From Fodinicola acaciae (GTDB taxonomy: Bacteria > Actinomycetota > Actinomycetes > Mycobacteriales > HKI-0501): 64,000 nt of DNA. Positions 1 through 64,000 of the stretch are shown here, piece after piece. Position 1 is the stretch's first letter; the number at the start of each line of letters is the position of its first letter. The position numbers were made by a program, and so were the translations under genes. The stretch is from the NCBI RefSeq assembly GCF_010993745.1, contig NZ_WOTN01000004.1, forward strand, positions 558,001 through 622,000, read 5' to 3'. The notes beneath the pieces were generated by a model. That model was not told the origin of the DNA, made no database searches, and saw only the letters and a program-made list of their open reading frames with translations.

Positions 1-1043
1 GCGACCTGTTCGGTGATCTCCTTGGAAAACCGCAGCGCGCGCAGCCGCTTGCGGACCATCTTGGCGCCGACCACCTCGTGGTGGTGGAAGGAGACCTTGC
101 CGCCTTCCTCGGTGCGCCGGGTGGCCGGCTTGCCGATGTCGTGCAGCAGCGCCGCGAGCCGCAGCACCAGGTCGGGGCCGTCGTTCTCCAGGTCGATGGC
201 CTGCTTCAACACGGTCAGGCTGTGCTCGTAGACGTCCTTGTGCTGCGCGTGCTCGTCGATCTCCATCCGCATGCCGGGCAGCTCCGGCAGCACCCGGTCG
301 GCCAGGCCGGTGTCGACCATCAGCCGCAGGCCGGCCACCGGGTCGGCACCCATCAGCAGCTTGACCAGCTCCTCGCGGACCCGCTCGGCGGTGATCCGGT
401 CGATCTCCGGCGCCAGCCGCTCGATCGACTCGACCACCTCCGGCGCGGCGGTGAACCGCAGCTGCGCCACGAAACGTGCCGCGCGCAGCATCCGGAGCGG
501 GTCGTCCATGAACGAGTCGTCCGCGGCGCCGGGCGTACGCAACCGCTTGGCCGCGAGGTCGGCGAGGCCGTCGTACGGGTCGGTGAACTCGTGCCGCGGC
601 ACGCTCACCGCCATCGCGTTCACCGCGAAGTCACGGCGCGCCAAGTCGCCGTCGAGCGTCGTCCCGTAGGTCACCTTCGGGTTGCGCGAGCGGCGGTCGT
701 ACGCCTCGCTGCGGAAGGTGGTGATCTCCAGCTGGAGGCCGCGCTTGGCCAGCCCGACCGTGCCGAAGTCGATGCCGGTTGTCCAGACCGCCTCGGCCCA
801 GCCGTCGATCAGCTTCAGCACCTGCTCGGGATGCGCGTCGGTGCAGAAGTCGAGGTCATGTCCCAGCCGGCCGAGCAACGCGTCGCGCACCGAGCCACCC
901 ACCAGGTGCAACTGGTGGCCGGCGGCGGCGAACCGTTCGCCTATCTCGTCGGCGACCGGCGACACGCGGAGCAGCTCGGCGACCGCGAGTTCCTGTGCGC
1001 GAGTGAGGCGGCGATCGTGAGCGGTGGAGTCGGGGAGAGACAC
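1..1043 (-). CDS. pcnA: CCA tRNA nucleotidyltransferase, 3' end outside the window
   Basis: Adds or repairs the 3' CCA of tRNAs in the cytoplasm. Translating the minus strand from a GTG at 1043 gives the class II nucleotidyltransferase motif [12 protein letters not shown] near residue 50, followed by DLDFCTDA with the metal-binding aspartates. The [10 protein letters not shown] block and the [12 protein letters not shown] stretch are also present. An HD phosphohydrolase signature, LLHDIGKP, lies near residue 300, as in actinobacterial PcnA (Rv3907c). The gene runs off the left edge after about 347 codons. It is divergent from the NUDIX gene with a 75-bp gap, the same arrangement as in mycobacteria. 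The GTG start is the best candidate but no strong ribosome binding site fixes it. Confidence 0.93.
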
Positions 1044-1118
1044 GACCGGCCAGTTTACCGAGTGGAGGTCCGCGGCTTGACGGCCGGCGTCCTGCCGGTG
1101 TCGCGATATCGTGCAGGG

Positions 1119-2057
1119 ATGACCACCCGCGAACGTACGACCGGCCCCGCAGCGCCTGCCGCGCTGCCGGAGGCGCCGGCGGCGTCCGCGCCTCTCCAGC
1201 CCGATGCCGGGACCACTCCTGTCGACACCGCCGGCCAGAGTCCGGCCGGCGGTGTCGACAGGAGTGGTCGGCGCAGGTCCCGCCGGGGACGCCGGCGGCG
1301 CGGTTCGCGCGGCGGCCGCCAGCGGCAGCAGACGACCGACCAGGTGGCTGGCCAGGTCACGCAGCCGGCCGCCGCCGAGCCATCCGCGCGTACGGAGGCG
1401 TCGGACCAGCCGGAAGGACCGTCCGCGAAACCGCGACGCCGGCGGCGTGGCGGCAAACGGCACCGTAAGAACAAGGCCGACCAGTCCACCGCCGACCCGC
1501 CGGCGGTCGCGGAGCAGCCGGCAACACAGCCAGCAGAGACACCGGCGCGCAGCCGGCGCAGCCGCCGCGGACGCGGTGGCCAGCAGCAGGTCAACGCCAA
1601 GAAGCCAGTGGGCCGCCGGCGCCGGCTGGTACGCGTCGACGAGACCTCGGCCGGCGGCCTGATCCTGGACGGTGACAGTGTCGAGGCGCGCGCCGCGCTG
1701 ATCGGTAAGCTGGACCGGCGCGGGCGCCTGGTGTGGTCCCTTCCCAAGGGACACGTCGAGGCCGGCGAGACGTACGAGCAGACAGCGGCGCGAGAAGTCC
1801 ACGAGGAGACCGGCATCATCGGCTTCGTGCAACACGCTCTTGGCACCGTGGACTACTGGTTCGTCGCCGACGGCCGGCGGATCCACAAGACGGTGCACCA
1901 CTTCCTGCTGCGTGCGACCGGTGGCGAGCTGTCCGACGCCGACCGCGAGGTGACCGAGGTGGCCTGGGTGCCGCTGGCCGAGCTGGACGACCGGCTGGCC
2001 TATCCGGACGAGCGCCGGCTGGCCGCCAAGGCGCACAAGCTGCTGAGCTCCGGCTGA
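1119..2057 (+). CDS. NUDIX hydrolase with basic low-complexity N-terminal half
   Basis: Predicted nucleoside-diphosphate-linked substrate hydrolase of 312 residues. The C-terminal half is a NUDIX domain with the box [20 protein letters not shown] near residues 210-230. The N-terminal 170 residues are Pro/Ala-rich and then carry several Arg/Lys runs such as [14 protein letters not shown], likely disordered and RNA- or membrane-binding. Position between pcnA and murJ matches MutT4 (Rv3908). The ATG at 1119 opens the conserved frame; the frame stays open upstream without a sensible start. A perfect 26-bp inverted repeat lies inside the coding sequence. The Rv3909-type DUF6049 gene normally found next in mycobacteria is missing, and murJ starts 9 bp after the stop. 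Substrate is not deducible. Confidence 0.88.
1211..1269. repeat. Perfect 26-bp inverted repeat inside the NUDIX gene
   Basis: Left arm 1211-1236 and right arm 1244-1269 are exact reverse complements (left arm begins GACCACTCCTGTCGACACCG), separated by 7 nt. The repeat is read through by the NUDIX frame, starting about 90 nt after the start codon, so the mRNA would fold into a very stable hairpin. Function unknown. Confidence 0.9.
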
Positions 2058-2066
2058 TCGCCGCGT

Positions 2067-4001
2067 ATGCGACACAGCGCTCCTGACGACGCCGACGAGT
2101 TCCCCCCGGGTCGCGCGCCGGACGACACCGGACGGTGGCGCCGCCGCCGTACGCCGGACGGGCCGGCCAGCCATCGGGCGGTCGGCACCGCCAAGGTCGG
2201 CAAGGCGGTCGGCGCGGTCTACCAGTCGTCCTGGGTCCAGGCCGGCGAGTACGCGACGGCCGGTGACGTGCACGCCGTGCCGGTGGTCTCGATCGTGGAG
2301 ATCCCGCAGGGTGTCTCCGGCGGCCTCGACCAGACCGGCCTGCTCGACCTCGGTGGCCCGATCCCGGCCGTCGAGGAGCCGGTCGAGGCCAAACCGTCCG
2401 AAGAGGCCGGCGTCGCCAAGAACTCGGCGGTCATGGCGCTGGGCACCATCGCCTCCCGGATCGCCGGCCTGCTCCGCCAGACCATCCTCACCGCGGCCAT
2501 TGGCTCCGGCCTGGTCAGCAACGCGTACACGCAGGCCAACAACCTGCCCAACCAGGTCTACGAGCTGTTGATCGGTGGCGTGCTGGCCAGCGTCGTCGTG
2601 CCGATGCTGGTGAAGGCGCAGAAGACCGACAGCGACCGCGGCGAGGCCTTCATCCAGCGGTTGCTCACCATCACCGTGTCGATCGGCACGCTGGTGACCG
2701 TGCTGGCCGTGTTGGCCGCACCGCTGTTGACGAAAGTCGTCAACGACGAGCCGAAGACCGCGCCGCTGACCACGGCCTTCGCGTATCTGATCCTGGTCGA
2801 GATCGTCTTCTACGCGATCGCCGCGGTGCTCGGCGCGATCCTGAACAGCCGGGGAAAGTTCGCCGCGACCGCGTGGGTCCCTGTGCTCAACAGTCTCATC
2901 GTCATCGCCACCGCTGCCGTGTTCTTCGTGATGAACGGCAGCAAGACGCTGACGCTTGAAAACATCACAACGCCGCAGATCGTGGTGCTCGGGGTCGGCA
3001 CGACGCTTGGCATCGCCGTGCAGGCGATCGCGTTGTGGTTTCCGTTGCGCAAGCTCGGCTTCAAGTGGAAGTGGCGGTGGGACTGGCGCGGCACCGGTCT
3101 CGGCGAGGCCCGGTCGCTGGCCAGCTGGCTGCTGGTCTACGTGGCCTGCAGCCAGATCGGCCTGACCGTCGTCCAGCGCGTCGCAAGCCACACCAGTGGT
3201 GTCGTGGACGGTGGTCCGACGGTCTACAACAACGCGTTCATGCTCTTCCAGCTGCCACACGGCATCGTCGCGGTCAGCGTGATCACCGCGCTGCTGCCGC
3301 GGATGAGCCGCGCGGCCGTGGAAGGCCGGCTGCGGTCGATCGCCGACGACCTGGCACTCGGCACCCGGCTGTCGTCCACGCTGCTGCTGCCGGCCACCGG
3401 CATCATGTTCTTCCTCGGCTCGTCGCTCGGTCCGCTGCTGTTCCGCTATGGCCAGACCAGCGACGACCAGGCGCTGCTCACCGGCCAGGTGTTCGCCTTC
3501 GCCGGCCTGGGTCTGCTGCCGTACGCGATCAGTCAGATGCAGACCTTCGTCTTCTACGCGATGCGCGACGCCAAGACGGCCGCCTTCGTCAACATCGCCG
3601 CTGTCGCGATCCGAGTGGCCGGCGCGCTGGCCGTCCAGTTCTTCGTGGACGCGCACTTCGCGCTGCAGGCGCTGATGATCGTCAACGCCGTCTCGTACTT
3701 CGTCGGCATGATCATCGGCGGCATGGTGCTGCGCGGCAAGCTCGGCCGGCTGCACCTCGGCGCGACGCTGTCCACGATCGTGCGGGTGGCGATCGCGAGC
3801 CTGCCGGCGATGCTGATCGCGATGCTCATCCAGACCTGGATCAGCCACTTCTTCCCGGTCGGCCGGCTCGGCAACGGCCTGTCGCTGTTCCTCGGCCTGA
3901 CCATCGGCGGCGGCATCTACGTCGGCCTCGCGCTGCTGTTCCGCGTACGCGAGGTGCAGGACGTGTTCGGCCAGATCCGCAGGCGGCTCATCCGGCGCTG
4001 A
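2067..4001 (+). CDS. murJ: Lipid II flippase MurJ (MviN)
   Basis: Flips the peptidoglycan precursor lipid II across the cytoplasmic membrane. The protein has 644 residues: a hydrophilic N-terminal segment of about 115 residues, then a polytopic MATE/MOP-type region starting at VAKNSAVMALGTIASRIAGL with about 14 hydrophobic segments. Family hallmarks include NNLPNQVYELLIGGVL and, in the middle, FMLFQLPHGIVAVSVITALLP. It ends in a short basic tail. Unlike mycobacterial Rv3910, no pseudokinase domain is fused to the C terminus; that part appears as a separate gene at 7557-9134. It begins 9 bp downstream of the NUDIX stop, suggesting one operon. Confidence 0.95.
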   Translation: MRHSAPDDADEFPPGRAPDDTGRWRRRRTPDGPASHRAVGTAKVGKAVGAVYQSSWVQAGEYATAGDVHAVPVVSIVEIPQGVSGGLDQTGLLDLGGPIPAVEEPVEAKPSEEAGVAKNSAVMALGTIASRIAGLLRQTILTAAIGSGLVSNAYTQANNLPNQVYELLIGGVLASVVVPMLVKAQKTDSDRGEAFIQRLLTITVSIGTLVTVLAVLAAPLLTKVVNDEPKTAPLTTAFAYLILVEIVFYAIAAVLGAILNSRGKFAATAWVPVLNSLIVIATAAVFFVMNGSKTLTLENITTPQIVVLGVGTTLGIAVQAIALWFPLRKLGFKWKWRWDWRGTGLGEARSLASWLLVYVACSQIGLTVVQRVASHTSGVVDGGPTVYNNAFMLFQLPHGIVAVSVITALLPRMSRAAVEGRLRSIADDLALGTRLSSTLLLPATGIMFFLGSSLGPLLFRYGQTSDDQALLTGQVFAFAGLGLLPYAISQMQTFVFYAMRDAKTAAFVNIAAVAIRVAGALAVQFFVDAHFALQALMIVNAVSYFVGMIIGGMVLRGKLGRLHLGATLSTIVRVAIASLPAMLIAMLIQTWISHFFPVGRLGNGLSLFLGLTIGGGIYVGLALLFRVREVQDVFGQIRRRLIRR

Positions 4002-4070
4002 TCGCCGATTCGTGCCACTTCTCGCCCGAGCCGTCGAGAGACCCCGCTGGCCAGCCATAACGTCACAGCC

Positions 4071-4325
4071 ATGGCTGCCAACCTCGGAGGCCCGCGCCAT
4101 CCCGGACCGCCTCGCCGGCCGGTTCCGCCGCCGTACGGTCACATCCCGCACCAGCGGCGACCGGCGCCGCCGTACTATCCGCGGCCTTACTATCCACATC
4201 CACCGCGACCGCCACAGCCACGCCGCGGAATCGGCCGTACGTTGCTGTGGACAACTCTGTGGATAACCGGCCTCGCCGCGGCACTCGTCGGCGGCTACTT
4301 CGGCACGCTGCTCCTACTCAGCTGA
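4071..4325 (+). CDS. Small proline-rich single-pass membrane protein
   Basis: An 84-residue reading frame starting at ATG 4071. Residues 1-50 are rich in Pro, Tyr, Arg and His (PPYYPRPYYPHPPRPPQP); residues 58-82 form one transmembrane segment, so the protein is predicted to be membrane-anchored. I do not recognise a family. It lies in the 330-bp gap between murJ and the convergent HerA-like gene and has a composition typical of small actinobacterial membrane proteins. No strong ribosome binding site is evident. Two consensus DnaA boxes fall inside its transmembrane-coding part. Confidence 0.5.
   Translation: MAANLGGPRHPGPPRRPVPPPYGHIPHQRRPAPPYYPRPYYPHPPRPPQPRRGIGRTLLWTTLWITGLAAALVGGYFGTLLLLS
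4246..4266. promoter_or_regulatory. Pair of consensus DnaA boxes
   Basis: TGTGGACAA at 4246-4254 and TGTGGATAA at 4258-4266, both exact reverse complements of consensus DnaA boxes and spaced 12 bp start to start, as are two boxes in oriC. They lie within the small membrane protein gene, about 35 kb from oriC. Confidence 0.55.
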
Positions 4326-4331
4326 TCCCGG

Positions 4332-5891
4332 TCAGCGGCGCCGGCTGACGCCGAAGAGCGACCGCATGATCTCTCGGCCGGCCGTCGACGCCGCGGCACG
4401 CATCATGCTCTTCACCGCCGGCGACCCGAGGATGTCGGTCACCATCCCCATCGCGTCGGCGCCCTTCCCTTGTGGTGGCGTCGGCGCCGGAGTGGGAGCC
4501 GGCGACGGACCCTGCTCGGCCTGCTGGGTGGCCGCACCCTGCGCGTTCTTGGCCATCAGCTTCTCGTACGCCGACTCCCGGTCGATCGCCTGGCCGTACT
4601 TGGCCTGCAGCGGCGACCCGGAAACCGTCGCGTCCAGCACGGACGCCTCGGCCGGACCCATGAACGACCGCGGCGCCGGCAACCGCGTCCAAGCGACCGG
4701 CGTCGGCGCGCCGCGCTCGGACAGCACGGTCACGACCGCCTCACCGATGCCGAGGCCGGTCAGCACCTCCTCGAGGTCGTACGACGACTTCGGGAAGGTC
4801 GACACGGTGGCCTTCAACGCCTTCGCGTCCTCCGGCGTGTACGCGCGCAGAGCGTGCTGCACGCGGTTGCCGAGCTGCGCCAGCACGTCGGACGGCACGT
4901 CTTTCGGCGTCTGCGTGACGAAGAAGATGCCGACGCCCTTCGACCGGATCAGCCGTACGGTCTGGGTGATCGAGGTCAGGAAGTCCTTCGACGCGTCCTT
5001 GAACAGCAGGTGCGCCTCGTCGAAGAAGAAGACCAGCTTCGGCTTGTCGGCGTCGCCGACCTCCGGCAGGTCGGCGAACAGGTCGGCCAGGAACCACATC
5101 AGGAAGGTGGAGAACAGCGCCGGTTTGTCCTGGATCGCGGCCAGCTCCAGCACGCTCACCACGCCGCGACCGTCCGGCGCCGTACGCAGGAAGTCGTGCG
5201 TGTCGAACTCCGGCTCGCCGAAGAACTCCTCGGCGCCGGAGTCGGCGAAGCTGATCAGCTCGCGCAGGATCACGCCGGCGGTCGCCTTGCTCAGGCCGCC
5301 GAGCGCGGCCAGCTGCTCGGCGCCTTCGGCCGAGGTGAGGAACTGGATGACCGCGCGAAGGTCCTTGAGGTCCAGCAGCGGCAGGCCGTTCTGGTCCGCG
5401 AAGTGGAAGACCAGGCCCAGCGAGGACTCCTGCACGTCGTTGAGGCCGAGCACCTTGGCCAGCAGCGTCGGACCGAACGAGGTGACGGTCGCGCGCACCG
5501 GTACGCCTTTGCCGTGACCGCCGAGCGCCAGGAACTCGGCCGGACAGCCGGTCGCGACCCACTGCTGACCGACCTCACCGGCACGCGCCTTGCTCTTCTC
5601 GGACTCGGCGCCGGGGGCCACGATGCCGGACAGGTCACCCTTCACGTCGGCCAGGAACACCGGCACGCCGTTGGCGGACAGCTGCTCGGCCATCATCTGC
5701 AGGGTCTTGGTCTTGCCAGTGCCGGTCGCCCCGGCCACCAGGCCGTGCCGGTTGACCATCGACAGCGGGATGCGCACCTTCGCGTCCGGAACGACGGCAC
5801 CGCCGTCACCGACCAGCGCACCGAGCTCGATCGCGGCGCCGGCGAACGCGTACCCCTGCTTCACCTTCTCCGCAACGTCGTTCTCCGCCAT
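4332..5891 (-). CDS. HerA/DUF853 family P-loop ATPase
   Basis: A 519-residue cytoplasmic ATPase of the helicase HerA-like DUF853 (YjgR) family. The Walker A motif AGATGTGKTKTLQMM is near residues 54-68 and is followed by FLADVKGDLSGI, typical of the family. A Walker B, LVFFFDEAHLL, lies near residue 290. The segment after residue 450 is Ala/Pro/Gln-rich and low in complexity, then a short conserved tail ends in RSLFGVSRRR. Its role is not established; HerA relatives move along DNA. It is oriented against murJ and diverges from the NlpC/P60 gene, and it separates MurJ from the pseudokinase gene. Confidence 0.88.
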   Translation of the reverse strand: MAENDVAEKVKQGYAFAGAAIELGALVGDGGAVVPDAKVRIPLSMVNRHGLVAGATGTGKTKTLQMMAEQLSANGVPVFLADVKGDLSGIVAPGAESEKSKARAGEVGQQWVATGCPAEFLALGGHGKGVPVRATVTSFGPTLLAKVLGLNDVQESSLGLVFHFADQNGLPLLDLKDLRAVIQFLTSAEGAEQLAALGGLSKATAGVILRELISFADSGAEEFFGEPEFDTHDFLRTAPDGRGVVSVLELAAIQDKPALFSTFLMWFLADLFADLPEVGDADKPKLVFFFDEAHLLFKDASKDFLTSITQTVRLIRSKGVGIFFVTQTPKDVPSDVLAQLGNRVQHALRAYTPEDAKALKATVSTFPKSSYDLEEVLTGLGIGEAVVTVLSERGAPTPVAWTRLPAPRSFMGPAEASVLDATVSGSPLQAKYGQAIDRESAYEKLMAKNAQGAATQQAEQGPSPAPTPAPTPPQGKGADAMGMVTDILGSPAVKSMMRAAASTAGREIMRSLFGVSRRR

Positions 5892-6177
5892 CAGCGCGTC
5901 CCCCTAAGCCCGAAGCATGAAAGTCGGACGGAGCCTATCCAGCCGCGCGTCATTCGGCAGCACCGCGCGCATATTCGTGATTCGGCGGTCAAATGTGAGG
6001 CACGCCACGGTGGAATCGTGTTCGCAAATCAGACACAGAGAGCCGACATATTAGGACAAAAGAAATCGGCGCGACACGGCGGGGTTGTAACAGTTCTCAC
6101 TCCGCCTGCGAATACGATCACGATGACCCAAGATGCTTGGGGCACAGGTGAGCAACCCGCTCACCCGCCTGGAGCGA
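5892..6177. other. Intergenic region with divergent promoters
   Basis: Non-coding, locally less GC-rich. It must hold the promoter of the HerA-like gene (leftward) and of the riboswitch-controlled wall hydrolase (rightward). A -10-like TACGAT at 6113-6118 lies about 60 nt before the riboswitch; no convincing -35 was found. No gene seen. Confidence 0.5.
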
Positions 6178-6378
6178 CGGCACGCCGAGTCCTGTCCCCG
6201 CCCTCCAGGTGCAGGTACGAGCATTGGATGAGTCGGACAGGAGCGGGGGAACCACGTGTTTCCCGGATTTCCGGCCGGCTAAACGTTCCGGTCGAGAAAT
6301 CCTTGGGGTGAAGCCACTCCCGAGTGGCCGGGGCCGCCTTCCCTCCCGAACCCGACAGCTCACCTCGCAGGCGTGCCG
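6178..6378 (+). promoter_or_regulatory. Cyclic di-AMP riboswitch (ydaO-yuaA class)
   Basis: Leader RNA aptamer for c-di-AMP. The closing P1 stem pairs CGGCACGCC (6178-6186) with GGCGTGCCG (6370-6378). Between them are the class hallmarks in order: GCGGGGGAACC near 6243, TTGGGGTGAAGCC near 6302, and CCGAACCCGACAGCTCACCT near 6346 followed by CGCAGGC. In actinobacteria this class commonly sits in front of wall-hydrolase genes and acts as an OFF switch at high c-di-AMP. The 3' P1 strand ends just before the hydrolase ribosome binding site, so control at translation initiation is plausible; a separate terminator was not identified. Confidence 0.88.
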
Positions 6379-6390
6379 GAAGGACCGCTT

Positions 6391-7410
6391 TTGCATACGG
6401 TGCGCACACACCGCCGTAGTCTCCCGCGTCCGCTGAAGAACAAGTGGCTCACCGCAACGCTCGGTGTGGCCGGTGCCGGCATCATCGCGGCCGGCGTTCT
6501 CGCGGCCCCCACCGTCTTCGCGGCCGAGTCGCTCAAGGTGACGCTGGCCCGCTACAACAGCCCGCAGTCGATCCCGCCGGGCGGCACCGCCTACCTGCGC
6601 GGCACCGTCAAGACCCCGCAGGGCCAGCCGGCCGGCAACGTGCCGGTGACCATCTCCCGGTTGGACGGCAAGGGCCACTACGCCTCGTTCGGCAGCTCGC
6701 GGACCGACAGCAACGGCGTGGTCACCTTCACGCTGCGGCCCGGCAGCTCGAACTACTACGCGATCTCGGCGAGCGGCGCCACCATCGGTGGCGGCTGCAC
6801 GCAGCAGCCCGCCGGCCAGTCCGCCCAGCAGCCGGCCCAGCAGGGTGGCGCGCAGAAGACCGGCGACAGCAAGCTGCCGGAGCGCAAGCCGGCCGCCGAC
6901 TCCTCCAGCCAGCCGGCCGACGCCACCGCTGACCCGAGCTCCGACCCGAGTTCCTCGCCGAGCGACACCACGCCGAGCTCGGAGGCGCCGACCAAGTGCG
7001 CCGACGGCACCGCATACGCCGGCGGCATGTCCAGCGGCGTGCCGATCTACGTGCAGAACAAGGGCCAGCAGGTCGTGCAGATGGCCTACCAGTACCGAGG
7101 CAAGCCATACCGCTACGGCGCCGCCGGCCCGAACTCGTTCGACTGCTCCGGTTACACACTGTTCATCTACGGCAAGTTCGGCAAGCGGCTGCCGCACAGC
7201 GCGACCTCACAGTCGCACTACGGCACCGCGGTGAGCCGCAGCCAGATGAAGCCGGGTGACCTGATGCTGTTCGGCAAGCCGGGCTCGTACTACCACGCGG
7301 CGATCTACGCCGGCGGCAACGAGATGTGGGACGCCTCTACCTACGGCAAGCCGACCGCGAAGCACAAGATCTGGAGCAACAACTACGTGGTGCGACGCAT
7401 CGTCACGTAG
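6391..7410 (+). CDS. Secreted NlpC/P60 peptidoglycan endopeptidase
   Basis: Cleaves stem peptides of peptidoglycan outside the membrane. A basic N terminus and a hydrophobic stretch ending PTVFAAES give a signal peptide cleaved near residue 42. Residues about 45-130 form an Ig-like domain; 130-200 are a Gln/Ala/Pro/Ser-rich linker. The C-terminal 115 residues are an NlpC/P60 domain with catalytic Cys in NSFDCSGY and His in YYHAAIYAGG. The frame is open from GTG 6373, but that overlaps the riboswitch P1 stem; GGAAGGA at 6378-6384 fits TTG 6391, with GTG 6400 as an alternative. Two hairpins follow the stop. c-di-AMP control couples wall cleavage to osmotic or turgor signalling. Confidence 0.92.
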   Translation: MHTVRTHRRSLPRPLKNKWLTATLGVAGAGIIAAGVLAAPTVFAAESLKVTLARYNSPQSIPPGGTAYLRGTVKTPQGQPAGNVPVTISRLDGKGHYASFGSSRTDSNGVVTFTLRPGSSNYYAISASGATIGGGCTQQPAGQSAQQPAQQGGAQKTGDSKLPERKPAADSSSQPADATADPSSDPSSSPSDTTPSSEAPTKCADGTAYAGGMSSGVPIYVQNKGQQVVQMAYQYRGKPYRYGAAGPNSFDCSGYTLFIYGKFGKRLPHSATSQSHYGTAVSRSQMKPGDLMLFGKPGSYYHAAIYAGGNEMWDASTYGKPTAKHKIWSNNYVVRRIVT

Positions 7411-7416
7411 TGACCG

Positions 7417-7451
7417 CGGATGGTTGCCAGAAAATTGCTGGCAACCATCCG
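7417..7451 (+). terminator. Hairpin terminator 1 after the NlpC/P60 gene
   Basis: A perfect 14-bp stem (7417-7430 with 7438-7451, CGGATGGTTGCCAG) and a 7-nt loop start 6 nt after the stop codon. There is no U-tract, as is common for actinobacterial terminators. Confidence 0.75.
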
Positions 7452-7473
7452 ACACCCTGCGGCGTCTCAACAT

Positions 7474-7504
7474 GGGGCACGATCCATTTTTTGGATCGTG
7501 CCCC
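7474..7504 (+). terminator. Hairpin terminator 2 after the NlpC/P60 gene
   Basis: A perfect 13-bp stem (7474-7486 with 7492-7504, GGGGCACGATCCA) closes a TTTTT loop. It sits in tandem with the hairpin at 7417-7451 and isolates the c-di-AMP controlled gene from the pseudokinase gene. Confidence 0.75.
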
Positions 7505-7556
7505 TGTTACGTACGGTCGGGGACGTCCGAAGAACAGACGTGCAGGGAATGAAACC

Positions 7557-9134
7557 GTGTCAAGACGAGCGAGTGCTGGCGGCGAGGTGCGATCATGGGT
7601 CCCGGAACAGTTGACCCGGCTCGCACGCGAGGGCGCGCCGGAGCAGTCGACGGAGTCTGTGGATGGGTCCCCAGCGTCGCGGGCCGCTGCCGATAGGGGA
7701 GGGCCAGTGGAGGGGGAAGGCCCGCGGGGGGCGACGGTGGCCGTGCTGGCCGCAGGTCAGGTGCTGGCCGGCCGCTATCGGCTGGACGAGCATCTGGTCG
7801 ATTCGACAACCGGTCGCGCTCTTTGGAGAGCGACCGATCTGCTGCTTGCGCGCGGCGTGGCCGTCGAGGTGCAGAGCACCGTCGGCGCCGACTCGCAGCA
7901 GCTGCTGGACACCGCGATGGCGATCTCACGCGTACGGCATCCGGCGATCGTGGCCATCTACGACGCCGTTGAGGAAACCGATCGCGCATACGTCGTGCGC
8001 GAATGGGCCGCCGGCGGACCACTGCGCAAGCTGCTGGCCAACGGTCCGCTCGAGGCGCACCAGGCCATCACGATCGCGCGCAGCGCCGCAGAGGGGCTCG
8101 CCGCACTGCACTCGGCCGGCGCGGCACACGGCAACCTGACCCCGACGACGGTCATCGTGAACAGCAACTTCGAGTGCACGATGACCGACCTGACGCTCGC
8201 CGAGTCGGCCGAGCCGGCGGCGGACGTACGCGCGGTCGGCGCGCTGCTCTACGCGGCGCTCACCGCCCGCTGGCCATCGGCCAACGGCAACACTCCGGAA
8301 GGCATGGTCCCGGCGACCCGGCTGGACGGCCGGCTGTGCACGCCACGGCAGATCCGCGCCGGCGTGCCGCACAAGCTCGACGCGCTGGCGATGGAGCTGC
8401 TGGACAACGAGCGGCCGGCGCCGGCCGCGCACGACCTGGCCAGCCAGCTCAACCAGCTGGAATATGCCAGCGAGCTGCGCCAGCGCGAGGGACTGACCGG
8501 CCAGCTGCCGCTGGCCGAGCCGCTCAACAAGCTGCGCGAGTCGCGGATCCGGCGGATCCCGCTGTGGGCCAAGCTCGGCATCCCGATCTGCGTGATGCTG
8601 GTGTTCCTGGCGATCCTCGCCGTGCTGGTGCTGCGTACGCCGACCGGCGACGGCAGCACGCCACCGGCCAACGCCACCAACCCCTCCAGCGCCGCGCCGG
8701 CTCTGCATGTCATCCAGCCCAAGGACGTCGAGATCGACGACCCGCAGGGTGACAACACCGAGAACAAAGGCGCGTCCAAGGCGATCGACGGCGACCGCAC
8801 CACCAAGTGGAAGACGGCCACCTACAAGGGCCAGTCCAACTTCGGTGGACTCAAGAAGGGCATGGGAGTCCGGGTCTCCTACGGCACCGCGCAGACGATC
8901 AAGCAGGTGGACGCCTATCTCGACCCGGCCGGCGCGACGGCGGTGCTCTACGTCGGCAACGACATCGACGAGCTGCACGACCGGCCGGTGGTGCAGCCGA
9001 CCTCGACCAACGGCGGACACCTCACCTTCCAGCTGAACGGCAAGTACAAGTACGTGCTGCTGTGGATCACCAACCTGCCGCCATACGAGACCGGATACGG
9101 GGTGGGCGTGCAGGAGATCGAGGCGAGGGGTTAA
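7557..9134 (+). CDS. Pseudokinase membrane protein (MviN C-terminal-like)
   Basis: A 525-residue protein. After a variable 60-residue N terminus comes a protein kinase fold (about 65-290) that lacks catalytic residues: the VAVK lysine is replaced in GVAVEVQS, the HRD loop reads AAHGNLTP and DFG reads MTDLTL. One transmembrane segment lies near 345-365 (GIPICVMLVFLAILAVLVL). The extracytoplasmic C-terminal 150 residues look like a discoidin/F5-8 type C fold (KAIDGDRTTKWKT). The same order is fused to MurJ in mycobacterial Rv3910, where the pseudokinase binds the FhaA regulator. GTG 7557 follows AGGGA; GTG 7707 behind AGGGGAGG is an alternative. The stop codon overlaps the left end of the palindrome at 9132. 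Confidence 0.87.
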   Translation: MSRRASAGGEVRSWVPEQLTRLAREGAPEQSTESVDGSPASRAAADRGGPVEGEGPRGATVAVLAAGQVLAGRYRLDEHLVDSTTGRALWRATDLLLARGVAVEVQSTVGADSQQLLDTAMAISRVRHPAIVAIYDAVEETDRAYVVREWAAGGPLRKLLANGPLEAHQAITIARSAAEGLAALHSAGAAHGNLTPTTVIVNSNFECTMTDLTLAESAEPAADVRAVGALLYAALTARWPSANGNTPEGMVPATRLDGRLCTPRQIRAGVPHKLDALAMELLDNERPAPAAHDLASQLNQLEYASELRQREGLTGQLPLAEPLNKLRESRIRRIPLWAKLGIPICVMLVFLAILAVLVLRTPTGDGSTPPANATNPSSAAPALHVIQPKDVEIDDPQGDNTENKGASKAIDGDRTTKWKTATYKGQSNFGGLKKGMGVRVSYGTAQTIKQVDAYLDPAGATAVLYVGNDIDELHDRPVVQPTSTNGGHLTFQLNGKYKYVLLWITNLPPYETGYGVGVQEIEARG

Positions 9135-9298
9135 GGCGTGTCTCCAAAATCCAGGTGCGCGAGAGTCGAGATCCAAACGTCGGCCTGCCTGCGCCGGACG
9201 ATGGCCCAAATAGCAGCGCTATGGTGGGTTATCGTCCGGTGCTGGCAGCCGGCGTTTGGGCTCGGCTATCGCGCACCTGGATTTGGAGACACGCCTTA
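9132..9298. repeat. 167-bp near-perfect palindrome, MITE-like
   Basis: The left end TAAGGCGTGTCTCC (9132-9145) is the exact reverse complement of the right end GGAGACACGCCTTA (9285-9298). Complementarity continues inward with scattered mismatches (CCAGGTGCGCGA and CCGGACGAT paired with their complements) to a central ATAGC/GCTAT stem near 9210. TTA lies at both outer edges, compatible with a 3-bp target duplication. No transposase is encoded. It fills the whole gap between the pseudokinase stop codon and the sigM start, so it may be a non-autonomous element or a regulatory hairpin. Confidence 0.75.
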
Positions 9299-9305
9299 GG
9301 CCGGG

Positions 9306-9965
9306 GTGACCACCGCGGGGTCGGAGCCGACCGACGCGGAGCTGCTCCGAGCACACGCGGACGGTGACCGCCACGCGTTCTCCACGCTGCTGGCGCGCCA
9401 CCGCGACCGGATGTGGGCGGTGGCGTTGCGGACGACCACCAACCGCGAGGACGCGGCGGACGCGCTGCAGGACGCCTGCCTGTCGGCGTTCCGGTCGGCC
9501 GCCAACTTCCGCGGCGACTCGGCGGTCAGCACCTGGCTGCACCGGATCGTCGTCAACGCGAGCCTGGACCGGCTGCGCCGACGGGCCGCGCGGCCAGCCC
9601 TGCCGCTGGAGGAGGTGAGGGTCGACCCGGCCGATCCGACCGACCAGGCCGACACGCTGGCGACACAGCTGACCGTACGGGAGGCACTGGCTGCGCTGCC
9701 CGACGACCAGCGGGCCGCGCTGGTGTTGGTGGACATCGAGGGCCTGCCGGTCGACCAGGCCGCCGAGGTGCTGGAGATCCCGGCCGGCACGGTGAAGAGC
9801 AGATGTGCGCGCGGCCGTGCGCGGATGGCCGTACTGCTCGGCCAGCTGCGGCCGGGCCGAACACAGCCGGCACGTGCGCCGGCTCACCGGAACGGTTCGG
9901 CGGACGGACGCGTCACATCCAAGACGGAGGGGAAGACCGAGGTTGCCGGAGGGGGTGCGCCATGA
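9306..9965 (+). CDS. sigM: ECF sigma factor SigM
   Basis: Directs RNA polymerase to stress promoters. The protein has 219 residues: sigma-70 region 2 (RHRDRMWAVALR, then DALQDACLSAF and STWLHRIVVNASLD) and region 4 (ALAALPDDQRAALVLVDIEG with the helix-turn-helix EVLEIPAGTVKSRCARGR). A low-complexity tail of about 35 residues follows. Synteny with Rv3911 supports SigM. GTG 9306 is forced, because an in-frame TAG at 9297-9299, inside the palindrome end, closes the frame upstream; only a weak AGG precedes it. The stop overlaps the next start (ATGA), indicating translational coupling with the membrane partner. Confidence 0.92.
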   Translation: MTTAGSEPTDAELLRAHADGDRHAFSTLLARHRDRMWAVALRTTTNREDAADALQDACLSAFRSAANFRGDSAVSTWLHRIVVNASLDRLRRRAARPALPLEEVRVDPADPTDQADTLATQLTVREALAALPDDQRAALVLVDIEGLPVDQAAEVLEIPAGTVKSRCARGRARMAVLLGQLRPGRTQPARAPAHRNGSADGRVTSKTEGKTEVAGGGAP

Positions 9966-10738
9966 CCGACATGCCTGTCGACGTCGAGCTTCTCGCTGAA
10001 TACGCCGAGGGCCTGCTGGAGGGCACCCCGGAGGCCGAGCTGGTGGCCGGCCGGCTGGCCGCCGACCCAGCGTGGCGGCAGGCGTACGAGCAGCTGCCGG
10101 CCGCCACCGCGGCGGTGTCCGCGCAGCTGGCGATGCTCGAGCCGGAGCCGCTGCCGGACGACGTGCTGAGCCGGATCGAGTCGGCTCTGGCCGAGCCGGA
10201 GCCGCCGGTCAGCTCGTTGTCGGCGGCCCGCGAGCGCAGGCGCGGCCGGCTCCGGCTGGTGCTGGCGGCCGCGGCCGCGGTGGCGATCCTGTTCGTCGGC
10301 GGAGGCGTCGTCTTCCAGCAGTTGCGTCCTGAGCCGCTGACGAGCGCCGACGGGGCCACCGGTGAGGGCCGCGCCGCGCCAAACGCGGCCGCCGCGCCGG
10401 GGCACGTCCGGATCACGTCGTCGGGGCGCGACTGGACGGTGACGACGCTGCCGATGCTCCGCCAGCCGGGCGGCGCCAAGGAGGCACAGGCCGACACCGC
10501 CGGCAAACCGGCGCAGCTGCGCCGCTTCGACGACAAGGGGATCCTGGAGGCGTGCCTGCAGGCGCTCCGCGCGCTCGGCGGCGAGCCGACGTACGTCGAC
10601 CTGGCTCGATTCGGCGGCAGTCCGGCCGTGCTCGCGGTGCTGTCCACCAGCGCCGGCGACCGGGTCGTCGCGGTCTCGCCTGGCTGCGGCGACGGGCCTA
10701 CCGCCGTCACGTTGTACGGTCCGGTCGCCGCTTCCTGA
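9962..10738 (+). CDS. Membrane anti-sigma-like partner of SigM
   Basis: A 258-residue predicted single-pass protein. An acidic cytoplasmic N terminus (residues 1-90) is followed by a basic patch RERRRGRLR and a transmembrane segment near 98-120 (AAAAAVAILFVGGGVVF); the remaining 135 residues are extracytoplasmic. No zinc-binding HxxxCxxC motif is seen, so it is not a classical ZAS anti-sigma. It sits where Rv3912 (RsmA) occurs and overlaps sigM by 4 bp (ATGA). By position it probably sequesters SigM; this is inferred from context, not from a recognised domain. Confidence 0.82.
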   Translation: MTDMPVDVELLAEYAEGLLEGTPEAELVAGRLAADPAWRQAYEQLPAATAAVSAQLAMLEPEPLPDDVLSRIESALAEPEPPVSSLSAARERRRGRLRLVLAAAAAVAILFVGGGVVFQQLRPEPLTSADGATGEGRAAPNAAAAPGHVRITSSGRDWTVTTLPMLRQPGGAKEAQADTAGKPAQLRRFDDKGILEACLQALRALGGEPTYVDLARFGGSPAVLAVLSTSAGDRVVAVSPGCGDGPTAVTLYGPVAAS

Positions 10739-10779
10739 CCGCTCACCGACGAGCGCAGTCGCGTACGTCACGAGTGAGC

Positions 10780-10806
10780 CGGAATGCCGGCCCTTACCAT
10801 GGCGTT
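10780..10806 (+). promoter_or_regulatory. SigR/SigH-type promoter for trxBA
   Basis: GGAAT at 10781-10785 and GTT at 10804-10806 are separated by exactly 18 bp, matching the GGGAAT-N18-GTT consensus of disulfide-stress sigma factors that control thioredoxin genes in Streptomyces (SigR) and mycobacteria (SigH). It lies 50 bp before the trxB start codon. Confidence 0.6.
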
Positions 10807-10855
10807 CTTAGAACAGATCCGAAGAGATCCGGTGGCAGCAGCCGAGGAGTGTGAC

Positions 10856-11857
10856 GTGAGCGAACGTCGATCAGTCATCATCGTGGGTTCCGGTCCGGCC
10901 GGTTACACCGCGGCGATCTACACCGCGCGCGCGAACCTCTCGCCGCTGGTGATCGAGGGCGCCGAGTCCGGTGGCGCGCTGATGACCACCACCGAGGTGG
11001 AGAACTTCCCCGGTTATCCGGACGGCGTGATGGGCCCGGAGATGATGGAGCAGCTGCGCGCGCAGGCGGAGCGCTTCGGTGCCGAGTTCGTCACCGACGA
11101 CGCGTCCGCGGTGGACCTGAGCGGTGACATCAAGAAGGTGACCGTCGGCGACACCACGTACGAGGCGCCGGCCGTCATCCTGGCCACCGGCTCGGCCTGG
11201 CGGCCGCTCGGTGTGCCCGGCGAGCAGGAGTATCTGGGCCGCGGCGTGTCGTCGTGCGCGACCTGTGACGGTTTCTTCTTCAAAAACCACAACATCGCCG
11301 TCATCGGCGGCGGTGACTCGGCGATGGAGGAGGCCACCTTCCTCACCAGGTTTGCCGAGAAGGTGACCATCGTGCACCGCCGCGACGAGTTCCGCGCCAG
11401 CAAGATCATGGCCGACCGCGCGCTGGCCAACGACAAGATCGAGGTCAGGTGGAACTCGAAGGTCGAGGAGGTGCTCGGCACCGACGGCAAGGTCTCCGGA
11501 CTGGTGCTGACCGACACCAGGACCGGCGAGAAGTCGACGCTCGACGTGACCGGCGTCTTCATCGCCATCGGCCATGACCCGCGCAGCCAGCTGTTCCGCG
11601 ACCAGGTGGACACCGACGACAACGGCTACGTGCTCGTCGACCACCCGAGCACGCGGACCAACCTGCGCGGTGTGTTCGCGGCCGGTGACCTGGTCGACCA
11701 CGTCTACCAGCAGGCCATCACCGCCGCCGGCTCGGGTTGCGTGGCGGCGCTGGATGCCGAACGGTTCCTGGAGAACCTCAGCGACGACGAGGAGCCGCTC
11801 GGCGCCACCTGGGGGCCGACCCGCGAGGCTGCGCAACCCGTATCCGCGCAGTCCTGA
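10856..11857 (+). CDS. trxB: Thioredoxin-disulfide reductase
   Basis: FAD- and NADPH-dependent reduction of thioredoxin. The protein has 333 residues: an FAD-binding [16 protein letters not shown] near the N terminus, the redox-active CATC in [13 protein letters not shown] near residue 140, an NADPH-binding [10 protein letters not shown] near residue 155, and the C-terminal FAD motif [18 protein letters not shown] 10856 is chosen because GAGGAG (10844-10849) is well spaced and homologues begin at this point; the frame is open upstream to 10784. It is followed after 25 bp by trxA in one operon under a SigR-like promoter. Confidence 0.95.
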
Positions 11858-11882
11858 TCCCAAAGAAACAAAAGGAGAAGTC

Positions 11883-12209
11883 ATGGGTGCGAACACCCCC
11901 ACCGTCACGGACGCGACCTGGAACACCGCGGTCCTCAAGAGCGACAAGCCGGTGCTGGTCGACTTCTGGGCCGAGTGGTGCGGGCCGTGCCGCAAGGTCG
12001 CGCCGATCCTGGACGAGATCGCCAACGAGCTCGGTGACAAGGTCACCATCGCCAAGCTCAACGTGGACGAGAACCCCAACACGGCTCGCGACTACAACGT
12101 GCTGTCCATCCCGTTCCTGATGATCTTCAAGGACGGCCAGCCGGTGCAGCAGGCGGTCGGCCTGCGGCCGAAGTCGGAGATCCTCAAGCTGATCAACTCC
12201 GCGCTGTAG
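11883..12209 (+). CDS. trxA: Thioredoxin
   Basis: A cytoplasmic disulfide reductant of 108 residues with the classical active site [15 protein letters not shown] near residues 29-43 and the conserved cis-proline in [12 protein letters not shown] 11883 follows AAGGAG at a suitable distance. It is the second gene of the trxBA operon, with a strong terminator 11 bp after the stop. Reduces ribonucleotide reductase and other substrates together with TrxB. Confidence 0.96.
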
Positions 12210-12220
12210 TTCGTACGAGA

Positions 12221-12249
12221 AGCCGCGCATCCACCGTGGATGCGCGGCT
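12221..12249 (+). terminator. Terminator of trxBA
   Basis: A perfect 13-bp stem AGCCGCGCATCCA (12221-12233 with 12237-12249) with a CCG loop is followed by a T-rich TTCTCATGTTT. Confidence 0.88.
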
Positions 12250-12366
12250 TTCTCATGTTTCGGTAAGGCCAAGGCCAGACGTCCAAGCTGCGAAAACGCT
12301 CCTCAAGGTGGCGGTCTCGGCGTACATTCCCTTCGGTCGTACGAACGAATCCGACAAGGAGTGACC

Positions 12367-14211
12367 GTGCCAGCACCGCACCCCGTCAGCCGTCGTCGCC
12401 TGCTCGCCGGGCTGGGTGGCTCCGCGGCGGCCATCCTGACCGCCGCCGGAATGTCGCCGGAGGCCGCCGCGGCCGCGCCCCGGCCGGCGGCCGACGACCT
12501 GCGCAAGCAGACCGCACGGCTCACCCTGCTGGGCACGACCGACCTGCACGCGCACGTCTTCAACTGGGACTACTACAACAACGCCGAGTACGACGATGCC
12601 AAGCACAACGACGTAGGCATCGCCAAGGTCGCCACTCTCGTCGCGGCGATGCGCAAACAGCGCGGCCGGCGAAATGTCCTGCTGCTCGACTCCGGCGACA
12701 CCATCCAAGGCACGCCGCTGGGCACCTACTACGCCAAGGTCAAGCCGATCAGCCGCAACCGCGTCCATCCGATGGCGACCGCGATGAACGCGATGGAGTT
12801 CGACGCGTCGGCGCTTGGCAACCACGAGTTCAACTACGGCATCGACTTCCTCCGTACGTTCCAGCAGCAGCTGCGCTTTCCGCTGCTCGGCGCCAACGCG
12901 CTGGACTGGAACACCCGGCGGCCGGTCTTCCAGCCGTACACGATCAAGACGATGTGGCCCAGCGGCGCGCTTTTCCCGGTACGCGTGGCGATTCTCGGCC
13001 TCACCAACCCCGGCGTGGCGATCTGGGACAAGGCAAACGTCGAGAACAGGATGCACTTCGACGGCGTGGTCGAGCAGGCCAAGATCTGGGTGCCGCGGCT
13101 GCGCCGGATCGCCGACGTGGTGGTCGTGCTGACCCACTCGGGCGCCGACACGTCCTCCTCGTACGGTGACGCGCTGCCGTATCCGGAGAACGCCTCCACA
13201 CTGATGGCCGAGCAGGTGCCCGGCATCGACGCCGTACTCGTCGGCCACGCACACGTGGAGATCCAGGACCGGTTCGTCACGAACAAGGCGACCGGCAAGC
13301 AGGTGCTGCTGACCGAGCCGCTGTGCTGGGGTGAGCGGCTCAGTGTGATCGAGCTGGAGCTGACCCACTCGCCGCTGCACGGCTGGCAGCTGGCCAGCGC
13401 CGACTCGCACACGCTGAACAGCAACACGGTGCCGGAGGACGCGCACATCGCCAAGCTGCTGACCGCCGACCACCAGGCGGTCGTCACGTACGTGAACTCT
13501 CCGGTCGCCACCTGCACGGCGGCGATGTCCGCGGCGACCGCGCGCTATCAGGACTCGTCCTGTGTCGATTTCATCAACTACGTGCAGGCAGACGCGGTGA
13601 AGACCGCCATCTCGCCGAGCCTGCCGGTGCTGTCGATCGCCGCGCCGTTCAACCGCGCCGCCGCCATCCCGGCCGGCACGGTCAGCGTCCGTGACGTCGC
13701 CGGCCTCTACATCTACGACAACACGCTGCTGGCCGTGCAGCTCACCGGCGCGCAGGTGAAGGACTACCTGGAGAAGTCCTGCGAGTATTTCCAGCAGGTC
13801 AGCGGGGTTGGCCCGTACCCGGCCGACCAGGTCACCAACGCCAAGACGCCGGCCGCGCCGAACGGCACGCCGGACTACAACTACGACATCGTCTCGGGCC
13901 TGGACGCGCGGCTGACGTACGACATCGACATCGCGCAGCCGGCCGGAAAGCGGATCGTCAACCTCGCGTACGACGGCAAGCCGGTGGCCGCCGACCAGGG
14001 ATTCGTGGTGGCGGTGAACAACTACCGACAGTCCGGCGGCGGCGGCTTCCCGCACATCAGTACCGCGACCGTGCTCTACAACCAGCAGAAAGACATCCGG
14101 CAGCTGCTGATCGACTGGGCCACCAAGGAGAAGACCATCGACCCGGCCACGTTCGCGACGGTCGACTGGAAGCTCGTCGCCAACGGCCAGCCCGTACAAA
14201 TAACTGGCTAG
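12367..14211 (+). CDS. Tat-exported bifunctional metallophosphatase/5'-nucleotidase
   Basis: Hydrolyses nucleotides outside the membrane (2',3'-cyclic-nucleotide phosphodiesterase / 5'-nucleotidase family, CpdB/YfkN-like). The Tat signal has SRRRLLAGLGG with a hydrophobic stretch to about residue 36. The metallophosphatase motifs appear in order: GTTDLHAHVF, LLDSGDTIQG, LGNHEFNYG, THSGADT and VLVGHAHVEI. The C-terminal 5'-nucleotidase domain starts near residue 370. GTG 12367 is preferred over GTG 12361 because AAGGAG ends at 12361. It stands alone after the trxBA terminator and interrupts the trxA-cwlM order. Likely a phosphate or nucleoside scavenging enzyme. Confidence 0.92.
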   Translation: MPAPHPVSRRRLLAGLGGSAAAILTAAGMSPEAAAAAPRPAADDLRKQTARLTLLGTTDLHAHVFNWDYYNNAEYDDAKHNDVGIAKVATLVAAMRKQRGRRNVLLLDSGDTIQGTPLGTYYAKVKPISRNRVHPMATAMNAMEFDASALGNHEFNYGIDFLRTFQQQLRFPLLGANALDWNTRRPVFQPYTIKTMWPSGALFPVRVAILGLTNPGVAIWDKANVENRMHFDGVVEQAKIWVPRLRRIADVVVVLTHSGADTSSSYGDALPYPENASTLMAEQVPGIDAVLVGHAHVEIQDRFVTNKATGKQVLLTEPLCWGERLSVIELELTHSPLHGWQLASADSHTLNSNTVPEDAHIAKLLTADHQAVVTYVNSPVATCTAAMSAATARYQDSSCVDFINYVQADAVKTAISPSLPVLSIAAPFNRAAAIPAGTVSVRDVAGLYIYDNTLLAVQLTGAQVKDYLEKSCEYFQQVSGVGPYPADQVTNAKTPAAPNGTPDYNYDIVSGLDARLTYDIDIAQPAGKRIVNLAYDGKPVAADQGFVVAVNNYRQSGGGGFPHISTATVLYNQQKDIRQLLIDWATKEKTIDPATFATVDWKLVANGQPVQITG

Positions 14212-14280
14212 CATTATCGCAAGTTGCGATTCGCACCCTCGCACAACTAGTGGCGGAAGGTGCGAGGATCATGACATGGC

Positions 14281-14412
14281 GTGACAGTTCATGTTTTCGT
14301 TGACGAGTCCGAACGTGGCGACCGATATCTGCTGACGGCGGCGATCGTCGGGTGGTCAGTGGCGCTGTCGCGTCGAGGCCGCGATCATCGAGGTGGTCCA
14401 GGTCGACCTTGA
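14281..14412 (+). pseudogene. Remnant of a DUF3800-like (VFVDES) gene
   Basis: The frame from GTG 14281 gives VTVHVFVDESERGDRYLLTA and then loses homology-like character before a stop at 14410. Proteins beginning with a hydrophobic-VDES stretch followed by YLLTAAIV are typical of a small RNase H-like DUF3800-type family of about 200 residues. Only about 23 credible codons remain, so this looks like the 5' end of a deleted gene. The surrounding 14212-14550 stretch holds no other gene; a CCTCGCAC/GTGCGAGG hairpin lies near 14238-14273. Confidence 0.4.
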
Positions 14413-14423
14413 CGGGAAAGCGT

Positions 14424-14464
14424 AAAGCCCCGCCGACGACCGTCCGGACGCCTCACGGGGCTTT
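14424..14464. terminator. Hairpin terminator AAAGCCCC/GGGGCTTT
   Basis: AAAGCCCC at 14424-14431 pairs with GGGGCTTT at 14457-14464 around a 25-nt loop and is followed by CTTCC. It can work in both directions, between the decayed gene and the leftward VOC gene. Confidence 0.6.
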
Positions 14465-14550
14465 CTTCCTCGGCCTACGGGGCCTTGGCAACTAAGGCAA
14501 TATCACCCCACTCAACCGATTAACAACCGCGACCCCCAGTCACCGCGAAC

Positions 14551-15051
14551 TCACTGGTTGAGCATCCAGCGGTGGCCGAAGGGGTCGATGATCACCGCGA
14601 CCCGGCCGTACGGGTTGTCGCTCGGCTGCCGTTCGACGGTGGCGCCGGCGGCCTCGGCTCGCCGGCTGAGGTCGTCCACGTCGGTGACGGTGAGATGCAG
14701 CGAGAACGGCCGGGTCGGCTGGTCCTGCGGACCGACCAGGCCCATCTCAGGATATTCGTCGGCCAGGAAGAGCTGCGCGCCACCGATCAGCAGCTGCGCG
14801 TGGCCGATCCGGCCGTCCGGCATCTCGTAGAGGTCACCCTGCCGTTCGGCGCCGAACACCTCGCCGTACCAGTCCATCGCGGCACGCGCGTCGCGTACGG
14901 CGATGTACGGAGTGAGGACACTCGTCTGGGTAATCACCTGTTCTCCTCCCAGGATCACCGCCTCCAGCCGCCTGCGCAGCTGAGCGGTGAAGGCTTCACG
15001 GGGTGTGACCGGCGGCGGATCGCCGCGGAGGACATCCAGCGGATCGGTCAT
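14551..15051 (-). CDS. VOC (glyoxalase/PhnB-like) protein with anti-sigma-like N-terminal stub
   Basis: A 166-residue protein. Residues 1-32 (DPLDVLRGDPPPVTPREAF then TAQLRRRLE) resemble the N-terminal stub of proteins co-encoded with ECF sigma factors. Residues 40-166 form a VOC domain (TPYIAVRDARAAMDWYGEVF, ending DPFGHRWMLNQ), close to PhnB-like bleomycin-resistance folds. It overlaps the upstream ECF sigma gene by 4 bp (ATGA). The combination suggests a sensor or effector linked to the sigma factor rather than a free-standing enzyme. No ligand can be inferred. Confidence 0.87.
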   Translation of the reverse strand: MTDPLDVLRGDPPPVTPREAFTAQLRRRLEAVILGGEQVITQTSVLTPYIAVRDARAAMDWYGEVFGAERQGDLYEMPDGRIGHAQLLIGGAQLFLADEYPEMGLVGPQDQPTRPFSLHLTVTDVDDLSRRAEAAGATVERQPSDNPYGRVAVIIDPFGHRWMLNQ

Positions 15052-15551
15052 CGGAGGCCCTCCTCTCCCTCGTACGCGGCACGAAACGCTCGCTTCGCGC
15101 GCATGAGCAGTGCCTCGGTCGCATGCAGCGTGCGGTCGAGACAGGCGGCCACCTCGGCGACCGGCAGGCCGTCCAGATAGCGCAGCGTCAGTGCGGCACG
15201 ATGCGCGTACGACAGCCGGCCCAACACCTGGTGAGCCAGCGTCACGTCCAGCTGTACGTCCCAGGGGTCGCAGCTCGGGTCACGGTCGGCGAGCGGCTCG
15301 GTGCGTCGGCGATCCCGGTCACGCCAGTGGTCGACGAGCTTGTGTCGCGCCACGCCAATCAGCCAGCGCACCGACAGCTCCGGCGCCTCCGGCTTGCGGC
15401 AGGCGGCGACCGCGGCGAGGAACGACTCGGCGGTGAGGTCCTCCGCCGTGGCGGGGTCGCCGCAGCGTGCCAGCAGATAGCCATAGACCTGCGGGAGCGC
15501 CTCGTCGTAGAGCTCCAGCAGGCCCAACGCCGGATCGGGCCGTACGGTCAC
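15048..15551 (-). CDS. ECF-type RNA polymerase sigma factor
   Basis: A 167-residue sigma factor. Region 2 shows YLLARCGDPATAEDLTAESF and VRWLIGVARHKLVDHWRDRD; region 4 shows GRLSYAHRAALTLRYLDGLP followed by the helix-turn-helix EVAACLDRTLHATEALLMRA. The frame is open to 15647, but the GTG at 15551 marks where family similarity begins; AGGG lies close upstream, so the start is uncertain by some codons. Coupled to the VOC gene by an ATGA overlap. Divergent from cwlM, with 152 bp between the starts for both promoters. Confidence 0.87.
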   Translation of the reverse strand: MTVRPDPALGLLELYDEALPQVYGYLLARCGDPATAEDLTAESFLAAVAACRKPEAPELSVRWLIGVARHKLVDHWRDRDRRRTEPLADRDPSCDPWDVQLDVTLAHQVLGRLSYAHRAALTLRYLDGLPVAEVAACLDRTLHATEALLMRAKRAFRAAYEGEEGLR

Positions 15552-15703
15552 ATCCCTATCGTCGGTCCGGCGACCGGTTTTCCGACGCCCGACTGCCGAG
15601 GTGTTACGGCGGCGTGTCGGCCCTGCCGGCAACCGATTATGAGACAACGCTTAACGTGGTCTCTTGAACGATGTTGTTCCCGAGCTGGCAAGGGGGCCTG
15701 CCG

Positions 15704-16861
15704 ATGGAGCCGGTACGCCGAGGTGACAGCGGTCCGGCGGCCGCCGAGGTACGCGCCACGCTCGCGAGCCTCGGCCTGGTCGGCTCCGGACCGCACGGCG
15801 ACAGCTCCAGCCCCGACTCGGTGATCTTCGACGCCGCCTGTGAGCTGGCGATCCGCGAGTTCCAGCAGCAGCGCGGCCTGACCATCGACGGCGTGGTCGG
15901 CACCGAGACCTGGAGCGCCCTGGTGGCGGCTCGCTGGCGGCTCGGCGACCGGCCGCTGACCCGATCGGTGACCGATCCGCTGGTCGGCGACGACGTGGAG
16001 GCGCTGCAGGAGCGGCTGCTGGAGATGGGCTACGACGTCGGCCGGCCGGACGGCGTTTTCGGTGCCGGCACCGAGCGTGCCCTGCAACAGTTCCAGCGTG
16101 AGGTCGGCCTGCTGCCGGACGGCAGCTTCGGCCCCAGCACCATGCGCGCGCTTCGCCAGCTCGGCCGCAAGGTGGTCGGGGGCCGGCCGCAGCTGCTGCG
16201 CGAGACCGCGTTGCTCCGCCAGGCCGGTCCGGCGCTGGTCGGCAAGCACGTCGTCATCGACCCCGGTCACGGCGGGCCGGACCGTGGCGTGGTGGTGCCG
16301 GACGGCATGCTGGAGTGGTCGGAGGCCGAGCTGGCCTGGGATCTGGCCAACCGGCTGGAAGGACGGCTGTCGGCACTCGGTGTGCGTACGGACCTGTCCC
16401 GTGGCCGCGACACCTGGTTTTCCGACGCCGATCGCGCGCGCTTCGCCAACGAGGCCGGCGCCGACGTACTCGTCTCACTGCACATCGACGGCCACCGCAA
16501 CCCCGAGGCGAGCGGCGTCGCGACCTACTACTTCGGCACACAGTCCGGTGCGTCCTCCACCGTCGGCGAGCGGCTGGCCGGCCTGGTGCACCGCGAGATC
16601 GTGGCCAGGACCGGCCTGGTCGACGGCCGTACGCATCGCAAGACCTGGGAGATCCTCCGGCGTACGCGGATGCCGACGGTACGCGTCGAGTGCGGTTATC
16701 TGACCTCGCCGGTCGACCGCGCGCGGCTGATCGAGCCGGCCTTCCGCGACACGATCGCCGAGGCCATCCTGATCGCCGTGCAGCGCGTCTTCCTGCCGGT
16801 CGAGGTGGACTTCAAGACCGGCACCATGGACATGCGCGAGCTGCGCAGCCGCCTGGCCTGA
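15704..16861 (+). CDS. cwlM: CwlM-like N-acetylmuramoyl-L-alanine amidase homologue
   Basis: A 385-residue protein with two N-terminal peptidoglycan-binding repeats (FQQQRGLTIDGVVGTETW and LQQFQREVGLLPDGSFGPST) and a C-terminal Amidase_3 domain. Residues lining the zinc site are kept: VIDPGHGGPDRG, the Glu in WSEAELAWDLA and SLHIDGH. The catalytic Glu is in VRVECGYL. There is no signal peptide, as in mycobacterial CwlM (Rv3915), which in the cytoplasm activates MurA after phosphorylation by PknB. ATG 15704 follows AAGGGGG; upstream codons are not family-like. Its usual neighbours trxA and parB are here separated by inserted genes. Confidence 0.9.
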   Translation: MEPVRRGDSGPAAAEVRATLASLGLVGSGPHGDSSSPDSVIFDAACELAIREFQQQRGLTIDGVVGTETWSALVAARWRLGDRPLTRSVTDPLVGDDVEALQERLLEMGYDVGRPDGVFGAGTERALQQFQREVGLLPDGSFGPSTMRALRQLGRKVVGGRPQLLRETALLRQAGPALVGKHVVIDPGHGGPDRGVVVPDGMLEWSEAELAWDLANRLEGRLSALGVRTDLSRGRDTWFSDADRARFANEAGADVLVSLHIDGHRNPEASGVATYYFGTQSGASSTVGERLAGLVHREIVARTGLVDGRTHRKTWEILRRTRMPTVRVECGYLTSPVDRARLIEPAFRDTIAEAILIAVQRVFLPVEVDFKTGTMDMRELRSRLA

Positions 16862-16874
16862 CAAGGACCGACGG

Positions 16875-17735
16875 TCAGCTCCAGAAAGCGCGCAGCGCGG
16901 TGACCAGCTCATGCGGCCGCTCGTGCGGGAAGAACAGCCGGCCGCCGGGCACCTCGACGACCTCCCGCGCCCCGGCGATCGTGTCGCGCAGCCAATAGGC
17001 CCACTTGAGCTCGAAGAACCGGTCGTCCGTCCCCCACACGATCAGCGTCGGTACGGTCAGCTCGCGCAGCTTCGGCTCCAGCGCCATCAGGTCCTTCGCG
17101 CTCAGCGACGTGAGCAGCCGCTCAAACTCCCGACCACGCTCCACCGTGCCGAGCACCGGCTCCAGGAACGCGCGTACGGTCACGTCGTCCGGCAGGCCGG
17201 CATCCTCGTACGCGCCGCCGAAAGACTGCCGGCGCGCGATCGCCGGCCGGGCCAGCAGCTCCGGTCCGTTCGGCGCCAGCAGACCCTTCTGGGCGGCCTC
17301 CACGACCTGCTCGAACCCGTCGGGCGGCAGGTTGTCGTGCGTGTCGCAGTTGGTCAACGTGAAGGTCGCCAGCCGCTCCGGATGAGCGACCGCGAACGTC
17401 TGGCACACCGCGCCACCGGTGTCGTTGCCGACCAGGTCGATGCCGGTCAGATCCATTGCGGCGCAGAAATCCTCCACGAATCGCGCCAAACCGCCGAGCG
17501 TGAAGTCCTGGTCGGCCGGCATCGGCGTCTGGCCGTGCAACGGCCAGTCCGGCGCCACACAGCGGTGCTCACGCGACAACTCGGCGATCACGCCACTCCA
17601 CAGGTAGGCGTTGGTGCCGAGGCCGTGTACGAACAGCACCGTACGGCCGCCACTCGGTCCCACGTCCACATAACTGACCGGTCCACCGGCGAGGTCGACG
17701 GTGCGCCGGTGGCTGTCGAACTCCTGCAGGTCCAT
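16875..17735 (-). CDS. Alpha/beta-fold hydrolase with Asp nucleophile motif
   Basis: A 286-residue alpha/beta hydrolase. The oxyanion motif is VLFVHGLGTNAYLW; the nucleophile elbow is LVGNDTGGAV, with Asp where serine hydrolases have Ser, as in haloalkane dehalogenase and epoxide hydrolase relatives. The acid is in WGTDDRFF and the His in FFPHERP. ATG 17735 follows GGAGG; upstream codons are poorly conserved-looking. It is divergent from a TetR gene, with two matching operators between, so it is probably repressed by that regulator and induced by a small hydrophobic compound. Substrate unknown. Confidence 0.88.
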   Translation of the reverse strand: MDLQEFDSHRRTVDLAGGPVSYVDVGPSGGRTVLFVHGLGTNAYLWSGVIAELSREHRCVAPDWPLHGQTPMPADQDFTLGGLARFVEDFCAAMDLTGIDLVGNDTGGAVCQTFAVAHPERLATFTLTNCDTHDNLPPDGFEQVVEAAQKGLLAPNGPELLARPAIARRQSFGGAYEDAGLPDDVTVRAFLEPVLGTVERGREFERLLTSLSAKDLMALEPKLRELTVPTLIVWGTDDRFFELKWAYWLRDTIAGAREVVEVPGGRLFFPHERPHELVTALRAFWS

Positions 17736-17768
17736 CCGTACGTCCTCCGGATACAGTGAAGATTCCAG

Positions 17769-17807
17769 ACCGACTGTCGGTTTCACCGTTACAGACCGAC
17801 AGTCGGT
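17769..17807. promoter_or_regulatory. Two TetR-family operators
   Basis: ACCGACTGTCGGT at 17769-17781 and ACCGACAGTCGGT at 17795-17807 are perfect 13-bp palindromes differing only in the central base, 26 bp apart centre to centre. They lie between the divergent hydrolase and tetR starts, giving autoregulation and control of the hydrolase. Confidence 0.85.
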
Positions 17808-17827
17808 ATGTCAATGGTGAGGAGCGT

Positions 17828-18418
17828 ATGGACAGGCGCGTCGAGCGCGGACAGGCGACCCGCGACCAGCTCGTGGAGATCGCGACCAGGCTGTTCGCCG
17901 AGCATGGATACGACGGCACGTCGATCGACGCCGTGCTGCAGGAGTCCGGAGTCAGCCGAGGCGCGCTCTATCACCACTTTTCCGGCAAGGACGCTCTTTT
18001 CGAGGCGGTCTATCTGAAGACCATGCGGGACGCCGGCCGCCGTACGATGCAGGCCACACGTGCGGAGAGCGAGCCGTTGGCGTCACTGCGCGCCGGCTGC
18101 CTGGCCTGGATCGAGCAGGTCGCCGACCCGGTCGTACGCCGGATCGTGCTGGTCGACGCGCCGTCGGTGATCGGCTGGCAGCGGTGGCGCGAGTACGACG
18201 ACAAGATGACGCTCGGCGTCATGAAGGCCTGGACGGCCCAGGCCGCGGCAGACGGCCTGCTGCCGGCCGGTCAGTCCGACCTTTTCGCGCACGTGCTGCT
18301 GGCGTCCATCAACGAGATCGCTCTGGTCACCGCGCGCGCCGAAGACGAGAGGGACGCGATCGAGGTGGCCACTGCCGCCTTGGACGAGTTTCTCCAGCGC
18401 CTTTTCAGTCGTCGCTGA
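17828..18418 (+). CDS. TetR/AcrR family transcriptional repressor
   Basis: A 196-residue regulator. The N-terminal DNA-binding domain is classical: RDQLVEIATRLFAEHGYDGT, then SIDAVLQESGVSRGALYHHF and SGKDALFEAVY. The C-terminal ligand domain contains LVDAPSVIGWQRWREYD, typical of one large TetR subgroup. ATG 17828 follows TGAGGAG. It is divergent from the alpha/beta hydrolase and very likely binds the two palindromes at 17769-17807. Its 3' end overlaps the convergent dehydratase gene by 14 bp. Confidence 0.93.
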   Translation: MDRRVERGQATRDQLVEIATRLFAEHGYDGTSIDAVLQESGVSRGALYHHFSGKDALFEAVYLKTMRDAGRRTMQATRAESEPLASLRAGCLAWIEQVADPVVRRIVLVDAPSVIGWQRWREYDDKMTLGVMKAWTAQAAADGLLPAGQSDLFAHVLLASINEIALVTARAEDERDAIEVATAALDEFLQRLFSRR

Positions 18419-19352
18419 GGATCGCGCGCAGCATGGCCGGCTCGATGTTGCCGCCGCTGACGATCGCGACCGCCGGACCGTCCGGCAGCTCCGAGCGATG
18501 GTGCAGGAAAGCGGCCGGAGCCAGCGCGCCGCTTGGCTCGGCGACCAGATGCGCCTCGAGCGCCAGCCTGCGTACGGTCGACATGATCTCGTCCTCACTG
18601 ATCCGGACGATCCCGTCGAGATATCGGGACAGATGCGCGAAAGTGCGCTCGACGATGTTCGTCCGCACACCGTCGGCCGAGGTGCGATAACGCTGCTCGT
18701 CGGTCCACTGCACGATGTGTCCGGCGGCGAGACTGTCCGCCGCGTCGGCGGCCAGCGCCGGCTCGACGCCGATCACCCGCACGTCCGGTCGCAACGCCTT
18801 CACCGCGACCGCGACTCCGGACGCGAGGCCACCGCCGCCGACCGGCACGAGCACGCTTCTCACCGACGGCAGGTCCGCCACCATTTCCACGCCGATGGTG
18901 CCTTGCCCGGCAATGATGTCGTTATGGTCGTACGGCGGCACCAGCGCCATGCCGCGCTCGGCGACCAACTCGTCGGTCGCTGTCAGCCGCTGCGCCGGCG
19001 GCACCAGGATCAGCTCCGCGCCAAGAGCGCGCATCGCGTCGATTTTGACCCGTGGCGCCACATCCGGCACAACGATCGTCGCCGGAATGCCACGCGTGTT
19101 CGCCGCGTACGCGAGTGCCTGACCGTGATTGCCGCTGGAATGCGTGACGACACCTTTCGCGGCCTGTTCATCGGACAACGCACCGACCGCGTTGGTCGCG
19201 CCGCGGACCTTGAACGCACCGATCGGCTGCAGGTTTTCCGGCTTGAGCCACAAACCTTCGGCCCACCGGCACGGGACGACCGGCGTACGCACCGCGACAC
19301 CTTCGATCCTTTTGGCCGCCGCGCGTACGTCGTCGATCGTCACCAGTTCCAT
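18405..19352 (-). CDS. PLP-dependent threonine/serine dehydratase-like enzyme
   Basis: A 315-residue fold-type II PLP enzyme. The PLP lysine lies in PIGAFKVRGATNA (near residue 48), the substrate-binding SSGNHGQALAYAA near residue 72, and the phosphate-binding glycine loop in VPVGGGGLASG near residue 170. There is no ACT regulatory domain, so it resembles catabolic threonine dehydratase or serine racemase rather than biosynthetic IlvA. It forms 2-oxobutyrate or pyruvate and ammonia. It converges on tetR with a 14-bp overlap and shows no operon link. Confidence 0.88.
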   Translation of the reverse strand: MELVTIDDVRAAAKRIEGVAVRTPVVPCRWAEGLWLKPENLQPIGAFKVRGATNAVGALSDEQAAKGVVTHSSGNHGQALAYAANTRGIPATIVVPDVAPRVKIDAMRALGAELILVPPAQRLTATDELVAERGMALVPPYDHNDIIAGQGTIGVEMVADLPSVRSVLVPVGGGGLASGVAVAVKALRPDVRVIGVEPALAADAADSLAAGHIVQWTDEQRYRTSADGVRTNIVERTFAHLSRYLDGIVRISEDEIMSTVRRLALEAHLVAEPSGALAPAAFLHHRSELPDGPAVAIVSGGNIEPAMLRAILSDD

Positions 19353-19408
19353 GTGCCCGATCCTGCCTGATCAGCCACCGTCTTCGGCAGTGAGTTTCAT
19401 TGCACCGA

Positions 19409-21766
19409 TCAGGACAGCACGACCTTGTGCGTGCGACCGTTGCTGCCGCCGGTGGCGATCCGCAGCTCGGCGAATGGCCGTGCGCGCACCAATGTCACCG
19501 ACTGGTCGCCCGACTCGATCCGCCGCACCGGACAGGGCAGATGCAAGGTCACCGATTCCTGCGTACGACTCGGGTCGGCCACCGCCAGCGTGAGTTTCGC
19601 GCCATTGCGGCGAAGCAGGACCGACGCCGGGCCGCTGGACACGAGCCGGTCGACCGAGCCGGCGGTCCAGAAATTCGCCATCGACAACCCCGGCCGGCGG
19701 ATCGCCTGCACCACCGGGCTGTTGGCCGCGATGCTCATCGGCAGCACGGCCGACCATCGCATTGTCTCGGCGATGGAAGCGCCAGGCAGCACCGCGTACG
19801 AATAGGCCGCGTCCACCGGATCGATGCCGTGGTCAAACCACAACGTCAGATAGTTCCGCGTCAGCGGATCCTTGCTGCCGCTGGTGTCCGCACCCTGGTC
19901 GATGTCAAACCACGCGCCCGTACGCGACTCGCGCAACACGTTGATCGCCGCGCCAGAGCCAAACGCATATCCACCGATGCCGTGCAGATGAGCCCAGTGA
20001 GCATGCGGAAAACGGCCGCGGTCGACAGCTCTGCCATCGAGCAGCAGCTGGTTCGAGCCGGAGTGCAGGTTGCGGTTGTCCACAATGGACTCGACCGAGG
20101 TCGGTGTCGCTCCGGTGCGCGTGATGCCGGCGCCGAGTGCGATCACCGCGTCGTCGAGGCAAAACCAGGACTTCTTGGCGACCAGCGCCTTGTCGTACGA
20201 CCGCAGATCCATGCCGACAGCACCGAGATCGCCGTCGGTGGTGCCACCGACCCAGGTGTTAGAGCCGACCGGCTGCACCCAGCCGCCTTCGTCGGCACGC
20301 GTACGCGGCGTGGTTTGCACGGTGATGCCTGGCAACCGGTACGCGTCGACGGTCGGCCAGAATCCGTCGGAAAACTGGCCGAGATCGCGGTCGTAGAAAT
20401 ACGTGACGCCGTCGCCGAGATACCAGCCGTGTAGGTTTTCCGCGTTTCCGGCCTCATATCGTGCCGTACGCGCACTCGAGAGTCCGAGGCTGAAAGACCA
20501 CGACGGCCGGCGATGCACGATCCGGTCCTGATACGCGAACTGCCGGTGATAGCTCGGCTCCGGCGCCGCCGCGACCGCCTGGTCGGCGAGGATCTGTTTC
20601 GCCAGGCCAATCTGTGGCACGGTCGCCCAGCGCAGATACGGATCGGCCGTGTCGCGGAGGATCCATCCTTTCGCCAGCGCACGGAAAGTCGAGGAGTACG
20701 CGGCCGGCGCTCCGGCGGCCAGCATCAACATGCTGGCGACGACCGCGTGCCCGTCCTTGTGGTCGGACTCGTAATCGCGGGAAATGGCACGGCCGCGTAC
20801 GCAGTCCATCATCCGGCCGTTGGTGATGAACGGCGCGAAGCTCGCGGTCACCGCGTCCAGCACCACGTTTTGGTGCGGATCGGTGATCTCCCATGGCGAG
20901 CCGGCCAGCAATGCGGACAGATAGGCCATGTCTCCGAGCAGCACGTTGCCGTATGTGCCGACGTACGGAATGTTGCCGTGCTGCACGAAAGATCCGTCGC
21001 GATAGATGCCGTCGCCGGATTCGACGTACTGGAAAATGCTGTTCTTGCCGCCGTCGCGTGTGTCCGACAGGCCGTCGCGAGCCTGCGCGAGCCGGTCACC
21101 GTCGCGGCCGAGAATGCCGCTCAATGCGATGATCAGGCATTTGTCCATCCGGTTGGCGCCGGTTTCGACGACCGTCGGCGCGTTGGTCCGCCGGTCCGGG
21201 TTGGGGACGAATTTGGTGATCACGTTGAGATAGTTGGCCAACGCGGCCGCCGGCACCTGGTCGAAGAGGATCAGGCAGGTCTGCGCCAACGCGCGCGGTC
21301 CGCCGATCTCCCAGTTCCACCAGTTGCCGACCTCGCGCGCCGACTCGTTGTAGCGGTGCTGATAGACGAAGGCCAGTCCGTCCACGACCGCCGACGCGAC
21401 ATCGGCGTTGGCGTGGAGCTCCGCGCCGGTCGTCGACCAGCCGATGGCCAGCTGCCGGAGCCGGTTGAGGCTGAGGTTGGCGTTGACCGCGTCGGTCGCG
21501 GTGAGCGGCAGGTCCGGCCAGAGGCTGGTACGCGCGGGTGCCCGGTCGAGCGCCTGCCAGAAGCCGCCCAGCTCGACGTCCATCGCGTCGAGCGCCTGCC
21601 GATAGTCGGCGTCGGACGCCTCGAACGGACCGCCGACGATCAGCTCGACGGCCCGCTTGCGCAACGTGTCGTACACATCCGCTCCAGCCGCTGGACTTGC
21701 CGCGGTCAGGCCCGCCGCCGTCATCCCCGCTGCCAATCCGAACACCTGCCGTCGTGAAAGCTGCAT
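19409..21766 (-). CDS. Secreted polysaccharide lyase family 8
   Basis: Cleaves uronic-acid-containing polysaccharides (hyaluronan, chondroitin or xanthan) by beta-elimination outside the cell. The protein has 785 residues with a Tat-type signal (SRRQVFGLAAGMTAAGL) cleaved near residue 30. The alpha-helical lyase domain carries the catalytic Asn in VETGANRMDKC, the His/Tyr pair in FVQHGNIPYVGTYGNVL and the Arg in CVRGRAISRD. The beta-sandwich half follows to the end. ATG 21766 is preceded by GGAGG; the frame is open to 21832. It diverges from a GH101 gene, with a LacI-like operator just upstream. Substrate not decidable from sequence. Confidence 0.9.
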   Translation of the reverse strand: MQLSRRQVFGLAAGMTAAGLTAASPAAGADVYDTLRKRAVELIVGGPFEASDADYRQALDAMDVELGGFWQALDRAPARTSLWPDLPLTATDAVNANLSLNRLRQLAIGWSTTGAELHANADVASAVVDGLAFVYQHRYNESAREVGNWWNWEIGGPRALAQTCLILFDQVPAAALANYLNVITKFVPNPDRRTNAPTVVETGANRMDKCLIIALSGILGRDGDRLAQARDGLSDTRDGGKNSIFQYVESGDGIYRDGSFVQHGNIPYVGTYGNVLLGDMAYLSALLAGSPWEITDPHQNVVLDAVTASFAPFITNGRMMDCVRGRAISRDYESDHKDGHAVVASMLMLAAGAPAAYSSTFRALAKGWILRDTADPYLRWATVPQIGLAKQILADQAVAAAPEPSYHRQFAYQDRIVHRRPSWSFSLGLSSARTARYEAGNAENLHGWYLGDGVTYFYDRDLGQFSDGFWPTVDAYRLPGITVQTTPRTRADEGGWVQPVGSNTWVGGTTDGDLGAVGMDLRSYDKALVAKKSWFCLDDAVIALGAGITRTGATPTSVESIVDNRNLHSGSNQLLLDGRAVDRGRFPHAHWAHLHGIGGYAFGSGAAINVLRESRTGAWFDIDQGADTSGSKDPLTRNYLTLWFDHGIDPVDAAYSYAVLPGASIAETMRWSAVLPMSIAANSPVVQAIRRPGLSMANFWTAGSVDRLVSSGPASVLLRRNGAKLTLAVADPSRTQESVTLHLPCPVRRIESGDQSVTLVRARPFAELRIATGGSNGRTHKVVLS

Positions 21767-21781
21767 CCTGGCCTCCAGCGT

Positions 21782-21795
21782 AGAGAGCGCTTTCT
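21782..21795. promoter_or_regulatory. LacI/GalR-type operator candidate
   Basis: AGAGAGCGCTTTCT at 21782-21795 is palindromic except for one pair and centred on AGCGCT, as in operators of LacI-family sugar repressors such as CebR. It lies 16 bp upstream of the PL8 start codon. No LacI gene is in the window. Confidence 0.5.
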
Positions 21796-21957
21796 TCGAT
21801 GCGATATTCCGCTCTATTGGACAGGGTTTCAATCAAGTTCGAAAGTCGACGCTGACCTGGTCTGGCCACGTGACCGTTGCCAAAAGCTGCGTTCAGTTGC
21901 TAGAAACCTCTCAGTTTCGTGCAACGCGACTGCCGAGACCAAGCAGAAGGGCCACTC

Positions 21958-24900
21958 ATGCCGTACGTCCGTACGCTCGCCACGCTGGTCGTCACCGCAC
22001 TCGCCGCCTTCACACTGCCGAGCCTGCCGGCCGCAGCGGCGCCACTGATCCCCGCTGACCAGGCGGTGATCCGGTCCGGCCAGCTGGCGGTCACCGTCGA
22101 CAGGGCGTTTCCACGCGTACTCGGCTACACGACCGTCGACGGCGCGCAGCTCGGCGGCTCGACCGGGACGGCCGCCACGGTCCGCATCAACGGGACCGAG
22201 CAGCGGCCGACCGTCGCGGTTTCGCTCACCGCGACCGCGGCTCGCTATCGGCTCACGCTTCCCAACGTGACGATCCGCACCGAGCTGTCGGTCGCCGGAC
22301 AGACGCTGACCTTCCGGGTCACCGGCGTCGACGACCCCGGCCGCACCGTCGAGACCTTCGACATCCCGGATCTCTCACTGGTGTCCGTACGCAGCGACCA
22401 GCCTGGCGCCACCCTCGCCGCGGCCGGTTTCTCGGTCGACGCCAACAAGTCCAGCGACACCGTGACGCCGGTTGGTGACCTGCCGGTCACCTCGAAACCG
22501 GCCGGCAAGTCATACGCGTTCGTCTCGACCGACAGACTCGCCGCCGGTGTGGAGACCAGCACGCTCACCGAGCCGTTCCGGCTGGCCGTCTCGACGGTGG
22601 CCGAAGGGACGCTGAAGCGTACGAGCATCGCCAGCCAGCCGTGGGTTTATCGCGAGCACGACACGAAAAGGATCACCGAGCTGCCATGGGCCAAGGTCGC
22701 CGTCACCGGCGATCGCAACGGCGACCACGCGGTCGACTGGCAGGACGGCGCGATCGCGTTCCGGTCGATCATGGTGAACGTCCCTGGCAGCAACGAGGTC
22801 AAGGACCGCGTGGTCCCGTACATCTCCTACAACTTCGCCTCATTGGCCGGCACACCGTTCCTGAAAGCATTGGACGAGGTCAAGAAGATCTCGCTGCTGA
22901 CCGACGGACTCGGCCAGAACGTGCTGCTGAAGGGTTACCAGTCCGAGGGCCACGACTCGGCGCATCCGGACTATGGCGACCATTTCAACGATCGCGCCGG
23001 CGGTCTTGCCGATTTGAGGAAGCTGATCGCTGAAGGAAAGAAGTATGGCGCCACCTTCGGTGTTCACGTCAACCGGCAGGAGGCCTATCCGGAGGCGAAG
23101 AACTTCAGCTGGAAACTGGCGAATCCGACGGCGACATGCTGGGGATGGCTGGACCAGAGCTATTGCGACGACAAGCACGGCGACGAGATCTCCGGAAACC
23201 TGGCCGCACGGCTGAAGAAACTCAGGCAGGCGATCCCGGACCCGAATCTTTCCTATCTGTACGTGGACGTCACACCGGGCGCCGGCTGGGACGCGTACGA
23301 CCTCGCGCACCTGCTGTGGTCCGACGGCTGGGACGCGGTCACCGAGTTTCCGGGCGACTGGGAACGCGAGTCGATCTGGTCGCACTGGGCCAACGACCCG
23401 ACCTACGGCGGCGACAACAACCGCGGCGTCAACAGCCGGATCATCCGTTTCCTGCGCAACGACCAGAAAGACGTGTGGTCGCCGGACCCGCTGATGCCAA
23501 ATCCGCGACTGGCCGACTTCACCGGCTGGCAGGGCCGGGTCAACCTCAACGACGCGGTGTCCAACATCTACACCTACGATCTGCCGGCCAAGTGGATCCA
23601 GCATTTCCAGGTCACCAAATGGACCGATGACGCGATCGACTTCACCGGTGGCGTACGGATAACCAAAGGTCGCGACATGTGGTCGGAAGGTCACCTCGTC
23701 TCGACCGGCGGCGCGTATCTGCTGCCGTGGGATTCCTCGAAGCTCTATCACTGGAATGCCTCCGGTGGCACCACAACGTGGACGCTGCCGAAGTCGTGGA
23801 GCCGGCTCGGATCGGCGACCGTCGCGACACTGACGCAGACGGGCAAACAGCAGGTCCACCAGGTGCCCGTGCGCGATGGACAGGTCACCCTGGCCGCGGC
23901 CGCCAGGACGCCTTATCTGGTCACGAAAGGCCGGCCGGCAGACGTACGGATGGACTGGGGCCACGGCACTCCGGTCGGCGACCCCGGCTTCGACTCCGGC
24001 GGTTTCGCGTACTGGAAGGCGACCGGGGCGCGTCCGTCCATTGTGGACGACGTACGCGGCCAGGCCCACCTGGAGATGGGATCCGGTGCGAGTGCGGTCA
24101 GTCAGCGGTTGCGCGGCCTCAAGCCCGGTCAGCAGTATTCGGCCTCCGTCTGGGTCCAGGTGACCGGAGCCAAGCGCGTCGCGACGCTTTCCGTCGATGG
24201 CGCGAAAGTCTGGACCGACTCCTCCCCGCAGGAGGACACCTCGGGAGTCGACGACAAGACCGGTACGCGATATCAGCGGATGAAGGTGCTGTTCACAGCC
24301 AAGACTCCGGCGCCGCTCCTGACACTCTCGGCCGCGACTGGCACGTCCAAGGTGGAGTTCGATGACGTACGAGTCGTGCCAAACGCCGGCGCCGGCTCGA
24401 AAGATCATTACTACGCCGAGGATTTCGAGCACGTCGACCAGGGATGGGGGCCGTTCGTCTACACGGTCGATGGCGGCTCGTTGCGTACACATCTCTCGGA
24501 GCGGCACGCCGGCTACACGCGCGACACGATTTCCGGCAACTGGTCGCTGAAAACCTGGGCCGACGGCGTCGGCATGGTCTATCGGACCCTGCCACAGACG
24601 CTGCGTTTCCAGGCAGGGCACGCATATCGCGTACGGTTCGACTACCAGAGCGACACGGACGACGCGTACGACGTGCGGATCTTCAACAACCAGACCATTG
24701 CCGAGGATCCGCTCGTACGCACGACGGATCGGCCGCTGGACTCTCCGCCGCCGGCGACCGATCCGAAGCCGGCCGGCTGGACCGATGTGTTGCCGCCACA
24801 GGGATCGGCACCACACCAAACATACGACCAGACTTTCGCCGCCTGTGGCGACGATTCGCTCGGCATCGTGCACAACCGTGACGACAACGCGTCGATGACG

Positions 24901-26280
24901 CTGGACAACCTGGTCGTCGACGACCTCGGTCCGGCGCCGGCTGGCTGCCTGAAAGCTCCGCTCGGATCACTGAAACTCAGCGGCTTCGCACCGCGGCGCG
25001 GACAGACGAACGTGGTGACCGCCAGCTTCACCAACAACACCGCCGCCGCACTGTCCAATGTGGACATTCGGCTGACCGGCCCGAGCGGATGGCCGCTGCA
25101 GCCGCAGAGTCCGACGCACTTCGCCTCGGTGGCCGCCGGCGCGACGGTGACCGCGACATACCAGCTGCAGACTCCCGCGGACGCGAAAAGCGGCAGCTAT
25201 CAGCTGGCAACCAACGCGTCCTACGAGATCAACGGCCACCAGGCCGGCACGACTGCCAACGCGAGCGCGGTCCTGGCGTACACATCACTGGCGGACGCTT
25301 ACAACAACGTGGCCATCAGTGACGAATCGGCGACCACGGCCGGAAACTTCGACGGCTATGGCAACAGCTTCTCTCAGCAGGCGCTGACCGCGGCCGGTGC
25401 CGCGCCGGGTGCGACCGTGACGGTCGACGGCGTGACGTTCAGCTGGCCGGACGTGCCGTCGGCGCGGCCGGACAACGTCGCCGCGGCCGGTCAGACGATC
25501 GCGCTGTCCGGCAAGGGCGTGGCGGTCGGCTTCCTCGGCTCCGAGGCCGGAAACGTACGGCCCGAGGTCACCATCCACTACGCCGACGGCAGCCGATCGA
25601 CCGGACTACTCGGCTTCCCCAACTGGTGCTGCGCCGACGACAACGCGTACGGCTCGCGGATCGCGATCGACACCGACCACAACAACACACCGGCCGGTCC
25701 CGGGCATTTCGGCATTCACTACAAGATCTACTACAACACCATTCCGGCCGATCCGACCAAGACGATCGCCGCGGTGACCCTGCCGAGCTCGTCGGCGTTG
25801 CACGTTTTCGCCATGGCGATCAAGCCGGCCGCGGCGCTGTCCGGTGACGTGTACGCCTCCGACCTGGCCTGGTCGGCGATGACCAACGGCTGGGGACCGG
25901 CCGAGCGCGACCACAGCCTGGGGGAGGACGCGGCCGGCGACGGCGGTCCGCTGAAGGTGGCCGGCGTACGGTTTGCCAAAGGCCTCGGCACGGCGTCGCC
26001 TGGCGCCATCACGTACGCGGTGGACGGCACCTGCAGCCGCTTCACCGCGAAAGTCGGCCAGGACGACGAGAAGGGCGCGCCCGGCTCAGTGCGGTTTTCC
26101 GTGATCGCGGACGGAAAGACGATCTACACCAGCTCGGTGCAGAAGCCTGGCATGGCCGCGGCAGCGATCGACGTGCCGCTGACCGGCGTACGGTCAGTGC
26201 AGCTCGTCACTGGCGACGGGGGCGACGGCCCCGGCAACGACCACGCCGACTGGGGTGACGCCCTCTTCTCCTGCGCCTAG
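21958..26280 (+). CDS. Secreted GH101 endo-alpha-N-acetylgalactosaminidase
   Basis: A 1440-residue exported glycosidase that in characterised members releases the core-1 O-glycan from mucin-type glycoproteins. A Sec signal ends near PAAAAPL. An N-terminal beta-sandwich precedes the GH101 barrel, recognised by LKGYQSEGHDSAHPDYGDHF near residue 325. Asp437 in YLYVDV is the likely nucleophile and Glu463 in AVTEFPGDWERESIW the acid/base, before SHWANDPTYGG. Downstream are carbohydrate-binding-like beta-sandwiches, a NEW3-like domain (about 1000-1090) and a C-terminal NPCBM-like domain ending in NDHADWGDALFSCA. ATG 21958 follows AGAAGGG. Divergent from the PL8 gene. Confidence 0.92.
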   Translation: MPYVRTLATLVVTALAAFTLPSLPAAAAPLIPADQAVIRSGQLAVTVDRAFPRVLGYTTVDGAQLGGSTGTAATVRINGTEQRPTVAVSLTATAARYRLTLPNVTIRTELSVAGQTLTFRVTGVDDPGRTVETFDIPDLSLVSVRSDQPGATLAAAGFSVDANKSSDTVTPVGDLPVTSKPAGKSYAFVSTDRLAAGVETSTLTEPFRLAVSTVAEGTLKRTSIASQPWVYREHDTKRITELPWAKVAVTGDRNGDHAVDWQDGAIAFRSIMVNVPGSNEVKDRVVPYISYNFASLAGTPFLKALDEVKKISLLTDGLGQNVLLKGYQSEGHDSAHPDYGDHFNDRAGGLADLRKLIAEGKKYGATFGVHVNRQEAYPEAKNFSWKLANPTATCWGWLDQSYCDDKHGDEISGNLAARLKKLRQAIPDPNLSYLYVDVTPGAGWDAYDLAHLLWSDGWDAVTEFPGDWERESIWSHWANDPTYGGDNNRGVNSRIIRFLRNDQKDVWSPDPLMPNPRLADFTGWQGRVNLNDAVSNIYTYDLPAKWIQHFQVTKWTDDAIDFTGGVRITKGRDMWSEGHLVSTGGAYLLPWDSSKLYHWNASGGTTTWTLPKSWSRLGSATVATLTQTGKQQVHQVPVRDGQVTLAAAARTPYLVTKGRPADVRMDWGHGTPVGDPGFDSGGFAYWKATGARPSIVDDVRGQAHLEMGSGASAVSQRLRGLKPGQQYSASVWVQVTGAKRVATLSVDGAKVWTDSSPQEDTSGVDDKTGTRYQRMKVLFTAKTPAPLLTLSAATGTSKVEFDDVRVVPNAGAGSKDHYYAEDFEHVDQGWGPFVYTVDGGSLRTHLSERHAGYTRDTISGNWSLKTWADGVGMVYRTLPQTLRFQAGHAYRVRFDYQSDTDDAYDVRIFNNQTIAEDPLVRTTDRPLDSPPPATDPKPAGWTDVLPPQGSAPHQTYDQTFAACGDDSLGIVHNRDDNASMTLDNLVVDDLGPAPAGCLKAPLGSLKLSGFAPRRGQTNVVTASFTNNTAAALSNVDIRLTGPSGWPLQPQSPTHFASVAAGATVTATYQLQTPADAKSGSYQLATNASYEINGHQAGTTANASAVLAYTSLADAYNNVAISDESATTAGNFDGYGNSFSQQALTAAGAAPGATVTVDGVTFSWPDVPSARPDNVAAAGQTIALSGKGVAVGFLGSEAGNVRPEVTIHYADGSRSTGLLGFPNWCCADDNAYGSRIAIDTDHNNTPAGPGHFGIHYKIYYNTIPADPTKTIAAVTLPSSSALHVFAMAIKPAAALSGDVYASDLAWSAMTNGWGPAERDHSLGEDAAGDGGPLKVAGVRFAKGLGTASPGAITYAVDGTCSRFTAKVGQDDEKGAPGSVRFSVIADGKTIYTSSVQKPGMAAAAIDVPLTGVRSVQLVTGDGGDGPGNDHADWGDALFSCA

Positions 26281-26320
26281 GAAGACGCAATCGGATTCCG
26301 ATTCCCGCGTCCGCGGCGGG

Positions 26321-26974
26321 TTAGGAGGAGGAGCGGGGCATCTGGCCGGCGACATCGCGCGAGGCGCCGAGCGCGACCTGCGGGTTGATCGAGCCCAGCA
26401 GCTTTTCCAGCGCGTACTCCACGTCGGACTTCCACGACACGGCCGTCCGCAGCTCGAGCCGCAGCCGCGGCCACCGCGGATGTGGACGTACGGTCTTGAA
26501 GCCGACCGAGAGCAGGAAGTCGGCCGGCACGACACAGCTCGGACCGTCCCACTTCAAGTCGGCGAAGGCCTCGATCGCCTTCAGTCCGCGCTTGGTCAGG
26601 TCCTTGGCCACACCCTGGATCAGCATCCGGCCGAGGCCGCCGCTGGCAAACTCCGGCAGCACGGTCGCGGTCATCAGCAGGGCCGCGTCCGGGCTCACCG
26701 GGCTGGTCGGAAAGGCGACCGACCGCGGCACGTACGCCGGCGGCGCGTACATCACATAGCCGGCCGGCACGCCGTCAACGTAGACGAGCTTGCCGCACGA
26801 CCCCCAGTCAAGCAGCGTCGCGGAGACCCACGACTCCTTCTCGAACGCGGTGTCGCCGCTCTCGATCGCGCGATCGCGGCTGACCGGATCCAGCTCCCAG
26901 AACACGCATTTGCGGCACTGTCCGGGAAGATCCTCCAGCGTGTCGAGCGTCAGGTTGACCAGGCGTCGGGACAT
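26321..26974 (-). CDS. GNAT family acetyltransferase-like protein
   Basis: A 217-residue cytoplasmic protein with a GNAT-like core: VPAGYVMYAPPAYVPRSVAF, then LLMTATVLPEFASGGLGRML matching the acetyl-CoA-binding segment, and KAIEAFADL. The start ... CRKCVFWELDP contains a CxxC pair of unknown purpose. Position close to parB and cwlM matches Rv3916c of mycobacteria, so it is probably the backbone gene pushed away from cwlM by insertions. Its acceptor substrate is unknown. The convergent GH101 stop is 40 bp away. Confidence 0.82.
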   Translation of the reverse strand: MSRRLVNLTLDTLEDLPGQCRKCVFWELDPVSRDRAIESGDTAFEKESWVSATLLDWGSCGKLVYVDGVPAGYVMYAPPAYVPRSVAFPTSPVSPDAALLMTATVLPEFASGGLGRMLIQGVAKDLTKRGLKAIEAFADLKWDGPSCVVPADFLLSVGFKTVRPHPRWPRLRLELRTAVSWKSDVEYALEKLLGSINPQVALGASRDVAGQMPRSSS

Positions 26975-27107
26975 CGTTGGCCCGTCCTCCCCCCAACGGA
27001 TGTAACCACTGTCACCAAGATCGTACGGCCAGCACGGCGAGCAGGGAATACGGGCTAGTCGCGGACGGTAAACTTCGTGGTCAGCCGACAGTTATGGAGG
27101 ACCGGTT

Positions 27108-28433
27108 TTGAGCACCGGCGACGGCACCACACTCGACGACTACACCGATCGCTATTCGGCCGCGCTGCGCGGCATGACGCCGTCGGAGATCCGAGCTCTG
27201 TTCTCGGTCGCCAACCGGCCGGAGGTCGTCTCGCTGGCCGGCGGCATGCCGTACGTGGAGGCCCTGCCGCTGCAGTCGATCGCCGGTCTGGTCAGCGAGG
27301 TTGTCGCTTCGCAGGGTGCGGTCGCGCTGCAGTACGGCGTCGGCCAGGGGCTGCTGGAGCTGCGCGAGCTGATCTGCGAGGTGATGGACCTCGAGGACAT
27401 CGCCGCCTCCGCCGAGGACATCGTGGTGACCACCGGTTCGCAGCAGGCCCTGGACATGGTGTCGCGGGTCTTTCTCGACCCCGGTGACGTGGTGCTCGCC
27501 GAGGGTCCGTCGTACGTCGGCGCGCTCGGCACCTTCCAGGCGGCGCAGGCCGAGGTCGTGCATGTGGAGATGGACGACGACGGCCTGGTGCCGGCGCGGT
27601 TACGCGCGACCCTCGAGCAACTGCGCAAAGCCGGCCGGCGCGCCAAGTTTCTTTACACCGTGCCAAATTTTCACAATCCGGCCGGCGTGACGCTGACCGA
27701 GGCGCGGCGCGACGAGGTGATCGCACTGGCCGAGGAATACGACCTGCTGGTGGTGGAGGACAACCCTTACGGCCTGCTCGGCTTCGAGGCGAGTCCGGGC
27801 CGGGCACTGCGGTCGCGCTCAGAATCGCGCGTCATCTATCTCGGCTCGTTTTCCAAGACCTTCGCCGCCGGCCTGCGGGTCGGCTGGGTCCTCGCGCCGC
27901 ACGCCGTACGCGACAAGCTGACCATGGTGAGCGAGGCGCAGGTGCTCTCGCCGTCCAACCTGACCCAGAAGGTCGTCGCCGAATACCTGCTCAAGTATCC
28001 GTGGCGCGACCAGGTGAAGGTGTTTCGCGAGGTCTATCGCGAGCGCCGCGACGCGATGCTGCACGCGCTCGACCTGCACATGCCGGCCGGCGTCCGGTGG
28101 ACCCGTCCGGCCGGCGGTTTCTACGTCTGGCTGACTCTGCCGGAAGGCTGGGACGCCAAGGCGATGGTGCCGCGCGCGCTCACCCACAAGGTGGCCTATG
28201 TGCCAGGCATCGGCTTTTACGCGGACGGCGACGGAGTCCGCCAGATGCGGCTGTCGTACTGTTATCCGCCACCGGAACGGATCATCGAGGGTGTCCGCCG
28301 GCTGGCCGGAGTGATCGGAGAGGAGGCCGAGCTGCGCGAGACGTTTGGTCCCGTGCTCGGTCAGGCGCCGGCGCGTACGGACGGCCGGACCCACTCGCGG
28401 GGCACCGAGGCCCCCGATCCTGGCACGGTCTAG
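27108..28433 (+). CDS. PLP-dependent class I/II aminotransferase
   Basis: A 441-residue fold-type I aminotransferase close to the 2-aminoadipate/branched-chain (LysN, MocR-like catalytic) group but without a GntR domain. The PLP-binding tyrosine region is SYVGALGTFQAA, NPAG is in NFHNPAGVTLTE, the Asp/Tyr site is VVEDNPYGLLGF, and the PLP lysine is in LGSFSKTFAAGLRVGW. The C-terminal 30 residues are hydrophilic. TTG 27108 is used because GGAGG sits 9 nt upstream and the conserved part starts at once. It is followed after 10 bp by the ligase-like gene. The pair recurs beside parB in related actinomycetes, so a wall or D-amino-acid role is suspected, not shown. Confidence 0.88.
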   Translation: MSTGDGTTLDDYTDRYSAALRGMTPSEIRALFSVANRPEVVSLAGGMPYVEALPLQSIAGLVSEVVASQGAVALQYGVGQGLLELRELICEVMDLEDIAASAEDIVVTTGSQQALDMVSRVFLDPGDVVLAEGPSYVGALGTFQAAQAEVVHVEMDDDGLVPARLRATLEQLRKAGRRAKFLYTVPNFHNPAGVTLTEARRDEVIALAEEYDLLVVEDNPYGLLGFEASPGRALRSRSESRVIYLGSFSKTFAAGLRVGWVLAPHAVRDKLTMVSEAQVLSPSNLTQKVVAEYLLKYPWRDQVKVFREVYRERRDAMLHALDLHMPAGVRWTRPAGGFYVWLTLPEGWDAKAMVPRALTHKVAYVPGIGFYADGDGVRQMRLSYCYPPPERIIEGVRRLAGVIGEEAELRETFGPVLGQAPARTDGRTHSRGTEAPDPGTV

Positions 28434-28443
28434 GGGGAGCGCG

Positions 28444-29379
28444 ATGCATGCCATGGTGTTGGCCGGCGGCCTTTCGTACGAGCGAGACGTGTCGCTGCGG
28501 TCCGGCCGCCGGGTCGCCGACGCGCTGCGCCGCGCGGGCGTCGAGACGACGATCGCCGACGCGGACGCCAACCTGCTCGCCGCGCTGCACGACACGCAGC
28601 CGGACGCCGTCTACATCGCTCTGCACGGCGCGCCAGGGGAGGACGGTGCTCTGCGCGCGGTCCTCGACGCTGCCGACGTGCCGTACGTGGGTGCCGGCGC
28701 GGCCGAGTCGCGACTGGCGTGGGACAAGCCGGTCGCCAAGACACTGCTGCGGCGCGCCGGCATCGACACACCTGACTGGATGGCGCTGCCGCACGAGACC
28801 TTCCGCGAGCTCGGCGCCGCCGCCGTTCTCGAGCGCGTAGTGAAGAGCGTCGGCATGCCGCTGATGGTGAAGCCGGTCAACGGCGGCTCGGGCCTCGGCG
28901 CGACGCCGGTCTTCGACGCGGCCGACCTGCCGTCGGCGATGATGTCGTGCTTCGCGTACGGCGGCACCGCGCTGCTGGAGCGCTTCGTCGCCGGCATCGA
29001 CGTGGCGGTCACCGTGATCGACCTCGGCGACGGGCCGCGAGCGCTGCCGGCGGTGGAGATCGAGCCCGCGGACGGCGTCTACGACTACGTCGCGCGCTAC
29101 ACCGCCGGCGTCACCCGCTGGCACACCCCGCCGCGGCTCGCTCCAGAGGTGGCTCAGCAGGTCGCCGAAGTCGCACTGCAGGCGCACACCGCGCTCGGTA
29201 TTCGGGACCTGTCCAGAGTCGACACGTTGGTCGATCCGGACGGCCGCGCCCACGTCCTCGAGGTGAGCGTGTCGCCGGGGATGACCGAGACCTCGCTGAC
29301 CCCGATGGCGATCGCCGCCGCTGACCTCGACCTCGGCGAGGTCTGCCGCACGCTCATCGAGCGCGCCGCCACTCGCTAG
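28444..29379 (+). CDS. D-alanine-D-alanine ligase-like ATP-grasp protein
   Basis: A 311-residue ATP-grasp ligase. The N-terminal domain begins MHAMVLAGGLSYERDVSLRS, as in Ddl enzymes; ALHGAPGEDGALRAVLD matches the Ddl HGxxGEDG motif. The ATP-binding part contains LMVKPVNGGSGLGATPV and the C terminus EVSVSPGMTETS in place of the canonical EVNTxPG, so metal and substrate residues differ. It may join other amino acids or be a peptidoglycan-linked ligase. ATG 28444 follows GGGGGAGCGCG. It is in an operon with the aminotransferase; its last 26 bp overlap the convergent NmrA-like gene. Confidence 0.87.
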   Translation: MHAMVLAGGLSYERDVSLRSGRRVADALRRAGVETTIADADANLLAALHDTQPDAVYIALHGAPGEDGALRAVLDAADVPYVGAGAAESRLAWDKPVAKTLLRRAGIDTPDWMALPHETFRELGAAAVLERVVKSVGMPLMVKPVNGGSGLGATPVFDAADLPSAMMSCFAYGGTALLERFVAGIDVAVTVIDLGDGPRALPAVEIEPADGVYDYVARYTAGVTRWHTPPRLAPEVAQQVAEVALQAHTALGIRDLSRVDTLVDPDGRAHVLEVSVSPGMTETSLTPMAIAAADLDLGEVCRTLIERAATR

Positions 29380-30160
29380 CGACCCACTCGCGAAACGTAC
29401 GAGCCGGCCGGCCGAGGACGCGCGGCACGTCTTCGGACAGCGCCTCGTTGCCGCCGGCGCGTACGAGCTGATAGCCGCGTACGGCAACCTCGACCACGTC
29501 CGCCGGCACACCAGCGGCGAGCATCGGTTCGCGCGGATCGAGCACGTCGACGATCGGGATCTGCCGGCCAAGCTCCTCGGAAAGCACGGCCACCATGTCC
29601 GGCACGCTGATCGCCTCCGGTCCTGTCAACGTCAACGCCATGCCGTCGTACGCCTCAGTGCGAAGTGCCCGCACGGCCACCTCCGCGATGTCGCGCGGAT
29701 CGATGACTGCCTGCCGGCCGTCGCCTGTCATGTTTGGCACCGGCTGGCCGGCGTGGATCGCCGGCAGCCACTGCAGCGCGTTGCTCGCGAACCAGGTCGG
29801 TCGCAACGCGACCCAAGGTGCGCCTCGATCGCGCAGCGCGCGCTCGCCGGGCGCATGCCAGTCCGACGGCGAGCCGACAGAGCCGCCAACGGCCGACAGC
29901 TTCACGACCTTGCGGGCGCCGGCTGCTTCGATCATCGCCCGGTCGTGCTCGGCGACCGCACCACCAGGCGCTGTCGCCAGGAAGATGGCGTCCACACCGT
30001 CGACCGCTTTGCGCAGTGACTCGGCATCGGTGAAGTCGGCGCGTACGACGTCGTCTCCGGCGAGGCGGCGACTCATCGCGCGTACGGGCTGGCCGGCAGC
30101 CCTGAGCTGTCGCAGGACTTCGCTTCCAATGGTGCCGCTGGCACCTGTCACCAGGATCAT
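29354..30160 (-). CDS. NmrA/SDR-like NAD(P)-binding protein
   Basis: A 268-residue Rossmann-fold protein. MILVTGASGTIGSEVLRQL carries the dinucleotide-binding GxxGxxG; DGVDAIFLATAPGG and VVKLSAVGG follow as in NmrA-like and quinone-oxidoreductase (QorB) relatives. The usual YxxxK is replaced by a WHAPGERALRD stretch. ATG 30160 is used; coding character upstream is poor. Divergent from an AraC-type regulator with 61 bp between them, so it is probably controlled by it. Likely a redox sensor or NAD(P)H-dependent reductase for quinones or aldehydes. Confidence 0.86.
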   Translation of the reverse strand: MILVTGASGTIGSEVLRQLRAAGQPVRAMSRRLAGDDVVRADFTDAESLRKAVDGVDAIFLATAPGGAVAEHDRAMIEAAGARKVVKLSAVGGSVGSPSDWHAPGERALRDRGAPWVALRPTWFASNALQWLPAIHAGQPVPNMTGDGRQAVIDPRDIAEVAVRALRTEAYDGMALTLTGPEAISVPDMVAVLSEELGRQIPIVDVLDPREPMLAAGVPADVVEVAVRGYQLVRAGGNEALSEDVPRVLGRPARTFREWVASEWRRAR

Positions 30161-30221
30161 GCGGCGATCGTCGCAACGACCGGGTCGCGCCTGATAGGAA
30201 CTTCCGGCATAGCCTGGTCCG

Positions 30222-30869
30222 GTGAGCCTGGACGAGTGGTTCGACCGGATCGATCTGACGTCGTACGCCGGCGGGCCGTTGATCCATCCACCCGATCCGG
30301 CGACCGAGATCGTGTGGCGGCTGGCGGTCGATCGGCCGACGGCCGCCTTCGTCCGTGGGCCGCGCACGCACGCGTCGTACTTCGCCGGCAAGGAAATCCC
30401 GGCCTGCCTTCGGCTCCGGTTCCGGCGTGGTGCCGCCGCGGCGCTCTTCGGCGTACGCGCCGATCGCCTCACCAATCGCACCCTGCCGATCAGCGTGGCG
30501 ACCGACGATCCGGACGTCTTCCTCGAGCACCTCGAGCGGCGCCTGCCGAGCGCGCCGGATGTGGGTCTGGTGGAGCTCGCCACCGATCGGCTCTCCGCCG
30601 GCCAGTCGGTGGCCGCCACGGCGGCGGCCGTCGGAGTGAGCGAGCGACACCTCCGCGATCTCTTCGCGGAGACGATCGGCGTCTCGCCGAAGCGATACGC
30701 CGGACTCAGCCGGCTCCGTGCCGTGCTCGCCGCTGATGGCTCATGGTCCACGCGCGCGAGCGAGGCCGGCTATTACGACCAGTCGCACATGGCTGCGCAC
30801 TTTCGTGAGCTGATGCGCGTGACTCCTGGCGCGTACGCGGCCGGAAAGCTGCCGACAACCGCGTGCTGA
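30222..30869 (+). CDS. AraC-family helix-turn-helix regulator
   Basis: A 215-residue regulator. Residues 1-125 resemble the DUF6597-like sensor half of short AraC proteins. The C-terminal domain has SVAATAAAVGVSERHLRDLF followed by IGVSPKRYAGLSRLRAVL and the second helix-turn-helix ASEAGYYDQSHMAAHFRELM with the AraC signature. It begins at GTG 30222, 61 bp from the divergent NmrA-like gene, its probable target. Inducer unknown. Confidence 0.88.
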   Translation: MSLDEWFDRIDLTSYAGGPLIHPPDPATEIVWRLAVDRPTAAFVRGPRTHASYFAGKEIPACLRLRFRRGAAAALFGVRADRLTNRTLPISVATDDPDVFLEHLERRLPSAPDVGLVELATDRLSAGQSVAATAAAVGVSERHLRDLFAETIGVSPKRYAGLSRLRAVLAADGSWSTRASEAGYYDQSHMAAHFRELMRVTPGAYAAGKLPTTAC

Positions 30870-30977
30870 CAGGCCGATTCTGACGAGGTCAGGCCCGTTT
30901 CGCGCCGGTCGCGTCAGCCAAAACGCTCTCAGAATCGCGCAGGAACACGATTCTCCTGGGGTTTTGGCCGGCCGAGA

Positions 30978-31262
30978 TTACGAGGCTTCGGACTCCGCGG
31001 CGCCTGAAGCGGCATCCGGATAGGGTCGGCGCGGCTCTCGTACACCGCCATCGGCGTCGCTGACCCACACCGTGACGCGTCCCCAGCGGCTCAGCCGGCT
31101 GCCGGCCGCAGGGACCTGGTCGACCACGCGACCGTTCAACACGGGAGTGGGGCTGTCGGGATTGGGGCCCTCGAGCAGGACGCCGACGTCGTGTCCGGCC
31201 AGCCACGCCTCGAGTGCTTGCTGACCACGAAAATCCGGCACTACCACTGGAAGCTCATCCAT
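30978..31262 (-). CDS. Single PASTA-domain protein
   Basis: A 94-residue protein whose first 70 residues form one PASTA-like unit (VVPDFRGQQALEAWLAGHD, then GRVVDQVPAAGSRLSRWGRV and VTVWVSDADG). PASTA repeats bind peptidoglycan fragments or beta-lactams when outside the cell, but this protein has no signal peptide or transmembrane segment, so it is predicted cytoplasmic. The tail is acidic and low in complexity. It lies downstream of parB beyond the operon terminator, with its own ATG at 31262. Its role is unknown. Confidence 0.75.
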   Translation of the reverse strand: MDELPVVVPDFRGQQALEAWLAGHDVGVLLEGPNPDSPTPVLNGRVVDQVPAAGSRLSRWGRVTVWVSDADGGVREPRRPYPDAASGAAESEAS

Positions 31263-31310
31263 CTGGCATCACCCTCTTCAAATGCTATCCGGCAATCCCC
31301 GGAAAAGCAT

Positions 31311-31342
31311 CGAGCGCGCGCCTAGCAGCAGGCGCGCGCTCG
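31311..31342 (-). terminator. Terminator of the rpmH-parB operon
   Basis: A perfect 13-bp stem CGAGCGCGCGCCT (31311-31323 with 31330-31342) and a 6-nt loop lie 13 bp after the parB stop on the leftward transcript. Confidence 0.8.
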
Positions 31343-31355
31343 GAGGAGGAGTGGA

Positions 31356-32318
31356 TCAGTCGGAGCCGCGTCCGTCGATCCCCATCACCCCGGCGATCCG
31401 CTCGAGGTCGTCCACCGACGCGAACTCGATGGTGATCTTGCCTTTGCGGCGGCCGAGGTCGATCTTCACGCGGGTGTCGAACTGGTCGGAGAGCCGGTCG
31501 GCGAGCTCGTTCAGCGCGGGGGACTGCGGCTGCTTCCGCCGCTGCACCGGCGTGCGCTTCTGGGTCGGTCCTTCGGCCTGCGCGAGTGCGACCAGCTCCT
31601 CCGTCGCGCGTACCGACAGGCCTTCGGCGACGATCCGGTGCGCCAGTTCGTCCTGCTTCTCGTGGTCGTCGAGGGCGAGGAGCGCGCGGGCGTGACCGGC
31701 CGAGAGCACACGGGCAGCGACGCGGCGCTGGACGGTCGCCGGCAGGCTCAGCAACCGAATGGTGTTGGAGATCTGCGGACGGCTGCGGCCGAGGCGCTGG
31801 CCGAGCTCCTCGTGCGTCACGCCAAACTCGGCGAGCAGCTGCTGGTACGCCGCCGCCTCTTCCAGCGGGTTGAGATCGCTGCGGTGAATGTTTTCCAGCA
31901 GGGCGTCGCGAAGCATCAGGTCGTCGCCAAGCTCGCGTACGATCGCCGGGATCTTCTCCAGGCCTGCGGCGGTCGACGCGCGCCACCGCCGCTCACCCAT
32001 GATCAGCTCATAGCGGTCCGGCGCGGTCTCACGTACGACCACCGGCTGCAGCACGCCGACCTCGAGGATGGACGCCTTCAGCTCCTCGAGCGCCTCCTCG
32101 TCGAAGGCAGTCCGTGGCTGCTTCGGGTTGGGGTGGATCGAGCTGACCGCGACCTCGCGCAGCGTGGCGCCTGGCACCGGCTCGAGGTCCTCGATGGCGG
32201 GGCTGGCCGCTTCCTCGACGATCCGCGCCGCCGGCGTCGACGGCTGCTGATCCTCCGGTGCGCTGGTGGGAATCAGCGCACCGAGACCGCGGCCGAGGCC
32301 ACCTCGTTTCGACTTCAC
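31356..32318 (-). CDS. parB: Chromosome partitioning protein ParB
   Basis: Binds parS sites and loads condensin near the origin; acts as a CTP-dependent DNA clamp. The protein has 320 residues. The N terminus [13 protein letters not shown] matches ParB members that contact ParA. The CTP-binding part has [20 protein letters not shown] and [16 protein letters not shown] (box II). The parS-binding helix-turn-helix is [20 protein letters not shown]. The C-terminal dimerisation domain ends in [13 protein letters not shown]. It overlaps parA by 4 bp (ATGA) and closes the operon before a strong hairpin. Three parS-like sites lie within 10 kb. Confidence 0.96.
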
Positions 32319-33478
32319 CGGATCCCCCGCTCGGCGAGCTCCTTCGCGGCGGCCAGATAACTAGTGGCGCCGCGCGAGCCCGGGTCGTACGTCAACACCG
32401 ACTGGCCGTAACCCGGTGCCTCGGAAACCTTGACGCTGCGGGGGATGACCGAGGTGAGGACGGTGTCCTTGAAATACTCGCGCACCTCGTTGGCGACCTG
32501 ATCGGCCAGCTTGGTCCGCGCGTCGTACATGGTGAGCAGGATCGTCGACACGCGGATCTTCGGGTTGAGATGCGCCTTGATCAGGTCGATGTTGTTGAGC
32601 AGTTGGCCGAGCCCTTCCAACGCGTAGTACTCGCACTGGATCGGGATCAGCACCTCCTCGGCGGCGACCATCGCGTTGACGGTCAGCAGGCCGAGCGACG
32701 GGGGACAGTCGACCAATACGTAGTCGACCTCCTCCGGATACGCCTCGATCGCCTTCTGTAGCCGCGACTCGCGAGCCACCAGTGAAACCAACTCGATCTC
32801 GGCGCCGGCGAGGTCTATGGTCGCCGGCACGCACTTGAGGTTGGGCATCCCCTCGACGGTCTGCGCGACCTCTTTGAGGGTCGACTCGTTGATCAGCGCG
32901 TCATACACGCTCGGCGTGCCGGCACGGTGGTCCACGTCGAGACCGGTGGAGGCGTTTCCCTGCGGATCCAGGTCGATGACGAGGACCTCGAGGCCGCTCA
33001 TCGCCAGTGCCATTCCGAGGTTGACCGCGGTGGTCGTCTTGCCGACGCCACCCTTCTGGTTGGCGACGCAGATCGTACGGCGGCGCGGCGGTCGAGGGAG
33101 AGACGTTGGGTGCAGCACGTCCACCGCACGCTTGGCCTCCTTGGCGATCGGCAGGTCGTCCTCGCGTGTTTCACGTGAAACATCGTCGCCAGACGTCGAT
33201 GTTTCACGTGAAACAGTGGCCTCCAGGGCCTGCCTGATCCGCCGCTGACTCTCGTCGTCACTGCCGCTCGGCGCATGTCTGCCGTCAGAGGGTCCGCTCG
33301 TCGTCATGGCTCCCACCGAGGTCTCCGAATCGTTGAGTCGCTCATCGAGCCCCGCCGAACTGAGCCAACCGACGGGTGACGGGTCGAAATCACGCGCCGG
33401 ACCCGCACTCCTATTCAACCAGCCGACCGGACCCGGCTCAGCGGCCGGAGGTGCCTTGGTCTTCCGCTTCTTGCTCAC
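32315..33478 (-). CDS. parA: Chromosome partitioning ATPase ParA with long N-terminal extension
   Basis: Walker-type ATPase that moves ParB-parS complexes. Residues about 133-387 are the ATPase: [19 protein letters not shown] (deviant Walker A), [11 protein letters not shown] and [18 protein letters not shown]. The first 132 residues are unusual: an N-terminal basic stretch, two PVGWL-containing units ([11 protein letters not shown] and [10 protein letters not shown]), and two VSRET pentapeptides encoded by parS sites. GTG 33478 is supported by a strong GAGGGGGG; ATG 33307 has a poorly spaced site. It starts 9 bp after rsmG. The extension may bind a polar or septal protein; that is inference. 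Confidence 0.94.
33167..33182. promoter_or_regulatory. parS: parS site 1, perfect
   Basis: TGTTTCACGTGAAACA, the exact 16-bp consensus ParB-binding palindrome, lies inside the parA coding sequence, where it specifies the peptide VSRET. Confidence 0.95.
33200..33215. promoter_or_regulatory. parS: parS site 2, perfect
   Basis: A second exact TGTTTCACGTGAAACA lies 33 bp (11 codons) from site 1, in the same reading frame, again encoding VSRET in ParA. Both sites are about 6 kb from oriC. Confidence 0.95.
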
Positions 33479-33487
33479 AGTCCCCCC

Positions 33488-34174
33488 TCAACGGCGCCCC
33501 TTGTTGGTCATCCGGTTTCCCCTGCCGGATGGAGCGCCTTGGTTCTTGCGTACCACCACTACGGTCGCAGGCTCGTCCACCACGCCCGCACCGCACCGCA
33601 CAGTTCGCGTTTCACCGCCGCCGCGTTTTTGGATCGCCGCGCGATGCGTCTCCAACTCGACCTCCGCCGAGGAGCCCTTCATCGCCAGCAACTCGCCTCC
33701 TGGCCGCACCAGTGGGAGGCACCACCGCGCCAGCTTGTCGAGCGGTGCAACCGCTCGAGCCGTCACCACGTCCGCGCTGAGCTTTCCGGCCTGTTCTTCG
33801 GCGCGACCGCGTACGACCCGGACGTTGTCCAGGCCGAGACCGTCCACCGCCTCGATGAGAAAAGTGACTCGCCGCTCCAGCGGCTCCAGGAGAGTCACCC
33901 TCAGATCGGCTCGCGCCACCGCGAGCACCAGGCCCGGCAGCCCAGCTCCCGAGCCAACGTCGATCACAGTCGAGTCAGCCGCCAGCAACTCGGCGACGAC
34001 CGCGCAGTTCAGTACGTGCCGTGGCCAGATGCGCTCCGCTTCGCGCGGACCGATCAGCCCTCGCTCGATGCCGGGACCGACCAGCCAGCCGACCAGCTCT
34101 TGCGCAAGCGGCAGCCGGCCACCGAAGACGGTGTGCGCGGCTGCCGCGAATTCGTCCGGGGGTGCGTGCCCCAT
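33488..34174 (-). CDS. rsmG: 16S rRNA (guanine-527-N7) methyltransferase
   Basis: Methylates G527 of 16S rRNA. The protein has 228 residues with the SAM-binding motif VIDVGSGAGLPGLVLAVARA and the downstream TLLEPLERRVTFL and VVTARAVAPLDKL blocks of GidB/RsmG. The IWPRHVLNCAVV element before motif I corresponds to the conserved RHxxDS region. It sits between khpB (13-bp gap) and parA (9-bp gap) in the leftward operon. The C-terminal 25 residues are basic. Loss of function in this family gives low-level streptomycin resistance. Confidence 0.95.
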   Translation of the reverse strand: MGHAPPDEFAAAAHTVFGGRLPLAQELVGWLVGPGIERGLIGPREAERIWPRHVLNCAVVAELLAADSTVIDVGSGAGLPGLVLAVARADLRVTLLEPLERRVTFLIEAVDGLGLDNVRVVRGRAEEQAGKLSADVVTARAVAPLDKLARWCLPLVRPGGELLAMKGSSAEVELETHRAAIQKRGGGETRTVRCGAGVVDEPATVVVVRKNQGAPSGRGNRMTNKGRR

Positions 34175-34187
34175 CAGCGCTCTGAGG

Positions 34188-34745
34188 TCACTTTTGGAGA
34201 CGCACCACCACGCGCCGCTGCGGCTCTTCGCCTTCGGACTCGCTGAACACGCCGTCCTGGTCCGCGATCGCGTCGTGCACGACCTTGCGCTCGAACGGGT
34301 TCATCGCGTCCAGCCGTACGTCTTCCGAGGACTGCCGCGCGCGCTCGACCGCCTTCGTCGCGATCTCGACGAGCTGCGCACGCCGCCGCTCGCGATAGCC
34401 GCCGACATCCAGCATCAGCCGGCTGCGTACGCCGGTCTGCTGCACGACCGCGAGCCGGGTCAGCTCCTGCAGCGCGTCCAGTGTCGCTCCACCGGGACCG
34501 ATCAACGACTGTAGGCCACGGCCGACCACCGCCACCACCGCGCGGTCGCCTTCCACGTCCATGTCGAGGTCGCCGTCGTAGTCCACGATGTCCAGCAGCT
34601 GCTCGATGTAGTCGGCAGCGATGTCACCCTCGCGGACCAGCAGTTCCGAACGGCTCAGCCCGCTCTTGCTCTCGGCCTGGCCGGCGCCGTCCTCCGCTTC
34701 CGCGGTCTCCACCGTCGACGCTTCTTCGGTCACTACGCGCTCCAC
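34188..34745 (-). CDS. khpB: RNA-binding protein KhpB (Jag)
   Basis: A 185-residue RNA-binding protein. An acidic N terminus of about 50 residues is followed by a KH-type domain with VVGRGLQSLIGPGGATLDAL and then an R3H domain (QLVEIATKAVERARQSSEDV, followed by LDAMNPFERKVVHDAI). In other bacteria KhpB acts with KhpA on mRNAs of cell division and envelope growth. The start at GTG 34745 has GGGAG close by; the internal GTG at 34733 is possible. It lies between yidC and rsmG as in most actinobacteria. Confidence 0.93.
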   Translation of the reverse strand: MERVVTEEASTVETAEAEDGAGQAESKSGLSRSELLVREGDIAADYIEQLLDIVDYDGDLDMDVEGDRAVVAVVGRGLQSLIGPGGATLDALQELTRLAVVQQTGVRSRLMLDVGGYRERRRAQLVEIATKAVERARQSSEDVRLDAMNPFERKVVHDAIADQDGVFSESEGEEPQRRVVVRLQK

Positions 34746-34864
34746 TTCTCCCGCTCACTTCCGGCGGACTGATGGCCGCAAAGGCCTCGCCGCCGCTCAA
34801 GTCTCTGGTGGACCAGGGTAAGCCCGCGCCACGGAGCCGCCCCGGCGGTCCCGTGGCCGGCCTG

Positions 34865-36037
34865 CTATTTGGTCCTGCTGGCGTCCGGCTTGGCCGGGCT
34901 GTCGGTCGGCCGGCCATCGCGGCGCCCGGACGAGCCCTGCTGCTTTCCGCCGGAGCCGCGCCCGTTCTGCCGGTTGCCGGCGGCCGGCTGGTTGATCGAC
35001 GCGCGGCGCGCGGACGGCTGGCCCTTGCCCTTGGGTCCGCTGCCTTTCTTGGCCGGCGTCGCCGGCTTCGCGTCGTCGCCCTTGTCCAGCGACACGTCCG
35101 CCTTGCGTACGGCCGCGGCCGGCTGCGCCGGTCGGCCACCCTTCTTCGGGTTGACCGGCTTCGCGCCGGGCTTCGGCGCCAGCTGCTGGCCGACCGACGG
35201 CTTGTCGTCCTCAGCCTTCTTGGCGCCGTCCTTCGCGGCCGCGCCGGCCGGCGGGTGCTTGTGCAGCACGTAGAACTGCTGGCCCATGGAGAACAGGTTC
35301 TGGGTGACCCAGTAGACGACCACACCGATCGGGAACAGCGAGCCGGAGACCAGCAGCGACAGCGGGATGCCATAGAGCATCAGCTTCTGGATCATCGCCT
35401 GCTGCGGATCGGCGGTCGCGGCCGTACGCGCGATCATCTGCCGCTGCGTGATGTACGTCGTCGCGACCATGATCGCGATCAGGCAGCCAGCGACCACCTT
35501 CACCACGACACCGTTGGCGTTGAGCGCCGTCAGCACGTCTGCGTTGGAGTTGAACTGCGCCGCGATCGGTGCGCCGAAAAGGGTCGCGTGGGACGCGCCC
35601 TGGAACTGGTCCAACGTCCAGCCGTACTGACTCGGCCAGATCTTCCAGTTGACCGAGTCGATCGGGTTGATGCCACGCAACACGTGGAAAAGTCCGAGGA
35701 ACACCGGGATCTGCAGCAGCAGCGGCAGGCAACCCATCAGCGGGTTGGCCTTCTCCCGCCGATAGAGCTCCATCATCTCGCGCTGCAGCGTCTCGCGGTC
35801 GTTCTTGTATTTCTTCTGCAGCTCCTTCACCTGCGGCTGCAGTGCCTGCATGGCCCGCTGCGACTTGATCTGCTTCATGAAGACCGGGAACAGGATCACC
35901 CGCACGGTGATCACCAGGAACACGATTGCCAGCACCCAGGCGAGTCCGCTCTGCGGGCCCAACACGACCGCCCACAGGCTGTGCCATTTGAGCAGGATCC
36001 ACGAGATCGCGATGTAGATCCAGTTCAGATTGATCAC
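34865..36037 (-). CDS. yidC: Membrane protein insertase YidC
   Basis: Inserts and folds membrane proteins, alone or with SecYEG. The protein has 390 residues. It has about five transmembrane segments: [20 protein letters not shown], then [19 protein letters not shown] with the groove Arg, the amphipathic [17 protein letters not shown] loop, [19 protein letters not shown], and two C-terminal segments near [19 protein letters not shown] and [15 protein letters not shown]. The last 120 residues are Lys/Pro/Gly-rich and probably bind ribosomes. GTG 36037 overlaps the yidD stop (GTGA). No lipoprotein signal, unlike some actinobacterial paralogues. Confidence 0.95.
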
Positions 36038-36333
36038 CGGGTTGCTCCAGAGAATCTCGTTATGCGACGCGAGTGCCGCTCGGGGACCGGGTCATATCCA
36101 CCCGGATGGAACGGATGGCAGCGCAGCAGCCGCCAGGCGGCCAGGGCCAGCCCGCGCCACGCGCCGTGGACACGCAACGCCTCGACGGCGTACGCGCTGC
36201 AGGTCGGATAGAACCGGCACCGCGGCGGCAACCCGGGACTTATCCATCGACGGTACGCCTGCACGGGAAGGATCAGCAGCCGCGCCGGCCAACTGCCGGG
36301 ACGGGCACCGTGGTCGTGCGACGGCGTGCTCAT
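36034..36333 (-). CDS. yidD: Membrane protein insertion efficiency factor YidD
   Basis: A 99-residue small membrane-associated protein that assists YidC. It contains the family signature [20 protein letters not shown] followed by [20 protein letters not shown] and [18 protein letters not shown], with the conserved cysteines. The start ATG overlaps the rnpA stop (ATGA), and its own stop overlaps the yidC start, so all three are translationally coupled. Confidence 0.95.
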
Positions 36334-36677
36334 GTGACCGTACGTTTCAACAAACTGCGCAAGGCCGAGTCCAGGTCGGCGCCGAGCACCGCGGACGACG
36401 TGTCCTTCGCCGCCGGCAACGCCCGTACGACCAGGTCGGAACCGGCAGGCAACAGCTCGAGCCGGTCGCGCACGAGGTGCCGCAGCTGGCGCTGCACGCG
36501 GTGGCGTACCACCGACGACCCGACGGCCTTGGAAACCACGAAACCGGCCCGGCGTACGCCGGAACCGGTTCCTACCGTCAGGTGTGCGACCAGGGTGCGC
36601 CGACCGGTCCGCCGGCCAGCCCGGACGACCCGGGTGAACTCGTCGCGGCTGCGCAGCCGCGCGGCCGCCGGCAACAC
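36330..36677 (-). CDS. rnpA: Ribonuclease P protein component
   Basis: Protein subunit that helps RNase P RNA remove tRNA 5' leaders. The protein has 115 residues with the basic signature [20 protein letters not shown] followed by [13 protein letters not shown], the RNR-type motif reading RHRVQRQLR. It starts at GTG 36677, 8 bp after rpmH, the universal rpmH-rnpA order, and is coupled to yidD by ATGA. Confidence 0.95.
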
Positions 36678-36685
36678 GGCGACCG

Positions 36686-36823
36686 TCAGGCCGACAGCTT
36701 CTTGCGACCCTTGAGCCGGCGCGCCGCGAGGATCGCGCGGCCCGCGCGGGTGCTCATCCGCAGCCGGAAGCCGTGGGTGCGGGCACGGCGGCGGTTGTGC
36801 GGCTGGAAGGTGCGCTTGCTCAC
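36686..36823 (-). CDS. rpmH: 50S ribosomal protein L34
   Basis: A 45-residue ribosomal protein beginning [20 protein letters not shown] after the GTG start and ending [14 protein letters not shown], a full-length L34. GTG 36823 follows GGAG. It is the first gene of the leftward operon that runs to parB; the promoter lies in the dnaA-rpmH gap. Confidence 0.97.
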
Positions 36824-37422
36824 GTCGATATCTCCGTTACGGCTGGTGCGGTCATCTCACGGTCGTGACGTCCGGGGTGCCTGCCCACGACACGTCCGGT
36901 TCGTACCGGAAACCGCCGTTGGCTGCTCCGCCTGCCGGACGTCCTCGGTGCACTCGGTCTTGCCTTGGCGCACACAAAACTGGCCGGCACACGGCCATAG
37001 TCTCAAACAGACTACTGACGTGACCCGCGAGCGGTCAAACACACCCCTCGCATGACACGCCGGTCTGCCTGTCAGCAAAGATATCCCAAGCCTGTGGACA
37101 ACGCCTTGTACGGCCCCGCCGCGCGCTGTTAGCGTGCTCGTCCTCGGCGGTTGGCCACATACCAGTGGTTGCGAGCGCGCGATCCGCTCGGGTGGGGAAT
37201 GATCAACACGGTCTGGCTGACCTGCGCGGGAGGGGCATTCGGCGCGGCACCGGACCATCTAAGGGGGCGATGGGGACGTGACGGCGCAACAGCCCGTCCA
37301 GCCGGCTGGCCGGCGGTCATCCGACGCGTACACAGGGTGTGGAAATCGATGTGGACAACCGGGCCGGCAAACCCGTTTCCGGTGCCGCGCGTGTCGGGGA
37401 CCAGCTGGGAAGGAGCACGCCG
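36824..37422. promoter_or_regulatory. rpmH-dnaA intergenic region with DnaA boxes
   Basis: About 600 bp without a gene. Exact consensus DnaA boxes TGTGGACAA lie at 37093-37101 and 37350-37358; a TGTGGAAA near 37338 is a weaker match. The second perfect box is about 65 bp before the dnaA start, suggesting autoregulation. The region must also hold the divergent promoters of rpmH and dnaA; I could not place -10/-35 elements with confidence. Confidence 0.7.
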
Positions 37423-38952
37423 GTGGCTGATGACGACAAGCCCAACCTCGACGTCATCTGGGGGGAGACCACCGCTGGACTCGGCGGCGAGTCGCTCGGG
37501 GCCCAGCAGCGCGCATGGCTGCGGCTGACCCGGCCGCTCGCGCTGGTCGAGGACACCGCGATCGTCGCCGCGCCCAACCAGTTCGCCAAAGAGATGATCG
37601 AGCAGCGGCTGCGTCCGCTCATCGCCAAGGCGCTGTCCGAGCGGATCGGCCGGTCGGTCGGTGTCGCGGTGACGGTCCTGCCCGAGGACGCGCCGGTGTC
37701 GCCGGCGCCGGCCGCCGAGGCGGTCATCGCCGATGGTCCGGCCACCGACGGCTACACCTATTCAGAAGTCATCTCCACGACCAGCCGGCCGATCGCCGAG
37801 CCGCCGCCTGGACCGTCTGCTCCGGAGCCGCCGGTCGGGCGGCCGCATCTCGACGGCACCCCGGCCGCGCCCGGTCTCGGTGGTCCGGCGCCGGTCGGCA
37901 ACCGCGCGCACGTCGAGCCGGCACGGCTCAACCCGAAATACATCTTCGACTCGTTCGTGATCGGCTCGAGCAACCGCTTCGCGCACGCCGCCGCCATCGC
38001 GGTCGCCGAGGCGCCGGCCAAGGCGTACAACCCGCTGTTCATCTACGGCGGTTCCGGTCTCGGCAAGACCCATCTGCTGCACGCGATCGGCCATTACGCC
38101 CAGCGGCTCGGCCACGCCAAGTCGGTCCGGTACGTGTCCACCGAGGAGTTCACCAACGAGTTCATCAACTCGTTGCGCGACGACAAGGCGCAGATCTTCC
38201 AGCGCCGCTATCGCGACGTGGACATCCTGCTGGTCGACGACATCCAGTTCCTCGAGCGCGCCGAGCGTACGCAGGAGGAGTTCTTCCACACCTTCAACAC
38301 GCTGCACAACGCCAACAAGCAGATCGTGATCTCCTCCGACCGGTCGCCGAAGCAGCTGGCGACGCTGGAGGAGCGGCTGCGTACGCGCTTCGAGTGGGGC
38401 CTGCTCACCGACATCCAGCCGCCGGACCTCGAGACGCGCATCGCGATCCTGCGGAAGAAGGCCGCTCAGGAACGGCTCGCCGCGCCGCCGGAGGTGCTGG
38501 AGTTCATCGCCAGCAAGATCGCCAGCAACATCCGCGAGCTGGAAGGCGCGCTGATCCGGATCACCGCCTTCGCCAGCCTCAACCGGCAGGAGGTCGACAC
38601 CGGCCTCGCCGAGGTGGTGCTGCGCGACCTCATCCCGGCCGACGGCGGACCGGAGATCACCGCGACGCAGATCATGGGGGCCACCGCCGAGTACTTCGGC
38701 GTGACGATCGACGACCTGTGTGGCCAGTCGCGCAGCCGCGTACTGGTCAACGCGCGCCAGGTCGCCATGTATCTCTGCCGCGAGCTGACCGACCTGTCGC
38801 TGCCGAAGATCGGCCAGTCGTTCGGCAACCGCGACCACACCACGGTCATGCACGCTGACAAGAAGATCCGCCAGCACATGGCCGAGCGGCGTGCGCTCTA
38901 CAACCAGATCGCCGAGCTGACCAACCGCATCAAACAGCGGGCCCAGCAGTGA
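37423..38952 (+). CDS. dnaA: Chromosomal replication initiator DnaA
   Basis: Binds DnaA boxes and melts oriC with ATP. The protein has 509 residues: domain I (about 1-90), a Pro-rich domain II linker (100-165), the AAA+ domain with [20 protein letters not shown] (Walker A), [20 protein letters not shown] (Walker B) and sensor [10 protein letters not shown], and domain IV with the DNA-binding signature [22 protein letters not shown] 37423 is supported by GGGAAGGAG and by homologues starting here; the frame is open to 37339. Divergent from rpmH, with oriC downstream. Confidence 0.97.
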
Positions 38953-38969
38953 GCCGCGTACGCACCGGA

Positions 38970-39245
38970 GACGTCCACAGCCAGAGTGCACAGCCTGGGG
39001 ATAACTCTGGGGATAACGGTGGATGGACGTGGACAACGGATGAACAACGGTCGGTTGTCGACAGGCCGTTCACCGATTCGCCCGCTGTCCCCACCGGACG
39101 TCCACATGGCCATTTTGGCGCTGACCTGGAAATACGGCCGTCGTCCACGGTTTCCACAAGTGCGAAGACGTCTACGAACTATCTATCTCGAGGACTTCTT
39201 CACAGCGCTTCGCTTCGGCCCGATCTGGGGACAACGGCCAGACAG
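38970..39245. other. oriC: Origin of replication oriC
   Basis: The dnaA-dnaN gap (397 bp) contains a dense array of DnaA-box-like 9-mers on both strands: 38971-38979, 38996-39004, 39008-39016, 39028-39036 (TTGTCCACG), 39055-39063 (TTGTCGACA), 39098-39106, 39141-39149, 39151-39159 and 39236-39244. The most AT-rich segment is near 39175-39205 and could be the unwinding site. Placement between dnaA and dnaN matches Streptomyces and mycobacterial origins. Confidence 0.9.
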
Positions 39246-39349
39246 CGCCGAAAAACGGATGATCCGGCCGTGATTCCGGTCCCGGTGAACCGTCCGTTTC
39301 GGCGGACGTGCACACTGACGAATCGAAAAGCATCTCCAGGAGGGCCTCG

Positions 39350-40477
39350 ATGAAATTCCGGGTCGAGCGTGAGGCGCTCGCGGACGCGGTCGCGTGGACG
39401 GCCAAGAGCCTGCCGGCCCGACCGCCGGTTCCGGTGCTGGCCGGCGTGTTGCTGACCGCTGACGCCGACAGGCTGATGGTCTCGGGTTTCGACTACGAGG
39501 TCTCCACTCAGGTTGGCATCGACGTCTCGAGCGACGAGGCCGGCAAGGTGTTGGTGTCCGGCCGGTTGCTGGCCGAGATCACCCGCGCACTGCCCGCGCA
39601 TCCGGTGCAGGTCGTCGTCGAAGGCGCCAAGGCCGAGATCACCTGCGGCAGCGCCCGGTTCACCTTGCCGACCATGCCGGTCGAGGACTATCCGACGCTG
39701 CCGTCCATGCCCACCGTCGCCGGCACGTTGAACGGCGCGACCTTCGCAAACGCGGTGCATCAGGTCGCCATCGCGGCGGGTCGCGACGACACGTTGCCGA
39801 TGCTCACCGGCGTACGCCTCGAGCTGGAAAGCGACCGCGTCACGCTGGCGGCGACCGACCGCTATCGGCTGGCCGTACGCGAGCTGACCTGGCATCCGGG
39901 CTCGTCGGACGTGTCCACGACCGCGCTGGTGCCGGCGCGTACGCTCTCCGACACCGCCAAGGCGCTGGCGAGTGCCGACGAGGTGCAGCTCGCGCTTTCG
40001 CAGCCGGAGACCGGCGAGGGCATCATCGGTTTCGCCGGTGCCGATCGCCGCTCGACGACCCGCCTGCTCGACGCGGAGTTCGTGAAATACCGCTCGTTGC
40101 TGCCGGACAGCTTCGCGGCTCGAGCGACCGTCCCGACCGCCACGCTGACCGAGGTGATCAAGCGCGTGGCGCTGGTCGCCGAGCGCAACACGCCGATCCG
40201 CCTGTCGTTCACCAAGGACGAGCTGACCGCGGAGGCCGGTGGCAGCGACGACGCGCGCGCGTCGGAGACCACGGAGGCCACATACGACGGCGACGAGATG
40301 ACCGTCGCGTTCAACCCGGCGTATCTGCTCGACGGCCTCAACGCGATCGAGTCCGACACGGCCGTGTTGTCGTTCACCGCGCCACAGAAACCTGCGGTCA
40401 TCACCGGCGCGGACGAGAATGGGTCCGACAAGGTCGACTACCGCTACGTGTTGATGCCGGTGCGCCTGACCGGCTGA
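39350..40477 (+). CDS. dnaN: DNA polymerase III sliding clamp (beta)
   Basis: Ring-shaped processivity clamp of 375 residues with three repeated clamp domains. It begins MKFRVEREALADAVAWTAKS; PTMPVEDYPTLP and the terminal YRYVLMPVRL are family landmarks. ATG 39350 follows CAGGAGGG. It is directly downstream of oriC and probably co-regulated with dnaA. Nothing odd is seen. Confidence 0.97.
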   Translation: MKFRVEREALADAVAWTAKSLPARPPVPVLAGVLLTADADRLMVSGFDYEVSTQVGIDVSSDEAGKVLVSGRLLAEITRALPAHPVQVVVEGAKAEITCGSARFTLPTMPVEDYPTLPSMPTVAGTLNGATFANAVHQVAIAAGRDDTLPMLTGVRLELESDRVTLAATDRYRLAVRELTWHPGSSDVSTTALVPARTLSDTAKALASADEVQLALSQPETGEGIIGFAGADRRSTTRLLDAEFVKYRSLLPDSFAARATVPTATLTEVIKRVALVAERNTPIRLSFTKDELTAEAGGSDDARASETTEATYDGDEMTVAFNPAYLLDGLNAIESDTAVLSFTAPQKPAVITGADENGSDKVDYRYVLMPVRLTG

Positions 40478-40539
40478 GGCCCGGAGCACACAACATCAAC
40501 CGTGCCTGCTCGAGGTGCGGGTCAGGGGAGCGATAACGC

Positions 40540-41433
40540 ATGCAGCTCGGCATGATCGGTCTCGGCCGGATGGGTGGCAACATGGCCGCCCGGCTGAAGA
40601 AGGCGGGCCACACCGTCATCGGCTATGACCGCGACCCGAAGGTGTCCGACACCGAGAGCCTCGCGGACCTGGTCGGCAAGCTCGAGGCGCCTCGAGCGAT
40701 CTGGGTGATGGTGCCGGCCGGCAAGATCACCGCCGGCGTGATCGACGAGCTGGGCAGCTTGCTGTCCGCCGGCGACGTGGTGATCGACGGCGGCAACTCC
40801 AAGTGGCTCGATGACGCCAAACATGCCGAGCAGTTGGCCGCCAACGGCATCGAGTTCGTGGACTGTGGTGTGTCCGGCGGCGTGTGGGGCCAGCAGTACG
40901 GCTATGGCCTGATGGCCGGCGGTGACGCGAAAAACGTCGAGCGGCTGATGCCGATCTTCGACGCGCTGCGGCCGGAAGGCCCGCGTGAGGAGGGCTTCGT
41001 CCACGCGGGCGGCGTCGGTGCCGGTCATTACGCGAAGATGGTGCACAACGGCATCGAATATGGCCTGATGCAGGCATACGCGGAAGGCTTCGAGCTGCTC
41101 GAGGCGTCGTCGGTGACCACCGACAACGTGCCGAAGATCTTCAAGGCGTGGACCCGCGGCACGGTCGTACGCTCGTGGCTGCTCGACCTGATGGTGCGCG
41201 CGCTCGAGTCCGACGACGATCTTTCCGAGATCAAGGGCTATGCCGACGACTCCGGCGAGGGCCGGTGGACGGTCGAGCAGGCGATCGAAAACGCCGTACC
41301 GATGCCGGTCATCTCCGCCGCGCTGTTCGCGCGTTTTTCCTCCAGGCAGCCCGATTCTCCGGCGATGAAGGCGGTCGCCGCGCTGCGCAACCAGTTTGGC
41401 GGACACGCCATCCTGCCGGAGAGCGGCGGCTGA
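40540..41433 (+). CDS. gnd: 6-phosphogluconate dehydrogenase, short (decarboxylating) type
   Basis: Converts 6-phosphogluconate to ribulose 5-phosphate with NAD(P) in the pentose phosphate pathway. The protein has 297 residues, the short GndA/YqeC-like form. The N-terminal dinucleotide motif is MIGLGRMGGNMAARL; VIDGGNSKWLDD and the catalytic GVGAGHYAKMVHNGIEYGLM are conserved. The position between dnaN and recF is typical for actinomycetes. ATG 40540 is clear. Confidence 0.95.
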   Translation: MQLGMIGLGRMGGNMAARLKKAGHTVIGYDRDPKVSDTESLADLVGKLEAPRAIWVMVPAGKITAGVIDELGSLLSAGDVVIDGGNSKWLDDAKHAEQLAANGIEFVDCGVSGGVWGQQYGYGLMAGGDAKNVERLMPIFDALRPEGPREEGFVHAGGVGAGHYAKMVHNGIEYGLMQAYAEGFELLEASSVTTDNVPKIFKAWTRGTVVRSWLLDLMVRALESDDDLSEIKGYADDSGEGRWTVEQAIENAVPMPVISAALFARFSSRQPDSPAMKAVAALRNQFGGHAILPESGG

Positions 41434-41449
41434 CGTTTCACGGGAAACA
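41434..41449. promoter_or_regulatory. parS: parS-like site, imperfect
   Basis: CGTTTCACGGGAAACA matches the parS palindrome at 14 of 16 positions and lies in the 70-bp gnd-recF gap, immediately after the gnd stop codon. Confidence 0.6.
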
Positions 41450-41503
41450 TCGGACGTACGATCGAAGGAACGCTCCGGTCAGCGGTGAGGGGGTCAGGCA
41501 CTC

Positions 41504-42640
41504 GTGCGCGTACGGCATCTGAGCCTGGTCGACTTCCGCAGCTATCCGACCGCGGAAGTGCCGATCGATCCCGGTCCGAGCGTCTTCGTCGGTCCCAACG
41601 GCCAGGGCAAGACCAACCTGATGGAAGCCATCGGCTATGTGGCGACCCTCGGCAGTCACCGGGTCGGCACGGATGCGCCGATGGTGCGGTCCGGCGCGTC
41701 TCGAGCGGTGATCCGCGCGGCGATCGTACGCGACGACCGCGAGCTGCTGACCGAGCTGGAGATCGTGCCGGGCCGAGCCAACCGCGCGAAGCTCAACCGC
41801 ACGCAGGTGCGTCCTCGGGAGGTCCTTGGCGCATTACGCATGGTGATGTTCGCGCCGGAGGACCTGTCGCTCGTACGCGGCGATCCCTCCGACCGCCGGC
41901 GCTATCTGGACGAGCTGCTGGTCGCGCGGACGCCTCGCTATGCCGGCGTACGTGCCGACTATGAGCGCGTACTCAAACAGCGAAACGCGCTGCTCAAGAC
42001 CGCTGGCATGGCCCGCCGCGCGGGATCGGCCGGTGACCTGCGGACGCTGGACGTGTGGGACAACCACCTGGCCGTCCATGGCGCCGAGCTGCTCGCCGGC
42101 CGGCTCGAGCTGGTCAGGGCGGTGCAGCCGTTCGTCGCGAAGGGTTACGACGCGGTGAGTCAGGGCGCCGGTCCGGCGACCGTGACCTACCGGTGCTCGG
42201 CGCTCGAGGAAGGTGAGTCGGTCGACGAGCTGGCCGCGCAGAAGGACGTGTTGACCACGCGGTTGTTGACGGCGCTGGCCAAGGCGCGGCAGTCCGAGGT
42301 GGAGCGTGGCATCACACTGGTCGGTCCGCATCGCGACGACCTGGTGCTGCAGCTCGGTGACCTGCCGGCGAAGGGCTATGCCAGCCACGGCGAGTCGTGG
42401 TCGTACGCGCTGGCGTTGCAGCTCGCCGCGTACGATCTGCTCAGCGCCGACGGCGGCCAGCCGATGCTGATCCTGGACGACGTGTTCGCCGAGCTGGACG
42501 CCGGTCGCCGCGACCGGCTGGCCGAACTGGTCGCGCCGGCCGAGCAGGTGCTGGTCACCGCGGCCGTGCCTGGCGACGTACCGGCAAACCTGCAGGGTGC
42601 GCGCTATGAGGTGTCCGCTGGTGAGGTGCGCCGTGTCTGA
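41504..42640 (+). CDS. recF: DNA replication and repair protein RecF
   Basis: SMC-like ATPase that helps load RecA at gaps. The protein has 378 residues with Walker [19 protein letters not shown], the ABC signature region [20 protein letters not shown] and Walker [14 protein letters not shown]. It begins at GTG 41504. Its stop overlaps the dciA start by 8 bp. Standard dnaN-gnd-recF-dciA order. Confidence 0.96.
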
Positions 42641-43157
42641 CGACGAGCTGTCCTTCGAGGAGCCGGCCGGACCGGAGCTGGCACGCGCGGCGCTCGAGGC
42701 GGCTCGCGGTCGCAATTCAAGCAAGTCGAAAAAACGACGTAGCGTTTTGTCGACAAATCCACAATTGCGACGCTCCGGATATACCTCCGCTGGTCCCGAT
42801 CCGCGCGATCCGCAGCCGTTCGGACGGCTGCTGCGTCGGCTGGTTTCCGAGCGTGGCTGGGAAAAACCGGCCGCCGAGGGCCAGGTGATCGGCAACTGGG
42901 ACAAGGTGGTCGGTCCGGACATCGCCGCCCACTGCACGCCGGTCAGCCTGCGCGACGGCATGCTGACGCTGCAGGCCGAGTCGACCGCGTGGGCCACGCA
43001 GCTGCGGCTGCTGACGCCGAAGATCCTCGGCATCCTGGCGAAGGAGATCGGCTCCGGCGTGGTCACCAAGCTGGCCGTGCACGGTCCGGCGGCGCCGTCG
43101 TGGAAGAAGGGTCCGCGTACGGTCCGCGGCCGCGGTCCTCGAGACACCTACGGCTGA
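42633..43157 (+). CDS. dciA: DciA/DUF721 family protein
   Basis: A 174-residue protein of the DUF721 family, whose DciA members help load the replicative helicase in bacteria lacking DnaC/DnaI. The N-terminal 55 residues are charged and basic; the conserved domain starts near [20 protein letters not shown] and includes [23 protein letters not shown] 42633 follows GAGG and overlaps recF by 8 bp, indicating coupling. Corresponds to Rv0004. Confidence 0.88.
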
Positions 43158-43214
43158 TTGTCACGCGGCCCAGCCGGCCGACCACTAACTGGTGTGCCTA
43201 CCAGAGGAGGTCGC

Positions 43215-43781
43215 ATGGCCGACCCACCGCAGACAGCGCGGATCGGACGAGATCCAGACGCATTCGAGGATTTCTATCGCCAGCACGTCGACGCGATCAG
43301 CCGTTTCGTCGCGCGCCGCGTCGACGACCCGTACTTGGCGGCCGACCTGACCGTCGAGGTTTTCGTCGCCGCTATCGAGGCCGCACGAAAACCGATCACG
43401 ATCCGGGGATCGGCCATCGGCTGGTTGTACGGCGTCGCACGTAACGTCATGGCCGCCGAACGCCGGCGGCAGGTGCGCGAACAACGGGCGGTACGCCGGC
43501 TGGCCGGACACGCCATGGTCGGCGAGGACGATGCCGCACGGTTGACCGAAAAGATCGACGCCGAGGCGCATGCGCGCGCTCTTTACCTTGCTATGGACGG
43601 ATTGTCCGACGCCGAGCGTGCCGTGCTCGAGCTGGTGGCGTTGGACGGTCTGGCCGTACAGGAGGCCGCCGAGGTGCTCGGCATCCGTCCGGCCGCGGCG
43701 CGCAAACGACTTCAACGAGCACGGCAGCGCGTACAGGTGCGGTTGCCGTCTTCTCTCGCTCTTTCGGAGGTTTTCTCATGA
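43215..43781 (+). CDS. ECF-type RNA polymerase sigma factor
   Basis: A 188-residue sigma factor. Region 2 contains AFEDFYRQHVDAISRFVARR, DDPYLAADLTVEVFVAAIEA and AIGWLYGVARNVMAAERRRQ; region 4 contains LSDAERAVLELVALDGLAVQ and the helix-turn-helix EVLGIRPAAARKRLQRARQR. ATG 43215 has a perfect AGGAGG 4 nt upstream. The stop overlaps the next start (ATGA). It lies in the accessory stretch between dciA and gyrB. Confidence 0.9.
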   Translation: MADPPQTARIGRDPDAFEDFYRQHVDAISRFVARRVDDPYLAADLTVEVFVAAIEAARKPITIRGSAIGWLYGVARNVMAAERRRQVREQRAVRRLAGHAMVGEDDAARLTEKIDAEAHARALYLAMDGLSDAERAVLELVALDGLAVQEAAEVLGIRPAAARKRLQRARQRVQVRLPSSLALSEVFS

Positions 43782-44347
43782 CCACCACTTTCGAGGAACG
43801 CGCTTTGGTCGCGTTGAAGGAAATCGTCACCGAGCCGTCGCCGCGGCGTCGCCATGGCCGCAAGATCGCCGCGATCGGTGCCGCAACGGCCGCGCTCGCC
43901 GCCGGCGTCTTCGCGGCTTCGATCGCGTCGGCACCGAGCCCCGCCTTTGCGGTGAAATCAAACAACGACGGCACGGTCACCGTGACGGTCCACTCGTGGA
44001 CGGACGCCGCGGGCCTCGAGCGTGAGCTCGGAAAGCGCGGAGTGCCGACGGTGGCGGCATACGTGCCGGCGCACAAGCAATGCCGACCCGGTTGGTACAA
44101 GCCGATCGCCCTTGAGCGATTCCACAAGGTGCTCAAGCGAGCCGACGAAGGCCCTGACGGCGTTACTTTCGTTATCGACAAAAGCGTCCTGCGAAAAGGT
44201 GAGACACTGATCCTCGAGGCGGCTGCTCCGACGCAACCCTATGTCGGCAAGGACGGGAACACGTACGTCGATCCGGGGCCGGGCTATTCCGTCGCGTCGG
44301 GGCCGGTCGGCAAGTGCGTACTCATTGATCTCCAGCCAGGCAAGTAG
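43778..44347 (+). CDS. Exported or membrane-anchored partner of the ECF sigma factor
   Basis: A 189-residue protein of no recognised family. Residues 1-28 are cytoplasmic with a basic RRRHGR patch; residues 30-52 form a hydrophobic segment (IGAATAALAAGVFAASIASA) that may be a signal or a membrane anchor. The outer part of about 135 residues has one Cys pair (KQCRPGWY and VGKCVLIDL). ATGA overlap with the sigma gene suggests a functional pair, in which this protein could be an anti-sigma or a surface sensor. No anti-sigma domain is visible. Confidence 0.8.
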   Translation: MTTTFEERALVALKEIVTEPSPRRRHGRKIAAIGAATAALAAGVFAASIASAPSPAFAVKSNNDGTVTVTVHSWTDAAGLERELGKRGVPTVAAYVPAHKQCRPGWYKPIALERFHKVLKRADEGPDGVTFVIDKSVLRKGETLILEAAAPTQPYVGKDGNTYVDPGPGYSVASGPVGKCVLIDLQPGK

Positions 44348-44351
44348 TTCC

Positions 44352-44546
44352 TCAGTCGAGGACTTCAGGGTCTTCGCATTCGAAATAGGTCTCGACCGTC
44401 TCGAGCCTGGAATAGAGCGCGATCACCTGTTTGAGGGTCAGCGGCGCCGGCGGACCGTTGCCGATCTGGATCGTCAGCGCCGGCCGGTGCACGCTGATGG
44501 TCAGTTTGTTGTCGCCTTCGATGATCCACGTACGCAGCGCTTCCAT
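44352..44546 (-). CDS. Small protein of unknown function
   Basis: A 64-residue cytoplasmic protein starting at ATG 44546 behind GAGGGG. It begins MEALRTWIIEGDNKLTISVH and ends with an acidic ECEDPEVLD. I recognise no family. The gene lies between two accessory cassettes, convergent with the sigma-partner gene and divergent from the XRE gene. A clear ribosome binding site is the main support. Confidence 0.55.
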   Translation of the reverse strand: MEALRTWIIEGDNKLTISVHRPALTIQIGNGPPAPLTLKQVIALYSRLETVETYFECEDPEVLD

Positions 44547-44651
44547 CTTGTCCCCTCGGTTTCGCAGGTCTGCGGACAACCGCTACCTTGACAGCCAGTT
44601 ACCGGAGGTACACGTTTATTCACCCGATGCATACGTCGATGGAGGCTGGCC

Positions 44652-45533
44652 GTGACCGAGCCGGACGGGGTCGTCAGCTCCGGGACCGTACGGTCCCGCC
44701 AGGTGTCCGCGGAGCTGCGCCGGCTGCGGCGGACTGCCGGGTTCACGTCCGTACAGGTGGCACGTGAACTCGGCATGTCGCAAAGCAAGATCAGCCGGAT
44801 CGAGACCGGCCGGTGCGGCCTTGAGCTCGAGGAAGTCGTGTTGCTGCTCGGCCATTACAGCTGTCCGCGCGGCAAACGTACCGAGATCATCGACCTGGTC
44901 CGCAAAGCCGCCGACCCCGGCCTCATCGAGTCACACGTCGGCCGTCTGCCAGACCAGTGGCAGGCATTCATCGAACACGAAGCACGCGCGACGGCGTTGT
45001 GGAGCTATCAACCGCTGTGGATTCCGGGCTTGCTTCAGACCGCGGACTACGCCCGTGCTGTGATCGCCGGCGCCAATGAGCGCCCGTTACCCGAGAAAGA
45101 TGTCGAAACGCGGGTGGCGGCGCGACTCGCGAGGCAGGCGATCCTGCGTCGACCGTTGCCGCCGGAGCTTCACTTTCTCCTCTTTGAGCCGGCATTGCGC
45201 GTCCCGGTCGGCGGTCGACAGGTTCTCGGGACCCAGCTGTGGCACCTGGCGCAGATCGCTCGGCGACCGCGTGTCCACATCCGGGTCGTGCCGCTTGCCG
45301 TCGGAGCACATCCTGGCCTCGAGGGTCCGTTCGTGATCATGGCCTTCGAGGCGAGTCCAACCTTGGTACATCTGGAAAATCGCGTGCTGAGCGCATTTCT
45401 CGAGAAGGAGGGCGAGATCGCGAGCTATAGGCTGGCGTGGGATCGAATCGCGGCCAAGGCCCTGTCCGCCGAGCGTTCGGTGGAGGTGATCCGGCGAGTT
45501 GCCGCGCAACTGACCAGCCGCACGGAGGAGTGA
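44652..45533 (+). CDS. XRE regulator of the Scr1 (DUF5753) family
   Basis: A 293-residue regulator typical of streptomycetes and relatives. The helix-turn-helix is LRRLRRTAGFTSVQVARELG followed by MSQSKISRIETGRCGLELEE. The C-terminal 190 residues form the DUF5753 domain (ALWSYQPLWIPGLLQTADYA). GTG 44652 follows GGAGG. It is followed after 2 bp by a DUF397 gene; such pairs behave as two-gene regulators of development or as atypical toxin-antitoxin-like pairs in Streptomyces. Confidence 0.92.
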   Translation: MTEPDGVVSSGTVRSRQVSAELRRLRRTAGFTSVQVARELGMSQSKISRIETGRCGLELEEVVLLLGHYSCPRGKRTEIIDLVRKAADPGLIESHVGRLPDQWQAFIEHEARATALWSYQPLWIPGLLQTADYARAVIAGANERPLPEKDVETRVAARLARQAILRRPLPPELHFLLFEPALRVPVGGRQVLGTQLWHLAQIARRPRVHIRVVPLAVGAHPGLEGPFVIMAFEASPTLVHLENRVLSAFLEKEGEIASYRLAWDRIAAKALSAERSVEVIRRVAAQLTSRTEE

Positions 45534-45535
45534 CG

Positions 45536-45730
45536 ATGACCGATGCTGATCTTTCTGTGTCTCAGTGGCGAAAAAGCACTCGCAGCGGCAGTTCGAGCGA
45601 CTGCGTCGAGGTGGGACAGGGTGAGCAGGTGATCGGCGTACGCGACTCCAAGAATCCGACCGCCGGCACGCTCGCCGTCGCCGCGTCCGCCTGGTCGGCG
45701 TTCCTCACCATGTTGACCACCTCGCGTTAG
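45536..45730 (+). CDS. DUF397 protein
   Basis: A 64-residue DUF397 protein: WRKSTRSGSSSDCVEVGQGE then GVRDSKNPTAGTLAVAASAW, the complete domain. ATG 45536 lies 2 bp after the XRE stop. Family members are small partners of Scr1-type XRE regulators, and streptomycete genomes hold many such pairs. Its biochemical action is unknown. Confidence 0.9.
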   Translation: MTDADLSVSQWRKSTRSGSSSDCVEVGQGEQVIGVRDSKNPTAGTLAVAASAWSAFLTMLTTSR

Positions 45731-45781
45731 ACCGCCACCCGACCTCGAACCGGCATTGCCACCCTTGGTAGCATAGCCACC

Positions 45782-46201
45782 GTGACGGCAAACGCGTACG
45801 ACTCGACGGCCGATGGCTCAGAGGTGCCGATCGGCGACATCCGCCAGGTCATCGACCTGGTCCGGCGGCTCGCGTCGCTGCAACGGTCCCATCGTCCGTA
45901 CGCCATCGAGGTCAACATGCAGGATCTGCTGAGCATCGACTTGGGTTCGACCAACACCGACGCGCCGCCAGGCATGGGTCGCGTACGCAAGGTCAGCGTG
46001 TCGCTGCCGGAAAACCTGATCGCGACCCTGCAGCAGCGGCTCGGCAAGGGCGAGTTCAGCCAGTACGTCACCGAGTCGGTCGCTCGCCAGCTTCAGTTCG
46101 ACCTGCTGGCCGAGCTTGCCGACGAGCTGGACGAAAAGTACGGCCCGGTGCCGGAGGAGCTGGTCGAGGAGGCGCTCGCCGAATGGCCGGACGCAAAGTA
46201 G
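45782..46201 (+). CDS. Antitoxin-like protein with ribbon-helix-helix region
   Basis: A 139-residue protein. A central segment RVRKVSVSLPENLIATLQQR then LGKGEFSQYVTESVARQLQF resembles a ribbon-helix-helix DNA-binding domain, followed by an acidic helix-rich tail that would bind the toxin. The N-terminal 60 residues are unusual for short VapB antitoxins. GTG 45782 has no ribosome binding site; TAGCAT at 45769-45774 would fit leaderless transcription. It overlaps the PIN gene by 19 bp. Confidence 0.83.
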   Translation: MTANAYDSTADGSEVPIGDIRQVIDLVRRLASLQRSHRPYAIEVNMQDLLSIDLGSTNTDAPPGMGRVRKVSVSLPENLIATLQQRLGKGEFSQYVTESVARQLQFDLLAELADELDEKYGPVPEELVEEALAEWPDAK

Positions 46202-46623
46202 GTGTCGGCGGGACGCTCGTGTTCGACAGCGAGGGTCTGGCCAAGCTGGCCGCCAACGACCTGCGCGCTCGAGCGCATCTGGAAGGTGCGCGGCGGCGCG
46301 GCGCGCAGCTGGCGGTCAGCGTGGTCACGCTGACCGAGGTGTTGCGCGGCGGTCCTCGAGACGCGCGGGTCCACCGGCTCCTGCGTGGCACGGGCATCGC
46401 CGCCGTGCCGGTGAGCGCCGAGCTCGGCCGTGCGGCCGGCGAGTTGCTGGGTCGCACCGGCATGTCCGGCCACCGCTGTGCGATCGACGCGATCGTGGCG
46501 GCGACCGCACTGAGGATGCCGCGTCCGGTCGCGGTGCTGACCAGCGATCCAGACGATCTCGGCCGGCTGGTCGAGGAGCCGGCGTGTCCGAAGGACCTGC
46601 GGGTCGCCGTGGTGAAGGTGTGA
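46183..46623 (+). CDS. PIN-domain toxin (VapC-like)
   Basis: A 146-residue PIN-fold ribonuclease. Acidic residues of the metal site are visible in TLVFDSEGLAKLA, VVTLTEVLRGG, GHRCAIDAIVAATAL and VLTSDPDDLGRLV. VapC toxins usually cut initiator tRNA or rRNA. It overlaps the upstream antitoxin gene by 19 bp, the standard type II layout. Immediately upstream of the gyrB promoter region, so this pair sits between oriC and the gyrase genes. Confidence 0.87.
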   Translation: MAGRKVGVGGTLVFDSEGLAKLAANDLRARAHLEGARRRGAQLAVSVVTLTEVLRGGPRDARVHRLLRGTGIAAVPVSAELGRAAGELLGRTGMSGHRCAIDAIVAATALRMPRPVAVLTSDPDDLGRLVEEPACPKDLRVAVVKV

Positions 46624-48960
<2,337 letters not shown>

Positions 48961-48995
48961 GAATATTGTGGCTTTCCTCACGGACCTCCGGCAGA

Positions 48996-49025
48996 TTATC
49001 CACAGTTTCCACAGGATTACCCACA
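48996..49025. promoter_or_regulatory. Three tandem DnaA boxes between gyrB and gyrA
   Basis: TTATCCACA at 48996-49004 (exact consensus), TTTCCACA at 49006-49013 and TTACCCACA at 49017-49025 lie on the same strand in the 146-bp non-coding gyrB-gyrA gap, spaced about 10-11 bp apart. Confidence 0.75.
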
Positions 49026-49106
49026 GTGGAAGGCAGCTTTTCCTCGCATGATCGGCAAATCCGCGCCGCATAGAAGTGATCTCGCGCACATCAGGAAGGC
49101 CGCACG

Positions 49107-51713
49107 ATGACCGAAACCCCGACCACGCCGCCAGGGCCCGCCGGGCCGCCGGCCGGCGATCGGATCGAGCTCGTCGACATCCAGCAGGAGATGCAGCGCA
49201 GCTACATCGACTACGCGATGTCGGTCATCGTCGGCCGCGCGCTGCCGGACGTACGCGACGGCCTCAAGCCGGTGCACCGCAAGATCCTCTACGCGATGTA
49301 CGACGGCGGCTACCGGCCCGACCGCGGCTATTCCAAGTGCTCTCGGGTCGTCGGCGACGTGATGGGCCAGTATCACCCGCACGGTGACTCGGCGATCTAC
49401 GACGCGCTCGTACGCATGGCGCAGCCGTGGTCGCTGCGCTATCCGCTGATCGACGGCCAGGGCAACTTCGGCTCGCAGGGCAACGACCCGCCGGCCGCCA
49501 TGCGTTACACCGAGTGCCGGATGGACCCGCTGGCGATGGAGCTGCTGCGGGACATCGACGAGGACACCGTCGACTTCGGCCCCAACTACGACGGCCGCTC
49601 CCAGGAGCCGTCGATCCTGCCGGCGCGGTTCCCCAACCTGCTGGTCAACGGCTCCTCCGGCATCGCGGTCGGCATGGCCACCAACATGCCGCCGCACAAC
49701 CTGCGCGAGGTCGCCGACGGAGTGCAGTGGGCCCTGGACAACCCGGAGGCCTCCAGCGAGGAGACCCTGGCCCAGCTGATGCTGCGGATCAAGGGACCCG
49801 ACTTCCCCACCTCCGGCCTGATCGTCGGCACCAACGGCATCGCAGAGGCATATCGCACCGGCCGCGGCTCGGTCCGGATGCGCGCGGTCATCGAGGCCGA
49901 GGAGGACTCGCGCGGCCGGCAGATCCTGGTCGTCACCGAGCTGCCATACCAGGTCAACATCGACAACCTGATCGAAAACATCGCCAGCCTGGTGAAGGAC
50001 GGCCGGCTGGCCGGCATCGCGGACATCGCCAACGAGTCCAGCGACCGGATCGGCATGCGGATCGTGATCACGCTCAAGCGTGACGCGGTCGCCAAGGTCG
50101 TGCTGAACAACCTCTACAAGCACACGCAGCTGCAATACAGCTTCGGTGTCAACAACCTGGCGATCGTCGACGGCGTGCCGCGTACGCTCCGGCTCGACGA
50201 GCTGGTCCGGCTGTGGATCACCCACCAGGTCGAGGTCATCGTCCGGCGTACCCGCTTCCGGCTGCGCAAGAAGGAAGAGCGCGCCCACATCCTGCGCGGC
50301 TATCTGAAGGCGCTGGACGCGCTGGACGAGGTGATCGCGCTGATCCGCGCGTCCGCGACGGTCGACGACGCGCGTACCGGCCTGATGCAGCTGCTGGACA
50401 TCGACGAGATCCAGGCGACCGCGATCCTGGACATGCAGCTGCGCCGCCTGGCCGCCCTCGAGCGGCAGAAGATCACCGAAGAGTACGAGCAGATCATGAT
50501 CGAGATCGCCGAGCTCGAGGCGATCCTGGCCAGCGACGAGCGGCAGCGGCAGATCATCGGCGAGGAGCTCGCCGAGATCGTGGAGCGCAACGGCGACGAC
50601 CGGCGCACCAAGATCATCCCGTTCGACGGCGAGTCGTCGATCGAGGACCTGATCCCGGAAGAGGACGTCGTCGTCACCATCACCCAGACCGGCTATGCCA
50701 AGCGGACCAAGGTCGACCTCTACCGGTCGCAGCGCCGCGGCGGCAAGGGTGTGAAGGGCGCGCAGCTCAAGCAGGACGACATCGTCAGCCACTTCTTCGT
50801 CGGCTCGACCCACCACTGGATCCTGTTCTTCACCAACAAGGGCCGGGTCTATCGCGCGAAGGCGTACGAGCTGCCGGAGGCCAACCGCGACGCGCGCGGC
50901 CAGCATGTGGCCAACATGCTCGCCTTCCAGCAGGACGAGCACATCGCGTCCGTCATGCAGATCAAGGACTACGCGGTCGCGCCTTACCTCGTACTGGCCA
51001 CCAAGCGCGGCCTGGTGAAGAAGAGCGAGCTGGCCCTGTTCGACTCGGCTCGGCAGGGAGGACTCATCGCGATCAATCTCCGGGAGGACGACGAGCTGGT
51101 CAGCGCCGCTCTAATCTCGGAGACGGACGATCTGCTGTTGACCAGTCGGCAGGGCCAGTCAAACCGGTTCCGCGCCTCCGACGAGTCGCTTCGTCCGATG
51201 GGCCGGGCCACCTCCGGTGTGATCGGCATGCGGTTCGACGAGGCCGACGAGCTGCTGTCCATGGAGGTGGTGAGCGAAGGCATGGAGCTGCTGATCGCGA
51301 CCGCCTCCGGCTATGCCAAGCGGACGCCGGTGGAGGAATATCCGACCCACAACCGCGGTGGCAAGGGCGTGCGCACGTTCGAGTATGACGAACGTCGCGG
51401 CAACCTGGTGGCCGCTCTGGCCGTCCATATTGATGACGAGATCTTCGCCATCACCTCTGTCGGTGGGGTCATCAGGACTCCGGTCGAGCCTGTACGGTCG
51501 TCAAAGCGGCAGACTAAAGGTGTCAAGCTGATGGATCTGCCGGACGGAGTGACTTTGCTCGCGGTCGCGCGTAATGCCGACGAGGCCGACGAGTCGGACA
51601 CTCAGGATGGTCAGCAGGCCACCGCTGCGTCTGACGCAGAGGCGGACGTACGGCCTGATGAACAGCCGGATGCGCAGCAGCCGGATGGACCGCAGGATGG
51701 ACAGGACGGGTGA
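49107..51713 (+). CDS. gyrA: DNA gyrase subunit A
   Basis: DNA-cleaving subunit of gyrase, 868 residues. The catalytic tyrosine lies in [10 protein letters not shown] near residue 136. The quinolone-determining region reads [18 protein letters not shown], with Ser and Asp at the positions equivalent to E. coli 83 and 87, the susceptible state. The C-terminal beta-pinwheel contains the GyrA box QRRGGKG near residue 546. The last 60 residues are acidic and Gln/Asp-rich. ATG 49107 is clear. The stop is 4 bp before the DUF3566 gene. Confidence 0.97.
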
Positions 51714-51717
51714 GACG

Positions 51718-52698
51718 ATGAGCGACGGAACCCCGAGCGGCGGCGGCCAGCCGGTCGTCGGCAGGGCTGCCGTCGGCCAGGCCGGTGCCGCCGGCTCTGA
51801 CGACAACGTGGACGAGACCGCCAGCACCGCTCCGACCAGCGGCAACGGCGCGGCGCCGAGCAGCGGCGGGCCGTCGGTGGACAGCGGCTCCTCGTCGGCG
51901 GCCTCCGGCCGCGCGTCCGTGCCTCCGTCCACGGCGACCCAGACCATCAACGTGCCGTCCGCCTTCGGTGGCAACGGCACGCCCGGTTCGTCCAGCAGCT
52001 ATCTCGGCGAGTCGTCCTCCGACTCGTCCTTCGGCTCCAGCTCCAGCTCCAGCTTCGACTCCGGTTACGGCTCGAGCTATGACGACAGCTCGTCGGCGCC
52101 GAGCTCCGGCGCCGGCCGCTACGGCGTCAGCGAGCCGGGCGCTCCGTCTTACGGCATCCCGCCGGGCACCGGCTCCACCATCGGCACCAGCTACGGCTCA
52201 GGTGCGGGGCCGGAGTCCAGCTCCGTCGGCACCGCGACCGGCACCGCGACCGTCGGTGGCTCCGGCGGCGCGCTCGGCTCGGTCGGCCGTGCCGTACGCA
52301 GTGCCAAGAGCACCATGCAGGCGGCCGCCGCTCGCGGCCCGCGGCGTGCCCGGCTGCAGCTGCGCCGGATCGACCCGTGGTCGGTGCTGAAGTTCTCACT
52401 GGCCGTCTCCGCCGTGCTGCTGATCGTCTTCGTGGTCGCGACCACAGCGATCTACGTGGCGTTGTGGAGCATGGGAGTCTTCGATGACGTGAACAACACG
52501 ATCAAGACGTTCACCTCCGACAGCTCCGGCACCGGCGGATTCGCCATCAGCCCGCAGCTGGTGATCGGCGGCGCCGCGGTGATCGGCCTGATCAACGTCG
52601 TACTCTTCTCGGCGCTGGCGACCATCGGTTCGTTCATCTACAACGTGTGCGCGGACCTGGTCGGGGGCATCGAGATCACCCTGGCGGAGCGTGACTGA
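51718..52698 (+). CDS. DUF3566 transmembrane protein
   Basis: A 326-residue membrane protein. The first 195 residues are Ser/Gly/Thr-rich and probably disordered (SSDSSFGSSSSSSFDSGYGS). The conserved C-terminal DUF3566 domain begins near RRARLQLRRIDPWSVLKFSL, with two transmembrane segments (AVSAVLLIVFVVATTAIYVA and LVIGGAAVIGLINVVLFSAL). Position after gyrA matches Rv0007. Function is not known; its constant link to gyrA suggests a role near replication or division. Confidence 0.88.
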   Translation: MSDGTPSGGGQPVVGRAAVGQAGAAGSDDNVDETASTAPTSGNGAAPSSGGPSVDSGSSSAASGRASVPPSTATQTINVPSAFGGNGTPGSSSSYLGESSSDSSFGSSSSSSFDSGYGSSYDDSSSAPSSGAGRYGVSEPGAPSYGIPPGTGSTIGTSYGSGAGPESSSVGTATGTATVGGSGGALGSVGRAVRSAKSTMQAAAARGPRRARLQLRRIDPWSVLKFSLAVSAVLLIVFVVATTAIYVALWSMGVFDDVNNTIKTFTSDSSGTGGFAISPQLVIGGAAVIGLINVVLFSALATIGSFIYNVCADLVGGIEITLAERD

Positions 52699-52729
52699 GG
52701 TTGCCGCGCTCACACAAGGGGATACTGCT

Positions 52730-52759
52730 TTGAGGCGGCCGCGACGCGTACGGTAGTGT
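52730..52759 (+). promoter_or_regulatory. Promoter candidate for the tRNA-Ile cluster
   Basis: TTGAGG at 52730-52735 and TAGTGT at 52754-52759 are separated by 18 bp, a reasonable housekeeping-sigma match 16 bp before tRNA-Ile. Confidence 0.45.
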
Positions 52760-52775
52760 CGTTTCTCGTGCCCGC

Positions 52776-52849
52776 GGGGCTATAGCTCAGTCGGTTAGAG
52801 CGCATCGCTGATAACGATGAGGTCGCTGGTTCGATTCCAGCTAGCCCCA
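52776..52849 (+). tRNA. tRNA-Ile(GAT)
   Basis: Cloverleaf with acceptor GGGGCTA/TAGCCCC, D-arm GCTCAGTCGGTTAGAGC, anticodon GAT in CTGATAACG and TPsiC arm GCTGGTTCGATTCCAGC. The 3' CCA is not encoded (AC then TCC), so PcnA must add it. The gyrA / tRNA-Ile / tRNA-Ala order is typical of actinobacteria. Confidence 0.96.
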
Positions 52850-52879
52850 CTCCGCACTGCCCGTGAAAGGGGTAACACG

Positions 52880-53011
52880 GTGAAGAAGGTTCTGATCATC
52901 CTGGGTCTGCTGCTCGTGGGTGCCTTCATCGCGAAGAAGATCAAGGACGCCAACGACGAGCGCGACCTGTGGCACGAGGCCACCACGGCCCCGGAGACCG
53001 ACCTCAGCTAG
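52880..53011 (+). CDS. DLW-39 family small protein
   Basis: A 43-residue single-pass membrane protein beginning VKKVLIILGLLLVGAFIAKK and carrying the family-defining DERDLWHEATT. GTG 52880 follows AAAGGGG. DLW-39 proteins are conserved in actinobacteria beside gyrA and tRNA genes and, in Streptomyces, affect development; their mechanism is not known. It lies between tRNA-Ile and tRNA-Ala. Confidence 0.9.
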   Translation: MKKVLIILGLLLVGAFIAKKIKDANDERDLWHEATTAPETDLS

Positions 53012-53067
53012 GGCGTCGTCGACCAGGCGGCCCGAAGCCGGGCCGCCCCTTCGGCGTACCGGGACCC

Positions 53068-53143
53068 GGGGATGTAGCTCAACTGGCAGAGCACTGCCTT
53101 TGCAAGGCAGGGGTTAGGGGTTCAAGTCCCCTCATCTCCACCA
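53068..53143 (+). tRNA. tRNA-Ala(TGC), integration target
   Basis: Cloverleaf with acceptor GGGGATG/CATCTCC, anticodon stem GCCTT/AAGGC with TGC, and TPsiC arm AGGGGTTCAAGTCCCCT. From 53097 to 53141 the gene is identical to the repeat at 62645, so its 3' half forms attL of the integrated element. The encoded CCA (53141-53143) is completed by element sequence; the old chromosomal flank at 62689 reads ACTCG and had no CCA. Confidence 0.96.
53097..53141 (+). repeat. attL, 45-bp direct repeat
   Basis: The sequence starts CCTTTGCAAGGCAGGGGTTA, covers the anticodon arm to the 3' end of tRNA-Ala, and is identical to 62645-62689. Confidence 0.93.
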
Positions 53144-53145
53144 CA

Positions 53146-53195
53146 CACGAAAGCCCAGGTGAACGAGCCTTTCGCTCGCTTCCTGGGCTTTCGTG
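53146..53195. terminator. Bidirectional terminator between tRNA-Ala and int
   Basis: A 14-bp perfect stem CACGAAAGCCCAGG (53146-53159 with 53182-53195) with an inner CGAGC/GCTCG stem. It lies directly between tRNA-Ala and the int stop codon and is element-derived. Confidence 0.85.
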
Positions 53196-54365
53196 CTAGC
53201 TGGCGATGGCGCCTTGCGTGCCCTCCGCGTGCCCCTCAGGTTCGGGAGGCTCCGTACGGACCTGCCGTGCCCCTTCGGCGTTCGCGCTGATGGCCTTGGC
53301 GATTTCGCGGTCCCGCTCGCGGGAGCTGTGCTGGTAGATGATCGCCGCGCGCATCGAAGCGTGGCCCATGCGAGCCATCAGTTCCTTGGTGGACGCGCCA
53401 GCCTTGGCGGCCAGGTCGTTGCCGGTGTGCCGCAGGTCGTGAAAGTGGACATCCTGGTGCCGGATCTTCGAGTCCTCTACTGCCTTGCGCCAGATCCGCC
53501 GGAAGTTGTGGCGCTGGAGTCGACCGCCGCGTGGACCGATGAACACGAAGCCGTCCGAGGCAGGATCGGCGTACTCGTCCAGGTGATGTTTGAGTACGGC
53601 CTTGATCAGGTCGGGAATCGAAACGTCACGCTTGCCTGCCTCCGACTTCGGCGCCTTGATGATCTTCTTGCCGTTCTGTAGCTCGGCCTGTGCTTCCCGT
53701 ACCGCTACGTCGAGCGTTTCGAGGTCGACGCGGTTACGGCGTAGCGCCGCCAGCTCGCCGAACCGGAGACTCGTGAACGCCGCAAGGAGAACGAGTGCGC
53801 GGTATCGCTTGGGGATGGCGTCCGCGACCGCGAAGACCTCCGGAACCGTGAGGACCGTACGCTCAGCCGAGCCGTCTTTGCCGGCACCCTTGATGCGGCA
53901 CGGGTTCCGGCGGATCAGGCCATCATCGACGGCTGTCTCCATGATGGCGTGGAGCAGCCGATACGCCTTGGCGATGCTGGGCTGTCCGACGCCGTGATCT
54001 TGGCGGTTCTTGCGCCACGACCGGACCTGCTGCTCTTTGATCTTGTCCAGCGATCGAGTGCCGAGAACCGGCGAGATGTGTCCCTTGAACGCATTGAGGT
54101 AGCGCTCGCGCGAAGTCTCCTCAAGCTTGCGCTCTTCGATCCAGCGCATGCCGAACTCATCGAGCGTGACGGCCGCTTTCGTCGGGTCGATCCACTCGTC
54201 CCGCAGAATCTCGGCGCGCTTGCTGACCAGCCACTCGGCAGCGTCCCTCTTGCGGCTGAACGTGTCGGGTGCGGGCCGGAGTACGTCATCCGGGCCGGGA
54301 TAGCGCGCCTGCCACCGGCCGGACGGCAGTTGGCGGACTCGGCCCCAGTCGCGGCGGCCGGCCAT
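53196..54365 (-). CDS. int: Tyrosine recombinase (integrase)
   Basis: Recombines attP with attB in tRNA-Ala. The protein has 389 residues: an N-terminal arm-binding region, a SAM-like core-binding domain (LDEFGMRWIEERKLEETSRE) and the catalytic domain with Arg in FTSLRFGELAALRRNR, the Lys region near EAGKRDVSI, HxxR in FHDLRHTGNDLAA, His in MARMGHASMRAA and Tyr in IIYQHSSRERD. It ends 55 bp from attL, as expected, and overlaps xis by one base. Confidence 0.96.
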   Translation of the reverse strand: MAGRRDWGRVRQLPSGRWQARYPGPDDVLRPAPDTFSRKRDAAEWLVSKRAEILRDEWIDPTKAAVTLDEFGMRWIEERKLEETSRERYLNAFKGHISPVLGTRSLDKIKEQQVRSWRKNRQDHGVGQPSIAKAYRLLHAIMETAVDDGLIRRNPCRIKGAGKDGSAERTVLTVPEVFAVADAIPKRYRALVLLAAFTSLRFGELAALRRNRVDLETLDVAVREAQAELQNGKKIIKAPKSEAGKRDVSIPDLIKAVLKHHLDEYADPASDGFVFIGPRGGRLQRHNFRRIWRKAVEDSKIRHQDVHFHDLRHTGNDLAAKAGASTKELMARMGHASMRAAIIYQHSSRERDREIAKAISANAEGARQVRTEPPEPEGHAEGTQGAIAS

Positions 54366-54562
54366 CAGGCGGCCCGACCGTACGAGTGCGGCTCGACGCG
54401 GCCAGCATTCATGAATGCGTCGACATCAGCGACGGCCAGGCGCACGTGCCGGCCGAATCGGTGAAAGGCAATGCGCCGCTCCTCGACCAACCGCCGTACG
54501 AAGCGCACCGGGACGTTCATCTGTTCGGCCGTTTCCTCGACCGTGAGGTATGTAGTGCTCAT
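54365..54562 (-). CDS. xis: Excisionase (MerR-like HTH)
   Basis: A 65-residue winged helix-turn-helix protein: YLTVEETAEQMNVPVRFVRR then EERRIAFHRFGRHVRLAVAD, the excisionase/HTH_17 signature. It directs Int to excise the element. The stop overlaps the int start, so both are made together, the usual AICE layout. Confidence 0.93.
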   Translation of the reverse strand: MSTTYLTVEETAEQMNVPVRFVRRLVEERRIAFHRFGRHVRLAVADVDAFMNAGRVEPHSYGRAA

Positions 54563-54586
54563 CGTTGGTACCTCGCTTTCTGCTGG

Positions 54587-56185
54587 TCAGGCCGCTTCAG
54601 CGGCAGTGTTGATCTTGGTTGCGGAATTACTGTGGGCCAGCCGTTCGCGTGCCCGTTCGTATTGCTCGCGCCATTGCTGGCGTTGGGTGATGAGCTGGGA
54701 AAGTACGGTCACGACCGGCACCGGGTCGTCGTTGGGCCGTACTGGTTCCCAGATCCAGCGGGGGCGGCCGTTGGCGTCGAGCTCGTCGCGGGTGGCGCCT
54801 TCTGGCAGGTCGATGCCGGCCGCTTCGAGGACCAGGCGCACGACCTCTTTCCGGTCGGCGCGGTGCTGGTCGAGCGTTTTGCCGGTCCACTTGCGGGAGA
54901 CCAGGACGCGGCGGCCGCCGAGGCCGAGGGTGTGCCGCTTGTGCGCCTTACGCGGGCAGCAACCCGGCCGCATGCCGGCGTGTGCGTCTTTGGGCTGGAC
55001 GCCGTACCGGAGCCAGTTCGCGCACTCCGGCGAGCAAGGCAGCAGCCGGACCTGTTCGTGCAGTCGGCTGATGTGCGACTGCTGTGCGGCGCTGGGTTCG
55101 TCCGAGCCCGTACCGGCGGTAGCGCCGGCGGATATGGACTTGGTGAGGTATTTGCACAGGTAACCGATGGCACGGTCGGACTTGGGTCCACCGATCAGGC
55201 CCTGAACGTCAGTCTGCGTACCGAAAGTCAGCACGTGCGCCGGTTCGGCGTGCTCGTCGGCGTCGATCCGGTCCAGCGCGGCATCCCAGGTGACCAGCTC
55301 GTCCCCGGTGTCGGGGTCGACGTAGGTGCCGCCGCCGTCGCGGTAGGGTCGCCAGACCGGCAGCCGCGTCGTATAGACGGGCTTTTCGTGACTAGGCCAC
55401 CAAAGTTGAAAGTAGGTCGCGGCCACCACTTCCCGCATGACCGCTCGCGGGAAGGTGCCCCGCATGGCCACGTGCAGGTGAGGGGCCAGTCGTCGTTGTG
55501 GTTCGACGGCGGCGAAGTACTGGACGTTGTAGCCGACGCAGCGGCGCATGTTCTGCACCAGCCGGTCCCAGAGTTTGGAGAAATGCATGGCATCCAGCGC
55601 GGCCCGCCGGTAGTCGTAGGTGGACGGGTCGACCGGGGTGCCGTCCGGCCGCACTTTGCCGTAGCTCGGCAGCGTCACCGTCAGGAACGTCGACGGGCGG
55701 TAAACGGTGCCGTCGTTGCCGACGAAGGACCGGCCGACCGTGGTCTTGGCCATCGGCAGACGCGGCAGGTCCGGCATGTCTTGCCGGCGACGGGTGGAGC
55801 GGGACCGTACCGACCCCTCCTCCTCGGTACGGGCACCCTCCTCCCCGTCGCCGGAAACCTCGTCCTCCGCCTGGTCCAACTCGTTGCCACCACCGGCCAG
55901 CTCGTCCGCCTGGTCCAGCTCGTCGGCCTGGTCGTCGCCGGGGTCCGCGTCCAGGTGCCAACCCTCGCGGCACTGCTGAATCCGCAGCCGCCGAGCCCGG
56001 TCCGCGCACGGTGGGCATTTGCTGTCCAGCGTGGCGCCGCAGGGAATCGGCACGATCCGGGACTCACCCGTCGTGGAGTCGGTGAGCCGTTGCAGGACGG
56101 GCCGCACGCACACGCCGGTCGAGATGGCGACATCGCGCAGAGCTTCAGTGGTCATCAGCTCTGCGGGGATGCTCAGGACACCCAC
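54587..56185 (-). CDS. RepSA-like rolling-circle replication initiator
   Basis: A 532-residue replication initiator for the excised circle. A cysteine cluster near residues 58-61 (SKCPPCADRARR) precedes an acidic low-complexity insert (about 78-125). The HUH metal motif is APHLHVAMRG near residue 247, and the catalytic tyrosine lies in AIGYLCKYLTKS near residue 346. A second cysteine/His cluster (PCSPECANW, PGCCPRKAHKRH) follows. Matches RepSA of pSAM2 and relatives. GTG 56185 follows GGGAGG. The double-strand origin of such elements is often inside or beside rep; I could not locate it. Confidence 0.9.
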   Translation of the reverse strand: MGVLSIPAELMTTEALRDVAISTGVCVRPVLQRLTDSTTGESRIVPIPCGATLDSKCPPCADRARRLRIQQCREGWHLDADPGDDQADELDQADELAGGGNELDQAEDEVSGDGEEGARTEEEGSVRSRSTRRRQDMPDLPRLPMAKTTVGRSFVGNDGTVYRPSTFLTVTLPSYGKVRPDGTPVDPSTYDYRRAALDAMHFSKLWDRLVQNMRRCVGYNVQYFAAVEPQRRLAPHLHVAMRGTFPRAVMREVVAATYFQLWWPSHEKPVYTTRLPVWRPYRDGGGTYVDPDTGDELVTWDAALDRIDADEHAEPAHVLTFGTQTDVQGLIGGPKSDRAIGYLCKYLTKSISAGATAGTGSDEPSAAQQSHISRLHEQVRLLPCSPECANWLRYGVQPKDAHAGMRPGCCPRKAHKRHTLGLGGRRVLVSRKWTGKTLDQHRADRKEVVRLVLEAAGIDLPEGATRDELDANGRPRWIWEPVRPNDDPVPVVTVLSQLITQRQQWREQYERARERLAHSNSATKINTAAEAA

Positions 56186-56349
56186 GACGGGTCACCTCCC
56201 GGAGTCGGCGTGGTGGTGGGGCGGGTGGCGAGTTCGCTGGCGACGTGCGCCGCGTACGCATCCGGCCGGCAGTGCGGGCACGGGCCGAGGTTGGCCAGGT
56301 CGCCGAAGTCCAGGCAGGTCCAGCACTCGGGCATATGAATGTGGTTCAT
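56173..56349 (-). CDS. Small zinc-ribbon protein upstream of rep
   Basis: A 58-residue protein, MNHIHMPECWTCLDFGDLAN onward, with CxxC pairs ECWTC and PCPHC that could bind one zinc. Its start overlaps the preceding gene (ATGA) and its end overlaps rep by 13 bp, so it is part of the leftward operon. No family is recognised; small zinc proteins upstream of rep are common in these elements. Confidence 0.75.
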   Translation of the reverse strand: MNHIHMPECWTCLDFGDLANLGPCPHCRPDAYAAHVASELATRPTTTPTPGGDPSWVS

Positions 56350-56564
56350 TGCGGGTGCCTCCGAGGCCGCTGGCTCTCGTCCGGGTAGCCGTCCGGTGAG
56401 GTGTCCAGCAGCGGAATCACGTCGAGGTAGATGGTGAAGCGGTGCACGCCGCCGGGACCGGCACCTTGGTGCGGCTCCGATTTTTCGCTGATGTGAAACA
56501 GAAGCCGTACGGTTTGCAGCGCCACAGCGAGTTCGCGGTGGGTCCCGATCAGCGTCATTTTCAT
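56346..56564 (-). CDS. Small conserved-context AICE protein
   Basis: A 72-residue cytoplasmic protein starting MKMTLIGTHRELAVALQTVR at ATG 56564, 2 bp after the transfer gene stop. It has a mixed alpha/beta pattern up to IPLLDTSPDG and a basic tail. Family not recognised. Position between tra and rep and the ATGA coupling to the next gene support it. Confidence 0.7.
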   Translation of the reverse strand: MKMTLIGTHRELAVALQTVRLLFHISEKSEPHQGAGPGGVHRFTIYLDVIPLLDTSPDGYPDESQRPRRHPQ

Positions 56565-56566
56565 GG

Positions 56567-58138
56567 CTACGCGGCCTCCGGCCAGGTCTTCACAGGAGCA
56601 GCACCGCGACCGGCGGTGTGGAACTGCGCCATGGTGCGGATGTCGTCGTCATTCGGGTATCCGGCGCGTACTCGGACCGGTTCACGGACGCCTTCCAGCG
56701 CGACATAGCCGACGCCGGGAGTGCTCTCGGGGATCAGGTCGCAAACGGCCCCACGGTCACGTGCTCCCTTGCCGAGCACCAGATCCACCTGCTCGGCCTC
56801 AGTGAGCCGCAGCGCGATACGGGTCGGGAACAGGTCCCGGAACGGCACGGTTTCTTTGCGGGGGTCTTGTACGGCGCCGACGACCAGGACGCCGACCGCG
56901 CGGCCTTGGGACAGGATCAGCGCGAGCGCTTTGGCGATGCGTTGCTTGGCGTCTCGGTCGACGACGTAGGCGGACAGCGAGGCCAGCTCGTCAATGATGA
57001 TCAGGATCAGCGGGTCATCCGGCATCGGGACGTGCAGCCGGGACACTCCGCGTAGCCGTGCCTGCCGGCGCCGCAGTTCGGCTACCGCGTCCTCTAGGAA
57101 CTCGGCGTAGGCCAGTTCGTAGGACTTGCGTTTGTCGGCGTCTTTCTCGTCGTCGTCGCCGTAGCAGAACCGCTTGAACATCGCCGCGCCAAAGGCCAGT
57201 TCCATGCCGCCTTTCGGGTCGATAGCCCAAATCTCGACCGCGCCGGACCCGATAGCGGCGTCCAGGGAGCGGATGATCGACCACAGCACCGAGCCCTTAC
57301 CGGCGCCGGTCGCGCCGGAGATCAGGATGTGCGTACCGATCAGCCGCAGCAGCCACAACGACCGCCCCGCCAGCCCCGTACCGACCTCGACTACATCGGG
57401 TCGGCGCAATCCCTTACGTATCAACGCTTTCACCGCGTCGACCCGCTTGGCCGGGGCGTACTGCTCGCGATGACCGATCGGCAACGCCGCCAGGTCCGGC
57501 GACGGCGGCGACGGCAGCGCCGGAATCGGAGCCGCGAGTACGTCCCGGCGAAGGAAAACGAGGGTGAGGTCTTGCGGGCTGTTGACGATGACTCGGCAGG
57601 ACGCGGCTTTGAACACGTGCGCGAGTGCTTCGGCGGCGTCCTCGAAGTCTTTGGGGACTTGGCCGTAGATCATCCCGACGCGCACCAGGTCGTAGGCGTT
57701 GTCGGAGACGACCCGCCGCAGGACCGGCAGGTATTCCACTCCGGCGCAGTCGTCAGACAGGTCCGAGAGCACCATGGCCGGTTGCCAGTGCCGGCGGTAG
57801 ACCAACTCGCGACGCCAGGCCGAGCGGGTGGGTACGGCGACCCAGGTCCGAAACGCCGCCGGCCAGCGCCACCGCCACGCCACGAAAGCGAGAGCCAGAC
57901 CACCGAGATAGACCACGGCCGCCAGCCAGTGCACCGTACGACACAGCACCGCAGTCGTGACGATCAACGACGTCAGGAACGGATGCCGGCCCAGCAACAT
58001 CAGCAGCCGGCCGACCAGGACCGCGAGCCATTGCAGCAGAACCAGCCACAGCGGCGGTTTTTCCTTGGGGATCATCACCATTTCGGGCGGGTCTTTGCGG
58101 ACCGCCTTGCCGACACCGCCGATTCCACGCCCGATCAT
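56567..58138 (-). CDS. FtsK/SpoIIIE-type DNA transfer protein (TraSA-like)
   Basis: Hexameric DNA translocase that moves double-stranded element DNA between cells. The protein has 523 residues: two or three N-terminal transmembrane segments (LWLVLLQWLAVLVGRLLMLL, FLTSLIVTTAVLC and WLAAVVYLGGLALAFVAW) and a motor domain with Walker A LISGATGAGKGSVLWSII, WAIDPKGGMELAFG and Walker B PLILIIIDELASLSAY. ATG 58138 is chosen over GTG 58147 because it fits GGAGG and overlaps the preceding stop by ATGA. It acts at the membrane or hyphal tip. Confidence 0.94.
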   Translation of the reverse strand: MIGRGIGGVGKAVRKDPPEMVMIPKEKPPLWLVLLQWLAVLVGRLLMLLGRHPFLTSLIVTTAVLCRTVHWLAAVVYLGGLALAFVAWRWRWPAAFRTWVAVPTRSAWRRELVYRRHWQPAMVLSDLSDDCAGVEYLPVLRRVVSDNAYDLVRVGMIYGQVPKDFEDAAEALAHVFKAASCRVIVNSPQDLTLVFLRRDVLAAPIPALPSPPSPDLAALPIGHREQYAPAKRVDAVKALIRKGLRRPDVVEVGTGLAGRSLWLLRLIGTHILISGATGAGKGSVLWSIIRSLDAAIGSGAVEIWAIDPKGGMELAFGAAMFKRFCYGDDDEKDADKRKSYELAYAEFLEDAVAELRRRQARLRGVSRLHVPMPDDPLILIIIDELASLSAYVVDRDAKQRIAKALALILSQGRAVGVLVVGAVQDPRKETVPFRDLFPTRIALRLTEAEQVDLVLGKGARDRGAVCDLIPESTPGVGYVALEGVREPVRVRAGYPNDDDIRTMAQFHTAGRGAAPVKTWPEAA

Positions 58139-58329
58139 CGCGACCACCTCCGCGTACTGGTCGCGCGCAGGGTGCCGATAGCGAACAACTCGCCCTGTCC
58201 GGCGCAGGCACGGCAGTACGGCCCGACGACCTCCGGTGCCGGTCGGTAGAACTTGCCGCAGCCTTGGCAGTTGCCGGGTTTCCTATCGTTGCTGCTGCCC
58301 GTGTTTTGGGCAGACGTCTCCTGAGGCAT
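58135..58329 (-). CDS. Small zinc-finger protein upstream of tra
   Basis: A 64-residue protein from ATG 58329 with two CxxC pairs, NCQGCGKFY and YCRACAGQGELF, forming a probable single zinc ribbon, and a Ser/Arg tail. Its stop overlaps the tra start (ATGA). No known family; possibly a regulator or a transfer accessory protein. Confidence 0.75.
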   Translation of the reverse strand: MPQETSAQNTGSSNDRKPGNCQGCGKFYRPAPEVVGPYCRACAGQGELFAIGTLRATSTRRWSR

Positions 58330-58411
58330 GAATTCACATCCTTTGAGAAATAGCCCCAAAACTCCGGGGGCTGGAGGGCGGCGCCGAGCCGATGGTCCGG
58401 CGCCTGCCCTG

Positions 58412-58591
58412 TCAGAAGTCGTACGGTCCGTACGACAGACCCAAGCCGCGGTGAATCGCGCGCACGACCTCGGGATACTGCACGTTCAGCCGATCAAGAA
58501 TCTGTTTCGTCCACCGGTCATCCTCAGACCGGACAGCCAGCGTCAGCGCGTCCAGTTCCTCGCGCACGGTCGGAGGCGGCATCTTGTTCAT
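58412..58591 (-). CDS. Small helical AICE protein
   Basis: A 59-residue protein starting MNKMPPPTVREELDALTLAV at ATG 58591 and ending LSYGPYDF. It is charged and predicted helical. The start overlaps the upstream gene by ATGA, which together with protein-like composition supports it. Function unknown. An 82-bp gap follows before the next gene. Confidence 0.68.
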   Translation of the reverse strand: MNKMPPPTVREELDALTLAVRSEDDRWTKQILDRLNVQYPEVVRAIHRGLGLSYGPYDF

Positions 58592-58920
58592 GCCACGTCC
58601 TCCAGATCCGGTTTCACCGCGTCGGAGTACGAGCTGAGGGCATAGTGCTTGGCCATCGCCTCGCGGAAGATGTACAGCGCGTAGTAGTCGCCGAAGACCA
58701 CCTTGATGCCGTGATTGCTGTCCTCGTAGACGACTGCCGGCACGCCGAGCGATCGCAAGGCGTTGGCCAGGCGCTCAATCTCCGCCCTGCCCTCAGCGTC
58801 CGTACGGGCCGACACAACGCCACTGCCAGGATGGGGAACCGGCAGCTCCGGCACCCGCTCGCACAGGTCAGCCACGAAACGCAGGGTCGCAATCCTGCCG
58901 GCTCGTTCACTCGTGTTCAT
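58588..58920 (-). CDS. Hypothetical AICE protein
   Basis: A 110-residue soluble protein from ATG 58920 behind GGGAGGG. The middle reads ALRSLGVPAVVYEDSNHGIK followed by VVFGDYYALYIF, an alpha/beta pattern. Family not recognised. It overlaps the genes on both sides (14 bp upstream, 4 bp downstream) in the leftward operon. Confidence 0.75.
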   Translation of the reverse strand: MNTSERAGRIATLRFVADLCERVPELPVPHPGSGVVSARTDAEGRAEIERLANALRSLGVPAVVYEDSNHGIKVVFGDYYALYIFREAMAKHYALSSYSDAVKPDLEDVA

Positions 58921-59164
58921 GCTCGCCCTCCCCGATAGCCGCCATCATCTGCCGTGCCCTTTCCAGGTCGACCTCGCCGTACGCGTTGCGAACTCCGGAA
59001 ATCGACATGCCGGCCGCTTCAGCGATCTCGACCAACCTGTACTTGCGAGTCGTCGCCAGCTCTCGCGCGTACGCGACGAGTGCGCGTACAGTCGCGTCGG
59101 CCTCGTTCCGTGCGGCCACGAATTCCCGAATAGCGTCCAACAACGGATCAGGTCCGCGCCGCAT
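58907..59164 (-). CDS. Small helix-turn-helix protein
   Basis: An 85-residue protein with a likely helix-turn-helix: RELATTRKYRLVEIAEAAGM then SISGVRNAYGEVDLERAR. ATG 59164 is best placed behind GGGGG; GTG 59179 and ATG 59170 are alternatives. It lies between the Pra-like gene and the next hypothetical and probably regulates element genes or binds DNA during replication. Confidence 0.72.
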   Translation of the reverse strand: MRRGPDPLLDAIREFVAARNEADATVRALVAYARELATTRKYRLVEIAEAAGMSISGVRNAYGEVDLERARQMMAAIGEGEHEHE

Positions 59165-59188
59165 TCTCATCGCCCCCACACCCGGCGG

Positions 59189-59605
59189 TTACGCCGCAGC
59201 CGGCTGCGAAGCAGACGCCTTGCCGGTCGCCTTACCGGACACGGCACGGATGCCATCGGCGTACACGGAGAACGCGACGCGCGCTTTCGGGCCACTGTCA
59301 TCGATCCACGGCACGACCGACACGCCGGTCAGCTCGACCGCCGTGAACGGACCGCCGGGCAGGACCGGCTGGACCTCGGACGCGACCTTGACCTTGATCT
59401 CTCGCGAACCGTCCCGCGCCTCCGGATCGGCGTCGAAGACTGCGACCTGCCACAGCCGCATGCCGGTCGCCTTGTCCCGCTTGTGGTTGTCACCCCGCTT
59501 GACCTCGAAGTCCGTCACCGCCGAGACTCCGCCGGCCAGTACGCAGCCGTTCGGGCACAGCACCTCGAACGGGACCGCGAACCGCTGTCCAGGCTTGAAA
59601 GCCAT
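59189..59605 (-). CDS. Pra-like activator of replication, integration and excision
   Basis: A 138-residue protein starting MAFKPGQRFAVPFEVLCPNG with the landmarks GGVSAVTDFEVKR, RLWQVAVFDADPEARD and VSVVPWIDDSGPKARVAFSV. This pattern matches proteins described as Pra-type activators in pSAM2-like elements; Pra switches on rep, xis and int. ATG 59605 follows GGGAGG. It is the first gene of the leftward operon, and its promoter faces the XRE gene across a shared operator. I am fairly, not fully, sure of the family. Confidence 0.68.
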   Translation of the reverse strand: MAFKPGQRFAVPFEVLCPNGCVLAGGVSAVTDFEVKRGDNHKRDKATGMRLWQVAVFDADPEARDGSREIKVKVASEVQPVLPGGPFTAVELTGVSVVPWIDDSGPKARVAFSVYADGIRAVSGKATGKASASQPAAA

Positions 59606-59703
59606 GACTACCTCCCACTCTGTGTGTTGCGAGCAAAGAATTTCTCTCGCAGCAAAAGAAAACCGCAAAGAGTAGGGACTTCGTCACCACGTCAAGGGAC
59701 GTG

Positions 59704-59737
59704 TTGGGACGTTTCTGATAGTCTGTAAACGTCCCAA
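59704..59737. promoter_or_regulatory. Inverted-repeat operator between pra-like and XRE genes
   Basis: TTGGGACGTTT (59704-59714) and AAACGTCCCAA (59727-59737) form a perfect 11-bp inverted repeat with a 12-nt spacer. Extra half-sites GGGACGT at 59697-59703 and GCGTCCC at 59739-59745 flank it. Likely binding sites for the XRE regulator controlling both directions. Confidence 0.7.
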
Positions 59738-59762
59738 GGCGTCCCACGGGGAGGTACGGCGA

Positions 59763-60548
59763 ATGCCGAACGAACGGCTACGAGGGTCAATCACTGCCGC
59801 TGGGCTGCACCTCAAAGACGTGGCGAAGCACGTCGAGGTCAACCAGAAGACCGTCGAGCGTTGGATTATGAGCGGCCGGGTGCCGCACCGTACACACCGA
59901 TGGGCCGTCGCGAAGCTACTCGGTACGGACGAGGCGTACCTCTGGCCGGACGTTATGGACGAAACGCGAACGAAGGTCGCCAGCGAAGCGGAGTTCATCG
60001 CCCTTTACCCGAGCCGCATCGTCGTTCCACACGACCGCTGGCGGTCCCTCGTGGACAACGCCAGCGACTCACTGGACATCCTGGTGTACGCCGGACTGTT
60101 CCTACCGGATGGCGGTCATCCCGACCTTGCCGGCGCCATGATCAAGATGGGAGCCGAAGGCGGACGCGTCCGCGTACTTCTCGGCGACCCAGACGGCGAT
60201 GCCGTCGACCTGCGCGCCGAAGAAGAAGACATCGGCTCCAGCATGGCCGCGCGCGTCCTGCTCTCCCTGAACTACCTCAAGCCCGCGCTTGGCGCGCCAG
60301 GTGTCGAGGTTCGTTTGCATAACACCACGCTGTACAACTCGATCTATCGCGGCGACAACACGATGTACGTCAACACCCACGTCTACGGCGCGCCCGCCTC
60401 GCAATCACCCGTGCTGCACCTGCAACGGGTCCCCGGCGGGCGGCTCTTTGACCACTACCAGGCGAGCTTCGATCGAGTGTGGGACCTGGCCGTGCCGTAC
60501 GAACCGCAGCCCAAGCGACGCACGCCACGGCGTGAGAAGGTGAGTTAA
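59763..60548 (+). CDS. XRE regulator with C-terminal DUF5919 (PLD-like) domain
   Basis: A 261-residue protein. Residues 1-55 hold a helix-turn-helix (GSITAAGLHLKDVAKHVEVN then QKTVERWIMSGRVPHRTHRW). Residues 90-250 form the DUF5919 region, which resembles phospholipase-D-like folds (RVRVLLGDPDGDAVDLRAEE and MYVNTHVYGAPASQSPVLHL) and may sense or cut a phosphodiester ligand. It stands where pSAM2 has its repressor control, diverging from the Pra-like gene. Its TAA overlaps the NUDIX ATG by one base. Confidence 0.85.
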   Translation: MPNERLRGSITAAGLHLKDVAKHVEVNQKTVERWIMSGRVPHRTHRWAVAKLLGTDEAYLWPDVMDETRTKVASEAEFIALYPSRIVVPHDRWRSLVDNASDSLDILVYAGLFLPDGGHPDLAGAMIKMGAEGGRVRVLLGDPDGDAVDLRAEEEDIGSSMAARVLLSLNYLKPALGAPGVEVRLHNTTLYNSIYRGDNTMYVNTHVYGAPASQSPVLHLQRVPGGRLFDHYQASFDRVWDLAVPYEPQPKRRTPRREKVS

Positions 60549-61018
60549 TGCCGCGCATCGACTACTTCAACGACCCGAACGCGCCAGCGGCCAACAGCAT
60601 GGTGCCATCCGTCACCGCGATCGTCCCCGACGAGACCGGCGCAATCTTGATGGTCCACCGCACCGACAACAAGCTCTGGGCCGTACCCGGCGGAGGCGTC
60701 GACATCGGCGAAACAGTCGCCGACGCCGTGGTGCGCGAAGTCGAAGAAGAAACCGGCATCAACGTCGAGGTCACCGGACTGGTCGGCATCTACAGCAACC
60801 CGCACCACGTCATGGCCTACGACGACGGCGAAGTCCGGCAGCAGTTCTCCATGTGCTTCACCACCCGGATACTCGGCGGCACGCTCCGGACCAGCGACGA
60901 GACCAGCGAAGTCGTCTTCGTACAGCCCGCCGAGCTGGACAAGCTCAACATCCACCCGTCCATGCGCCTACGCATCGACCACTACCTAGAACACCGAACC
61001 GAGCCCTACATCGGCTAG
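60548..61018 (+). CDS. NUDIX hydrolase (Pif-like cargo)
   Basis: A 156-residue NUDIX enzyme with the full box GGGVDIGETVADAVVREVEE then ETGINVEV, and PSVTAIVPDETGAILMVHRT before it. It is coupled to the XRE gene (TAATG). In pSAM2 the immunity factor Pif also contains a NUDIX domain and blocks incoming transfer, so a similar role is possible. The alternative is hydrolysis of a nucleotide signal. Its 3' end overlaps the convergent HD gene by 33 bp. Confidence 0.88.
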   Translation: MPRIDYFNDPNAPAANSMVPSVTAIVPDETGAILMVHRTDNKLWAVPGGGVDIGETVADAVVREVEEETGINVEVTGLVGIYSNPHHVMAYDDGEVRQQFSMCFTTRILGGTLRTSDETSEVVFVQPAELDKLNIHPSMRLRIDHYLEHRTEPYIG

Positions 61019-61552
61019 CCGCCGCCGAGTACGGTCCACCGATCCCGCCAGGCTCTCCCGCGCCGCCGTGATGGCGCGATGCACGGGAGAGTCCTCGTCG
61101 TACCGCCGCAGAATCTCGGCCATGCGCTCATCGAACGACAACGGCTGACCTTGCGGACCGGTCGTCAGGTCCGCACAGACCAGCGCGTCCATGGTCGGGC
61201 CGTCCTCCAGCTCGAACGCCGCCAACTCCGCCGACAACCCACGTTCCGCGGCTTCAAACCGAGCCCCAGTGTGATGAGCAACCAGGCACACCAGGCGCTC
61301 CGGATAGCCCAGCTCACGAAGGTGCACCGCACCATCCAGCGAATGAAAGCCCATACGCGCGATCTCCGGCGCATACCCGATGTCATGCAGCCAGCCCGCC
61401 ATGACCAACAGCTCGCCGTCATCTTCCGGCACTGCCGGCGCCAGTACGGCCGCGCGGGCACCCACGGCCTGTAGATGCTTCCACCGGTCACCCAGCGACG
61501 ACACCAGCGCCTCAGCCAGCGCCTTCGCCTCCTGCAGACGTACCTCGACCAC
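60986..61552 (-). CDS. HD-domain phosphohydrolase
   Basis: A 188-residue HD-family protein with metal-binding HD in MAGWLHDIGYAPEIA near residue 56, the upstream His in RWKHLQAVGARA and downstream histidines in LVAHHTGARFEA. It starts at GTG 61552. It probably hydrolyses a phosphate ester or nucleotide. Convergent overlap (33 bp) with the NUDIX gene suggests the two evolved as a unit in the element cargo region. Confidence 0.85.
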   Translation of the reverse strand: MVEVRLQEAKALAEALVSSLGDRWKHLQAVGARAAVLAPAVPEDDGELLVMAGWLHDIGYAPEIARMGFHSLDGAVHLRELGYPERLVCLVAHHTGARFEAAERGLSAELAAFELEDGPTMDALVCADLTTGPQGQPLSFDERMAEILRRYDEDSPVHRAITAARESLAGSVDRTRRRLADVGLGSVF

Positions 61553-61801
61553 ACGATGAAGCTACTCGTACCAGCTCAAACGCAACCAACGACCACATGG
61601 CCACCTGCGGACCCGTTGTTTGTTTCGCATCAGCGACGAAGCCGACGCCGAATACCTGCGCCTCCGCGCGCTTGACCGGAGATTCACCAAGCGCCCGTGT
61701 TCGCTCCTCCTCCTGTCCAGTTCATCGCGAGGCCGGCTGAATAAGCAGGCGAGGGCGAAGCGCGTTCAGAGCTTGTCCCTCACGGCTTCATCGAGGAGAC
61801 C

Positions 61802-62023
61802 ATGCACCACGAACTGGCAAAGATCATCACAGACGCGGTCGGCGTCATATCTCGCGCGGCCGTCACCGTGCCAATCGTGTTACTGGTGATTCCGCTATGC
61901 GTCCTAATCGTCGTCGTATCGTTCGTGGTCTGGGCACAACGAAAGCCCGATCCGACGAACGACAGCGTAGGCGCGCGGCACGTCGAGATGGTTCGCGCAC
62001 TCTTGCGGCTCGACAAAAAGTAA
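61802..62023 (+). CDS. Small single-pass membrane protein
   Basis: A 73-residue protein starting MHHELAKIITDAVGVISRAA at ATG 61802 behind GAGGAGA, with one transmembrane segment near residues 22-45 (VPIVLLVIPLCVLIVVVSFV) and a charged C-terminal tail. No family recognised. Last gene of the element before attR; the 250 bp upstream (61553-61801) hold no supportable gene. Could be a spread or entry-exclusion protein, but that is a guess. Confidence 0.6.
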   Translation: MHHELAKIITDAVGVISRAAVTVPIVLLVIPLCVLIVVVSFVVWAQRKPDPTNDSVGARHVEMVRALLRLDKK

Positions 62024-62086
62024 ACGCTGGCGGCAGTACGGCCGGATTCTCTGCACTGGTTGACGAGTTGACCTCTCTTGGATCAA

Positions 62087-62133
62087 GAGCGCGCCTGCGG
62101 CGCGCTCGCCGCCGCCCGCCGCTGCGGGCGGCG
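62087..62133. repeat. Two adjacent GC-rich hairpins
   Basis: GAGCGCGC (62087-62094) pairs with GCGCGCTC (62100-62107), followed by CGCCGCCCGC (62110-62119) with GCGGGCGGCG (62124-62133). Confidence 0.75.
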
Positions 62134-62368
62134 CTGGGGCGCCGTCCTCGGACGACCGTCGCCGCTCGCGCCACTGGCGCGCAAGATCACGTAGAGGCCA
62201 GGCGTCAACGGCGGATCATGACCAGGTCGATGCCGAGCTGATCCAAGCCGCCGAGTCAGGCGAGATCGTGCAGCCGCGTCGTGCGTACTCGGGGGTCCTC
62301 GCCGGCCCCCGAACCCCCTGGCGCCTCCGAGAAGCCCGGTACGGATCTGGCGGTACGCGGCACTGGCC

Positions 62369-62484
62369 GGTCTTCCCGTCGACACCTCAAGGCATGCAGA
62401 TCAGGTCTCCAGGGTCAACCGGTGAGGCGTTGGTTGACCCTGGAGACCTGATCTGCACGGGCTACGCCTGCCGACGGGAAGACC
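62369..62484. repeat. 116-bp nested palindrome near attR
   Basis: The outer arms GGTCTTCCCGTCG (62369-62381) and CGACGGGAAGACC (62472-62484) enclose a perfect 25-bp inner inverted repeat (62396-62420 with 62432-62456, left arm beginning GCAGATCAGGTCTCC) around an 11-nt loop. The segments between outer and inner arms are not complementary. Confidence 0.88.
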
Positions 62485-62644
62485 AACCAGCACACTCATG
62501 ACGGGGAGCCGGCCGTGTCCTTTGCGTGCCCCTCACGTGCCCGGACTGGCGGTATCTCACGGGGAATGATCATGGTCGTACGGGGAATCCGTTACACACG
62601 GCGAAATTCCTGGCTCACGCGGGTACGGAGCGTGAAGGCTCGTA

Positions 62645-62689
62645 CCTTTGCAAGGCAGGGGTTAGGGGTTCAAGTCCCCTCATCTCCAC
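62645..62689 (+). repeat. attR, 45-bp direct repeat
   Basis: An identical copy of the tRNA-Ala 3' part at 53097-53141, here without the 5' half, so it is not a tRNA gene. Marks the right end of the element; the next base onward is original chromosome. Confidence 0.93.
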
Positions 62690-62703
62690 TCGTTCCTTGG
62701 CGT

Positions 62704-62724
62704 GGCGTGCTCGGCGGGCACGCC
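62704..62724 (+). terminator. Probable original terminator of tRNA-Ala
   Basis: GGCGTGC (62704-62710) pairs with GCACGCC (62718-62724) just right of attR, then TTCGGG. Before integration this would have followed tRNA-Ala directly. Confidence 0.45.
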
Positions 62725-62862
62725 TTCGGGCTAGCGGAACATCGTTATTTTCCTGAGGGCGGAGCCCCCAGATCCCGCCCCGGGGGCGGGCCCGGACCCC
62801 CATCCGTGTGGTCCAGTTTGGTTCGGGGGCTCTGCAGGTGTCCACGCTCCATGTCGTCGTTG

Positions 62863-63405
62863 TTAGTGGGCTGGTTCTGCCAGGTGGCCGAAGACCCAGG
62901 TGCCGGGGGCCGTTGGGTCATCCTCGACCCAGAACTGGGTCCACAGCCGGCGAAACTCCTCGTGCGAGATGTGGCCATCGCCATCCAGGTCGAGGCGTTC
63001 GAAGATCTCGTCGGTGTCCGTCTCCTGGCCCGTCCAGGCTTCGACCAGCTGGCGATATTCCGAACGCGAGATCCGGCGGTCGCCGTTTTCGTCAATCGCC
63101 TCGAACATCGCGTCTGCGGTCGCGTTCACCGCGCCGGTCATGGTCGGCAACTGGTCGACCACCGCCATCACGTCGTCCAGCGTGACTCGTTCGCCGTTCT
63201 GCGCCGACGCACTCAGTGAGTCCCACCAGCCGAGCATGATCGAGCGCAGGTGCGCGTACTCGGCGGAGTCAGGCACCAGGCCGCGCAGCGACGTCCACCG
63301 CGCGGCCAACGCTTCGAAACTGTTTCTGGTCAGATAGCCGCGGTGCTCGTCGTCCATCGCGTCGAAGACACCACCGACCTTGCGGCGCTGGAAATCGCTC
63401 GCCAT
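62863..63405 (-). CDS. EF-hand calcium-binding protein
   Basis: A 180-residue cytoplasmic protein of the calerythrin/sarcoplasmic calcium-binding type. EF-hand loops are DENGDRRISRSEY (near residue 103) and DLDGDGHISHEEF (near residue 138), both with canonical spacing, plus a degenerate N-terminal loop DDEHRGYLTRNSF. Residues 60-95 link the two lobes. Probably a calcium buffer or sensor. It lies alone right of the element; its start at ATG 63405 is 186 bp from the divergent partial gene. Confidence 0.9.
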   Translation of the reverse strand: MASDFQRRKVGGVFDAMDDEHRGYLTRNSFEALAARWTSLRGLVPDSAEYAHLRSIMLGWWDSLSASAQNGERVTLDDVMAVVDQLPTMTGAVNATADAMFEAIDENGDRRISRSEYRQLVEAWTGQETDTDEIFERLDLDGDGHISHEEFRRLWTQFWVEDDPTAPGTWVFGHLAEPAH

Positions 63406-63591
63406 GACCTCATCTCCTCACGTTATTGCGTGAGATTCTGATACGTCGAGCCAGCGTCGGCTCCAACTCGAGTTGGTCAGGCATTGAGGAGCGTACGGCT
63501 CGAAATTCGTGCATCCGACCGTTCCAGAGGCGAGACCCGGACGTCTGATCTGTTCAAGACGGCGACCGGGTGTGTGGTCAAGGATCGCTCC

Positions 63592-64000
63592 ATGACCATC
63601 GATCTGACCGCAGCCTCGGACTTCATGGCAACGCACGCGCGGCTCCTCGACCGGCGCCGCTATGAGCATTTGTTTGCCGGAGGTGACCCCGAAGCGGCTG
63701 TCGCCGCGCTGGAGGCATATCGGAACTCGGACGGTGGCTATGGCTGGGGACTGGAGCCGGATCTGCGTTCGACCGAGAGCCAGACCGGTGCGGCGTTGCA
63801 CGCTTTCGAGGTTTTCGCCGAAGCCGGACCGACTCCGCGAGCGGTGGAGCTGTGTGACTGGTTGGACACCGTCACGCTGCCGGACGGCGGTGTGCCGTTT
63901 GCCGTGCCGGTGCGCGATCCGGCCGGCTGTGCGCCGTTTTGGGCCGAGGCAGACTCGACCGTGTCCGCTCTGCAGATTTCCGCGATCGTGGCGGAAAAGG
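63592..64000 (+). CDS. Cyclase/prenyltransferase-repeat-like protein, partial
   Basis: At least 136 residues, starting MTIDLTAASDFMATHARLLD at ATG 63592 and running off the right edge. The part RNSDGGYGWGLEPDLRSTES resembles the glycine/aromatic QW-like repeats of terpene cyclase and prenyltransferase alpha/alpha barrels, as does TVTLPDGGVPFAVPV further on. Such soluble proteins in actinomycetes are mostly of unknown function. No signal peptide is seen. Confidence 0.75.
   Translation, partial: MTIDLTAASDFMATHARLLDRRRYEHLFAGGDPEAAVAALEAYRNSDGGYGWGLEPDLRSTESQTGAALHAFEVFAEAGPTPRAVELCDWLDTVTLPDGGVPFAVPVRDPAGCAPFWAEADSTVSALQISAIVAEK

Follow-up and report, generated by a model that had tools for sequence, protein, structure and literature searches.

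A multicopy palindromic element with IS5-type ends and a strand-biased stem upstream of sigM in Fodinicola acaciae

MITEs are usually regarded as passive DNA with borrowed ends, and to our knowledge no RNA role has been described for ordinary MITEs. The stem-loop repeats Correia/NEMIS and ERIC are co-transcribed with neighbouring genes, and effects on mRNA processing have been proposed for them (PMC2229807). In Coxiella, the MITEs QMITE1 and QMITE2 give rise to small RNAs, and QMITE1 has promoters of its own (PMC5896051). The palindromic element analysed here lies upstream of sigM in Fodinicola acaciae, in a window of 64,000 nucleotides (contig NZ_WOTN01000004.1, positions 558,001 to 622,000). 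We interpret it, with a probability of roughly 0.7, as a non-autonomous MITE-like element that is mobilised by IS5-type transposases, whose inner RNA stem has been under selection and whose ends have been exchanged.

The element comprises 161 bp, starts with GGCGTGTCTCC and ends with GGAGACACGCC (Table 1). A first-pass annotation of the window had claimed nearly complete self-complementarity, TTA at both edges and no coding capacity, and all three claims hold: the RNA fold reaches -153.2 kcal/mol against -76.7 ± 4.4 for shuffled sequences (z -17.2; none of 200 shuffles was equally stable), the edges are TTAA on the left and TTAG on the right, and no gene was called within the 161 bp. Along the + strand the left target-site copy is followed by the element, the right copy, the hexanucleotide GCCGGG and the GTG start of sigM. 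A search of Rfam 15 gave no match above the gathering score at the element, and the sub-threshold matches were mostly to eukaryotic microRNA precursors (best 31 bits, cut-off 100). Elsewhere in the window, positions 62395-62457 contain an inverted repeat (TGCAGATCAGGTCTCCAGGGTCAACC) with perfect arms of 26 bp separated by 11 nt, and a c-di-AMP riboswitch (RF00379, 63.7 bits) lies at 6216-6387, 5' of an NlpC/P60 gene.

Table 1. Features of the sigM locus and of the palindromic element (positions in the window)
Feature	Position	Strand	Basis or remark
Upstream membrane protein with protein-kinase-like domain	7326..9134	+	Pfam kinase matches; longest ORF
Left target-site copy TTAA	9131..9134	.	Sequence; YTAR-type flanks in most copies
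Present pseudokinase stop codon TAA	9132-9134		Within left target-site copy TTAA
Complete palindromic element, type A ends	9135..9295	+ (sigM sense)	Fold; copies in genome
Left terminal inverted repeat GGCGTGTCTCCAAAATCC	9135..9152	+	First 15 bp as in IS5-family L279/L030, same genome
Left core motif GAGAGTCGAGATCC	9161..9174	+	Common to copies of all end types
Core hairpin stem and apical loop	9161..9270	+	Arm differences retain G.U pairs on + strand
Right core motif GGGCTCGGCTATC	9258..9270	+	Aligned copies
Right terminal inverted repeat	9278..9295	-	Sequence
Right target-site copy TTAG	9296..9299	.	Last base unlike left copy; empty-site comparison
sigM, ECF sigma factor	9306..9965	+	NCBIfam NF007225, 259.5 bits, cut-off 190

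The element at the sigM site is almost certainly mobile and MITE-like, as the first-pass annotation had proposed; the many copies, the unoccupied site in the sister species and the IS5-family sequences that share its ends all agree with this reading. A genome-wide BLAST search returned matches at about 45 places in the F. acaciae genome (4 contigs, 8.86 Mb; contig C2 has 2,350,191 bases), including one full-length copy with 96% identity. The same family is present in the sister Fodinicola species (8.7 Mb, about 110 contigs), and at least 98 clean copies could be classified across the two genomes. The opposite case, a single copy conserved in place, does not apply, the element being multicopy and absent from the sigM locus of the sister species. 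Very short elements (L281, L296) consist of little beyond two back-to-back terminal repeats (about 60 bp or less). Contig C1 starts and stops inside type B terminal repeats (C1:9-26 and C1:3221655-3221672), and the F. acaciae assembly may therefore break at these elements.

Outside the two Fodinicola species the known distribution is sparse. No copies were found in one further genome of the same GTDB family, and none of 84,980 other genomes gave an exact 22-mer match. A plasmid collection matched neither the window element nor the homologue L300, and viral contigs gave matches of 15-16-mers to single motifs, none containing both motifs together. Model R1, applied to 200 genomes of the order, detected one more genome with the element (L300, from another family), which has CTAG flanks, GATGAGAGTCG...CGACTATCGC and fold energies of -148/-108 kcal/mol (+/- strand). 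A broader model R2, run on collected loci, detected it in Asanoa ishikariensis (L214; -142/-104), both searches covering a partial rather than exhaustive sample of genomes or loci. The Asanoa element (L214:6152-6326) is situated 3 nt past a TGA stop and has ends AGGGCCTGTCCTGCCGATCAACG.

Most copies of types A, A2, H and I are flanked by YTAR on both sides, many of them by CTAG/CTAG. Identical 4-bp flanks occur in 19 of 95 copies by a crude test, and the two flanks at the sigM site differ by one base; CTAG is itself palindromic, so that the flanks fix no exact duplication length. The corresponding locus of the sister species is an empty site, which implies that the element arrived after the split of the two Fodinicola species. 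There the kinase gene ends in TGA, followed by GGCCGGCGG and the GTG of sigM. Removing the element of F. acaciae in silico yields ...GAG GCG AGG GGT TAG GCC GGG GTG; with the flanks joined, the pseudokinase ends in ...GVGVQEIEARG-stop (TAG), at the same end residue as in the sister species, and 6 nt separate the restored TAG from the sigM GTG. The pseudokinase stop is therefore older than the insertion, which on this sequence comparison took place after the species split, in a YTAR target that overlaps the stop codon. The start of the kinase-like gene in Table 1 is that of the longest open reading frame, the coding-score start being 7707.

These comparisons change several details of the first-pass annotation. 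The element does not provide the pseudokinase stop, as had been stated, since its removal leaves a TAG at the residue where the sister gene ends. The TAG described as closing the sigM frame upstream is indeed in frame, but it is this same pre-existing stop. The annotation also gave sigM no clear ribosome binding site, a weakness that the insertion explains only in part. In F. acaciae the upstream AGGGG has been shifted 161 bp away while TTAGG still adjoins the start, but the sister species also has just GAGG, 8 nt upstream of the GTG.

Candidate partners for mobilisation are found among insertion sequences of the IS5 family, at which the ends GGCGTGTCTCCAAA recur with CTAG flanks. A degraded copy (L030/L279, ends GGCGTGTCTCCAAAA) matches the type A ends over 15 bp, and four near-identical IS5-type copies (L270-L273, ends GGCGTGTTTCCAAAC, CTAG flanks) match them over 14 bp with one mismatch. 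In the type G copies the ends, GAGGTCGCGCA, correspond to those of L278, another IS5-type element. The transposase frames match NF033580, "IS5 family transposase"; a search with Pfam DDE_Tnp_4 gave no match. The two Fodinicola genomes were also searched for paired type B, C, D or H ends 0.7-3 kb apart; none turned up, nor did an autonomous partner for these types. The subterminal core is missing from the insertion sequences examined (L030/L279). IS5-family transposases would recognise the outer ~18 bp and mobilise the element.

One and the same core is found within at least ten types of terminal repeats (A/A2, A', D, B, C, E, F, G, H and I). Aligned copies have GAGAGTCGAGATCC...GGGCTCGGCTATC and the intervening stem in common, while the outer ~18 bp vary by type, and the core motif is constantly located about 26 bp from the element end, whichever the end type. 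Types A, A' and D appear related to each other, as do B, C and E; others are unlike, e.g., TACTACAGGGCTACTCA. Three copies possess two different ends: L061 combines a type A2 end on the left with a type I end on the right, L110 carries A' and D, and L299, a minimal hybrid, joins D and B. The existence of these hybrids makes recombination between copies the most likely, and simplest, explanation for the multiple end types, with ends probably being swapped inside the common core. In the subfamilies L023-L027 and L095-L110 the right arm has CCCGAGAAAGATGTGACAGC where other copies have a pairing CGTTTGG stretch. In the literature searched we found no precedent for MITEs with a common core but different ends, though this does not prove that none exists.

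In each of the 95 copies tested, folding is more stable on the + (motif) strand than on its complement, with a mean difference of 29.8 kcal/mol, and alifold gives -90.6 kcal/mol on the + strand versus -47.2 on the - strand. The same bias is observed in the homologues L300 and L214. A control palindrome from the same window (1155-1325) folds at -136.4/-135.9 kcal/mol, with no strand difference; this region (1150-1330) has arms 1211-1239/1241-1269 that are 97% complementary and probably lies within a coding region. However, a generic scan for strong hairpins resulted in a median strand difference of 8 kcal/mol over 310 hairpins, mostly chance folds of GC-rich coding DNA. Because such chance folds also give strand differences, asymmetry of fold energy alone is weak evidence, and our main argument rests on the counts of G·U and A·C mismatches between the arms.

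Core arm mismatches give G·U on the + strand in 589 cases versus A·C in 51, the latter mainly from the rearranged D and A' subfamilies, in which the arm-to-arm comparison is noisy. Within the nine family consensuses, transitions between the arms give G·U in 95 cases and A·C in 0, at 30 distinct positions (p 2e-9), and compensatory changes occur in 26 of 50 consensus base pairs. Changes private to single copies are nearly balanced (35 G·U, 26 A·C), and the contrast between consensuses and singletons is strong (Fisher p 4e-13, or 3.6e-6 if distinct positions, 30:0, are used). We interpret this contrast as an indication that spreading lineages kept + strand pairing, while resting copies drift. 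From the computed bias we infer that the inner ~120 bp have quite probably been selected for RNA pairing on the + strand. The outer ~18 bp are almost perfect repeats with few G·U-type differences and look as expected for predicted transposase binding sites. Both strands form very stable hairpins, so the difference between them may matter little in the cell.

The same counts have to be weighed against a simpler view, in which the element is an ordinary MITE only, its stem a by-product of long terminal repeats, its core a matter of ancestry and its G.U pairs a few ancestral mismatches. Almost every hallmark of a MITE is present, and at core positions 5, 11 and 19 an identical G.U pair recurs in each of the nine consensuses, which suggests that the pattern is partly inherited. 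We nevertheless consider this view unlikely, because at least 12 of the 30 G·U positions occur in one family only, all in the same direction (p 5e-4), recent changes lack such a bias, and pairs have been altered on both sides between families. Even less likely is a mutational origin of the bias, by G.T mispairs arising in transposition or fold-back copying, or by deamination of one strand during movement. G.T is generally known as a frequent polymerase mispair, and the restriction of the bias to differences between families would fit errors made at transposition rather than at rest. Yet a ratio of 95:0 exceeds what is generally known of polymerase or deamination spectra, and between families G-U has replaced A-U as well as G-C, which deamination of C alone cannot produce.

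Under selection for RNA pairing, the constraint on the + strand would act during the spread of copies. The hairpin transcript of active copies might aid the mobilisation of the element itself, for example through a protein bound via the conserved motif of a G.A mismatch and an A-bulge. A specific RNA function in mobilisation is a tentative proposal on our part. Equally tentative is the wider notion of a selfish RNA-hairpin element of actinobacteria, a transposon satellite living on many IS5-type transposases through exchange of its ends and possibly needing a hairpin transcribed from one strand for its spread. What sets the family apart is the combination of apparently interchangeable ends with a conserved interior, whose RNA signature is confined to one strand and fades in copies at rest. 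If the proposal is true, some bacterial MITEs make use of an RNA in moving or in being tolerated. The test of G·U against A·C between arms, comparing consensuses with single copies, is applicable to any palindromic repeat family.

The genomic placement of the copies bears on the element's meaning for sigM. Intergenic sites account for 67 of 91 copies, whereas points chosen at random in the vicinity are intergenic in 26% of cases (p 7e-20); genes were called from codon usage by a simple program trained on the window. Element edges are located within 35 bp of a gene 3' end in 45 cases and of a 5' end in 19, and the closeness to 3' ends fits targets that contain stop codons. A preference for the sense orientation, which would be predicted if the host made use of the hairpin in its mRNA, was sought among the 34 copies between same-direction genes and was not seen; the tendency is weakly the reverse (24 antisense, 10 sense; p 0.02) and therefore gives no indication that copies are retained because a sense-strand hairpin acts on their neighbours.

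The kinase-sigM transcript would carry the stronger hairpin strand, with a stem of roughly -142 kcal/mol, and by analogy with other MITE hairpins this stem is a likely RNase III substrate (PMC2229807). An effect of the element on sigM, for which the first-pass annotation had suggested insulation or control, is plausible. Since the stem base would bring the pseudokinase stop and the sigM start close together, translational coupling of the two genes may partly survive. At this locus, the transcript of a gene for an ECF sigma factor would contain a very stable hairpin of recent origin. That the hairpin was placed or kept there as a device to insulate or attenuate sigM expression appears very improbable to us: the element is missing from the sister species, belongs to a family with about a hundred copies at unrelated places and has no T-tract 3' of the stem. 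Its sense orientation exactly between the upstream stop and the sigM start speaks for such a device, as do the effects of bacterial MITE transcripts (NEMIS, ERIC) on mRNA processing or stability (PMC2229807). An intrinsic terminator was rejected, the stem being followed by TTAGGCCGGGG with no T run.

Among known systems, REP/BIME (palindromes of 20-40 bp with a GTAG or CGTC tag and no IS ends) were rejected, given the 161 bp and the IS5-type ends of the element. Correia/NEMIS and ERIC are likewise stem-loop mobile repeats of 100-170 bp, but are unrelated in sequence and host; the literature searched, including PMC2229807, holds no record of strand-specific G.U pairs for them, and we found no precedent there for a strand-specific G·U stem in MITEs. 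QMITE1 and QMITE2 resemble the Fodinicola element as a MITE family with RNA-level output (small RNAs there, predicted from sequence here), but differ in ends and host. IS5-family insertion sequences of the NF033580 type share the type A and G terminal repeats and the CTAG/YTAR target, whereas the Fodinicola element has no transposase gene and its core is missing from L030/L279. RUP of the pneumococcus, for which IS630-Spn1 is the proposed mover, is alike in being short, non-coding and multicopy, with ends of a resident IS, an adjoining target site and empty sites. Unlike such IS-derived MITEs, the Fodinicola core joins at least ten end types, and its stem is probably conserved as RNA, on one strand.
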